A DNA stretch of 36,796 nucleotides from a virus. The stretch is taken from positions 1-36,796 of IMG/VR virus record IMGVR_UViG_3300020195_000087; one strand, 5' to 3'. Every line of letters starts with the position of its first letter. Position 1 is the first letter of the stretch. The position numbers and the translations under genes were made by a program. A model generated the notes under the pieces. The model was not told the DNA's origin. It worked only from the letters and a program-made list of their open reading frames with translations, and ran no database searches. This document shows positions 1 through 36,796 of this stretch, one piece after another.

Positions 1-264
1 AACATACACATACACTCTTAGGCGCGCTGCGTAGAGGGGGGGGTAATAAATTATGGCCTTATAAATATATCCAGCCTTATGTGGGAGATGCATGAGATAG
101 AAATCTAATAAATTGGCCATTTTTAGAATATATTTATCCAGGGTACCAATTGGCGTATGCGAAGCTATAGTAATTGTTACCGCAATGGGTTATAACGCTT
201 GACTCAATTAGTCTACCGCGTTATGCCTGGGCAAGAAGAGTAACGAAAGCCCAAAGGGGTAAAC
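1..264. other. left-end non-coding region
   Basis: No convincing gene is seen in these 264 bases. They hold a run of eight G at 36-43, two similar AT-rich words (ATAAATATATCCAG near 62 and ATATATTTATCCAG near 129) and, at the right edge, the promoter at 199-227 for the next gene. If the window ends are adjacent in the real genome, this would be the intergenic space after the primase gene, where an origin or packaging site could lie, but nothing proves that. Confidence 0.5.
199..227 (+). promoter_or_regulatory. sigma70-like promoter, copy 1
   Basis: TTGACT, a 17-base spacer, then TATGCC, followed 37 bases later by the ATG at 265. The first part of the spacer (CAATTAGTC) and the upstream word TGGGTTA recur at 673-701, so the conservation goes beyond the core hexamers and may mark an operator. 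The -35 is strong and the -10 weak. Confidence 0.6.
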
Positions 265-636
265 ATGATTGATGAAGAAAAGCGCTTATTAAAACTATTG
301 AAATATTTTACACAAGAAGAGCTGAGGAATGAATTGATGAGAAGAGTGGGCGCTGAGGAAGCTCGTGAAATGGCCAGAAACTCGCCACAAACTAAATTCC
401 AAGGGGATGTCATTAAAATACTTAAGGTTATTGAGGATGCAGGTCCTGAGGGTGTCAGAAGAGCTGAATTATCTAAGAAGGCCTCGGATCGTTTTAGGCT
501 TAACCGCGATCAGCTACATAACAAAGACAAGGGCATTATCGCCCATTTAATAAAACAAGAGAATATTGCCATCTTGAGAAAAGAGGGCAAAACAAAGCCG
601 ACAGAGATCTACGTTTATTTAAAACCCCTAAATTAA
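265..636 (+). CDS. stand-alone winged-helix-like paralogue of the primase C terminus
   Basis: A 123-residue protein. Residues about 41-123 align without gaps to the last 82 residues of the primase-helicase at 34609-36693, with about 55 of 82 identical by hand alignment; both end in the same block around GKTKPTEIYV. The shape (helices, then a charged hairpin) suggests a winged-helix nucleic-acid-binding domain, which is an inference. The first 40 residues are charged, helical and not shared. The start has a good ribosome site (AAAGGGG) and lies behind promoter 199-227. It may compete with or regulate the primase, or be a leftover duplication that acquired its own promoter. The gene looks intact, which favours use. 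Confidence 0.8.
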   Translation: MIDEEKRLLKLLKYFTQEELRNELMRRVGAEEAREMARNSPQTKFQGDVIKILKVIEDAGPEGVRRAELSKKASDRFRLNRDQLHNKDKGIIAHLIKQENIAILRKEGKTKPTEIYVYLKPLN

Positions 637-672
637 GGCCTTAAGCCCTATACCCACTGGGTTACGTGGTAC

Positions 673-701
673 TTGACGCAATTAGTCCATTGTGTTATAC
701 T
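673..701 (+). promoter_or_regulatory. sigma70-like promoter, copy 2
   Basis: TTGACG, a 17-base spacer starting CAATTAGTC, then TATACT, which is close to consensus. It is the sister of the promoter at 199-227 and sits 37 bases before the ATG at 739. It should drive 739-1826. Confidence 0.65.
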
Positions 702-738
702 TAATCTAAGATTGCAGCAAAACACCAGGGAGAAAAAA

Positions 739-939
739 ATGAAAAATTTAGGCACCGGCTTTTACCTTTTCACGCAAGAAGAAATAATTGACGAGCAAGC
801 AGAGTGGGATGACGAGGATAAAGGCAAGGACCTTGACTTTACTACAAGCCTTTTTTGGCTTGCGACGGATTGTGGCCTAGAGCCGGAAGGCTTTGATACA
901 CTAGAAGAGCTTATGCAGTACCTTCCAGATCATCTTTAA
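739..939 (+). CDS. small acidic protein, paralogue of 1396-1659
   Basis: A 66-residue protein of unknown function, rich in Asp and Glu. The open frame reaches back to a TTG at 673, but that lies in the promoter; the ATG at 739 has AGGGA upstream and matches the paralogue's start. The core (WDDEDKGKDLDFTTSLFW) is identical in the gene at 1396, and the two genes share a 59-base exact repeat (804-862 and 1461-1519). A small, acidic, duplicated protein in an early accessory region could be a host-takeover or DNA-mimic protein, but nothing in the sequence proves this. Confidence 0.75.
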   Translation: MKNLGTGFYLFTQEEIIDEQAEWDDEDKGKDLDFTTSLFWLATDCGLEPEGFDTLEELMQYLPDHL

Positions 940-969
940 GGTAAGTAACAATAACCAAGGGAGTAAAAA

Positions 970-1350
970 ATGAGAAAGTACACACTGAGAAAAGACCTAA
1001 GTATTAAAGTAGATGGAGTGACTTTGTATAGAATTGAATACGCTAATAAATCCTTAGGTGGATATTTAGAATCAGAAAATAATTTAAGCCAAGAAGGTAC
1101 ATGCATGGTTTTGGATGATGCCCAGGTTTACAATCAGGCCTTAATTTCTGAAGATGCCCAAGTTTACGGCGAGGCCCAAGTTTACGGCGAGGCCCAAGTT
1201 TACGGCGAGGCCCAAGTTTACGGGAAGGCCCAAGTTTACGGGAAGGCTCAAGTTTTTGGTCAGGCTAAAGTTTTTGGTCAGGCCCTAATTTACGGCCAAG
1301 CTAGGATTTGTGATGAGGCCCTAGTTTACGGGCAAGCTAGAATTTTTTAA
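970..1350 (+). CDS. hexapeptide-repeat beta-helix protein
   Basis: A 126-residue protein. The N-terminal 45 residues include GGYLESENNLSQEGTC, a lead-in typical of phage and bacterial proteins that continue into A-x-V-x-G-x repeats. From about residue 51 the chain is nearly pure six-residue repeats (AQVYGE, AQVYGK, AQVFGQ, ALIYGQ), about a dozen, predicted to form a parallel beta-helix. The ribosome site is AAGGGAG before ATG 970. There is no catalytic domain. Such proteins occur in many phages and prophages with no fixed role; adhesion, structural scaffolding or DNA mimicry are possibilities. The gene sits between the two acidic paralogues. Confidence 0.8.
   Translation: MRKYTLRKDLSIKVDGVTLYRIEYANKSLGGYLESENNLSQEGTCMVLDDAQVYNQALISEDAQVYGEAQVYGEAQVYGEAQVYGKAQVYGKAQVFGQAKVFGQALIYGQARICDEALVYGQARIF
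1120..1350 (+). repeat. 18-base tandem repeat encoding hexapeptides
   Basis: About twelve full in-frame 18-base units and one partial unit. The three at 1156-1209 are identical (GCCCAAGTTTACGGCGAG) and the two at 1210-1245 are identical to each other. Near-identity at silent positions points to recent slippage or unequal exchange in the middle of the array, with more diverged units at both ends. Confidence 0.9.
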
Positions 1351-1395
1351 TAATATCTATATTTCTGGCAAAACCAACCAACAAGGAAAAATAAA

Positions 1396-1659
1396 ATGAA
1401 AGATCTGGGCAACGGATTATACATTTTCACGCGAGAAGAACTTATCGCCGAACAATTAGGGTGGGATGACGAGGATAAAGGCAAGGACCTTGACTTTACT
1501 ACAAGCCTTTTTTGGCTTGTGATAAGCCATTTTTGGCTTGTGAAAGACTGTGGCCTACAACCCCAAGGGTTTAATACGGAAAAAGAGCTTATGCAGTACC
1601 TCTCAGATAATGAAATTATAATATTTTTATTAAGTAACAATAAGCAAGGGAAAAAATAA
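1396..1659 (+). CDS. small acidic protein, paralogue of 739-939
   Basis: An 87-residue protein of unknown function matching the 66-residue protein at 739 along its length (MK-LG-G-Y-FT-EE; WDDEDKGKDLDFTTSLFW; DCGL-P-GF; ELMQYL). It differs by a seven-residue insertion after FWL that repeats FWLV, caused by a 21-base tandem duplication around 1510-1541, and by a longer, hydrophobic then basic C terminus. ATG 1396 is preceded by AAGGA. The stop codon overlaps the next start (TAATG), so the next gene is probably translationally coupled. Confidence 0.75.
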   Translation: MKDLGNGLYIFTREELIAEQLGWDDEDKGKDLDFTTSLFWLVISHFWLVKDCGLQPQGFNTEKELMQYLSDNEIIIFLLSNNKQGKK

Positions 1660-1826
1660 TGAAAAAAAATAAATTAGGCAGACCTTTTATCTATGGCAAA
1701 GAGCATCTGAAAAATTACGGCTTTAAACTCTCCAAGAAACATGTCGATTATTTAAAAAAGCTTGACCCTGTCATGAGTAAAGCTTTAAGGGAATTGCTAG
1801 ATAAGCTTATCCAGAAAAAAAACTAG
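1659..1826 (+). CDS. 55-residue probable ribbon-helix-helix protein
   Basis: A 55-residue basic protein starting in the TAATG overlap with the gene before. After a basic arm, residues 22-52 read as a short strand (FKLS), a helix (KKHVDYLKKL), a turn and a second helix (SKALRELLDKLI), which is the ribbon-helix-helix (Arc/CopG) layout. That suggests a small DNA-binding regulator, perhaps acting on the paired promoters upstream. This is inference from pattern only; a small structural helical protein is the alternative. Confidence 0.6.
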   Translation: MKKNKLGRPFIYGKEHLKNYGFKLSKKHVDYLKKLDPVMSKALRELLDKLIQKKN

Positions 1827-1858
1827 ACACTTAAAATAAGCGCTGTTCTAATTCGCTC

Positions 1859-2299
1859 ATGAATATTTCAATCAAAATAAACGTTGGGCCGATAGGTCTC
1901 AACAACACAGAACGATCAACCTCTCGCGGCATCCGATATAAAACTCAAAAATATAAAGAATGGGCGGAACTAGTTTACAGGGAGCTTAATCGTCAATCAG
2001 AGGCGATTAAGTTTTTTGCCAAACAGTTTAGGACTGACAAGGAATTTATAGTTGCAGAGTACGAGTTCGGACTTGCGAAACTGTATTGCACAACCGGTAA
2101 ACGCAAAGGGAAGCTCAATAAAAAGGCCGGTGATTTGGACAATTTTATCAAGCCTATTCAAGACATGTTCTTTCAGATAGCAGCGGCGGGCAATAACGAG
2201 ATGGACGATTGCTACGTAATCGCGCTTACCGCCAGGAAGGTTGAGACAGAAATTCCTTACATGAAATTAAATTACATTTTTATTGACCAAGAAACTTGA
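1859..2299 (+). CDS. rusA: RusA-family Holliday junction resolvase
   Basis: A 146-residue protein. The family signature is clear: GDLDN at residues 91-95 with acidic D92 and D94, K98 and D102 following, then a DD pair at 116-117 and a final beta stretch. RusA enzymes are small Mg2+-dependent dimeric nucleases that cut four-way DNA junctions symmetrically. In phages they resolve recombination or replication intermediates before packaging, which fits the Sak4-like ATPase and helicase encoded on the other strand. No strong ribosome site precedes ATG 1859, so the start is slightly uncertain. Confidence 0.85.
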   Translation: MNISIKINVGPIGLNNTERSTSRGIRYKTQKYKEWAELVYRELNRQSEAIKFFAKQFRTDKEFIVAEYEFGLAKLYCTTGKRKGKLNKKAGDLDNFIKPIQDMFFQIAAAGNNEMDDCYVIALTARKVETEIPYMKLNYIFIDQET

Positions 2300-2352
2300 C
2301 CGGTAATATCCATTGATGGATGATTCAACTTAAACATTTACCAAGGGATTTT

Positions 2353-2406
2353 ATGGCAAAGAAAAAAGTCATGAGCAAAAAACCAGCTAAGAAAGTTAAG
2401 AAGTAA
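2353..2406 (+). CDS. possible 17-residue lysine-rich peptide
   Basis: ATG 2353 has CAAGGGA about ten bases upstream and opens a 17-codon frame with nine lysines ending in TAA 2404. A hairpin follows at 2412. Very basic and unstructured; it could be a DNA-binding or condensing peptide or a leader peptide. Too short for coding evidence, so low confidence. Confidence 0.3.
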   Translation: MAKKKVMSKKPAKKVKK

Positions 2407-2411
2407 TTAAG

Positions 2412-2436
2412 TGCCCTTGAAAGAGGGCATTTTAAA
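2412..2436 (+). terminator. hairpin, possible weak terminator
   Basis: TGCCCT and AGGGCA pair over a six-base loop (TGAAAG), followed by TTTTAAATTT. The stem is short and the T tract interrupted, so termination would be partial. It separates the tiny gene at 2353 from the ParB-like gene at 2448. Confidence 0.4.
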
Positions 2437-2447
2437 TTTGGAGAGTC

Positions 2448-3002
2448 ATGGCTAATTTAAAGTGGAAAAGTATTGATCTAAACATAGATGCCATTCACGA
2501 GTGGCCAGCGAATCCGAGAAAGCTTACAGAGAAGGGCCTAGCAGATTTAGAGAAATCAATTGAAGAGTTTGGCGTCGCCACGACCTTGACCGTTGCCCAG
2601 GTCGAAGGCAAAGGACAAGAGCTTTGGATATGTGGTGGCCATGGGCGCAAGGTTGTTCTTAAAAAGAAAAATATCAACCTTGTTCCGTGTTCTATCCCTG
2701 ACAGAGCGTTAACTTTGAAAGAGTTCGAGCGACTAAATGTCAGACTGAATAAAAACATAGCCGGTGAATTTGATTTTGAGCTATTGACAGAGACTTTCGA
2801 GATCGGAGAGCTGCTCGACTTAGGATTTACTAACCAAGAATTTTTGATAGGGCCAATTTTAGAGGCCGAAGAAGAAGAGCTTGACCTGTCATCGGACGAT
2901 AAGGAATATCTAATAACTATTGAGTGCAAGGATGAACTAGAACGTTCTGACTTCCTTGATGAATTTAAGACAAGAGAAATTAAGTGCAAAGTGGTGTATT
3001 AG
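2448..3002 (+). CDS. ParB/sulfiredoxin-fold domain protein
   Basis: A 184-residue protein with the N-terminal ParB-like layout: a proline-rich opening (EWPANPRKL), a helix (LADLEKSIEEFG), then ICGGHGRK at about 62-69, the equivalent of the GGHRR motif that binds nucleotide in ParB-fold proteins. A long acidic C-terminal half follows. Phages often encode such a protein directly before a DNA methyltransferase or the terminase, as here. It may act in DNA modification or in recognising the packaging substrate. It is not a plasmid partition ParB, because no helix-turn-helix domain or ParA is present. Ribosome site GGAGAG precedes ATG 2448. Confidence 0.8.
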   Translation: MANLKWKSIDLNIDAIHEWPANPRKLTEKGLADLEKSIEEFGVATTLTVAQVEGKGQELWICGGHGRKVVLKKKNINLVPCSIPDRALTLKEFERLNVRLNKNIAGEFDFELLTETFEIGELLDLGFTNQEFLIGPILEAEEEELDLSSDDKEYLITIECKDELERSDFLDEFKTREIKCKVVY

Positions 3003-3003
3003 T

Positions 3004-3957
3004 TTGAGTCAATATGGGATCCCTTACATGGGGTCAAAATCTTCTATTGCTGAAAGTGTAATATCTCTGCTTCCAAGAGAAGATAATATCTATGATTTGT
3101 TTGGGGGGGGATTCGCTATTTCTCATTGCGCGATTGCCTCCAAGAAGTGGAAAAATGTTTTCTACAATGAAATTCAAAGTGATGTCGTAGAGCTGGTCAA
3201 TAAGGCCATTAATGGCGATTACAATTATAATAAGTTTTTACCTGAATGGATAAGTAGAGAAGATTTTCATGCAAGAAAAGACAATGACGGCTATGTCAAG
3301 TGCATATGGAGCTTTGGAAATAACCAAAGATGTTACCTCTTTGGAGAAGACATAGAAGATTATAAAAGATCAATGCACAATTTTGCAGTCTTTAATATAA
3401 TTGACAAGACTGTGGCAGGGCACCTGGGCATAAGCAAGCCGATGAAGTTTTTGGACACTATATACAAGAGAAGGATTTTCATTAGTAGAAAAATGAAAAA
3501 ACAGCAACTAGAGCGACTACAGCAACTAGAGCGAATAGAGCGACTAGAGAAACTAGAGCAACTACAGCGACTACAGCGACTACAGCGACTAGAGAAACTA
3601 GAGCGACTAATAAAACTAGAATCAACTTCTCTCTCTTATGAAAGCGTAGATATAAAGCCTAGCTCAATTATTTACTGCGATCCTCCTTATCTAGGCACTT
3701 CGCTTTATAAACAAAGACTAGATCATAAAAAGTTTTACTCCTGGTGTGAGGTACAGGATAAGCCTTTATTTATTTCAGAATATAACCTAGACATAAAAGG
3801 TTTTAAAATTGTAGGCCGCTTCGAGAAGATATCTAAGCTTAATAATAGCAAGGCCGTTAAAACAATAATGATTGAAAAAGTTTATGCTAACAAAATCGGC
3901 TGTGAAATGATTATGGACAATAGAGGCCCAAGACCGGACAAAACTACACAGGGTTAA
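3004..3957 (+). CDS. dam: D12-class N6-adenine DNA methyltransferase
   Basis: Motif I is DLFGGGF (residues 31-37) for S-adenosylmethionine binding and motif IV is DPPY (226-229), the catalytic motif of N6-adenine enzymes. The opening YGIPYMGSKS is typical of the class. I chose TTG 3004, one base after the ParB-like stop, because it puts that opening at residue 4; ATG 2956 in the same frame is the alternative and would add 16 residues overlapping the previous gene. Between the motifs, residues 167-206 are an almost pure leucine/glutamate/arginine/glutamine repeat predicted to be helical, in the region that normally recognises the target. A G8 run encodes part of motif I. Probable role: protecting phage DNA from host restriction. 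Confidence 0.85.
   Translation: MSQYGIPYMGSKSSIAESVISLLPREDNIYDLFGGGFAISHCAIASKKWKNVFYNEIQSDVVELVNKAINGDYNYNKFLPEWISREDFHARKDNDGYVKCIWSFGNNQRCYLFGEDIEDYKRSMHNFAVFNIIDKTVAGHLGISKPMKFLDTIYKRRIFISRKMKKQQLERLQQLERIERLEKLEQLQRLQRLQRLEKLERLIKLESTSLSYESVDIKPSSIIYCDPPYLGTSLYKQRLDHKKFYSWCEVQDKPLFISEYNLDIKGFKIVGRFEKISKLNNSKAVKTIMIEKVYANKIGCEMIMDNRGPRPDKTTQG
3103..3110 (+). repeat. G8 homopolymer in methyltransferase motif I
   Basis: Eight consecutive G encode the glycines of motif I. Such tracts slip easily during replication; a gain or loss of one base would truncate the enzyme after about 35 residues. Confidence 0.9.
3505..3621 (+). repeat. 9/18-base repeat encoding Leu-Glu/Gln-Arg helix
   Basis: Tandem words such as GACTAGAGC and GACTACAGC encode units of the type RLxxLE for about 39 residues. 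All length changes by whole units keep the frame. The protein segment is predicted to be a long amphipathic helix or coiled coil. Confidence 0.85.
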
Positions 3958-3973
3958 AGAATCAAGCTATAAT
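3945..3973 (+). promoter_or_regulatory. possible promoter for the terminase operon
   Basis: A perfect -10 (TATAAT, 3968-3973) with a 4/6 -35 (TACACA, 3945-3950) and a 17-base spacer, placed 22 bases before the small terminase start. It overlaps the end of the methyltransferase gene. It could start the structural operon. Confidence 0.5.
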
Positions 3974-3995
3974 CCGATAAGTAGACAACGCAAGG

Positions 3996-4418
3996 ATGCA
4001 CCTTATTAAAAAGAAAAAAGACCGCTACTATTCACCCTATAAAGTTGAGCTTTGTGATCTTCTAATTAAGCATATGGCGCAAGGGTTATCGTTCGAATCC
4101 TTTGGTGTTATTGCAAAGGTCGGAAGGCGAACATTATTCAATTGGGTTAAAAAGCATCCTGACTTTGAAGAGGCCAAAGAGATCGGTGCATCCCAATCCA
4201 TGGCACTTTTTGAAAAGCTCTTGATCAGTAAAGCAATGGGAGCTGAGATCTTAACGTTCAATGGAAAACTAATTGACCCTAAAAAGATAGACATAACAGC
4301 GGTAATATTTTGGCTCAAGACTAGAAGTAACGGCGTTTACTCTGAAAAATTATCAGGCCTACTCGGCGACGAGGACGGCATAAACATAATTGTAAAAAAA
4401 TTCAATGCGCCAACTTGA
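3996..4418 (+). CDS. terS: terminase small subunit
   Basis: A 140-residue protein. Residues about 24-60 form a helix-turn-helix (SFESFGVIAKVGRRTLFNWVKKH), followed by helices that resemble the oligomerisation region of small terminases. It lies directly before the large subunit and overlaps it by 14 bases, the usual arrangement. Its job is to bind the packaging site and load the large subunit. The ribosome site is poor (CAAGG right next to ATG). Confidence 0.8.
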   Translation: MHLIKKKKDRYYSPYKVELCDLLIKHMAQGLSFESFGVIAKVGRRTLFNWVKKHPDFEEAKEIGASQSMALFEKLLISKAMGAEILTFNGKLIDPKKIDITAVIFWLKTRSNGVYSEKLSGLLGDEDGINIIVKKFNAPT

Positions 4419-5682
4419 TCTTGATGGCTGGGACAAGTTACCAGGTCAAAAGAAGTGTTGGGAGAATGATCATTCTGAAACAATATTATTTTCTTCTGGC
4501 CTGGGTAGCGGCAAGACGCATGTACTTGTTAAAAAACTAATTAAATATTCTGTGATCAACAAAGGCATTGCAGGCGGGTTACTTGTACCCAACTATTCTA
4601 GCTTTAAAAGAGACATACATCCACTAATGATTCAGATAACCGAAGAGATGGGACTAGTCCAGGGTAAGCACTGGCAATATAACCAGATGGATAAAACTTA
4701 TAAGTTCATTTGGTCAAGCGCCCCTCTCTATGTTTTCACCGCAGAGAACGCTATCGCTGGTCCGAATCTTGGCTGGGGTGGAATCAATGAACATTCACTT
4801 ATCCAATATGAAAGAGTTAAAGAATTTCTTAGGCGCATAAGAATCAAAAATGTCCCGCTTAAACAAAAGTTTATGGCCGGTACGCCCGAGGATGTTTTCG
4901 GATGGCTTGAGGACTTTGTAGCATTACAAAAAGATTTAAACGAAAAGAATCCCAATGCGTTTGCCATTATCTACGCTGACACTCGGGAAAATATATTTAT
5001 AGATGATGCTTATCGAGCGCACCTAGAGGCGATGCTGGATAGTGAGGCGCTTAGGGTATTCGCCTCTGGTGAGATTATCAGGATAGGTGGTAACTATTTT
5101 TACTATGCTTTTAAGACAGAGAAGAATGTCAGCGATGAGGCGGCCTACAACCCCGATGCGTTGATATACGCCAACTTGGATTTTAACGTTGGACGCATGG
5201 CGGCGACACTGGCGCATAAACATGATGCTAAAACATTCCATTTTTTTGATGAGATATACCTACAAGGAAACTCAGGTACTGGTGAGATGGCAAGCGCGAT
5301 ATCATCTAGATTCAGTAAGGACAAAGTCATACTAACACTAGATGCCTCGGCCAAAAATAGAAAGACGTCGGGTATGTCTGACGTGCAAATACTTGAGAGT
5401 CATGGATTTAAGCAAGAGCAGATAAGGTATAAACGGTCCAACCCAAAATTCAGAGAGCGACAATTACTAGTCAATGGTAAATTAGATAAGTGCGAAATAC
5501 TATTTCACCCTAAGTGCAAGCGGACTATAAGAGACATTAAAAACGTTCAGCAAAATAAAGCAACTTTTGAGAAAGATAAGACTGATTTAGACTTGACTCA
5601 CTTTAGCGACACAATAGATTATTTAATAGATTATGAGTTCAGCTTATACCTTAATAGAAAATCTTCAACCATAGAGATATAA
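4405..5682 (+). CDS. terL: terminase large subunit
   Basis: A 425-residue packaging motor. The Walker A motif is GLGSGKT at residues 32-38. The segment GWGGINEH carries the Walker B-like acidic residue near 129, and FMAGTPE near 156-162 fits the coupling motif. The C-terminal RNase H-like nuclease shows acidic residues in NLDFN (D259), FFDEIY (D282/E283), LTLDAS (D313) and the terminal HFSD. The length is usual for the Terminase_3/6 type. It uses ATP to pump DNA into the prohead and cuts the concatemer. It is followed after one base by the portal gene. Confidence 0.92.
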   Translation: MRQLDLDGWDKLPGQKKCWENDHSETILFSSGLGSGKTHVLVKKLIKYSVINKGIAGGLLVPNYSSFKRDIHPLMIQITEEMGLVQGKHWQYNQMDKTYKFIWSSAPLYVFTAENAIAGPNLGWGGINEHSLIQYERVKEFLRRIRIKNVPLKQKFMAGTPEDVFGWLEDFVALQKDLNEKNPNAFAIIYADTRENIFIDDAYRAHLEAMLDSEALRVFASGEIIRIGGNYFYYAFKTEKNVSDEAAYNPDALIYANLDFNVGRMAATLAHKHDAKTFHFFDEIYLQGNSGTGEMASAISSRFSKDKVILTLDASAKNRKTSGMSDVQILESHGFKQEQIRYKRSNPKFRERQLLVNGKLDKCEILFHPKCKRTIRDIKNVQQNKATFEKDKTDLDLTHFSDTIDYLIDYEFSLYLNRKSSTIEI

Positions 5683-5683
5683 A

Positions 5684-7063
5684 ATGGCATTAAAAGAACA
5701 GAGACAAAAAATCATTGACTACGTTAAGTCAGAAGCGGCCTACTTAAACTTCAATAAAGAATTGTTGGAAATCTACGAGGGTGATTTAATGCCAAAGGTG
5801 TTGAAGATCCTCAAGGACACTCTCAATAGTAATTATTATGACAGAATAAAGGAGCGGGTTTTACCGATCAATATCTTACAGAGATATATTAATAAGGTTG
5901 CAACTATCTATAACAAGCCGCCGCTTAGAATGCCTACAGATGAGTCAACGATAGAAGATGTAAACTTCTACGCCGAGACAATGAGACTTAATAAGCATGG
6001 GAATATAGCTGACGAATATTCACATTTATTCAAAGGCTTTGCGTGGGAACCATACGTCATAGACGGTAAACCTAAGATGAGAACTATTCCATTCGATAGG
6101 TTTTTAGTATGGACATCGAGCAAAGAAAATCCAACCGTGGAAGAAGTGTTTATCAAGATAGTGGGCAAGACCACTCGCGGGGATATTATCCTTTATACTT
6201 ACAGCAATGAAGAGTTCGACGCATTCACTACGGGCGGCGACACTGTACATGAGGCCCTTGAAAGTAATTTAGGCCTTAACCCTGTTGGATGCATCCCGTT
6301 TATCTACGGTAACCGATCAACTAATAAACTTATACCAACCCAGGACCAAGACATTTTACAGATGGCGAAAATGTTTCCTGTGATGCTTACCGATTTGTCG
6401 GGCGCAATTTTGTTCCAGGCATTCGCGATTATCTTCGGCATCGATGTCAACGCTGAAAACTTAACAATGAGTCCCAACGCTTTCTGGTCACTTAAATCAG
6501 ACAAAGATTCTGATAAAGATCCGTCTATAGGTACGATCAAACCAGAAGTGTCTATCGACGCGGTCAAGAATTTTATTATGGAAACATTTGTTCTTTGGCT
6601 AGAAACTAAAGGCGTGAGAGTGGGCAGCACTTCAAGCTCAAGCGGCGGTATGAATCCATCGGGTATATCCAAGATCATCGATGAGATGGATGTCTACGAT
6701 ATTAAACTTAAATCAATAGAATGGTTCGAGGAAGATGAGAAAGAATTTTGGTCCAAGATGGGGAAGATAAATAACTACTGGATAAAATCAGGACAAATTG
6801 CAGACAGAAAAGTGCTTCCAGAAAACTGGGAAGTGACGACGGTATTTGAAACGCCTAGACCTATGCAATCAAACGTAGATAAATTAGCAGAGATTAAAAT
6901 GGAAAGAGACATGGGACTTATAACTCTAAGACAAGCTATCTCCAAGAATGATCCAGACTTAAGCGAGCAAGAGATTGAAGATATCTTAGAAGAAAACAAG
7001 CCTAAGGTATTTCAAGTTAACGAAGCGAAAGAGTCATTCCCATTTGGTAGAAATAATAACTAA
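5684..7063 (+). CDS. portal protein
   Basis: A 459-residue protein in the position directly after the large terminase. It has an acidic, helical opening, a long central stem region (ISKIIDEMDVYDIKLKSIEWF) and a C-terminal part of the form ETPRPMQSN...LITLRQAI...LSEQEIE...EEN, a pattern seen in SPP1-gp6-like portals. It would form the dodecameric ring at one capsid vertex through which DNA enters and leaves. Its stop overlaps the next ATG (TAATG). Identification rests on position, length and C-terminal pattern rather than a single motif. Confidence 0.82.
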   Translation: MALKEQRQKIIDYVKSEAAYLNFNKELLEIYEGDLMPKVLKILKDTLNSNYYDRIKERVLPINILQRYINKVATIYNKPPLRMPTDESTIEDVNFYAETMRLNKHGNIADEYSHLFKGFAWEPYVIDGKPKMRTIPFDRFLVWTSSKENPTVEEVFIKIVGKTTRGDIILYTYSNEEFDAFTTGGDTVHEALESNLGLNPVGCIPFIYGNRSTNKLIPTQDQDILQMAKMFPVMLTDLSGAILFQAFAIIFGIDVNAENLTMSPNAFWSLKSDKDSDKDPSIGTIKPEVSIDAVKNFIMETFVLWLETKGVRVGSTSSSSGGMNPSGISKIIDEMDVYDIKLKSIEWFEEDEKEFWSKMGKINNYWIKSGQIADRKVLPENWEVTTVFETPRPMQSNVDKLAEIKMERDMGLITLRQAISKNDPDLSEQEIEDILEENKPKVFQVNEAKESFPFGRNNN

Positions 7064-7590
7064 TGAGCAAGCAGCAAAAATTCGAGGTTGTTATCCCTAA
7101 GGGATATAAACCGGAAGAGCGTCAAGCAATCGCCGCTGAAATAATTGATCACATTATTACTAGAACCAAGAGCGGGAAAGATAAGGATGGCGAGGGTTTC
7201 CCTGGGTACAGCAAGAGTTATATGAAAAGCCTAGATTTTAAAATATCGGGCAAGGGTAAAAAAGTAGACTTAACCCTTAGTGGCGAGATGCTATCCTCAA
7301 TGGAATTATTAAAAGAATCATCAGGTAAGGTAGTCATAGGATTCGAGAAAGATGATGATATAAATGGAAGAGCAGAAGGTAATATACTGGGCAGCTACGG
7401 TGGAAGTCCCAACCCTAAAAAGAGTAGAGATTTTCTAGGCATCGGTAAAGATCAACTTAATAAAATTTTAGAGAATTATCCGCTAGACGATAAGCAAGCA
7501 AGACTAGACAGACTAGAAGAAGTTAAAGCGGCGGGTGTTGTCTCTCAAGATATAGTTGATAAGATATTTTTTGAACTAGGCGATGAGTAG
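7063..7590 (+). CDS. virion morphogenesis protein, Mu gpG-like layout (first of two)
   Basis: A 175-residue protein. After a helical start come a basic Gly/Lys-rich stretch, then DLTLSGEMLSSM, a beta segment (KVVIGFE), a glycine-rich loop and DFLGIGKDQLNKIL. This order (sugar-tong LTLSGxML, IGF, then FLGI before a helix) resembles the phage virion morphogenesis / Mu gpG family that helps finish heads or join tails. The next gene has the same plan. It overlaps the portal stop and the following GTG start, so three genes are coupled. It could be a head-tail completion or minor capsid protein. Confidence 0.6.
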   Translation: MSKQQKFEVVIPKGYKPEERQAIAAEIIDHIITRTKSGKDKDGEGFPGYSKSYMKSLDFKISGKGKKVDLTLSGEMLSSMELLKESSGKVVIGFEKDDDINGRAEGNILGSYGGSPNPKKSRDFLGIGKDQLNKILENYPLDDKQARLDRLEEVKAAGVVSQDIVDKIFFELGDE

Positions 7591-8084
7591 TGGCAAAAAA
7601 ACCAGAAGAAGTATTAGAGGTAACAAGTAAGAAACTTCTAGGGTTGGTTAAGGCCTACACCGAAACAAAACAATTCGAGCAGGTGGGCAAGGACATCGCC
7701 AACGGAATAAGGGTAAGGACAAGACTTGGTAAGGGTGATGATAACAAGAAATTAAAAGAGCTTAAAGCTTCAACTAAGAAAAAGAGAAAGAGATATAAAA
7801 AAAATCTTTCAGAATTTACTAAACCGAATAAGTCCAACTTGACGGCCACAGGCCAAATGTTAGACTCTATAAAATCAAAAACAGACGGGAGCAAAATCAT
7901 TATAGATTTTAGAAAAAAAAGAACCACTGAACTAGATGGGACTCCTAGCGAGTTGACCAACACCGAAGTGGCGATATTCTCCGAGCAACTCGGTAGATTA
8001 TTCTTTGGCCTTACTCCATTACAAAGAAAAGAGTTCGCCAGAAGAGTGAAAGCAGAACTACTTGCATTTTTTAGAAATAATTGA
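7590..8084 (+). CDS. virion morphogenesis protein, Mu gpG-like layout (second of two)
   Basis: A 164-residue basic protein starting with GTG whose first G is the last base of the previous stop. The pattern repeats that of its neighbour: a lysine-rich loop with TKKKRKRYKK, LTATGQMLDSI, a beta stretch (KIIIDF), then RLFFGLTPLQRKEF before the final helix. The two may be diverged tandem duplicates. Probable role in head completion or head-tail joining, by family resemblance and position before the scaffold gene. Confidence 0.6.
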   Translation: MAKKPEEVLEVTSKKLLGLVKAYTETKQFEQVGKDIANGIRVRTRLGKGDDNKKLKELKASTKKKRKRYKKNLSEFTKPNKSNLTATGQMLDSIKSKTDGSKIIIDFRKKRTTELDGTPSELTNTEVAIFSEQLGRLFFGLTPLQRKEFARRVKAELLAFFRNN

Positions 8085-8111
8085 CAACAACCGATATCAC
8101 GGAGGAAACTT

Positions 8112-8702
8112 ATGACTGACACTACTTCTAACCCTGGTGGGGAAAGCTCGAATCCTAGTGGGATTCCGGAAAAAGTAGACTTTGAGACTTATCAGAAATC
8201 TTTAACTCAGGAAAAAAACGCCAAAGAGCGGGCCAAGAACGCCGAAGAAGAGCTTAAGAAACTCAAGGATGAGAAGAAATCATTCGAAGAGACTAAGCTT
8301 AAAGAACAAGGTGAATGGCAGAAAATCGCTTTGCAACGTGAACAAGAGTTAAAGGAAGCTGTAGAGTCTAGGACTGCGCTTGAGAAAAATTTAATTGACT
8401 CAAGAAAACTCTCGGCCGTGCTTGACCACTTAGGGGGGAAGATTAAAAGAAGTGAATACTACAGCTTCATTGATGTAGATAAAATTTCTTTCAATCCAGA
8501 AACAAGACAGGTTGACGAATCGATGGTCAAGTCTGTTGCCCAAGAGTTCGTCAAGAATCACCCAGAGTTAATTGAGTTCAAAACTGGAAAGCTACCGCAA
8601 GATGCCCCTGGTGGGGGTACTACTTCGGATGCCGACCAACTTAAAAATTGCAAGACGCAACTTGAGCTTGATAATTATTTTGCTAAGAGAGATATTAAAT
8701 AA
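8112..8702 (+). CDS. capsid scaffolding protein
   Basis: A 196-residue, highly charged protein with a long predicted coiled coil (residues about 25-100, rich in Lys and Glu), a disordered Ser/Gly/Pro start and a C-terminal region with PGGGTTSDADQ before a short helix. It lies immediately before the major capsid gene, where scaffolds normally lie. It would organise the capsid protein into a prohead and then be removed. No protease signature is visible in it. A strong ribosome site (GGAGG) precedes ATG 8112. Confidence 0.8.
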   Translation: MTDTTSNPGGESSNPSGIPEKVDFETYQKSLTQEKNAKERAKNAEEELKKLKDEKKSFEETKLKEQGEWQKIALQREQELKEAVESRTALEKNLIDSRKLSAVLDHLGGKIKRSEYYSFIDVDKISFNPETRQVDESMVKSVAQEFVKNHPELIEFKTGKLPQDAPGGGTTSDADQLKNCKTQLELDNYFAKRDIK

Positions 8703-8729
8703 AATAACAATGATTCATGGAGGATCAAG

Positions 8730-9659
8730 ATGGCATTTACAAGTAACATGACAGCAGCAGCACAGGTAGACGACTCGGTAGTATTAGAGTTCGACCAACA
8801 ATTTATCGTCGCGGCCACAGAGATGGGCGTGATGGATCAATTCGTGACTTACAAAAAAGATATCGGAGCTAAGTCTATTCAACTTCCTAAGTATGCTCAA
8901 CTAGCTCTCGCGACTACTGCGCTAGATGAAGATGATGACATCACTTCAGAAGCATTGTCAGATAGTCAGATCCTTTTTACACCAGCAGAACACGGTAACT
9001 CGGTTACCCGCACACTTCTTGCTAGCCTTCAGACAGGTGGAACGGTTGATCGTGCAGCCGCTAGACTTGTAGGTATGAATCAAGGCCGCACTTATGACAA
9101 GCTGGCAATCTTAGCGGCCGAAGCAAGTGGCAATGAATTTTTCCCAGGTTCAGTTGCCAGTGAGGCCGCTTTGGTTGCTGGTGATATCATGACGGTTACT
9201 TTTTTAAACAAGCTTTACAATAAGCTTTCAAGAACTAACGTACTTCCTTTGCAAAATGGAATGTACATTGCGATCATGCATGACGATGTTATTCATGATC
9301 TTCGCAACTCTGCCGGAGCTGGTTCATGGTCTGACATTAATAAGTATGCTAGACCTGAAGAAGTCTTGCGCAATGAAGTTGGTATGCTTGCTGGTTTTAG
9401 AATTATCAGAGACAACCTTATCAGTGTTAACACTGACGCTGGCGACTCTGCTGTAGATTCTTACCATACTCTTTGCATGGGATTCAATGCCCTTGGAAAA
9501 GTGGAATCAAAAGTTCCAACCATGGTAATGAGTGGCCCATACGATAAGTTAGGAAGATTCATCAATATCGGATGGCACGGCGCTGTTAAATACGGAATTG
9601 TTGACACAGACGCACTACTCCTAGGTACGACTGCATCTTCTGTTGGCGTAAACGTTTAG
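8730..9659 (+). CDS. major capsid protein
   Basis: A 309-residue protein right after the scaffold with a strong ribosome site (GGAGG) and a strong terminator behind it, all expected of a highly expressed coat protein. The sequence (LPKYAQLAL, then acidic DEDDDIT, then TPAEHGNSVTRT, and a late IMHDDVIHDLR segment with GFNALG) resembles the HK97-fold group that includes the N4-gp56-type coats. I infer the HK97 fold; the exact subfamily is uncertain. Hundreds of copies would form the icosahedral shell. Confidence 0.88.
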   Translation: MAFTSNMTAAAQVDDSVVLEFDQQFIVAATEMGVMDQFVTYKKDIGAKSIQLPKYAQLALATTALDEDDDITSEALSDSQILFTPAEHGNSVTRTLLASLQTGGTVDRAAARLVGMNQGRTYDKLAILAAEASGNEFFPGSVASEAALVAGDIMTVTFLNKLYNKLSRTNVLPLQNGMYIAIMHDDVIHDLRNSAGAGSWSDINKYARPEEVLRNEVGMLAGFRIIRDNLISVNTDAGDSAVDSYHTLCMGFNALGKVESKVPTMVMSGPYDKLGRFINIGWHGAVKYGIVDTDALLLGTTASSVGVNV

Positions 9660-9677
9660 TTATAACTGCCATAAGTT

Positions 9678-9712
9678 GGGGGAGGTATTTATATCTCCCC
9701 CTTCCTTTTTTT
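9678..9712 (+). terminator. strong rho-independent terminator after the capsid gene
   Basis: GGGGGAGGTAT pairs with ATATCTCCCCC (9678-9688 with 9691-9701, one G-U pair, tip opening to form the loop), followed by TTCC and a T7 run. It would cut most transcripts after the capsid gene and let a fraction continue into the decoration and tail genes. Confidence 0.85.
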
Positions 9713-9723
9713 AATGGGAAAAA

Positions 9724-9951
9724 ATGAGCGCCCAAAAAAACGTCAACAAGATCCCTTTGGCCATCAGGGCGAGTACACCAAAAGATTTATCTTTAATCTG
9801 TTATAAAAATAATATTATCAACGACGTTCAGTTTGAATACTTTGACTTCCAAAAAGACAATGAGCAATGGATATGCTTTTTTTATGCAGACTTACAATTC
9901 ATAAGAAGCTTTGAGTTTATTGACACCAACCTTCGCGTAGGTGCCCAGTGA
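9724..9951 (+). CDS. hypothetical protein, 75 residues
   Basis: Not recognised. Mixed alpha/beta character with many aromatic residues (YFDF, WICFFY). It starts 12 bases after the T tract of the capsid terminator and overlaps the next gene by four bases (GTGA). Its place between capsid and decoration genes suggests a small virion or assembly protein. Confidence 0.6.
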   Translation: MSAQKNVNKIPLAIRASTPKDLSLICYKNNIINDVQFEYFDFQKDNEQWICFFYADLQFIRSFEFIDTNLRVGAQ

Positions 9952-10364
9952 CGACCAAAACATATAGCGCTATCACGTTTGAAGATTTAAGCGTGAGAGA
10001 GAAAGAAGATCAAGTTTTTGCCAGGACAACGGATGGCAAAGTAGCCTACAGGGTATTAAATAGCTTAACTATCGACGGGCCTCTGGAAGTAATTATCTCG
10101 GAGATAGACGATTTTGATATAAGAAATATTATCACCGTTGCTAACACAGAGATATCTGTGAACATCACAGCGGGCACAAAAAGATTCGAGATTGTAACTC
10201 GTGGAAGTTCGGTTATCAAGTTGAGGAAAACAAGCGGTGGAAGTTACAAGACCATAGGGCCTAGAATGATGTGGAGTGAAGATCAATTGAATCTAGTTGT
10301 TGGATTAACAATTATATTGGAAACGTCCGATAGTGATGTTCTCGAAATAATTGAGTGGTACTAA
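9948..10364 (+). CDS. hypothetical virion protein, 138 residues
   Basis: Begins with GTG overlapping the TGA of the previous gene. Mostly beta-strand character with regular hydrophobic alternation (NIITVANTEISVNI, RFEIVTRGSSVIKL), compatible with a small decoration or fibre-like protein. The N-terminal part ends in an acidic segment (SEIDDFDIRN). Family not recognised; role inferred from location between the capsid and tail genes. Confidence 0.6.
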   Translation: MTTKTYSAITFEDLSVREKEDQVFARTTDGKVAYRVLNSLTIDGPLEVIISEIDDFDIRNIITVANTEISVNITAGTKRFEIVTRGSSVIKLRKTSGGSYKTIGPRMMWSEDQLNLVVGLTIILETSDSDVLEIIEWY

Positions 10365-10379
10365 CAACAAGGAGAACGA

Positions 10380-11063
10380 ATGAGTTTATCTAAGGGACAA
10401 AACAAGTATTTTTCGGCGGACTTGCCTAACAGTGATCAGGTCGCATCTTTTCTTTATGATGCTGCGGGTACGGCGCTGACATCAACGCTAGTCGGCGGTA
10501 AGCAATCTCTTGACGTGAACATGGTCAATTCTATCTCTGTATTGCTAGACGGTATTTATGATGGAGTCACAAATTTAGCGCCTGACAATGTTGGTTTAAT
10601 TTCTCACGTACGCGGCGCAACTCCTGATGAGACTGATCAGACTTTCCGCTCTACGGGTGGCGTAGCATCTTCAGATTCTGTCGTGGCCGCTAACGTTCAT
10701 GGAATGGATATCATGAGCTTCGGAATGTTATTCAACGGCACTACCTTTGATAGAATTAGAAGTAAGAATCTAGGTAACATTGCGGTAAATGATTCTGCCA
10801 GTGCTGTTAGCTCTGTCGCTGTTTCTATTGCCGCTACTGCTACCGCTTTGGTTGCCTCTGTACTAAGTGGCCGTAGAGAAATCACTATCCAGAACCTTGG
10901 CAACAAAAAGATTTATATCGGACAGGACAACACTGTTACAGTTGCTAGTGGATTAATGTTGCAAGCTGGAAGCTCTGCATCTTTCAAGTGGGATTCTGGA
11001 GTTGCTCCTTTCGCTATCAGTGAATCTGGTTCTGTAGATTGCAGAATTTTACAAGCTGCTTAA
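10380..11063 (+). CDS. probable head decoration / virion surface protein
   Basis: A 227-residue protein rich in Ala, Ser, Val. The C-terminal 70 residues (REITIQNLGNKKIYIGQ, then a strand and SG-LQAGSSASFKW) form a compact beta module often seen in phage decoration and fibre proteins. The N-terminal part also looks exposed and beta-rich. A very good ribosome site (AAGGAG) suggests high expression. Role inferred; a tail appendage is the alternative. Confidence 0.65.
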   Translation: MSLSKGQNKYFSADLPNSDQVASFLYDAAGTALTSTLVGGKQSLDVNMVNSISVLLDGIYDGVTNLAPDNVGLISHVRGATPDETDQTFRSTGGVASSDSVVAANVHGMDIMSFGMLFNGTTFDRIRSKNLGNIAVNDSASAVSSVAVSIAATATALVASVLSGRREITIQNLGNKKIYIGQDNTVTVASGLMLQAGSSASFKWDSGVAPFAISESGSVDCRILQAA

Positions 11064-11074
11064 TTGGAGTTTTG

Positions 11075-11251
11075 ATGTTTAGCGACAAGGACAAAAAAAA
11101 TGCAGATTTCCTCCTTAAGATAATGGCATCAGATAAAATTCTTGTCGATAAACTAACAGGCCTCGATTGCTTAATTTTCGGGGCCTGTTTTTCCTGGTTG
11201 AAAAGCATTGTAGACGAGAAAGTAGAAGATAATAAAAAGGTCAGAAAATAA
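11075..11251 (+). CDS. hypothetical protein, 58 residues
   Basis: Not recognised. The frame is open from 11039, but ATG 11075 has TTGGAG upstream and lies after the stop of the previous gene, so I chose it. Charged ends flank a hydrophobic centre (LDCLIFGACFSWL), perhaps a buried helix or weak membrane helix. It ends in TAATG with the next gene, so translation is coupled. Confidence 0.6.
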   Translation: MFSDKDKKNADFLLKIMASDKILVDKLTGLDCLIFGACFSWLKSIVDEKVEDNKKVRK

Positions 11252-12456
11252 TGGGCATTTCTAACTCTGACGAAGACCTTAAGAATATTGTCTCGACTAG
11301 CAACTCTACGAGTTCAACACTTGGTAGTAATGCTACTTTTACCGGCGAATGGGAAGAGTGTTTCACGTTCTCAACTATTTCAATAGTTATGAACGCAAGC
11401 CATGACAGCGCAGCAAGTGGACTTAAGATTGAATTTTCAACCGATGGAATAAATACTGATTACCAGGACGTGTTTAACACTGTTGCGAATACTGGTTTTA
11501 TAGTAACAGAAGGTGTTGCTGCTAAATTCTTTAGAGTAGTTTTTATAAACGGCGCTACCGCTCAAAGCTTTTTTAGGTTGCAATCAATATTACATTATGT
11601 TGGAATCAAAAACTCATCCCATAAAGTAGAAGAAGCAATCGCGGGCGATGAGGATGCAGAGCTAGTTAAATCCGTTGTGACAGTCAAGACTCCATCGGGA
11701 AGTTATGTCAATCTAGCAGGTGATGAAGATGGCAATTTAATAGTAACTGCTCTTACTGGATTTAATGCGGCCTTTAGTTTTGGCACTATCGCGACCTCAA
11801 GCACTTCACAGGTTTTAGTAAATAGCACGGCGTACGCCGCACAATCGGTTAACGCTACCAGGTCAATAGCATCTTCAAGTGCTAGCGATAGTTCAGCGGG
11901 TACAGGCGCAAGGACTATTAAAATAGTTTATCTAGATCAAAATAGCTTAGGCCCATACGAAACAACCGTAACTTTAAACGGTACAAGTTACGTGAACACT
12001 TCGGTCTCTAATATTTGTTTTATCGAAAGAATCCAGGTCTTGACCGTTGGTTCTGGCAATTCAAACGCGGGCACCTTAACACTTAAAGCAGCAACGGCCG
12101 GCGGCGGCGCGACTATCGGGACAATCGCGGCCGGAGACAATCAGACTTTATGGGCCCATCATTATGTTCCGACTGGTAAGACAATAAACATTACAGGATT
12201 CTCCGGTGGGCATTCCAACACAGTTGTCGGCGGTGGTGGATTATTTACAATAAATGCAAAATTACTCCAAGTTGCCAACGCTGTAGATAGACAGATAAGT
12301 GATTTTATCAGGGTATATGGACAATCTAGCACAATAAAAATACCTCTGATTTCTCCTTTAAAAATAGATGGCCCGGCGTTTATTTCTGTATACGTTAGGC
12401 CCGAGACTAGTTCAGCATCAACTTACAGAGCATCTTTTGATTTCTTTGAACCTTAG
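11251..12456 (+). CDS. virion structural protein, beta-rich fibre-like
   Basis: A 401-residue protein, rich in Ser, Thr, Gly and Ala. Residues about 28-115 (FTGEWEECFTFSTISIVM ... IEFSTDG ... FFRVVFING) form a module I recognise from phage fibre or capsid-surface proteins. Residues about 205-340 contain SSASDSSAGTGART, IKIVYLD, TVTLNGT and FIERIQVLTVGS, a second module common in the same setting. No enzymatic motif. It probably projects from the head or neck. The start overlaps the preceding stop. Confidence 0.7.
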   Translation: MGISNSDEDLKNIVSTSNSTSSTLGSNATFTGEWEECFTFSTISIVMNASHDSAASGLKIEFSTDGINTDYQDVFNTVANTGFIVTEGVAAKFFRVVFINGATAQSFFRLQSILHYVGIKNSSHKVEEAIAGDEDAELVKSVVTVKTPSGSYVNLAGDEDGNLIVTALTGFNAAFSFGTIATSSTSQVLVNSTAYAAQSVNATRSIASSSASDSSAGTGARTIKIVYLDQNSLGPYETTVTLNGTSYVNTSVSNICFIERIQVLTVGSGNSNAGTLTLKAATAGGGATIGTIAAGDNQTLWAHHYVPTGKTINITGFSGGHSNTVVGGGGLFTINAKLLQVANAVDRQISDFIRVYGQSSTIKIPLISPLKIDGPAFISVYVRPETSSASTYRASFDFFEP

Positions 12457-12465
12457 GATTTAAAA

Positions 12466-13146
12466 ATGATTTCCTTATCGCCTAGCTATACTCAAAGAGA
12501 ATTAAAATGGACAGACTGGAAAGCGTTTAAGTCTAAGAAAGAGCTAGTTCATCAATATGAAGAATTTTCTGATAAGTATTTTGTATGGGGCTATGACACG
12601 CCAGAGGTTTACGTTTGCGTAATTTATAAAGCCATCGTCCCGCCCGAGGTGATAGAATCGGGTTATACACAAGCACAAAACGATAGCGACAAGTTAGACT
12701 TTGAATCTAGTTTTAAGTCAAAGTCTAATTTCAGAATCTCGGGCACGAATCCATTTTCTAAGAAGGTGCTAGGTGGTGGGTTTAAAATTTATAGAAGAAA
12801 ACACGGTGCCTCTGCCTCAATCGCCGCCAACTCAAGCGGTACAATAGAACTAGTAATCCCTTATGTTTCTTGCAAGATAAATATCGTCGAGGTTGTTGGT
12901 TGTTATTACGGCGACACGGTCAATCTGAAAGTATACGACACTCCTCAAGGCACCTTATCTACTATACCTAATTACATGCTAAATCAGTTTGGTTTTAATG
13001 TGGAGATGCCTGACGGTTTCTATAAAGATGAGTCTAATTATGATGCTGACTTAATTCAAAATATGAAAATAGAGTTAACTTATTTTAATAACGGCGAGAC
13101 TGAAAAACATATAGGCGTAAACTTTACGCTGCATGAGATAGTATGA
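12466..13146 (+). CDS. hypothetical virion protein, 226 residues
   Basis: Not recognised. The first 100 residues are polar with several aromatic residues. The second half is beta-rich (TIELVIPYVSCKINIVEVVGCYYGDTVNLKV split by loops) and may be a receptor- or partner-binding domain. It sits next to the fibre-like gene and probably works with it. It overlaps the following gene by four bases (ATGA). Confidence 0.6.
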   Translation: MISLSPSYTQRELKWTDWKAFKSKKELVHQYEEFSDKYFVWGYDTPEVYVCVIYKAIVPPEVIESGYTQAQNDSDKLDFESSFKSKSNFRISGTNPFSKKVLGGGFKIYRRKHGASASIAANSSGTIELVIPYVSCKINIVEVVGCYYGDTVNLKVYDTPQGTLSTIPNYMLNQFGFNVEMPDGFYKDESNYDADLIQNMKIELTYFNNGETEKHIGVNFTLHEIV

Positions 13147-13625
13147 CAAAGATTTACGTGTATTTTGTCCATAGAAAAACATTTAATCCATTGAGTATAC
13201 TGATCAGGTTTTTGCAAAAAGATAAATCCTCCCACGTGGCCATAGTAATAAATACTAGTTGGGAAAGAACTCTCATCTATCACGCCTCTGCAATCGGTGT
13301 TAATTTTGAGAATCACGATTACTTTATGAGAAAATATGAGATTGATAAGTCGTTTATGGTTGAAATTGAGTCAATCGGCGAGATATTTAGGTACTGCATT
13401 GATAACCTTAACTCTGGCTATAGTTTACGTTCTTTATTTTTTCACCTATTCCGCTTTTTTGGCATTACGATAAGCGCGCTATTACCCAGTAAGGGTTTTA
13501 TATGCTCCTCTCTGGTAGGGCATGTTTTAAGATCACAAGGGATCAAGCTAGACGACGACCCGAAAAGGTGGGACATTATTAAAGCAAAACAATTCATGGG
13601 AAAGTATTATGCGAGCAATAGTTAA
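13143..13625 (+). CDS. permuted papain-like (NlpC/P60-type) enzyme
   Basis: A 160-residue protein. The motif SSHVAIVI (H31) in the N-terminal half and KGFICSSLVGHVLR (C121) in the C-terminal half are in the order His-then-Cys, the circularly permuted form of the papain-like fold (YiiX/YebB/DUF830-type). Such enzymes cleave or transfer on peptide or lipid amide/thioester bonds; in phages they may trim wall peptides. Its position before the connectors, rather than at the tail tip, is unusual. There is no signal peptide, consistent with a virion-associated enzyme. It overlaps both neighbours (4 and 17 bases). Confidence 0.7.
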   Translation: MTKIYVYFVHRKTFNPLSILIRFLQKDKSSHVAIVINTSWERTLIYHASAIGVNFENHDYFMRKYEIDKSFMVEIESIGEIFRYCIDNLNSGYSLRSLFFHLFRFFGITISALLPSKGFICSSLVGHVLRSQGIKLDDDPKRWDIIKAKQFMGKYYASNS

Positions 13626-14433
13626 ATTATCCGGTGTACTAAATGATTTAACCAAAGAGTTTGAGAAGTATAAATCGGGGCAGGCCACTCTTTCTTATAT
13701 CTCTGGCGATTATTTATACCTAGGAAGTGATGCACCTTTCAACCATTTTTATTTCAAAATGGGCGACGTGGTCAATGCCGTGTCCGCAAGTATGGCCGTA
13801 GAATACTGGAGAAACAAAGAGTGGATATCGATGATAGAAGTTATCGATGAGACTAGCGCATTGTCTTCTTCGGGCTTTGTTTCATTTGTGCCTAATAAAA
13901 ATCACAATTGGAGTAAGTCGCATACTAATTTTCAGAATCAAGTAGTGTCAGGTCTAGAAGGTGTAGTCATTTATGATCTCTACTGGGCGAGAATAAGCTT
14001 CAGTCAAACTCTTACCAGTAATATTAAAATAAACTGGGTTGGACATTTATTTTCAGATGATGAGGATCTTTATTCAGAATATCCACAATTTAATTCGACT
14101 AGTCTCAAGACTTGTTTTGAGGCCGGAAAAATTGACTGGGAAGAGCAGCATGTGAAGGCGGCCGATTTGTTAATTAAGGACTTAAAGCGCCAGGGCATTA
14201 TAACAAACACAACGCAAATACTAGACAAAGAGGTTTACAGCCTAGCGTCTGTAAGCCGTGTCGCGCAGATGATTTTTACTTCCCTTGGCGATGACTATAG
14301 CGATAACGTTTCCAGTGCCAAAGAAGAATATAAGGCCAGACTAGACAGCTCCATTTACAGGATCGACTCAAACAATGATGCTATTTTAGACGATAAAGAG
14401 AAGGGTTCTAGACAAGGATATTTAAGCCGATGA
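13609..14433 (+). CDS. probable head-tail connector / neck protein
   Basis: A 274-residue protein. The first 120 residues are beta-rich (YLYLGSDAPFNHFYFKM, WISMIEVIDE). The second half is helical with EEQHVKAADLLIKDLKRQG and ends in a segment with an EF-hand-like acidic loop (DSNNDAILDDKE). Position before a tail-terminator-like gene and the tail tube gene suggests a connector or neck-associated structural protein. The start lies 17 bases inside the upstream gene. Function is inferred from location. Confidence 0.6.
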   Translation: MRAIVKLSGVLNDLTKEFEKYKSGQATLSYISGDYLYLGSDAPFNHFYFKMGDVVNAVSASMAVEYWRNKEWISMIEVIDETSALSSSGFVSFVPNKNHNWSKSHTNFQNQVVSGLEGVVIYDLYWARISFSQTLTSNIKINWVGHLFSDDEDLYSEYPQFNSTSLKTCFEAGKIDWEEQHVKAADLLIKDLKRQGIITNTTQILDKEVYSLASVSRVAQMIFTSLGDDYSDNVSSAKEEYKARLDSSIYRIDSNNDAILDDKEKGSRQGYLSR

Positions 14434-14885
14434 GCGAAATCAGCGACGTTTACGATGCTATTATTTCTAAAATGGTAGAACTGTTTCCTAACAAGCCACG
14501 CATCCCTAATCCTTATTCTCTGCAAGATAACCCCGATAGACTATTGAAAGATAGCTGGGGCGTTTCCGTTGGCGACGGTTCGAGGACAGAGCTTAGTTTC
14601 TGCCATCTCCAATTAGAAAGATCATTTGAGATTGTTTTAACCAGAGAGATGTTTACAATAGACACTAAGGAAGATGGCTTTGATTTTTCGGTTAAATCTT
14701 TGCTTGAAGATGCTAGGACTGTTCAGCTAGAATTTTACAAACTAGATGAGCTAGGGATAGCCGATAAGATTGATCAACTAGACATCTCTGGTACTGGTCC
14801 TATCTCTACGATCTTCGGGGAGAAATATAAGTTTTTAAGTTTAAGTATAAATATAACGGTAAAAGTTTCAGACATAATAAGTTAA
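14430..14885 (+). CDS. probable tail terminator / head-tail joining protein
   Basis: A 151-residue protein directly before the tail tube gene, overlapping the previous gene by ATGA. It opens with a helix (ISDVYDAIISKMVELFP), continues with strands (LERSFEIVLTREMF) and a helix, and ends with a strand (SLSINITVKV), the alpha/beta order seen in tail terminator proteins (lambda gpU, SPP1 gp17 type). Such a protein caps the finished tail tube and docks to the head. Confidence 0.6.
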   Translation: MSEISDVYDAIISKMVELFPNKPRIPNPYSLQDNPDRLLKDSWGVSVGDGSRTELSFCHLQLERSFEIVLTREMFTIDTKEDGFDFSVKSLLEDARTVQLEFYKLDELGIADKIDQLDISGTGPISTIFGEKYKFLSLSINITVKVSDIIS

Positions 14886-14898
14886 AGGGGAAAATAAA

Positions 14899-16410
14899 AT
14901 GGCCAGTACAACAATTTTACAACGCGGATCAGTCTTTGCGATTAAGAGAGAAGTAACTTCTGGAAGCTATGTTGCGCCAACAAGTGGTGCTGATTTCATC
15001 CCGCTTAAATCGGGTTTCTCAATGGAGTTTACGGTCGAAGAGCTTGTTTCAGATGAGCTTGTAAATGATATCGGGAGCGCAAAATCATTGAGCGGAAAAG
15101 AATCTGCTAATGGCACTCACGGTGCTTATTTTAAGCATTCAGAAGTGGAAGGACAGGAACCAGAAGTCGGACTTTTGTACGAATCATCACTAGGCGGAAA
15201 GACTGTTAACGCCACCGAGTACGACACTGCTGCCGGTTCAACCACTACAGTTTTGAACGTGGGTGTTGGAGAGGGTTCACTTTTTGAAGTAGGACAAGCA
15301 CTTCTCATTAAAGATTCTGTTAACGGTTTTTCAATTAGAAATATTAAATCAATTTCAAGTGACGCATTAACCTTAGACTTTGCCTTAACAGTTGCTCCTT
15401 TGTCGGGTGTCAATCTAGGTAAAGCGATTCTTTACAAGCCTGCCGCTAGCGGACATCCCTCATATACTGCTTGGCTTTATAATGGTAACGGCGGGGCCAT
15501 TCAAGTTGCGGCAGGTGCAAGGACTTCGAGCATTACATTATCTGCTTCAAGCGGCGGACAAGCTGAAATTGAATTCACTTATTCAGGCGCTAAATACTTT
15601 TTTGATCCTATCGAGATCTTATCTACCGATAGATATTTAGATTTTACCGATGATGATGGCACCTGGGCGGTACTTATTAAGGCCGGACTATACGCCTCAC
15701 CTATAGAAGTGGCCGAAGCTTTGGCCGCTGCAATGAACAGCTCTGGCACAACTGAAACTCATTCGGTTTCATACTCAAGTTCAAATGGTAAGTTCACAAT
15801 TTCTAGTTCTACAAGCGCGGTCTTGTCATTGCTCTGGAGTTCAGGCGCTAATACTGCCAACACGGTTGGAGATAAAATAGGCTTTGTCGTTGCATCTGAC
15901 GACACTGGCGCGACTAGCTATGCAAGTGATAATGCGCAAGTTTTGACTGCACCGTATACGCCAACTTATGACGGTTCAACTAATTTAATTGCTAAAAATG
16001 TTGAGCTTTTTTTAGGTGATCAATCAGATAATCTATGCGTATGCGCTCAAGAGGTTGCTATCACGATATCTACACCGGCCGAAGATGTCGATTGTATTTG
16101 CGAAGAGAGCGGAGTTAAGGAAAAAATCATTCTATCTCGCGAGGTAACAATGACGACCACGTTATTGTTATCTAAATTTGATGTAAAAATATTTGATAAG
16201 TTAAAGCAAAATAAAAGTTTATCAGCAATGTTAAATTTAGGTCCAAAGTCAGGCGGCAACTGGGTTCCTGGGAAGTGCGGGAATATCTATTTATCGAACG
16301 CAACAGTAACACAACATAATATCTCTGGAGATGACATCGTAGTGGTTGAAGTGGCCATAAAGGGTTATGTGACTTCTACGCTGAAAGATGTCTACGTAAA
16401 TTTTGTATGA
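14899..16410 (+). CDS. major tail tube protein
   Basis: A 503-residue, beta-rich protein. The first 60 residues (SVFAIKREVTSGSYVAPTSGADFIPL) and the last 150 (AQEVAITISTPAEDVDCI, EVTMTTTLLLSKFDVK, VVVEVAIKGYV) have the tail tube pattern. Between them is a long insertion (about residues 90-370) rich in Ser, Thr, Gly with Ig-like beta strands, probably exposed on the tube surface. The length is above the typical 150-300. It is followed by the tail chaperones with an overlap (ATGATG). The ribosome site is AAAGGGG. Confidence 0.8.
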   Translation: MASTTILQRGSVFAIKREVTSGSYVAPTSGADFIPLKSGFSMEFTVEELVSDELVNDIGSAKSLSGKESANGTHGAYFKHSEVEGQEPEVGLLYESSLGGKTVNATEYDTAAGSTTTVLNVGVGEGSLFEVGQALLIKDSVNGFSIRNIKSISSDALTLDFALTVAPLSGVNLGKAILYKPAASGHPSYTAWLYNGNGGAIQVAAGARTSSITLSASSGGQAEIEFTYSGAKYFFDPIEILSTDRYLDFTDDDGTWAVLIKAGLYASPIEVAEALAAAMNSSGTTETHSVSYSSSNGKFTISSSTSAVLSLLWSSGANTANTVGDKIGFVVASDDTGATSYASDNAQVLTAPYTPTYDGSTNLIAKNVELFLGDQSDNLCVCAQEVAITISTPAEDVDCICEESGVKEKIILSREVTMTTTLLLSKFDVKIFDKLKQNKSLSAMLNLGPKSGGNWVPGKCGNIYLSNATVTQHNISGDDIVVVEVAIKGYVTSTLKDVYVNFV

Positions 16411-16697
16411 TGAAAGAAATAAAAACCTCTAAGGGTATAATTAAGTACAAGCAACCTAATACGCCTGAGGCCATGCGCCTCATGGGACGTATTAAAAAGA
16501 AGGTTGAGACTAATGCTTCGGCCGAAGAATATATCTCTGCAACTATCGAGGAGATGGGGTTTCTATTCGACACTACCGACATGAAACTAGAATACAAAGA
16601 ATTATTCGAAATAGAAGAAGCTGCAGAGTTGCTCATCGAAATATCAGGAGAGTTCCTGGGTAAGATGGGTGCATTACTTAAAAAAAAGGGTGCTTAG
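16407..16697 (+). CDS. tail assembly chaperone, gpG-like
   Basis: A 96-residue, helical, charged protein between the tail tube and the tape measure, the place of lambda gpG. The last codons contain the A-rich slippery site and end at TAG 16695. Most ribosomes should stop there and give this short form; a minority shift back one base and continue into the next frame. The chaperone binds the tape measure protein and guides tube assembly. The first ATG overlaps the tail tube stop; the ATG one codon later is equally possible. Confidence 0.8.
   Translation: MMKEIKTSKGIIKYKQPNTPEAMRLMGRIKKKVETNASAEEYISATIEEMGFLFDTTDMKLEYKELFEIEEAAELLIEISGEFLGKMGALLKKKGA
16682..16688 (+). promoter_or_regulatory. 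programmed -1 ribosomal frameshift site
   Basis: A AAA AAG in the reading frame of the upstream chaperone gene, the same heptamer as E. coli dnaX. The -1 frame from here has no stop until 16936. A weak stem may follow (AGTT/AACT at 16696-16711 with a bulge), possibly enclosed by GGTG/CACC (16689-16720). Confidence 0.85.
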
Positions 16698-16936
16698 TTG
16701 ACGCGGTAACTGTCTACACCAAGAGAACAAAACGCTCCGATGTAGAGAAGTTGATAGATAAAGAAAAGCTTGATGCGGTTTTTGAGATGCAAGACGAAAT
16801 AGAAGAGTACTTGGTTTTTAGAAAATTGTCTGAGATGGGATTTAAGACAGACATCAATGACATAGAATGGGACAAAGCACTCTTGTATATTAGCTTAATG
16901 GAAGAAATAGATGGCAGACGGAAAACTAATTTATGA
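16688..16936 (+). CDS. tail chaperone frameshift extension (gpT-like part of GT)
   Basis: Reached by the -1 shift at AAAAAAG, giving a 176-residue fusion with the 96-residue chaperone (94 residues from the first frame and 82 from this one). Residues after the junction run GCLVDAVTVYTKRTKRSDVE, then a helical acidic part. No good independent start exists: the first TTG, at 16751, lacks a ribosome site. The fused form normally contacts tail tube subunits while the short form stays with the tape measure. The end overlaps the tape measure gene by 26 bases. Confidence 0.8.
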   Translation, partial: GCLVDAVTVYTKRTKRSDVEKLIDKEKLDAVFEMQDEIEEYLVFRKLSEMGFKTDINDIEWDKALLYISLMEEIDGRRKTNL

Positions 16937-18980
16937 TATTCTCGCGGGTAAAGACACCTTAACTAAAAAAATCCAAAAGGCTAAAAAAGAGGCCACTGAT
17001 TTTGGTGACATCTTAAAGATAGCCGGAGGTAATTTTGCCTCTGCGCTTGCAATTAAAGGGCTAGGCTTAATTGTTAGCGGCTTTAAATCTGCCATCGGAG
17101 AAATTAAAGGGTTCATTACGGCCGCCCAGGCGCAAGAAGATGCAGTAAACGCGCTAAATATTTCACTTGCACAGGCCGGTATATTTTCTAAAGAGACTAG
17201 CAAGGGCTTTCAAGATTTTGCATCAAGGCTACAAGAAACGACTAAGTTCGGTGATGAAGTTATTCTCCAGAACGCTGCGCTTATCCAATCTCTAGGTAAA
17301 CTAGATAGTGATGGATTAAAAAGAGCAACCAAAGCGGCCTTAGATTTATCAAGTGCTCTGGGTATTGACCTAAGTTCAGCATCAACATTAGTGGGAAAAG
17401 CTGCGGCCGGTAATGTTGCATCTTTTTCCAGGTACGGCGTTATAATCCAAACAGGTAAAACTAATACCGAAACTTTCGCCAACGCTCTCAATGCTTTGGA
17501 AAAAAAGTTTGGTGGATCATCGGAAGCGGCCGTCAGGACGTTCAGTGGTGGACTTCTGCGATTAAATAACACAATGGGCGACACGGGAAAATCACTGGGT
17601 TTAATTGCAACTAATAATGCGGCCGTCATCGGGGCCGTGTCGGGTTTAAATAAAGTTTTTTTATTTTTACAAAACATTATAAAAAACAATGCATTTGCTA
17701 TCAATGACTTCATTACTAAGGGTGTAGATGTTTTACTTTCAGGCATTAAGATATTGATTACGGCCTTCGAGATAACAATTGAAACGCTGGACGTCTTTGC
17801 AAGAGCATTTCAGATTGCGTTTAAAGTTATTTCAGTGGCGGTACAAGCCTTTGCTCTCCTCAGTATAGGAGGACTTCTACTAGTTGAAAAAGCTATCAAT
17901 GCTTTAACAGAAAGATTCCCATTATTGGCCAATGTATTTGGTGAAAATGTAACAGTGATAAGCGATATATCAGAAACTTTAAAAGATAGTATAATCAAGG
18001 ACACTAAGGATATCGGCAAGGCGTTTGACCAGACAGGGCCATTAAGCGACGCCGCATCCAAAGTGGGTGATTTCTCGCGCTTGGTTACCGATATAATTCA
18101 AGAGCAAGTTAACAAGCAAAAAGAATTATACGGTGAAGATAAAGATGCATTCCTTCAATCCTTAAGCGATAAAAACGCTGCGGATATAGAGGCGTCTAAT
18201 AAGAGACTATCAAACGCGCAGCTATTACAAGAGTCTTTAAATGTTTTTAATGAAGAGCAAAGGCTATTAAAACTTGAAGCTAGTCAATTAGAAGCAGACG
18301 AAAATTTTCAATTCTTAGCAGATAATCTAGGGCAAGAAGAAGCATTAAAGGCCTTACAGCAATCAAAGGATCTCGAGGCGCAAGGGAAACATAACGAGGC
18401 CATAAAAAAATTATCAGAGGCCAGAGGAAAGGCCGAACAACAAACTATTACTGGGACCCTTAATTGGGAGACTGCCACTAATAAGCAGCGAGTGGCGCAA
18501 GTTCAATCAACCCTAGGCTTAATAGCAGGACTTACCGCTAGCACAAATAAAACCTTGTTTGCAATCGGTAAGGCGGCTGCAATCAGCAATGCGACAATAT
18601 CAGGGATCGAAGCAGTAAATAAAACTTATGCGTTCTATCCCGCGCCATTTGGATTTCCATTGGCGGCACTGGTTGGCGCGGCGGCGGCGGCAAACGTTGC
18701 TAAGATTGCATCACAACAACTACCATCATTCGCTCAAGGTGGAATTGTTCCTAGTGTCCCAGGCGTACCTAGGACAGGCGATAACGTTCAAGCAAACTTA
18801 AACCCTGGGGAAGTTGTTTTGAATGAAGCGCAACAAGATACTCTCGCAACTAAATTATCCAATGGAAATGACAATATCCTGGCGCAGATATTAAGCCAGC
18901 CCATTGTTATACAGATTGATGGCAGAGAAATCGCCAGGGCAACTAGAAACCAAATACAAAATGGGTTTAAACTAGCATGA
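16911..18980 (+). CDS. tail tape measure protein
   Basis: A 689-residue protein with helical, Ala-rich repeats, two or three hydrophobic stretches (about 260-345 and 545-605) and a C-terminal FAQGGIVPSVPG...DNVQANLNPGEVVLNE segment typical of tape measure proteins. At roughly 1.5 angstrom per residue this implies a tail of about 100 nm, so a siphovirus of ordinary size; the conversion is general knowledge, not measured. It sets tail length and may be ejected with DNA. It overlaps the chaperone extension upstream and the next gene downstream. Confidence 0.9.
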   Translation: MADGKLIYDILAGKDTLTKKIQKAKKEATDFGDILKIAGGNFASALAIKGLGLIVSGFKSAIGEIKGFITAAQAQEDAVNALNISLAQAGIFSKETSKGFQDFASRLQETTKFGDEVILQNAALIQSLGKLDSDGLKRATKAALDLSSALGIDLSSASTLVGKAAAGNVASFSRYGVIIQTGKTNTETFANALNALEKKFGGSSEAAVRTFSGGLLRLNNTMGDTGKSLGLIATNNAAVIGAVSGLNKVFLFLQNIIKNNAFAINDFITKGVDVLLSGIKILITAFEITIETLDVFARAFQIAFKVISVAVQAFALLSIGGLLLVEKAINALTERFPLLANVFGENVTVISDISETLKDSIIKDTKDIGKAFDQTGPLSDAASKVGDFSRLVTDIIQEQVNKQKELYGEDKDAFLQSLSDKNAADIEASNKRLSNAQLLQESLNVFNEEQRLLKLEASQLEADENFQFLADNLGQEEALKALQQSKDLEAQGKHNEAIKKLSEARGKAEQQTITGTLNWETATNKQRVAQVQSTLGLIAGLTASTNKTLFAIGKAAAISNATISGIEAVNKTYAFYPAPFGFPLAALVGAAAAANVAKIASQQLPSFAQGGIVPSVPGVPRTGDNVQANLNPGEVVLNEAQQDTLATKLSNGNDNILAQILSQPIVIQIDGREIARATRNQIQNGFKLA

Positions 18981-19765
18981 CATGCTGTGCAGCCAAATTC
19001 TTTTATTTTAATTTGGTTACACAATCAACCACTTTAATTTCTGCGGTAAATGAGGATGCTTTTTTTCCCGCTAGCAATCTTAAAGATCCAAGAAAAACAA
19101 AAATATTTAGAACGTCAGAGGGCATTGTAGACCTTGCTGTGGTTTTTGATTTTATCACTACCGAAGCAGTCTCGAGCGTACTGATCCAAGCGGGGCCGGA
19201 AGGCTTAGGCTTTTCAGGAAATATCACCGTTGAGGCAAACGCAACCAACGTGTGGACAGGCCCCGCTTTTTTTACAACGCTCACTCCGGATGAGACATTC
19301 AGCAATGGGATAGTGTCATTCCCAGAGGAGAGTTATCGGTTTTGGAGAATCACTTGCTCTAATACCGGTGGTGACTATGTTGAGCTAGGTAAGGTTTTCA
19401 TAGGTAAAGAACTAATTATCAACCCGCTTAACGATAGAAATATCAATTTTGGGTGGAGATTGAAGTCAGACGATAACTCTAAGGTTGTCAAAAATCGGTA
19501 CGGCGAAAGATTTATTGATGTAATCAACAAGACAATTGGCATAAGAGCAAACTTTAAATATTTAAGCAAGATTGAAATGGCCAACCTTATGGGCATGTAT
19601 AATTATTGCGGGATATCTGCCCCTGCTTGGCTAGTAATAGATGAAGATGAGTTATTCAGCGACAATAAACATAGGTTTTATGTCTATGGATATTTTAAAG
19701 ATATCCCAGAGCTAGTTAACAACGTTTTTTCCCTCTATGACTTATCGTTTGAGATAGAAGAATGA
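18977..19765 (+). CDS. distal tail-like protein
   Basis: A 262-residue protein starting in an ATGA overlap with the tape measure stop. The first 150 residues (FPASNLKDPRKTKIFRT ... VVFDF ... ITVEAN ... YRFWRIT) have the order of a discoidin-like beta-sandwich. The rest is mixed. Position after the tape measure suggests the distal tail (Dit-like) protein at the tube tip; the discoidin part may bind carbohydrate. Confidence 0.65.
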   Translation: MTCCAAKFFYFNLVTQSTTLISAVNEDAFFPASNLKDPRKTKIFRTSEGIVDLAVVFDFITTEAVSSVLIQAGPEGLGFSGNITVEANATNVWTGPAFFTTLTPDETFSNGIVSFPEESYRFWRITCSNTGGDYVELGKVFIGKELIINPLNDRNINFGWRLKSDDNSKVVKNRYGERFIDVINKTIGIRANFKYLSKIEMANLMGMYNYCGISAPAWLVIDEDELFSDNKHRFYVYGYFKDIPELVNNVFSLYDLSFEIEE

Positions 19766-20238
19766 CTAAGTTGCTAATTGAAGAATTAAAATCATCTACA
19801 CTCGTACAAGTAGACACCGTCAGAGGCGGCGAAAGGTTAAGATTAAACTCTGTAAGGCTTTGGTTAGTTGGATTTAATACACCTTCATTAACTGGAAGCT
19901 TGCAATTAAACCTAGTAAAAAACTCGACAACATTTAAAACGATAACACAAAGCATCGCCAGTATTAAAGCACAGATTGATTTGTCCCTGGCGACCAATCA
20001 CCCGCACTGGCACGGCTGGGTTAAGTTTGATTTACAAACTCCTAGCGCGATAGAAGAAGGCACTGAATGGTCGATGGAGTTATCAGGCATAAGCGGCTAT
20101 TCTTTTATCAATAATAGTTATATCGGTTGGGTAAAGCCGCATGAAGACCTTCCTAACGATCTTGACGGATTGCCCGCGAGTGTCTTATTAAATCCGTTTG
20201 GCTATCAATTATGGAACTGGACTAAGAGGGTTAGATGA
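19762..20238 (+). CDS. tail-tip beta-sandwich protein
   Basis: A 158-residue protein overlapping both neighbours by four bases. It is beta-rich with conserved aromatic residues (HPHWHGWVKFDL, IGWVKPHEDL) and looks like a small jelly-roll, possibly glycan-binding. Family not recognised. It probably belongs to the tail tip. Confidence 0.55.
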   Translation: MTKLLIEELKSSTLVQVDTVRGGERLRLNSVRLWLVGFNTPSLTGSLQLNLVKNSTTFKTITQSIASIKAQIDLSLATNHPHWHGWVKFDLQTPSAIEEGTEWSMELSGISGYSFINNSYIGWVKPHEDLPNDLDGLPASVLLNPFGYQLWNWTKRVR

Positions 20239-20780
20239 GAATAATAGATTTCTTTGATGGATTCTCTAGTGCAACAGACCCCACGACTAGCATAGGTTTA
20301 TCGGATGCAATAAGAGAAGCGCCCACCGGCCTAATAAATAATTCAAATACGGCGTTCAGTTTAAGCTTTTTGCCATTATCAGATCAACATTTACTTATTT
20401 CTCTCGATGGATTAATGCTTAAATCTTCTGATTTCTCACTTGCCGGCGCAACTATCACGATGACAATTGCGCCAGCATTTGGTCAAGAACTCATTATTTG
20501 GTATTTTCACAGCGGTACAATCGCCAGTGCTGCGGCCAGTGGTACTTGGAATGTTGAATACCCAGTGTTGAACAACACAAACATAACTAATAAGTTCGTG
20601 ACAATTTCAAACGCGCCGAGCGTTCCTTCAGATGTTTTACTAGACATTATCGGTGGATCAAGCCAAGAATATTCGGTAGACTTTATCGTGTCCGGTGTCC
20701 AGTTATCATGGAATGGACTAGCATTGGATGGAATTTTATTATCAGGTGACAAGTTAAGAATAACATATATTAGCGCATAA
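20235..20780 (+). CDS. tail fibre-module protein
   Basis: A 181-residue protein containing two copies of a beta module: first, NTAFSLSFLP, ISLDGLML, DFSLAGATITMTIAP, LIIWYF; second, QEYSVDFIVSGVQLSWNG with DKLRITYI. The module (strand, D/N-G turn, 'DFSLSGATxT', 'P...G..L..Y') is widespread in phage fibre and baseplate proteins. It overlaps the preceding gene (ATGA) and probably forms part of the tail tip or fibre base. Confidence 0.6.
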   Translation: MRIIDFFDGFSSATDPTTSIGLSDAIREAPTGLINNSNTAFSLSFLPLSDQHLLISLDGLMLKSSDFSLAGATITMTIAPAFGQELIIWYFHSGTIASAAASGTWNVEYPVLNNTNITNKFVTISNAPSVPSDVLLDIIGGSSQEYSVDFIVSGVQLSWNGLALDGILLSGDKLRITYISA

Positions 20781-20791
20781 GGAGTTGCAAA

Positions 20792-21730
20792 ATGGCACAG
20801 ATCAAAACAAAGTTTCTAGAATCGGACGCGGTTACTGGTGCAAAAATCAGACTAGACAATCAACAGTACCTAAGAGGCCGCAATGCTGCAGACAGTGCAG
20901 ATGTTAACATCGCAAAGGTCAATGCCTCTGACCTGATCGAATTTTCGGCCGCACCTTACGTTGGTTCAGACAAAGTTCAAACGGCCGCAGACAAAGGCGT
21001 AAATAACGGACTAGCATCACTTGACGGTGGCGGTAAGATCCCGGCCGCTCAATTGCCTAACTCGGTTATGGAATATCAAGGTAACTGGGTTGCATCTACT
21101 AATACTCCCACACTTGCAAACGGCACTGGAAGCGCGGGCGATGTTTACAGAGCTACTGATATTGGAACTGTAAATTTTGGCGCAGGAAACATCACTTTTG
21201 CCGTTGGTGATTTTGTTATCTATAGCGGATCAATTTGGGAAAAAAGTTTAAACTCGAACACTGTTGCATCAGTAAATAGTCAAACCGGTGTCGTTGTTCT
21301 AGACACCGATGATATTTCAGAAGCAACCAACCTTTATTTTACAGACACCCGCGCTAGAACGGCCGCGGTAAGTGACGTTGCGTATGATGCAACTTCATGG
21401 AACGCAGTTGTAAACGTTGCACCTTCAAAAAATTCTGTCCGAGATGAGATCGAAGCAATCTATACAGCAATTAGTGCAGCTACTGGAGCCTCACAAGGAC
21501 AAGAAGTTTTGACTCTTAATGGCACTGATATTAGTAACGGTTACAAGGCACTTGCTCAAGAAGCTCTTGCTGGAAGTGTTCAGGTGACTCCGGTCGGTGG
21601 ACCATTACAAGAACCTACCGCTGATTATACCTTGTCAGTTGTTTCCAGTGTGACTCGAGTTACTTTCGCGGGCACTTTGGCCTCTGTCCTGGCCAGTGGT
21701 GATAAACTAATTGTTAACTACGAGTATTAA
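20792..21730 (+). CDS. tail fibre protein
   Basis: A 312-residue protein with several passages common in phage fibre proteins: GVNNGLASLDGGGKIPAAQL, then a module with GDVYRATDIGTVNFGAGN and GSIWEKS, then VASVNSQTGVVVLDTDDI followed by TNLYFTDTRA. It ends with the beta module of the flanking genes (ADYTLSVV...GDKLIVNYEY). This should be a trimeric host-binding fibre or its shaft. A strong ribosome site (AAGGAG) precedes ATG 20792. The stop overlaps the next start (TAATG). Confidence 0.8.
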   Translation: MAQIKTKFLESDAVTGAKIRLDNQQYLRGRNAADSADVNIAKVNASDLIEFSAAPYVGSDKVQTAADKGVNNGLASLDGGGKIPAAQLPNSVMEYQGNWVASTNTPTLANGTGSAGDVYRATDIGTVNFGAGNITFAVGDFVIYSGSIWEKSLNSNTVASVNSQTGVVVLDTDDISEATNLYFTDTRARTAAVSDVAYDATSWNAVVNVAPSKNSVRDEIEAIYTAISAATGASQGQEVLTLNGTDISNGYKALAQEALAGSVQVTPVGGPLQEPTADYTLSVVSSVTRVTFAGTLASVLASGDKLIVNYEY

Positions 21731-21978
21731 TGAGCAAGGTTCTAGGTAAATATTTACTTGAGACAGAATTTAAAACCAATACCGCAACTGGTAATGGTTC
21801 AACTACTGCCTTTAATTTAACTAATACACCCATAGGGATTCACGCTCTATGGGTGTATTTAAATGGTTTATTCCAAACGCCTACGACCGATTTTTCACTT
21901 TCTGGAGCAACTGTAACTTTCTCGACTGCCCCGGCCAATACTAAGTCTATTGTTTTTCGTTACATAAAAAAGGATTAA
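21730..21978 (+). CDS. single-module fibre protein, 82 residues
   Basis: Almost the whole protein is one copy of the beta module (AFNLTNTPIG, WVYLNGLFQ, DFSLSGATVTFSTAPAN, IVFRYI) found in the flanking genes. It may be an interchangeable knob or a coupled fibre subunit. The start overlaps the previous stop (TAATG). The coding sequence contains a perfect 13-base inverted repeat at 21823-21859. Confidence 0.65.
   Translation: MSKVLGKYLLETEFKTNTATGNGSTTAFNLTNTPIGIHALWVYLNGLFQTPTTDFSLSGATVTFSTAPANTKSIVFRYIKKD
21823..21859 (+). repeat. 13-base perfect inverted repeat inside a fibre gene
   Basis: AATACACCCATAG (21823-21835) and CTATGGGTGTATT (21847-21859) pair perfectly around an 11-base loop. 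The RNA would form a stable hairpin within the coding region about 100 bases after the start codon. There is no U tract, so it is not a standard terminator. Confidence 0.85.
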
Positions 21979-21979
21979 C

Positions 21980-22729
21980 ATGTCTAGAAAATTACAAAAT
22001 GAAGATGTAAAAACAGAGGCAGACATAACAGGCGCGGGCGGTACAGCTTCACAACTTATAAATGATACAAAAATTTATGTAACAGCAAACAGCTTAAACA
22101 AGAGACTAGACGCTGCAATTATTGCGGGCGACCTGGGCGGAATGGCTAACCCTATGACGACCGGCGGGGATGTTATTTACGGCGGAGCCTCTGGCACACC
22201 GGCCAGACTTGCGAATGGAAGCAATGGACAACTTTTAACAAGCTCCGGCGGTACGGCCGCGCCGACGTGGACTACCGTTAGCGGGTTTACTGCGCCAACA
22301 GCTATGACGGATGTTCAGGCGACATCGTACGGATTAAAGCAATATTTATCAGGCACAAATTATAATTCAGGGATCTCCCCCACAACTACGGCACCCTCAT
22401 GCACCGTTGCTAGGGCCAGATTTATTCCTTATCAGATGCAAGACGGCGCATGGCGGATGAGATTTAACATTACGATGACAAGAGCTTCTGGGGCCAATAT
22501 CGCCGATTTAACAGTAACTATAATTGGAATAGTTTTTAAAAATATCTCAAACGACAATCAAGCTTTATCAATGTCCGCCGATAATTTAACTAGTGACGCC
22601 AACATTGGTCATTCTGCGGCCGTAAATAATACAAATACTTTATTTGGCGCGTTTTCTGCTAATAATATTTTAACGTTTAGAGTTTCTGGTGACGTTGAAT
22701 TAAACGCCAAGCCCACTTGGGCATACTAG
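21980..22729 (+). CDS. tail fibre protein, glycine-rich
   Basis: A 249-residue protein. Residues about 55-95 (ANPMTTGGDVIYGGASGTPA then NGQLLTSSGGTAAPTW) are a sequence common in phage fibre shafts and tips. The C-terminal half is beta-rich and could be a globular receptor-binding head. It starts one base after the preceding stop and is followed by a short gene that probably acts as a fibre-associated protein. Confidence 0.75.
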   Translation: MSRKLQNEDVKTEADITGAGGTASQLINDTKIYVTANSLNKRLDAAIIAGDLGGMANPMTTGGDVIYGGASGTPARLANGSNGQLLTSSGGTAAPTWTTVSGFTAPTAMTDVQATSYGLKQYLSGTNYNSGISPTTTAPSCTVARARFIPYQMQDGAWRMRFNITMTRASGANIADLTVTIIGIVFKNISNDNQALSMSADNLTSDANIGHSAAVNNTNTLFGAFSANNILTFRVSGDVELNAKPTWAY

Positions 22730-22737
22730 GGGATGTT

Positions 22738-23067
22738 ATGTTTATTAAAGTTGAAAATGGAATTATTAAAGGTCACGATTATTATTCTCATGATGATTTT
22801 AACATAGAAGTAGATGACCAAATATTGATAGACATGGAAACTGGACTTTATAAATATACTTACACCAATGGCAACCTATCGGGCATTCAATTATCAAGTT
22901 TGCAATTTGCTAAAACAGCAATGGATTTGGCCCACTCATTAAATAGAGAAGGTAAACAATATTTAGAATCAACCGACTGGCTTATCATTAGAGAGATGGA
23001 TTCAGGCGTGGCATGTCCAGATGAAGTCAGGGCACTACGCGCGGCCGCGAGACTTAAGGTCATTTAA
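22738..23067 (+). CDS. fibre assembly-like protein, 109 residues
   Basis: ATG 22738 has AGGGG upstream and was chosen over a TTG at 22717 that would overlap the previous gene. The C-terminal motif (YLESTDWLIIREMDSGVACPDEVRALRAAAR) is cut in places by insertions but matches the pattern of phage fibre-assembly or tail-associated proteins ('TDW...R...G...P..V...R...R'). Likely role: chaperone or accessory for the fibre genes just upstream. The stop overlaps the next start by one base. Confidence 0.65.
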   Translation: MFIKVENGIIKGHDYYSHDDFNIEVDDQILIDMETGLYKYTYTNGNLSGIQLSSLQFAKTAMDLAHSLNREGKQYLESTDWLIIREMDSGVACPDEVRALRAAARLKVI

Positions 23068-25640
23068 TGACATTTACATACTCCGAGCTTATTGAAAACC
23101 CAAGCTCCGAGAAAGGTTTACTTGCCCATATAGAACCAGCCCAGAGAATTTTAGAATGGACCAATCACGCAGGGAACGTATGGAAAAAAGTTGTCCCGTT
23201 TTATGTCATACGAATCAAGCAAGACACTACCGAGGCAATTAAAGTAACTACACTTGCAAGCGTAAACGCCGCTGGAAAATTCTTCTTTGAAGGATCAACA
23301 AAAACTTTATACTACTGGGCGAACGGGAACATTGACCCATCACTAGATCTAACTATAGCTTTCTACCGTATAGGCTTTTCAAGTTTTCCATTTATAGGTC
23401 CTATAGATGACACCGATGAAAAAGAAATAGAATATTACCCCATCATAAAGGGCACCTCGAGATTCTCCCACAAGTTAGATCACGTTGATCAAGTAGGAAT
23501 ATCGTTAAGTTCATCAAGTAAACTAACCTTCATTTTAGAAGATTTCTTTTTAGAAAATTACGATCTTCTATACTGGGAAAATAAGAGATGCCGCGTTTAT
23601 TCTCATTTTCCACAACTAGCATATTCTGAAAAAAGAATATATTTTGACGGAAGGGTTGAAGATAAGTCTATTAGTGGAAATGACATAGGCTTAACCATTA
23701 AAGATTTCTTGGATGTCTTGAAAGAGAATGTTGAGTCGGAAGTATTCACAGAGGCTGACGGTGAGTTGGCCGCAACTTATCTAGGTAATGCCAAACGTAG
23801 AGTTTACGGGAGGGTAACCGGGCTAAGAGCTATTTCTTTAAATCAAACACTTATTGGGTTTAATGCCTCTGGAACATTCACCGCCGAGGTAGGCGGCACT
23901 ACTGTAACAGGCGTGGCCTCATCTTTATTAAATGAATTAAGTTTTGAGGATGAGGTTTTATTTGGCGAGGACAAATACAAAGTCCAAGACATAACTAGCG
24001 ACACGTCTTTTACAGTCTCTGAAGTAATTGATGTCCCTATTATATCCGCTAGCATGATTATTACTCCCATTGTTAAATCAATAAGGACTGGTAGAAATAC
24101 CGATTTTTTAATTTCTGGCCATGCGCTCAAGCAAGCGTCTAGCACGATTACAGAAGTCATTCAGAGAAATAGATTCAGACTTGCAAACGCTCAAGATTTT
24201 ACCGCTGGGGATTTTGTCTCTATCGGATCGTTCACCAGAGAAATAAGAAGGGTGTCCACTGATAACGTTATTACTACAACTCAAACATTAACCGTCGATC
24301 CCGCTATAGGAGCAATCGTTTCGAAAAATCCAGTTCAAAGGGTTTTTGGTAACGGACTTGAATATATTATAGATAGAGATTACACGGTAAATAATTTAAC
24401 CACTGGCTGTAAACTTATCATGAATCCACTAGCAGAGTTTAATATATCTACAGAGTTAAACCTTGGCGGTAATGCAACCTTTACCAATGGTTCCAGGACG
24501 GTAGCATTCACAGGTATTGAAGTTGCTACAAACTTTAAGGCAAGAGACTGGGTGAGGCCTAATAGTGTTTCACTCCAAATTTGGTATGAGATATTAAAAA
24601 TTGACCAGGCACTTAACACTATAACACTTAGAGTCCCATTCGTGGGCGCGTACGCGGGCGAGACAAAACACAAAAGCATCTCTGGCATAGGTGACGACAC
24701 AATAATAACGGTCGAATGTTTTGGTGCCACGGATGATGGCACTCCTTCTGGCATTCATTTAAAGACCGCCTCGCAGATAGTTCAGAACCTCATGGAGCAA
24801 TCCGGTGTTATTAATGAATTAAATCAAGACTCCTTTGAGCTTGCTAATGAGATGGCCCCGCAACTTATGAGCTTGGCCATACCTTTTGAGTTCAATAGCA
24901 AGATGCCGCAACTACAAGAAGTATTTGAGAAAATAAATAAAACCGTATTTGGAAGCTTGCACTACAATACTAATTTTGAAATAGAATATAATATTTTAAG
25001 CCCTGACAAGCCGGACACTCTCCCGTCTGAAGTCATTACAGATTCAGACATTATCAGTTGGTCAATTAATTCTACCTCTAAGAATATAGTTAAAAATCTG
25101 ATTGCAAGTTACAAGCATCAAGACGCCGATAGGTTTACAGGCGAGAAGTCGGCCAGTGTTATCGAATACACTAATGATATAGTAAATAAAATAATTGAAA
25201 GCACGGCCTTTGAGGAGATGGACATATATTTATGGTACACCCAGGATGCAGAGACAATGATCCAGCGAAAGAGTTATATCAATGAAGTCTCTCAAAGCAT
25301 TATTGTTATAAAGGCACCGATTAAATACGCATCCAAGAGCATCAATGACAAGTTACTTGTTAAATTCGATAGACTATTTGGGCGCTTTGGAAGTCAACTA
25401 GATGGACTTGATAAGCGCAAAATATGTATAATCTCGGGAGTGGACAAGGATGATTCATCAGTTACCATTGAAGCAGATGACCTGGGTAACATTTGGAATC
25501 GGACCGCCAATGTTGCAGCTAATTCATCCTTAGACTTTTCGCTTGCTGGCGATGAAAGAATTATGAATGGTTACATTACAGATAGTGACGAATTGATAGA
25601 TAATTTACAGGCAACTTACAGGTTGAATCTAATAGGGTAA
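23067..25640 (+). CDS. large tail hub / tip attachment protein
   Basis: An 857-residue protein, the largest in the window. The first 230 residues (IEPAQRILEWTNHAGNVWKKVVPFYVI; FILEDFFLENY; DGRVEDKSI) resemble tail hub or baseplate openings seen in siphoviruses. Residues about 235-560 hold several similar beta modules (FTAEVGGTTVTG, NRFRLANAQDFTAGDFVSIG, NATFTNGSRTVAFTG), each with a 'T/N-G...V.F' turn, likely inserted barrels. The C-terminal third is less repetitive. It probably forms the tip hub that carries fibres and starts infection. Confidence 0.7.
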   Translation: MTFTYSELIENPSSEKGLLAHIEPAQRILEWTNHAGNVWKKVVPFYVIRIKQDTTEAIKVTTLASVNAAGKFFFEGSTKTLYYWANGNIDPSLDLTIAFYRIGFSSFPFIGPIDDTDEKEIEYYPIIKGTSRFSHKLDHVDQVGISLSSSSKLTFILEDFFLENYDLLYWENKRCRVYSHFPQLAYSEKRIYFDGRVEDKSISGNDIGLTIKDFLDVLKENVESEVFTEADGELAATYLGNAKRRVYGRVTGLRAISLNQTLIGFNASGTFTAEVGGTTVTGVASSLLNELSFEDEVLFGEDKYKVQDITSDTSFTVSEVIDVPIISASMIITPIVKSIRTGRNTDFLISGHALKQASSTITEVIQRNRFRLANAQDFTAGDFVSIGSFTREIRRVSTDNVITTTQTLTVDPAIGAIVSKNPVQRVFGNGLEYIIDRDYTVNNLTTGCKLIMNPLAEFNISTELNLGGNATFTNGSRTVAFTGIEVATNFKARDWVRPNSVSLQIWYEILKIDQALNTITLRVPFVGAYAGETKHKSISGIGDDTIITVECFGATDDGTPSGIHLKTASQIVQNLMEQSGVINELNQDSFELANEMAPQLMSLAIPFEFNSKMPQLQEVFEKINKTVFGSLHYNTNFEIEYNILSPDKPDTLPSEVITDSDIISWSINSTSKNIVKNLIASYKHQDADRFTGEKSASVIEYTNDIVNKIIESTAFEEMDIYLWYTQDAETMIQRKSYINEVSQSIIVIKAPIKYASKSINDKLLVKFDRLFGRFGSQLDGLDKRKICIISGVDKDDSSVTIEADDLGNIWNRTANVAANSSLDFSLAGDERIMNGYITDSDELIDNLQATYRLNLIG

Positions 25641-25643
25641 ATC

Positions 25644-26147
25644 ATGGCGTTTATATCCATAGCAAACTCATTTATAACCGTTGGCCGTGCAATTAAGCGC
25701 GAACTATGGCTGCTTGTTAAAGATGACCTGGATGATCTAGACACTAGGCAGACAGCGATTGAAGCCGTTACTCAAAAAATAGTTGTCATCGATGAGATAT
25801 TTCTAGGGTTAAGTCAGTACGCGGGAACAACAGCATTGACCGAAGTTATATCCTTTAGAGCGCCCCTTGATTTTAATTTAATAACCTTTGAAGTAACACA
25901 AGTTACGGCCGGTACCTCTGGAAACCTAGAAATGGATTTAAAGGTCGGAGCAAGCCATGCGTCGTTGGTTTCCTATATGACCACAAGACCGTTATTAAGT
26001 TTTTCGGCCGGCAACAATGCTATTAGTTCTAACCAATTATTTTCGCAAACACTTGTAAATGAGGGTGAATACATAACAATAGACATCACTAGCATCCAAG
26101 TGGGACAAAGAAGAGTTCAAGTTTTAATTTTAGGTGAACCAGCTTAA
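25644..26147 (+). CDS. tail fibre-associated protein, 167 residues
   Basis: The opening (ITVGRAIKRELWLLVKDDLDDLDTR) with a following helix is a passage I know from phage tail proteins near the host-binding end. The rest is beta-rich (FEVTQVTAGTSGNLEMDLKV, SISTR-like strands) and suggests a small globular tip domain. It starts three bases after the hub stop. Probably part of the tail tip or a fibre. Confidence 0.65.
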   Translation: MAFISIANSFITVGRAIKRELWLLVKDDLDDLDTRQTAIEAVTQKIVVIDEIFLGLSQYAGTTALTEVISFRAPLDFNLITFEVTQVTAGTSGNLEMDLKVGASHASLVSYMTTRPLLSFSAGNNAISSNQLFSQTLVNEGEYITIDITSIQVGQRRVQVLILGEPA

Positions 26148-26158
26148 GGAGTTTTTTT

Positions 26159-26680
26159 ATGTTTTTACCGTGGAATCAGAACCCAGCATCATCATCAATA
26201 AATTCTGGGTTAACAACTTTAAACTCTAGCCAGTATGCTAGGGTAACCCCGCATCATCCTACCTTTAATTATGGCGGAGTCTATCCTTTTCAGCTATTGG
26301 ACTTATCAGGAGTGGGCGTTTCATCTATCTCACCAGCAACGGTGATAGGTAATGCATCATCTACACACGCTGGCGCAAGGATAATTAAAATTCAATTTAC
26401 ATTAGTAGGTGGCGCTCCCGTTTTAAATATAAAATATAATGTCATTAATCCGGCCACTGGTTCAATTGTAACTTATACCGCAGCATCTTATAGCACTTCG
26501 GGCACTCGCTATCATACTGTGCCCGAGGGAGTTATTGTAAGCGTTGATTGCACAGGCGGGACATTCACCCATGTTATCCAATTCTTGAAAGAGGCCAGCG
26601 GGTTTATTTGGGTTCCACCTAGCAGTAATATGCTTAGTGATCTAGGAACATATAGCGTTGAGAAATATAACGTAATTTAA
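26159..26680 (+). CDS. hypothetical tail protein, 173 residues
   Basis: Not recognised. Beta-rich with short Gly/Ser loops and a hydrophilic N terminus; no enzymatic motif. It has a clear ribosome site (AAGGAG) and stands between the tail genes and the lysis cassette, so it may be a last tail-tip or fibre component. Confidence 0.6.
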   Translation: MFLPWNQNPASSSINSGLTTLNSSQYARVTPHHPTFNYGGVYPFQLLDLSGVGVSSISPATVIGNASSTHAGARIIKIQFTLVGGAPVLNIKYNVINPATGSIVTYTAASYSTSGTRYHTVPEGVIVSVDCTGGTFTHVIQFLKEASGFIWVPPSSNMLSDLGTYSVEKYNVI

Positions 26681-26689
26681 AGGAGTCCT

Positions 26690-26986
26690 ATGGAAAATTC
26701 ACCTGAATTATTAGTAAAGATTTCTGCCATTATGGGTAACATGCCAGAGTGGATTCAAGTCTCTCTCACTATGCTTGGCGCTTTAGTTGTATTTGCCACT
26801 GCGGCCGTGAGGCTTACACCGTCTAAAAAAGATGATTTAATTATTAGTAAAATTGCTTCTTCCTGGTCGAAGATATTAATGTTTTTACCAACACTAGGAA
26901 TCAATCCAAAAACTAAAAAGATGCAAGAGGCTCTCGAAGAAGTGAAAGAAAACATCAAGGTGAAAGATGTCCCCCCTTCTTCTTAA
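26690..26986 (+). CDS. probable holin, 98 residues
   Basis: One membrane segment at residues 21-43 (WIQVSLTMLGALVVFATAAV), followed by RLTPSKKDD and KILMFLPTLGINPKTKKMQEALEE, a combination I recognise from putative phage holins or holin-like proteins encoded near endolysins. The C-terminal part is helical and charged. Holins open the inner membrane and set lysis timing. A strong ribosome site (AAAGGAG) precedes ATG 26690. Other lysis genes follow directly. Confidence 0.7.
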   Translation: MENSPELLVKISAIMGNMPEWIQVSLTMLGALVVFATAAVRLTPSKKDDLIISKIASSWSKILMFLPTLGINPKTKKMQEALEEVKENIKVKDVPPSS

Positions 26987-27176
26987 GACACTAATTCAAC
27001 TCATACCACAAATAATATCTTTGGTTAAACTTGCTAACGAGAGACTGAAACAAGGTGCTAAGATCGATGAAATCAAACGCGCATTTGAGAAAATTGACGA
27101 AGCGTTTAAGCTCGATGACAGGGCGGAAGGTAGTCGCAGGCTTAATAATCTGTGGAATAATCCTGACGATAAGTAA
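26967..27176 (+). CDS. small helical lysis-cassette protein
   Basis: A 69-residue protein starting inside the holin gene (20-base overlap) with AAGG upstream. The N-terminal stretch (LLLKTLIQLIPQIISLVKLAN) is a hydrophobic, amphipathic helix, followed by a charged helix (AKIDEIKRAFEKIDEAF) and RAEGSRRLNNLW. I recall similar short proteins next to holins in other phages, without known function. The next gene overlaps it out of frame. Confidence 0.6.
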   Translation: MSPLLLKTLIQLIPQIISLVKLANERLKQGAKIDEIKRAFEKIDEAFKLDDRAEGSRRLNNLWNNPDDK

Positions 27177-27411
27177 TTGCTCTCATCTTAATAAAAAGCA
27201 TAGGCAACGACCGCGCATAGACTGGTATAATTCAGATTTCAAGGCCGTTGGCATTATCAAGAAAAATGATTTATTCCCTAATAAGCAAAAAGATATAGTG
27301 CAATGCGATCAGCCAGAATTTAATCAATTTACTTGCATAAGCGCCTCAGACCTTCGTAGGCTCATGGAATACATTCACGAGCTTGAATATAGCAAAGTGA
27401 GAAGTTATTAA
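27115..27411 (+). CDS. probable lipoprotein of the lysis cassette
   Basis: A 98-residue protein. From ATG 27115 the sequence is a short basic start, a hydrophobic core (VVAGLIICGIILTIS) and Cys22, a signal-peptide II pattern though Asn precedes the Cys instead of Gly/Ala/Ser. Upstream in-frame starts (GTG 27055, ATG 27067) would add a long basic arm. The gene overlaps the previous one out of frame by 62 bases, as in Rz/Rz1 pairs, but the overlapping partner lacks a clear coiled coil, so this is only an analogy. The end overlaps the endolysin frame. Confidence 0.55.
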   Translation: MTGRKVVAGLIICGIILTISNCSHLNKKHRQRPRIDWYNSDFKAVGIIKKNDLFPNKQKDIVQCDQPEFNQFTCISASDLRRLMEYIHELEYSKVRSY

Positions 27412-27802
27412 GCTCTACTTTACTTTCAAAGATGGCATCAACCCAAAGGACTTGGAGAAATTGAATCCTTGCTTATACATTATCTTTTCTTTTTATCTGG
27501 CATACGCCCAGAAATATGAGTTACCCGCCACTATAACGTCTATCATGGATGAGGTAACCGGTAGAGTTTCGAGTACGCACGCGGAAGGACGCGCTATTGA
27601 TGGCCGCTCTGTAGGGTGGAGCGATTTACACATTAAAAAATTCACAGCTTTGGCCAATGATAAATTTAAAGATATCGCTGCCATAAGTTCGGCCGATGGC
27701 ACTCCTCGCGCGGTGGTATGGCATGACATAGGACTAGGTAGTCATTTTCATTTTCAGTGCAGGCGCAATGCTGACGTTGCTAAACTTGTAGGCATTTTTT
27801 AA
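27407..27802 (+). CDS. M15-type peptidase endolysin
   Basis: The motif RVSSTHAEGRAID has the zinc ligands His58 and Asp65 (counted from 27407), and GLGSHFHF carries His115 of the final HxH. This is the layout of M15/VanY-type peptidases that cut peptide cross-links in the cell wall. There is no wall-binding domain. No ATG opens the frame: from the ATT at 27407 it reads MKLYFTFKDGINPKDLEKLN, which matches the family's N terminus, while the first standard start, TTG 27452, would lose those 15 residues. ATT 27407 overlaps the preceding stop (ATTAA). The next gene starts in TAATG. Confidence 0.75.
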   Translation: MKLYFTFKDGINPKDLEKLNPCLYIIFSFYLAYAQKYELPATITSIMDEVTGRVSSTHAEGRAIDGRSVGWSDLHIKKFTALANDKFKDIAAISSADGTPRAVVWHDIGLGSHFHFQCRRNADVAKLVGIF

Positions 27803-28218
27803 TGTTTGAAACGTTTATAAAACTTGTAGAAAGTTTAGGCCTAGCGGGGATATCCATCTTCATGATTAAGCGATTTGTCTCGAAAACAGATGAGTCATTT
27901 AAAGATATTAGTAAAGAAATGAGGTTGCTAAAAATAGAAATAATCTCTTTCAGAAAAGAGTTATCTTCAACCATGGCGGACTTAAACGGCGTACTAGTTG
28001 AACATGCCAGCGATATTTCATCGAGTAGAGAAAATCTTAAATCAGTTAAGGAATCATTAATTGATATAAAAAATAAAATAGATGCAGCTCATCAAGTAAA
28101 TGAAACTGACCATGGTTCTGTCCTTTGGCTGCAAGATGAAGTTAGAAAACACAAAGAGCATTTTCTTAAGATTAAAGACGTTTTGAAAGTGCATAACAAT
28201 AAACTCAAAAAAGAATAA
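27802..28218 (+). CDS. membrane-anchored coiled-coil lysis protein
   Basis: A 138-residue protein with a short hydrophobic segment (residues about 8-24, SLGLAGISIFMIK) and a long helical, charged remainder with heptad character (FKDISKEMRLLKIEI, LKSVKESLIDIKNKI). This layout fits an inner-membrane spanin (Rz-like) or a holin/antiholin-type accessory. It starts in TAATG with the endolysin stop and is the last gene before the hairpin at 28231. Confidence 0.55.
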   Translation: MFETFIKLVESLGLAGISIFMIKRFVSKTDESFKDISKEMRLLKIEIISFRKELSSTMADLNGVLVEHASDISSSRENLKSVKESLIDIKNKIDAAHQVNETDHGSVLWLQDEVRKHKEHFLKIKDVLKVHNNKLKKE

Positions 28219-28230
28219 GGGCCATCCATG

Positions 28231-28280
28231 GCCGCGACAACCTTCCCTGGTAAATTTATTATACCAGGGGGCTACGCGGC
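28231..28280. terminator. large stem-loop between convergent operons
   Basis: CCCTGGTA (28245-28252) pairs with TACCAGGG (28262-28269) around nine bases, and an outer GCCGCG (28231-28236) pairs with CGCGGC (28275-28280). There is no clean U run on either strand. The site separates the rightward lysis genes from the leftward operon, so it may stop transcription from both sides. Confidence 0.5.
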
Positions 28281-28459
28281 TAACTATTTAAAATATATTC
28301 TATAGTTTCCCAAGCTAAATCTTTATTAAAATTATCTTCTTTATGACCATGAGCAAATTGCTCATATTCAATTAAGGCATTTATTTGGTCAATGGGATCT
28401 TCCCATGGTATATCTCTTTCTTCTAATAATATTTTTCGTTTAATATTATAATTTTCCAT
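28280..28459 (-). CDS. hypothetical protein, 59 residues
   Basis: Last gene of the leftward operon. The start ATG 28457-28459 follows AAAAAAGG with good spacing and lies 14 bases inside the previous gene. The sequence is acidic and helical (ERDIPWEDPIDQINALIEYEQ, NKDLAWETIEYILN). Not recognised. Being coupled to an antitoxin-like gene makes a partner role conceivable, but nothing else supports it. Confidence 0.6.
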   Translation of the reverse strand: MENYNIKRKILLEERDIPWEDPIDQINALIEYEQFAHGHKEDNFNKDLAWETIEYILNS

Positions 28460-28691
28460 CGGTAACCTTTTTTAATACTTCTTTAATTTCTGAGTTTCTT
28501 AAAATATCAATAGGCTTGCCGCCCACAGATGCGCAGTATTCATTCAGCCATCTTATGGTTGTCTCTTGACCCCAACCCATATTATCTCGGGCGATATCTA
28601 TAATTATTTTGATCTTATTATTTATCTCGCAATCACATTTAGAAAGACCTTCTTCGCAAGCTGGGCACGTGATTGAATTATTTTTAATCAT
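28446..28691 (-). CDS. MbcA/ParS/Xre-type antitoxin-like protein with cysteine cluster
   Basis: An 81-residue protein starting in the TAATG overlap with the last array gene. Four cysteines at residues 9-21 (CPAC, CDC) could bind zinc. Residues 37-81 (MGWGQETTIRWLNEY, GGKPIDIL, VLKKVTDG) match the toxin-binding domain of MbcA/ParS/Xre (DUF2384) antitoxins: WLN, then G-K-P-ID-L, then a last helix. No RES-type toxin is nearby, so it is either a solitary antitoxin or a domain reused for another role. Confidence 0.6.
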   Translation of the reverse strand: MIKNNSITCPACEEGLSKCDCEINNKIKIIIDIARDNMGWGQETTIRWLNEYCASVGGKPIDILRNSEIKEVLKKVTDGKL

Positions 28692-28900
28692 TATTTAACC
28701 CTGCTTTCAAACCTTGATTCTGACCATGACCGTGACCGTGACCGTGACCATGACCGTGAAACTGACCATGACCGTGACCATGACCATGTCCGTGACCCTG
28801 ACCATGACCGTGACCATGACCATGACCATGACCCTGAACGTGACCGTGACCATGACCGTGACCGTGGTAAATAATTAGCTCGGAACATTACTGCATTCAT
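28691..28900 (-). CDS. Ser-Arg/Ser-Trp repeat protein, unit A
   Basis: A 69-residue protein. The N terminus [12 protein letters not shown] and C terminus RFESRVK are conserved among five tandem genes; the middle 50 residues alternate serine with Arg, Trp or Gly. The start overlaps the stop of unit B (TAATG) and the stop overlaps the start of the antitoxin-like gene (TAATG). Strongly basic and aromatic; probably disordered. Confidence 0.65.
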   Translation of the reverse strand: MNAVMFRANYLPRSRSWSRSRSGSWSWSWSRSWSGSRTWSWSRSWSVSRSWSRSRSRSWSESRFESRVK

Positions 28901-29097
28901 TATTTAACCCTACTTTCAAACCTTAACCCTGACCATGACCTCGACCCTGACCGTGACCATGACCATGACCATGACCCTGAACGTGACCCTGACCGTGAAA
29001 CTGACCATGACCGTGACCATGACCGTGACCGTGACCGTGACCATGACCGTGACCATGATTGGGGTAAATAAGTAGCTCGCAATATTACAGCATTCAT
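28900..29097 (-). CDS. Ser-Arg/Ser-Trp repeat protein, unit B
   Basis: A 65-residue protein: [14 protein letters not shown], about 43 residues of alternating Ser with Arg, Trp, Gly or Val, then GLRFESRVK. The open frame extends upstream to 29163, but ATG 29095-29097 matches the paralogues and lies in a TAATG overlap with unit C. It is the closest relative of unit A in both ends. Confidence 0.65.
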
Positions 29098-29216
29098 TAT
29101 TTCACCTGACTTCCAAATCTTGACCGTGACCCTGACCGTGACCATGATTGTGATCTTGACCATCCTTTTAGCCCTGGCACAATTAAATAATTAGCTCGCA
29201 ATATTGCTGCGTTCAT
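29097..29216 (-). CDS. Ser-Arg/Ser-Trp repeat protein, unit C (short)
   Basis: A 39-residue protein, the shortest of the family: MNAAILRANYLIVPGLKGW, then about eight Ser-X dipeptides and FGSQVK. It shares its N terminus and upstream DNA with unit D through the 112-base exact repeat and looks like a deleted copy. Start overlaps unit D (ATGA), stop overlaps unit B (TAATG). Confidence 0.6.
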   Translation of the reverse strand: MNAAILRANYLIVPGLKGWSRSQSWSRSGSRSRFGSQVK

Positions 29217-29271
29217 TGTTTCGCCCTGCTTTCAAATCTTAACCCTGATCTTGACCTCGACCATGAACATG
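29160..29271. repeat. 112-base perfect direct repeat, copy 1
   Basis: Identical, by reading base for base, to 29363-29474 (offset 203). It covers the N-terminal part of one mini-gene, the coupled junction and the C-terminal part of the next, so exchange between the copies would add or delete exactly one gene. Confidence 0.9.
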
Positions 29272-29419
29272 ACCCTGACACTGCCCCTGAACCTGACCAT
29301 GATTGTGATCTTGACCATGACCATGATTGTGATCTTAACCATGACCATGATTGTGATCTTGGCCATCCTTTTAGCCCTGGCACAATTAAATAATTAGCTC
29401 GCAATATTGCTGCGTTCAT
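29213..29419 (-). CDS. Ser-Arg/Ser-Trp repeat protein, unit D
   Basis: A 68-residue protein: MNAAILRANYLIVPGLKGW, then Ser-Gln/Trp/Arg repeats less regular than in A and B, ending GLRFESRAKQ. In the C-terminal codons TAATG has changed to CAATGA, so the stop is now the TGA inside the next ATGA, two bases later, and coupling is kept. The N-terminal 19 residues equal those of unit C. Confidence 0.65.
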   Translation of the reverse strand: MNAAILRANYLIVPGLKGWPRSQSWSWLRSQSWSWSRSQSWSGSGAVSGSCSWSRSRSGLRFESRAKQ

Positions 29420-29474
29420 TGTTTCGCCCTGCTTTCAAATCTTAACCCTGATCTTGACCTCGACCATGAACATG
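29363..29474. repeat. 112-base perfect direct repeat, copy 2
   Basis: Second copy of the repeat at 29160-29271. The surrounding hexanucleotide tracts have diverged, which places the duplication after the array arose but before its latest slippage. Confidence 0.9.
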
Positions 29475-29580
29475 GCCATGACCCTGATTCTGATCGTGAC
29501 CATGACCGTGCCCGTAACCATGTCCGTGATCGTGACCATGATCGGGGTAAATAAGTAGCTCGCAACATTACTGCATTCAT
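29416..29580 (-). CDS. Ser-Arg/Ser-Trp repeat protein, unit E
   Basis: A 54-residue protein and the first in the array: MNAVMLRATYLPRS, a more degenerate repeat (Arg, Trp, Leu, Ala, Pro and Cys interrupt the serines) and GLRFESRAKQ. It starts in TAATG with the 109-residue protein and ends in ATGA with unit D. The larger number of substitutions suggests an older copy. Confidence 0.6.
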   Translation of the reverse strand: MNAVMLRATYLPRSWSRSRTWLRARSWSRSESGSWPCSWSRSRSGLRFESRAKQ

Positions 29581-29909
29581 TATTTAACTGTGGTAACTAG
29601 TTCTGAAATTTCAGTGGCATCCACAATCGCACCCAAGGACACAATGCAGTCGTTTTTGAAAGGCTCAACTTCATTAAATTTATTTTGATCAATTAGAGCT
29701 TCAGAAAAGCGGCCGGTGTCAGCTATCCAGGCAGCTTGGGCCACTACTAAAAAGTTTTCATAAACTTCTTTTACTTGCCCACTAATTGTCATTGTTACAG
29801 TTCTGATTAAATAGTTTTTGCCAGCAATGAAAGGCGTTTTCACGCTTCTTTGTCCTATCAAGTTAGATAATTCTTTGATCTGCCCATAAGTTAAGTCATT
29901 CAGGTTCAT
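29580..29909 (-). CDS. conserved phage protein of unknown function, 109 residues
   Basis: The pattern NLNDLTYGQIKEL, then GKNYLIRTVTMTISG, AAWIADTGRFSEAL and EVEPF...DATEIS is one I recognise from recurring phage hypothetical proteins, with no function attached. Mixed alpha/beta, no membrane segment. It has an excellent ribosome site (AAGGAG), the best in the leftward operon after its first gene, and ends in TAATG with the first repeat gene. High translation here would feed all five array genes. Confidence 0.7.
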   Translation of the reverse strand: MNLNDLTYGQIKELSNLIGQRSVKTPFIAGKNYLIRTVTMTISGQVKEVYENFLVVAQAAWIADTGRFSEALIDQNKFNEVEPFKNDCIVSLGAIVDATEISELVTTVK

Positions 29910-29945
29910 TTCGTTCTCCTTGTTGGTGCTATAGAAAGCACGTTA

Positions 29946-30143
29946 TTATTCTTTTTTCAGCTCCTTCAATAAATTTTCTGTCGATAATATGTAGAAATAA
30001 AAATTCCTTAAGTGCAACCTGAAATCTCTCAAGCTTTTACCTTGTTCTTTGCAGCAAGCAACCCAGGTTTCATCGTCGGGCATATCCCTATCATCTCTTT
30101 TGAATGCCTTTATTAATCTTATTATTGCATCTAGGTCATCCAT
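29946..30143 (-). CDS. hypothetical protein, 65 residues
   Basis: Not recognised. Acidic start (MDDLDAIIRLIKAF) and helical throughout, with a CC pair at the middle. ATG 30143 shares its A with the previous TGA (TGATG); a GTG one codon earlier is also possible. A 36-base gap separates it from the next gene. Confidence 0.6.
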   Translation of the reverse strand: MDDLDAIIRLIKAFKRDDRDMPDDETWVACCKEQGKSLRDFRLHLRNFYFYILSTENLLKELKKE

Positions 30144-30337
30144 CACTTGCCCTTTATTTTAAAAATGACTTTGTCTTTGTAAATATCCAGGTAGAAAAAA
30201 GACATAAAGATAAGCATTAATGGGCCTAACAAAATTGATAAAAGTAAATCACCCAGGGATAAGCGCTTGCTCTCAAACGTATGCAACACTAAAAAAACAG
30301 ATATGCAGCAAAAATGAATTATAAAATAAGTGGTCAT
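30143..30337 (-). CDS. small membrane protein, 64 residues
   Basis: Two hydrophobic segments: residues about 1-20 (TYFIIHFCCISVFLVLHTF) and 27-50 (LGDLLLSILLGPLMLIFMSFF), with a charged loop between and a basic C terminus. It probably inserts in the inner membrane as a hairpin. Role unknown; superinfection exclusion or a second holin are possible. It overlaps the previous gene by ATGA. Confidence 0.65.
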   Translation of the reverse strand: MTTYFIIHFCCISVFLVLHTFESKRLSLGDLLLSILLGPLMLIFMSFFYLDIYKDKVIFKIKGK

Positions 30338-30501
30338 TTAACTTGCCACTTATCAATATCTTTTTCTTTCATTTCAATTAAAATTTTAGACATTAATAGT
30401 TGCATGGATTTAGCAACGTCTTTGATATAACTGACTTCTTTTTTAATCTGCTCAATATCCTCAAAAAGCTTAGATGCTAAATCTTGTTTTGATGACTCCA
30501 T
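30334..30501 (-). CDS. small coiled-coil protein, 55 residues
   Basis: ATG 30499-30501 lies 32 bases inside the 294-residue gene, in another frame, and the stop overlaps the next start (ATGA). The protein is one long charged helix (DLASKLFEDIEQIKKEV, MQLLMSKILIEMKEK), so it may oligomerise. Not recognised. Confidence 0.6.
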   Translation of the reverse strand: MESSKQDLASKLFEDIEQIKKEVSYIKDVAKSMQLLMSKILIEMKEKDIDKWQVK

Positions 30502-31354
30502 CTATGCCCTCCCATGATTTTTTTACCGGATGTTCTGGATGCTTAAAGTATAAAAAAGCTAAATACTCAAGCGGCCTATCAGTCTGAAAGCGCCACTTTA
30601 AAATTCGATAACATATTTTAAATGTAACCCTTGACCATAGTGATTTTTCCATTGTGCATAGGCATCTTATCGCCATCAATATTTTACCGTCTGTGTGAAT
30701 ATGCTTTATGCGCTTAGGCCATTTACGCTCTTTGATTAATCGCTGAAAACACTCTCCCAGTGACGGCCTTACTTTGTACTTTTTGAGACAAGATAAGATT
30801 TGAATCGAGGAGAGTAACGGTAAGCAAGCGCGGCCAAGAAGAAGATAGGCACCAGTGCCACCGTAAACGCAAAATGAAATAAGATCCCTGGGATGTAAAA
30901 AACGCTTCCAGCTAGGATTTTCAGGTGATCGGTTATCATATCGCCAGAAGTTTTTTTTGCCATAATTAAATATCTCCAAGTGAAACTCAGTGTTTAAAAA
31001 TTTAGAAAAAAAGAAAATCGCAGTCATATTGTCGTGGCTTATATGCCTTATGGTTTCTTTGTCTTTCCATAAAGATTCTTTCCCACCTCTGTCATACAGG
31101 CCCTTTATCTTGACCTCATTGCCATCTACGTCTAGGCGATAAGATTCAATTTTCTTAACCGCTGTTCTAAACCACATGAGTTCTTTATAAGTAATTTGGC
31201 TTTTCATCCCTAGACCTAAAAGGTACTCGACTAAAAAAAGTATTGAATTTTCACTTTCACGCGGCCGATTTTGAATCTCTGGGGTATGACCAGGGTTGGT
31301 ATCAATGCCATAATCTTTATTAGTCCACTCAAGGTAAATCTGCTCTTTGTTCAT
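30470..31354 (-). CDS. hypothetical protein, 294 residues
   Basis: Not identified. Soluble-looking, with SHDNMTAIFFFSKFLN, then HPRDLISFCVYGG, then a hydrophobic stretch and HTDGKILMAIRCL, a set of blocks I recall vaguely from other phage hypothetical proteins. The conserved His/Asp positions (HDN, HPRD, HTDGK) could be catalytic or metal-binding, which is speculation. It overlaps both neighbours (ATGA upstream, 32 bases downstream). Confidence 0.6.
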   Translation of the reverse strand: MNKEQIYLEWTNKDYGIDTNPGHTPEIQNRPRESENSILFLVEYLLGLGMKSQITYKELMWFRTAVKKIESYRLDVDGNEVKIKGLYDRGGKESLWKDKETIRHISHDNMTAIFFFSKFLNTEFHLEIFNYGKKNFWRYDNRSPENPSWKRFLHPRDLISFCVYGGTGAYLLLGRACLPLLSSIQILSCLKKYKVRPSLGECFQRLIKERKWPKRIKHIHTDGKILMAIRCLCTMEKSLWSRVTFKICYRILKWRFQTDRPLEYLAFLYFKHPEHPVKKSWEGIDGVIKTRFSI

Positions 31355-31566
31355 AAATCTACTTTTGCAAGAATATCCCGCTTTATCATGGCCATTGCAT
31401 ACCTAGCGATTGCTCCTCTGTCCCCTAACAATTTTTCAGTGTCATAATTACCGTAATAATTAAGAGAGCTGATACATTGCAGCCAAGTATTCACTGGGAC
31501 TTTCACGAACTCCTCGCCGTCACAAAGGAAGAAACTTATACACGGCAAATCCTCTGCTTGTCTCAT
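31351..31566 (-). CDS. hypothetical protein, 71 residues
   Basis: Not recognised. Mixed alpha/beta; contains CISFFLCDGEEFVKVPV and a helical C terminus (GAIARYAMAMIKRDILAK). The start overlaps the previous stop and the stop overlaps the next start (both ATGA). Confidence 0.55.
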   Translation of the reverse strand: MRQAEDLPCISFFLCDGEEFVKVPVNTWLQCISSLNYYGNYDTEKLLGDRGAIARYAMAMIKRDILAKVDL

Positions 31567-31775
31567 GATCTAAAAACCAGAATTTTTCTTAGGCGCTCAA
31601 GCTCAACTAAGGCGAGTCCAATTTTCTCCTCGAAGTCTTTATTTTTTGCTTCAAGGATATTATTTATCGCCTGTATATCTAAGTCCTTCGCCCTTAGCCT
31701 TCTCATCTCTTGTTCGCCTATTTTCATCTGATCTTTCAAGTTTACAATCTCATTTAGCAAGTGATCTTGATGCAT
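31563..31775 (-). CDS. coiled-coil protein, 70 residues
   Basis: Almost entirely helical with leucine/isoleucine heptads (LLNEIVNLKDQMKIGEQEM, IQAINNILEAKNKDFEEKI). It starts 26 bases inside the helicase gene and probably oligomerises or binds the helicase. No family recognised. Confidence 0.6.
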   Translation of the reverse strand: MHQDHLLNEIVNLKDQMKIGEQEMRRLRAKDLDIQAINNILEAKNKDFEEKIGLALVELERLRKILVFRS

Positions 31776-33297
31776 CTAACCCTCCTGATATCTTATTTAT
31801 TTCAACAACGCTCCAATAACCTTCTCTTTTTTGAACAGTGATAGATAGATCATTGCCACTAATTAATCTAAAATCATTGTCAAATTCTTCCATAGAGCGC
31901 CATGATTTTTTCATGTAATACTTTTTAACCGGGATCATCATTGTGTGAAAGGTTATTACTTTGCAGCCGTTGCCACTGGCGCTTATATAATTAAGATCAA
32001 TCGAATGACTTATAACTTTCAATTCTTTCTTATTCACCATTACAGGGGTCTGCCCTTTGTCATATGCTGAAATTGTTAATTGGCCTATTTTGTCTATGAG
32101 TTTTATCTCTCTTTGATGCCCGCATTCTGCGCAAGGGAATTTAAAAATAACAGCTTCACATTTATCACACTCGAGACAGGCCCTTACGCTTTCCGACCTT
32201 GACCCCTTGGTTCTTATCTTTGGATTATTTGGATCTCCTAGCGCCTGTACTGCCCCGCCATAATCCAAGACTAGACAGTTTCTTTTCCCTTCAAACAATC
32301 TTAAACCTCTGCCGATTAGCTGAACATATAACCTAGGCGATCTAGTAGGCCGCATGATAACTACACAATCAAGTGGCGGAAAATCAAACCCCTCTGACAC
32401 CATGACCACAGAAGTAATATGCCTGGTCGTATTAATTTCAAAGCCTTTAATTAGTTCTTGTGAGTTCTTTAATTTTGAGTGGACGATATCGCATGGTTCA
32501 TAAAGTTCAATCATCTCTCTTACTTTCTCAGCATGTTTGATGCATGTGCACGCCCATATAATTTTCTTGCGGTCGACCATGCGAGACAATGCATCTTCCA
32601 CTTGTGATTTAATAATAATTTCATCTTGAGTAAGCTTAATAATATCCCGCTCTTTAAAATCACCTCGCGAGAGCTTAAGCCCAGAAGTGTTGAAGCTCCC
32701 TTTGACCGACCTGAAAATAGGCGGGACTAAATAGCCCTCTTTAATAAGAAAATTTAACTCAAGCTTAAAACTTGGACCGTTTAGCGGTATGCCTTCGCTA
32801 CCATAGATCATCCCGCTATCAATAAAATCACACCTCCACGGAGTGGCGGTAAACCAGCAAAATTTTGTCTTAGGATTTACCTCTAGTGATTTAATAAACG
32901 CATGGTATTTTTTAGCGCCTATGAAGTTATGCGCTTCATCAATAATGACAATATTATAATCTTTGAACTCACTTGGGTTATTGATAACTGAATCAATGCT
33001 TGCTGTGGTTATCTGCAAATTGTTATTTTTTTCAATCGACCCGCAATAAATACCTACCTCGGTCCCGGCTATCTCTTTAATTTTCTCATTAGACTGATCG
33101 ACTAATTTAATTCGGTTGAGAAGAACCAGCGCCTTAAGTTTATCCTTGTGTAAATCAAGCCCAAGTTTAAGCATGTGCGCGAAAATAACCGTCTTGCCTG
33201 ACCCCGTGGGCATGACGGCCAAAGCATGTTGAGAAGTTTTCAACTGACTGAAAACCTCTCTAATGCAATCTACTTGATAACCTCTTAGAATGGACAA
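31750..33297 (-). CDS. SF2 DEAD/DEAH-box helicase with zinc-binding region
   Basis: A 515-residue protein. Walker A is PTGSGKT (30-36), motif II is DEAH (120-123), motif III FTATP (149-153) and motif VI QLIGRGLR (326-333), so both RecA-like halves are complete. A cysteine cluster at 374-392 (CxxCxxC, CxxC) follows, probably binding zinc. This type of helicase remodels branched or duplex DNA in phage replication and recombination. It overlaps the DUF669 gene by 13 bases. Confidence 0.88.
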   Translation of the reverse strand: MSILRGYQVDCIREVFSQLKTSQHALAVMPTGSGKTVIFAHMLKLGLDLHKDKLKALVLLNRIKLVDQSNEKIKEIAGTEVGIYCGSIEKNNNLQITTASIDSVINNPSEFKDYNIVIIDEAHNFIGAKKYHAFIKSLEVNPKTKFCWFTATPWRCDFIDSGMIYGSEGIPLNGPSFKLELNFLIKEGYLVPPIFRSVKGSFNTSGLKLSRGDFKERDIIKLTQDEIIIKSQVEDALSRMVDRKKIIWACTCIKHAEKVREMIELYEPCDIVHSKLKNSQELIKGFEINTTRHITSVVMVSEGFDFPPLDCVVIMRPTRSPRLYVQLIGRGLRLFEGKRNCLVLDYGGAVQALGDPNNPKIRTKGSRSESVRACLECDKCEAVIFKFPCAECGHQREIKLIDKIGQLTISAYDKGQTPVMVNKKELKVISHSIDLNYISASGNGCKVITFHTMMIPVKKYYMKKSWRSMEEFDNDFRLISGNDLSITVQKREGYWSVVEINKISGGLDASRSLAK

Positions 33298-33752
33298 TCT
33301 ATCTCCTGTACTGGCGCAGCGGTAACATTATCAACTTTTTGTACACGCGCTTTGTACTTGAGAGTCTCGTTCGCTTTCCCGTATTTTCTAATTTCATTCG
33401 TGTCAGAGTATTCAGTCTCTTTAATGGTTAAATAAACATTGAACTCAAGCCCTACGATATCGGCGGGGTCATTGATCATGGTTTTATTCGTGCCAGAAGC
33501 GACTATCATTTGCTTTAATTGCTGATATCCAATTTCAACCGCTTTGGGATTCTTGTTAACCACATTATATCTGGCCCAAACTTTACGACCTTTATAATCT
33601 TCGCCGACCACGTTACACTCCGCCTCAATATAAGCGCCTGTACCGTCTTTGGTTTTCTTAAGTTCTGCTTTCTGAACCTGAACAGAATAAGTCCCCTCTG
33701 GTAGAGGTGAATAATTCGCGACTTCAACTTTCGATAGATCAATTGATTGCAT
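33285..33752 (-). CDS. DUF669-type single-strand DNA-binding-like protein
   Basis: A 155-residue protein. PEGTYSVQVQKAELKKTKDG and a beta-rich core with GRKVWARYNVVNKNP match DUF669 phage proteins, thought to be single-strand DNA-binding or recombination factors. The tail ends EIDCPF, very like the acidic tip of bacterial SSB (DDDIPF) that recruits partner proteins. It sits between the Sak4-like ATPase and the helicase, a usual trio. It overlaps both neighbours by about 13 bases. Confidence 0.8.
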   Translation of the reverse strand: MQSIDLSKVEVANYSPLPEGTYSVQVQKAELKKTKDGTGAYIEAECNVVGEDYKGRKVWARYNVVNKNPKAVEIGYQQLKQMIVASGTNKTMINDPADIVGLEFNVYLTIKETEYSDTNEIRKYGKANETLKYKARVQKVDNVTAAPVQEIDCPF

Positions 33753-34458
33753 TTTGTGCTCCCTGTATTTTAGTTATGATCTTTGTAAGATCAGGTTGTT
33801 CAAATAAATCTAATTTTCCCGAGCGGTCTTTGGCAATAATCCCTTGGTGTCCCGATGTAATTATTTTACGAACCAGTTTACCTTCATCATCGGGCATCAC
33901 TTTTAAGTAAAAAACTTCATCAAGTAGTGCTGGCAATCTATGAGCTATTTTCCCATTGATATCAATGCCGGTGAAACGCCTACCTGATTCGTCTTTGTCG
34001 ATAGAGTCTAATGCCAAAAAAATGATATTGTATTTTTTATAGTCTCTAAGCGTTTTAATTAAGTCCGTCATGCGGTCGTTATATTCTCCCCACATTTTAA
34101 AACCGCTAGATTCATCGTATTTCGATTTAAGGTACTCGACTAAATTTTGTGCGATCTCTGTCAGAGAATCAAAAACGAGGTTGTCATATTTGCCATTTAG
34201 TTCTGGAAATACATTGGCCAAGAAATGCATTAATTTTTCAAATCTTTGCACTCTACTTAAGCTCTTTCCATTTTTATCTACCGTACCGTCGTAGACGTCG
34301 ATAGAAAATCTGGCCAAAGATAACAGACCATTTTCAGCATTATAGATAAGTGTTTTACCTGGAAGTGTACTAATCAAGGTTGTCTTGCCCGACCCTGACT
34401 CGCCGAAAATAATTGATGTAATACGATTAGACGAATCCGTCTTGGTTGTGGTGAACAT
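33739..34458 (-). CDS. Sak4-like RecA-fold ATPase
   Basis: A 239-residue protein. Walker A is GESGSGKT (19-26), the Walker B aspartate is in NLVFDSLTE (D97), and DKDESGRRFT and LPALLDEVFYL follow, as in phage Sak4-type single-strand annealing ATPases (AAA_24). It promotes annealing together with the single-strand-binding partner encoded next. It is the first gene of the leftward operon, with GGAG before ATG 34458. Confidence 0.85.
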   Translation of the reverse strand: MFTTTKTDSSNRITSIIFGESGSGKTTLISTLPGKTLIYNAENGLLSLARFSIDVYDGTVDKNGKSLSRVQRFEKLMHFLANVFPELNGKYDNLVFDSLTEIAQNLVEYLKSKYDESSGFKMWGEYNDRMTDLIKTLRDYKKYNIIFLALDSIDKDESGRRFTGIDINGKIAHRLPALLDEVFYLKVMPDDEGKLVRKIITSGHQGIIAKDRSGKLDLFEQPDLTKIITKIQGAQNAIN

Positions 34459-34507
34459 AAATTTTACTCCTGTATAAAATTATTACTGAAACTTTTTTTG
34501 TGTTTAC

Positions 34508-34537
34508 TTTATACAATCTTAGGATTCAAATTGTAAA
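34508..34537 (-). promoter_or_regulatory. leftward early promoter
   Basis: On the - strand TTTACA, an 18-base spacer, then TATAAA; the start would be about 50 bases before the Sak4-like gene. The elements GTTTAC/GTAAAC and TACAAT/ATTGTA in the same stretch make it partly palindromic, so a regulator could bind here. Confidence 0.65.
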
Positions 34538-34541
34538 CCTT

Positions 34542-34574
34542 AAAAAAATAAAGGGGCCGTTTAGGCGACCCCTT
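34542..34574 (-). terminator. leftward rho-independent terminator in the divergent region
   Basis: On the - strand AAGGGGTCG pairs with CGGCCCCTT (nine pairs, one G-T) around CCTAAA, followed by TATTTTTTT. The stem is at 34551-34574 and the T run at 34542-34550. It stops leftward transcripts just before the leftward promoter. Confidence 0.75.
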
Positions 34575-34608
34575 CACACAAAAAATTCCAGTAAAACAGG
34601 AGTGTCTT

Positions 34609-36693
34609 ATGTTCGAGTTCTACGCGCCTAAGTATATAGAAAATTCTTACTTTGTCATCCCCTTAAATGGAAAATTTCCAATTTTACCCGAGTGGCAAAT
34701 ACCCAAAGATTTAAACACTTACGAAAATATTTACTCTACGCACCAAGGATGTAACATCGGGTTACTAACCGGAGTGCATAATGGAATAGTGGCATTAGAC
34801 ATTGATTCTGATAGCAGCGTTTCATTGTGCCCAGAGTCTCCCGTGGTTAAGAAGGGCGCTAGGGGTGAAACTAGATTTTTCAAATACAACGGCGAGATAA
34901 CCTGTAAAAATGCTGAATTAAAATTAGACCTTTTATCGACCGGAGCGCAGACGGTTTTACCGCCATCAATCCACCCAGTTATTAATAAACCGTATATATG
35001 GACAAGAGGGTCACTTCTAGAAATAGACAAAGAAGATTTACCGATTATTCCGGTTGAATTTTTAGCAACATTTTTTAATGGATCTTCTAAACTTTCAAGC
35101 GGTAGGCACGACACTCTCTTGAGTATTTGTTTTGCAAAAATATCAAGAGGAGATGGCTTTAATGAAACCGTCGATGAGATCTTACGGTACGACCAAGAGG
35201 CCCACCATGGGCATAAAGACGGCCAATACTTTTTAGATAACTCAGAAGGGCATAAAGGCAAAGGACGATCAGCGGCCGAAAATATGGTGAGGTCATGCAC
35301 TAAGACGGTCTCGCAAAAAGAAGTCAAGCATACCCAGCGTATAGAAATAAAATTAAATCAATTGAAAGATAATCCGGTTTCAAAGGTCGTTGTAGAAATG
35401 CCTGCGCCTCATGGCATTATTAAAGATGTCTATGATTACGTATTGTCTATATCAAACAAGCCTAGGCCGAAGTTCGCCATGGCCTCGGCACTGGCCTTCG
35501 TTGGAACTATCTTGTCCAATCGGGTTAAGCTGAATAAAACCACTCCGAATCTTTATCAGATTTTAATTACCGATTCAGGTCAAGGTAAGGATGTCCCCTT
35601 AAAGACGCCAAAGAATATCTTCCTGGAATGCGGTATGCAAAGACTAGTAGGTCTAGAGCATTACAGGTCGGATAAACTTTTTGTCTATGACCTCCCCGAA
35701 CAAAGAGAAAGGCTAGACACGGTCGATGAGATATCAAAGTTGTTTAAAACGCTTAAGAGTCATTCTTCTTTTAGTTCAAATATCGCCGAGATGATTACCG
35801 AGGTATGGGGATCTTCAATAGGGTATTTCAAGGGGTTCAAAGTAGGGGGAGAAAGTATAGGCGCTTGCTTCAACCCATGTGTTTCAATCCTTTCTGCCAC
35901 CACTCCAAGCTCTTTTCAACAGCATTTTACGGTAGACCAAATCATGCAAGGCTTTGGCGCGAGGTTTCTTTATATTTTCGACGATGAATCGGTAGACATA
36001 AGAAGGGCCAAAGAAATACCTATACCGCAGTCGATCAAAGATTTCTGTAAGTTTTGGAATGACGTACCGAAAGACAAGGAGATTTATCCGGCCACGGACC
36101 TAGGTCTTTTCAAAATCGACCTAAAAGAAAAATGCAAGACTCCCATCACAGAGATAGACCGCCCACTACCGCAAGAATGTGTCGTTACAGAGCAAGCGGA
36201 TAAGCTAATGCTAGAATGTATGCACCACTACGATAGAAGGGGCAGAGACAAGAATAACGGCGTTTTAAACCCCATATTACAAAGGTGCGCACAGCAAATA
36301 GATAAAATCTCGATTATAAGCGCTGTAGCAAGAAGACCTGACTCGAAGACTCCATTAATTGACGCGAAAGATGTTGAGTTCGCCAAAGGTTATGTCGACA
36401 TGTGTCTAGAAATGACTACTGTCTTTTTGGCCGAGCATCTGCCACAATCGAAGTTTCATGGAGATGTTACTAAGGTTTTTAATATCATCAAGGATGCAGG
36501 TCCAGATGGTGTTACGAGGTCTAATCTGTCTAATATCGCTTCAAGTCGCTTTGGGATTAACCGCGATCAGCTATATAACAAAGACAGGGGCATCATCGCC
36601 CAGCTATTAGAGCAAGAGAGCATTGCCAGCTTAAGGAAAGAGGGCAAAACAAAGCCGACGGAAATATACGTCGCTTTAAAATCTCCAAATTAG
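34609..36693 (+). CDS. PrimPol-DUF3987 primase/helicase-like replication protein
   Basis: A 694-residue protein. Residues 1-155 form an archaeo-eukaryotic primase (PrimPol) domain: ALDIDSD (D64, D66) and STGAQTVLPPSIHP with His122. Residues about 285-570 fit DUF3987, a helicase-like ATPase: PNLYQILITDSGQGKD carries a degenerate P-loop near 322-327. The last 82 residues are the winged-helix-like domain duplicated at 265-636. Such fusions start and unwind phage replication forks. A good ribosome site (AGGAG) precedes ATG 34609. It faces away from the leftward operon across 150 bases. Confidence 0.85.
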   Translation: MFEFYAPKYIENSYFVIPLNGKFPILPEWQIPKDLNTYENIYSTHQGCNIGLLTGVHNGIVALDIDSDSSVSLCPESPVVKKGARGETRFFKYNGEITCKNAELKLDLLSTGAQTVLPPSIHPVINKPYIWTRGSLLEIDKEDLPIIPVEFLATFFNGSSKLSSGRHDTLLSICFAKISRGDGFNETVDEILRYDQEAHHGHKDGQYFLDNSEGHKGKGRSAAENMVRSCTKTVSQKEVKHTQRIEIKLNQLKDNPVSKVVVEMPAPHGIIKDVYDYVLSISNKPRPKFAMASALAFVGTILSNRVKLNKTTPNLYQILITDSGQGKDVPLKTPKNIFLECGMQRLVGLEHYRSDKLFVYDLPEQRERLDTVDEISKLFKTLKSHSSFSSNIAEMITEVWGSSIGYFKGFKVGGESIGACFNPCVSILSATTPSSFQQHFTVDQIMQGFGARFLYIFDDESVDIRRAKEIPIPQSIKDFCKFWNDVPKDKEIYPATDLGLFKIDLKEKCKTPITEIDRPLPQECVVTEQADKLMLECMHHYDRRGRDKNNGVLNPILQRCAQQIDKISIISAVARRPDSKTPLIDAKDVEFAKGYVDMCLEMTTVFLAEHLPQSKFHGDVTKVFNIIKDAGPDGVTRSNLSNIASSRFGINRDQLYNKDRGIIAQLLEQESIASLRKEGKTKPTEIYVALKSPN

Positions 36694-36796
36694 ATATAAA
36701 AATAAAAAAAAAAATTAAGCCCCCCTCTTCAACTTCAATTAAGCATTGATCTTAACTCATTGATATTCCGTAGAGTGTACTATTTCGGTAGAGAGG
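36694..36796. other. right-end non-coding region
   Basis: No gene. An A-rich tract (36701-36715) is followed by a CCCCCC run. Near the end AGAGTGTA (36772-36779) is the reverse complement of TACACTCT at 11-18, and GTAGAG occurs twice here (36770, 36786) and again at 31. Such words could belong to a packaging or replication site if the ends are adjacent, but the evidence is thin. Confidence 0.4.

Follow-up and report, generated by a model that had tools for sequence, protein, structure and literature searches.

Background

The nearest published case to the genes described here is found in the Borg extrachromosomal elements, which encode Sm ribonucleoproteins with amino-acid tandem repeats (PMC9879509, section 2.4.1); 5 of 19 proteins carry the repeat, rich in Lys, Glu and Gln, as a fusion to the Sm N-terminus (PMC9879509). 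The phage locus analyzed here is similar in that a mobile element joins an Sm-fold protein (a predicted one, in the phage) to a fast-evolving disordered region encoded by tandem repeats. It differs in that the phage array is a separate, overlapping gene with no fusion, encodes Ser alternating with Arg, Trp or Gly, is nearly obligate, is often multiplied in tandem, and undergoes codon swapping. A fused Sm-array ORF (a "Rosetta stone" protein) was sought among 138 matches to the phage Sm-like protein, and none was found.

Among eukaryotic proteins, Sm B, D1 and D3 and Lsm4 possess Arg-Gly tails, and the SR and RGG proteins are Arg-rich; these proteins are involved in RNP assembly and condensates. 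The feature shared with the phage pair is the association of an Sm fold with Arg-rich low-complexity chains, but the phage chain shows no detectable homology to the eukaryotic ones, is a separate polypeptide, has Trp in one third of its variable positions and keeps a strict alternation with Ser. Hfq and the archaeal SmAP proteins resemble the phage partner in the predicted five-stranded Sm barrel, in the invariant Gly of strand 2 and, for part of one subfamily, possibly in an Sm2-like Arg-Gly; unlike them, the partner matches neither the LSM nor the Hfq family of Pfam, and the ring and the RNA binding are putative for the phage protein, for which monomer models were built.

Diversity-generating retroelements and contingency repeats also involve fast-changing repeats or variable coding DNA. 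A search of the window record for reverse transcriptase (PF00078) found nothing, and adenine-specific variation is not seen, the variable base being G, T or C, or else G, T or A, depending on the array; retroelement diversification is rejected on both grounds. A contingency locus is rejected because the phage unit of 6 nucleotides, in contrast to the repeats of such loci, cannot switch a frame on or off, and the frame is kept in relatives.

Organization of the mini-gene array

The window, that is, the whole stretch of DNA analyzed here, is an entire IMG/VR virus record of 36,796 bases, the completeness of which as a genome is not established; a terminase-like gene, a major head protein and a tape measure identify a tailed phage. 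An earlier note, made from the sequence alone, described five tandem minus-strand ORFs with common ends between positions 28691 and 29580, chained by TAATG or ATGA overlaps and built on a hexanucleotide repeat. The ORFs are confirmed exactly, with the lengths given in Table 1 and with common heads and tails, as are the six junctions within the array and with its two neighboring genes; the repeat is a degenerate GGTCAN hexamer for which Tandem Repeats Finder reports hexamer, dodecamer and 18-mer periodicity. The same program finds a 203-nt period with 94% matches across units 2 and 3, which are a recent duplication. A leftward gene block, which also contains AAA_24, DUF669 and a helicase, ends with the array. 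The coupled gene downstream is not conserved with the module and matches Pfam Rv2175c_C with 20.3 bits, below the cut-off of 26.4.

Table 1. Coordinates of the Sm-like gene, the five mini-genes and the downstream gene in the window
Feature	Position	Strand	Basis or remark
Sm-like partner gene, subfamily A, 109 aa	29580..29909	-	AF2, VIA-align, Foldseek; homologues beside arrays
Mini-gene unit 1, 54 aa	29416..29580	-	TAATG start overlaps partner stop
Mini-gene unit 2, 68 aa	29213..29419	-	ATGA overlap with unit 1
Mini-gene unit 3, 39 aa	29097..29216	-	Recent duplicate of unit 2 with shorter array; ATGA overlap
Mini-gene unit 4, 65 aa	28900..29097	-	TAATG overlap; mechanical ORF list has earlier start, 29163
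Mini-gene unit 5, 69 aa	28691..28900	-	TAATG overlap
Coupled gene downstream, 81 aa, outside the conserved module	28446..28691	-	Rv2175c_C, sub-threshold only

The tails of units 1 to 5 read RFESRAKQ, RFESRAKQ, RFGSQVK, RFESRVK and RFESRVK, respectively. The DNA of the conserved tail RFESR[VA]K also encodes a Shine-Dalgarno (SD)-like purine tract that serves the following unit (GAAAGCAGGG...ATG), and the tail is conserved partly for this reason.

Other repeats and duplicated segments are present in the same record. On the plus strand, a nonanucleotide repeat (3503-3609, the QLERLERLQRLEKLE stretch) within a D12-class adenine methyltransferase gene is a second in-frame coding repeat of this phage, and an 18-bp repeat (1156-1296) encodes the AQVYGE repeats of a YdcK-type beta-solenoid protein. 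At 265-636 and 34609-36693, also on the plus strand, the C-terminal part of a primase-like (Prim-Pol) protein and a small ORF located at opposite ends of the record contain an evidently homologous domain (HGDVTKVFNIIKDAGPDG...KTKPTEIYV), which suggests that the genome is circular or permuted, or that a duplication has occurred.

A predicted Sm-like partner protein

The gene immediately upstream of unit 1 (Table 1) was modeled with AlphaFold2 from an alignment of 52 partners (pLDDT 91.0). In the VIA-align comparison of this model, all 50 matches listed are Sm, Lsm or SmAP proteins (best Z 9.5 over 65 residues, rmsd 1.9), and nearly all matches listed by Foldseek are chains of the same three groups (best E 6e-3). 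Subfamily B, about 20% identical to the window protein, yields a similar result (pLDDT 92.7; best Z 10.7, all 50 VIA-align matches listed being Sm or Lsm). The monomer models of both subfamilies consist of an N-terminal helix followed by a five-stranded bent barrel, the Sm fold, so that the 109-aa protein of the window is predicted to adopt the Sm/Lsm fold. The invariant Gly of the Sm1 motif is present (G44, the only invariant column in alignment A1 of 52 sequences). Under a loose pattern, the Sm2 Arg-Gly is found in 26 of 64 subfamily A proteins, the window protein having SLG at this position, and it is absent from the subfamily B sequences read.

Curated profiles do not recover this relationship. 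At E 0.1, 52 partner members match no LSM or Hfq family of Pfam; PF01423 at E 1 detects nothing in the window, although the same profile is positive in 10 of 14 control genomes; a partner profile searched against the sequences of solved structures yields only insignificant matches; and Pfam, PHROGs and PADLOC give no confident family, PADLOC returning a single weak match. Because the LSM profiles fail, the partner is, as judged from its predicted structure, a distant, undescribed family of the Sm fold.

Linkage of the two genes

Searches of viral contigs with single sequences (the window partner, unit 1 and TerL) identify no relatives because the window phage is isolated. Relatives were first reached by a search for the repeat pattern rather than with protein queries: scans of viral contigs with the hexamer, its sixth base left free, and with the other TCN serine codons give more than 119 and more than 120 stretches, respectively. 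Most of these encode a short head followed by (Ser-[Arg/Trp/Gly])n and a short tail, and of the three mostly open frames it is always the same one that is used. The hexamer pattern is also matched by unrelated low-complexity genes (GS linkers, RT/RS repeats and GH repeats, as in loci L030, L033, L036, L100 and L014), and unrelated loci of the scan (e.g., L014 and L100) were excluded by a filter on the R/W/G mixture. The same frame, head type and neighbor recur in hundreds of unrelated phage contigs; the array of the window is far beyond chance.

Clustering of the genes flanking the first 84 array loci identifies a homologue of the 109-aa gene in 61, mostly immediately upstream and on the same strand, and no other conserved neighbor. 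Linkage was then assessed without bias in viral contigs, the partner profile being the only query and the array remaining unused. For subfamily A, a mini-gene is located directly downstream in 75 of 79 loci; the remaining four are a short degenerate version (MNAAVTRAGFDNPRSRSWSY), a contig truncated within the head, and a pair of identical sequences that lack a mini-gene. A protein search with subfamily B finds the array in 75 of 80 loci, the other five comprising three contigs that end inside the array or head, a stub (MTRGLKQKYRSGS) and a degenerate array below threshold. Conversely, an Sm-like gene is encoded within 3.5 kb of 200 of the 213 array ORFs with enough upstream sequence, and 13 array ORFs have no recognizable Sm-like gene nearby. 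The mini-genes thus belong, as the second component, to a two-gene phage module that is almost obligate and present in hundreds of IMG/VR contigs.

In loci L191 and L219, tandem (Ser-[RWG])n genes with the head MIKKSIYK[KR]NI occur without a recognizable Sm-like gene; a different gene upstream of these arrays (MKNTKQKEESYKIVPFSDM...) may represent an alternative partner. Many contigs start or stop inside an array (L005/L016, L044/L045, L252, L260, L270, L314 and others). The repeat probably breaks short-read assemblies, leaving the module under-sampled.

In genome collections, all seven loci with the partner also carry the array, one of them only a short degenerate one. These records, which are metagenome bins with tentative host labels, are assigned to Phycisphaeraceae, Isosphaeraceae, Dehalococcoidales, Bathyarchaeota, Deltaproteobacteria, Methylococcaceae and Ilumatobacter. 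On a 649-kb contig, the Isosphaeraceae copy is separated by about 12 kb from a terminase and by about 3 kb from a gene for the anti-restriction protein ArdC, and the region is therefore prophage-like. No match to the partner was detected in plasmids. The pair is also encoded in two deposited phage genomes, MW202573.1, where the genes are annotated as hypothetical proteins, and MW202825.1, where no annotated feature covers the Sm-like gene.

Codon usage, composition and turnover

The peptides (about 70 residues, charge about +10) consist of Ser alternating with Arg, Trp or Gly, with 40% Ser and 15% Gly overall. A codon survey covered 192 alternating stretches from 141 loci. Within an array, essentially all Ser residues share a single codon (median share 1.00), and so do the Arg residues, with either AGG or CGG; these two both occur at least twice in only 7 of the 192 stretches. 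Fst-like partitioning among arrays reaches 0.95 and 0.93 for the Ser and Arg codons, respectively, against 0.06 for the choice of R, W or G; the ratio R:W:G is 0.34:0.31:0.35 with multinomial scatter only, and the order is near random. Depending on the phage, the hexamer is GGTCAN, GGTCGN, GGTCTN or GGAGCN, all encoding the same amino acids, and AGC and TCN cannot be interconverted by one change. In a tree built from 103 partners, with many unresolved forks, there are at least 35 changes of codon type and at least 7 switches between the TCN and AGY boxes. TC-serine patterns had seeded part of the search, and a stretch was surveyed only if R, W and G each occurred in it two or more times; the partner-anchored sets, for which no array served as a seed, give the same picture of codons and residues, with TCG, AGC, TCA and TCT as dominant Ser codons.

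A neutral model of unit duplication and deletion yields equal heterogeneity at silent and residue-changing positions. The observed values are 0.03 and 0.63, respectively, and simulations of neutral turnover never produce uniform codons with mixed residues; point mutations inside units show no clear bias to silent sites. The residue mix is thus maintained while silent variants are homogenized, and therefore selection acts at the amino-acid level on composition. The selected product is almost certainly a peptide defined by its composition rather than a DNA or RNA motif. We strongly infer that what is selected is strict Ser alternation with an even R/W/G mix after a short head, not the residue order or the nucleic-acid repeat, and that the hexamer repeat is a means of rebuilding and resizing the genes without loss of frame.

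Relatives with partner genes 93-96% identical at the nucleotide level differ wholly in array order and length but keep the head, the tail and the codon type. The number of units, a comparison that the earlier note proposed, varies from 1 to 14 across related phages, and multi-unit arrays, mostly chained by overlaps, recur (14 units in L132, 8 in L174, 7 in L291 and 6 in L145). Frame-breaking changes, which according to that note would speak against translated genes, and losses are rare in relatives (the stub in L357 and the sequence without array in L286/L293). Its reading of the array as translated, selected genes and not simple-sequence DNA is strongly supported, given that the Ser-[RWG] pattern, the frame, the head and the overlap recur despite the codon changes. 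In L299 and L300, an in-frame insertion (HTFLSPLWGVANFG) interrupts the array, the frame still being open.

An ATGA overlap links the partner stop to the unit start in 78 of 109 pairs of subfamily A and in 23 of 57 of subfamily B. In A, 60 of 109 units are preceded by SD-like 4-mers, versus 19 in shuffles; in B, the signal is weak (16 versus 11). The heads also differ between the subfamilies: MNAAxLRxGFD-like heads are found in 52 of 109 cases in A and none of 57 in B, and Lys plus Arg make up 30% of the head residues in B versus 11% in A. This covariation is as predicted if the head docks to the partner, and common descent of the pair would give the same. Among 119 neighboring genes, the recognizable ones are mainly helicases, single-strand annealing proteins (Sak4, RecT and Rad52), recombination exonucleases and polymerases; because of this context, the pair is probably expressed early in infection.

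Candidate functions

The binding of nucleic acids by the Arg/Trp-rich disordered peptides, already raised in the earlier note, is plausible, and gains weight because the partner, which had gone unnoticed there, has a predicted Sm/Lsm fold. In the model that we favor, at somewhat less than even confidence, an almost obligate operon encodes an Sm-fold protein and peptides selected for composition, and the two would form a ring with nucleic-acid-binding or condensing chains supplied in trans. The Sm-like protein would assemble into the ring; the head of each peptide, which differs systematically between Sm subfamilies, would dock to it; and the Arg/Trp-rich disordered chain would serve as a multivalent tail, possibly comparable in role, by analogy, to the RG or low-complexity tails that are fused to Sm and Lsm proteins in eukaryotes. 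The pair would be made early, beside replication and recombination genes, and tandem units would raise the peptide dosage. The spacing of nucleotides in an extended single strand is approximately the distance between residues two positions apart, and it can be speculated that the variable residues, which are spaced in this way, are matched to single-stranded nucleic acid. A broader and still more tentative proposal is that of a widespread phage system in which the Sm-like ring and separate, order-independent Ser-[Arg/Trp/Gly] polymers would form a phage-specific RNP or DNA condensate early in infection; selection would see only composition and alternation, hence the repeated rebuilding by whole-array codon replacement.

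Among functional alternatives, the strongest is a cationic peptide directed at the host: the mini-genes would encode membrane-targeting or host-targeting Arg/Trp-rich toxins or inhibitors acting in takeover, superinfection exclusion or counter-defence, and the Sm-like protein would control their mRNA or sequester them. Short cationic Arg/Trp peptides can be membrane-active, the dosage ranges from 1 to 14 units, and the ArdC gene lies close to the pair in the prophage-like region; however, amphipathicity is diluted by the Ser and Gly content, the neighbors belong mainly to replication and recombination, and the partner has only the one weak match among PADLOC defence families. This explanation appears unlikely, albeit less so than those that follow.

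The earlier note also proposed a locus for making peptide variants. The fast turnover that this implies is observed, in that array order and length differ wholly even between close relatives and residue order is near random. What does not fit a deliberate variation of R/W/G order is that three residue classes dominate in a constant ratio of about 1:1:1, with multinomial scatter only, which makes the variants chemically near-equivalent; that targeted mutagenesis of the first Arg codon base would mix AGG and CGG, which are mutually exclusive within an array; and that the window lacks a reverse transcriptase. A dedicated diversity-generating locus is accordingly rather improbable, and the diversity of the peptides seems to be a side effect of repeat turnover that is tolerated, not its purpose.

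It is quite improbable that the repeat acts as nucleic acid, with coding incidental, be it as DNA (an origin, a recombination hotspot, a packaging or iteron-like site) or as mRNA (GGUCAN sites for the Sm-like protein, autoregulation, a sponge). The fixation of five of six hexamer positions does resemble iterated binding sites, and the adjacent gene has a predicted RNA-binding fold, but the hexamer changes between phages while the amino acids stay constant, and the choice among the three mostly open frames never varies, the one in use having a conserved head and a start that is coupled; a DNA iteron or RNA binding array is rejected by these codon swaps. A neutral or selfish simple repeat that is open by chance, with which fast turnover and the lack of a clear silent bias among point mutations would agree, is hardly credible and is rejected by the unbiased linkage and the turnover simulation, given the near-total presence of arrays in two unbiased sets, the constant R:W:G mix against homogenized silent codons, the conserved head and coupling, and the rarity of the frame breaks and losses that it predicts to be frequent.

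Implications

The four window mini-proteins scanned, out of five, have no family in PHROGs or Pfam, and word searches of the open-access literature on the peptide motif and on phage Sm-like proteins found nothing about this system, so that the Sm-like protein/peptide pair seems to be undescribed. Standard assembly and gene calling probably under-report it because arrays often sit at contig ends. The module is common in environmental phages. It constitutes a natural experiment on low-complexity proteins, with hundreds of independently rebuilt polymers in which composition and alternation are kept, order is not, and the silent codons act as an internal neutral control. Phages would have evolved RNPs of the Sm-plus-Arg-rich-tail type in trans, provided that the partner is an RNA-binding ring.
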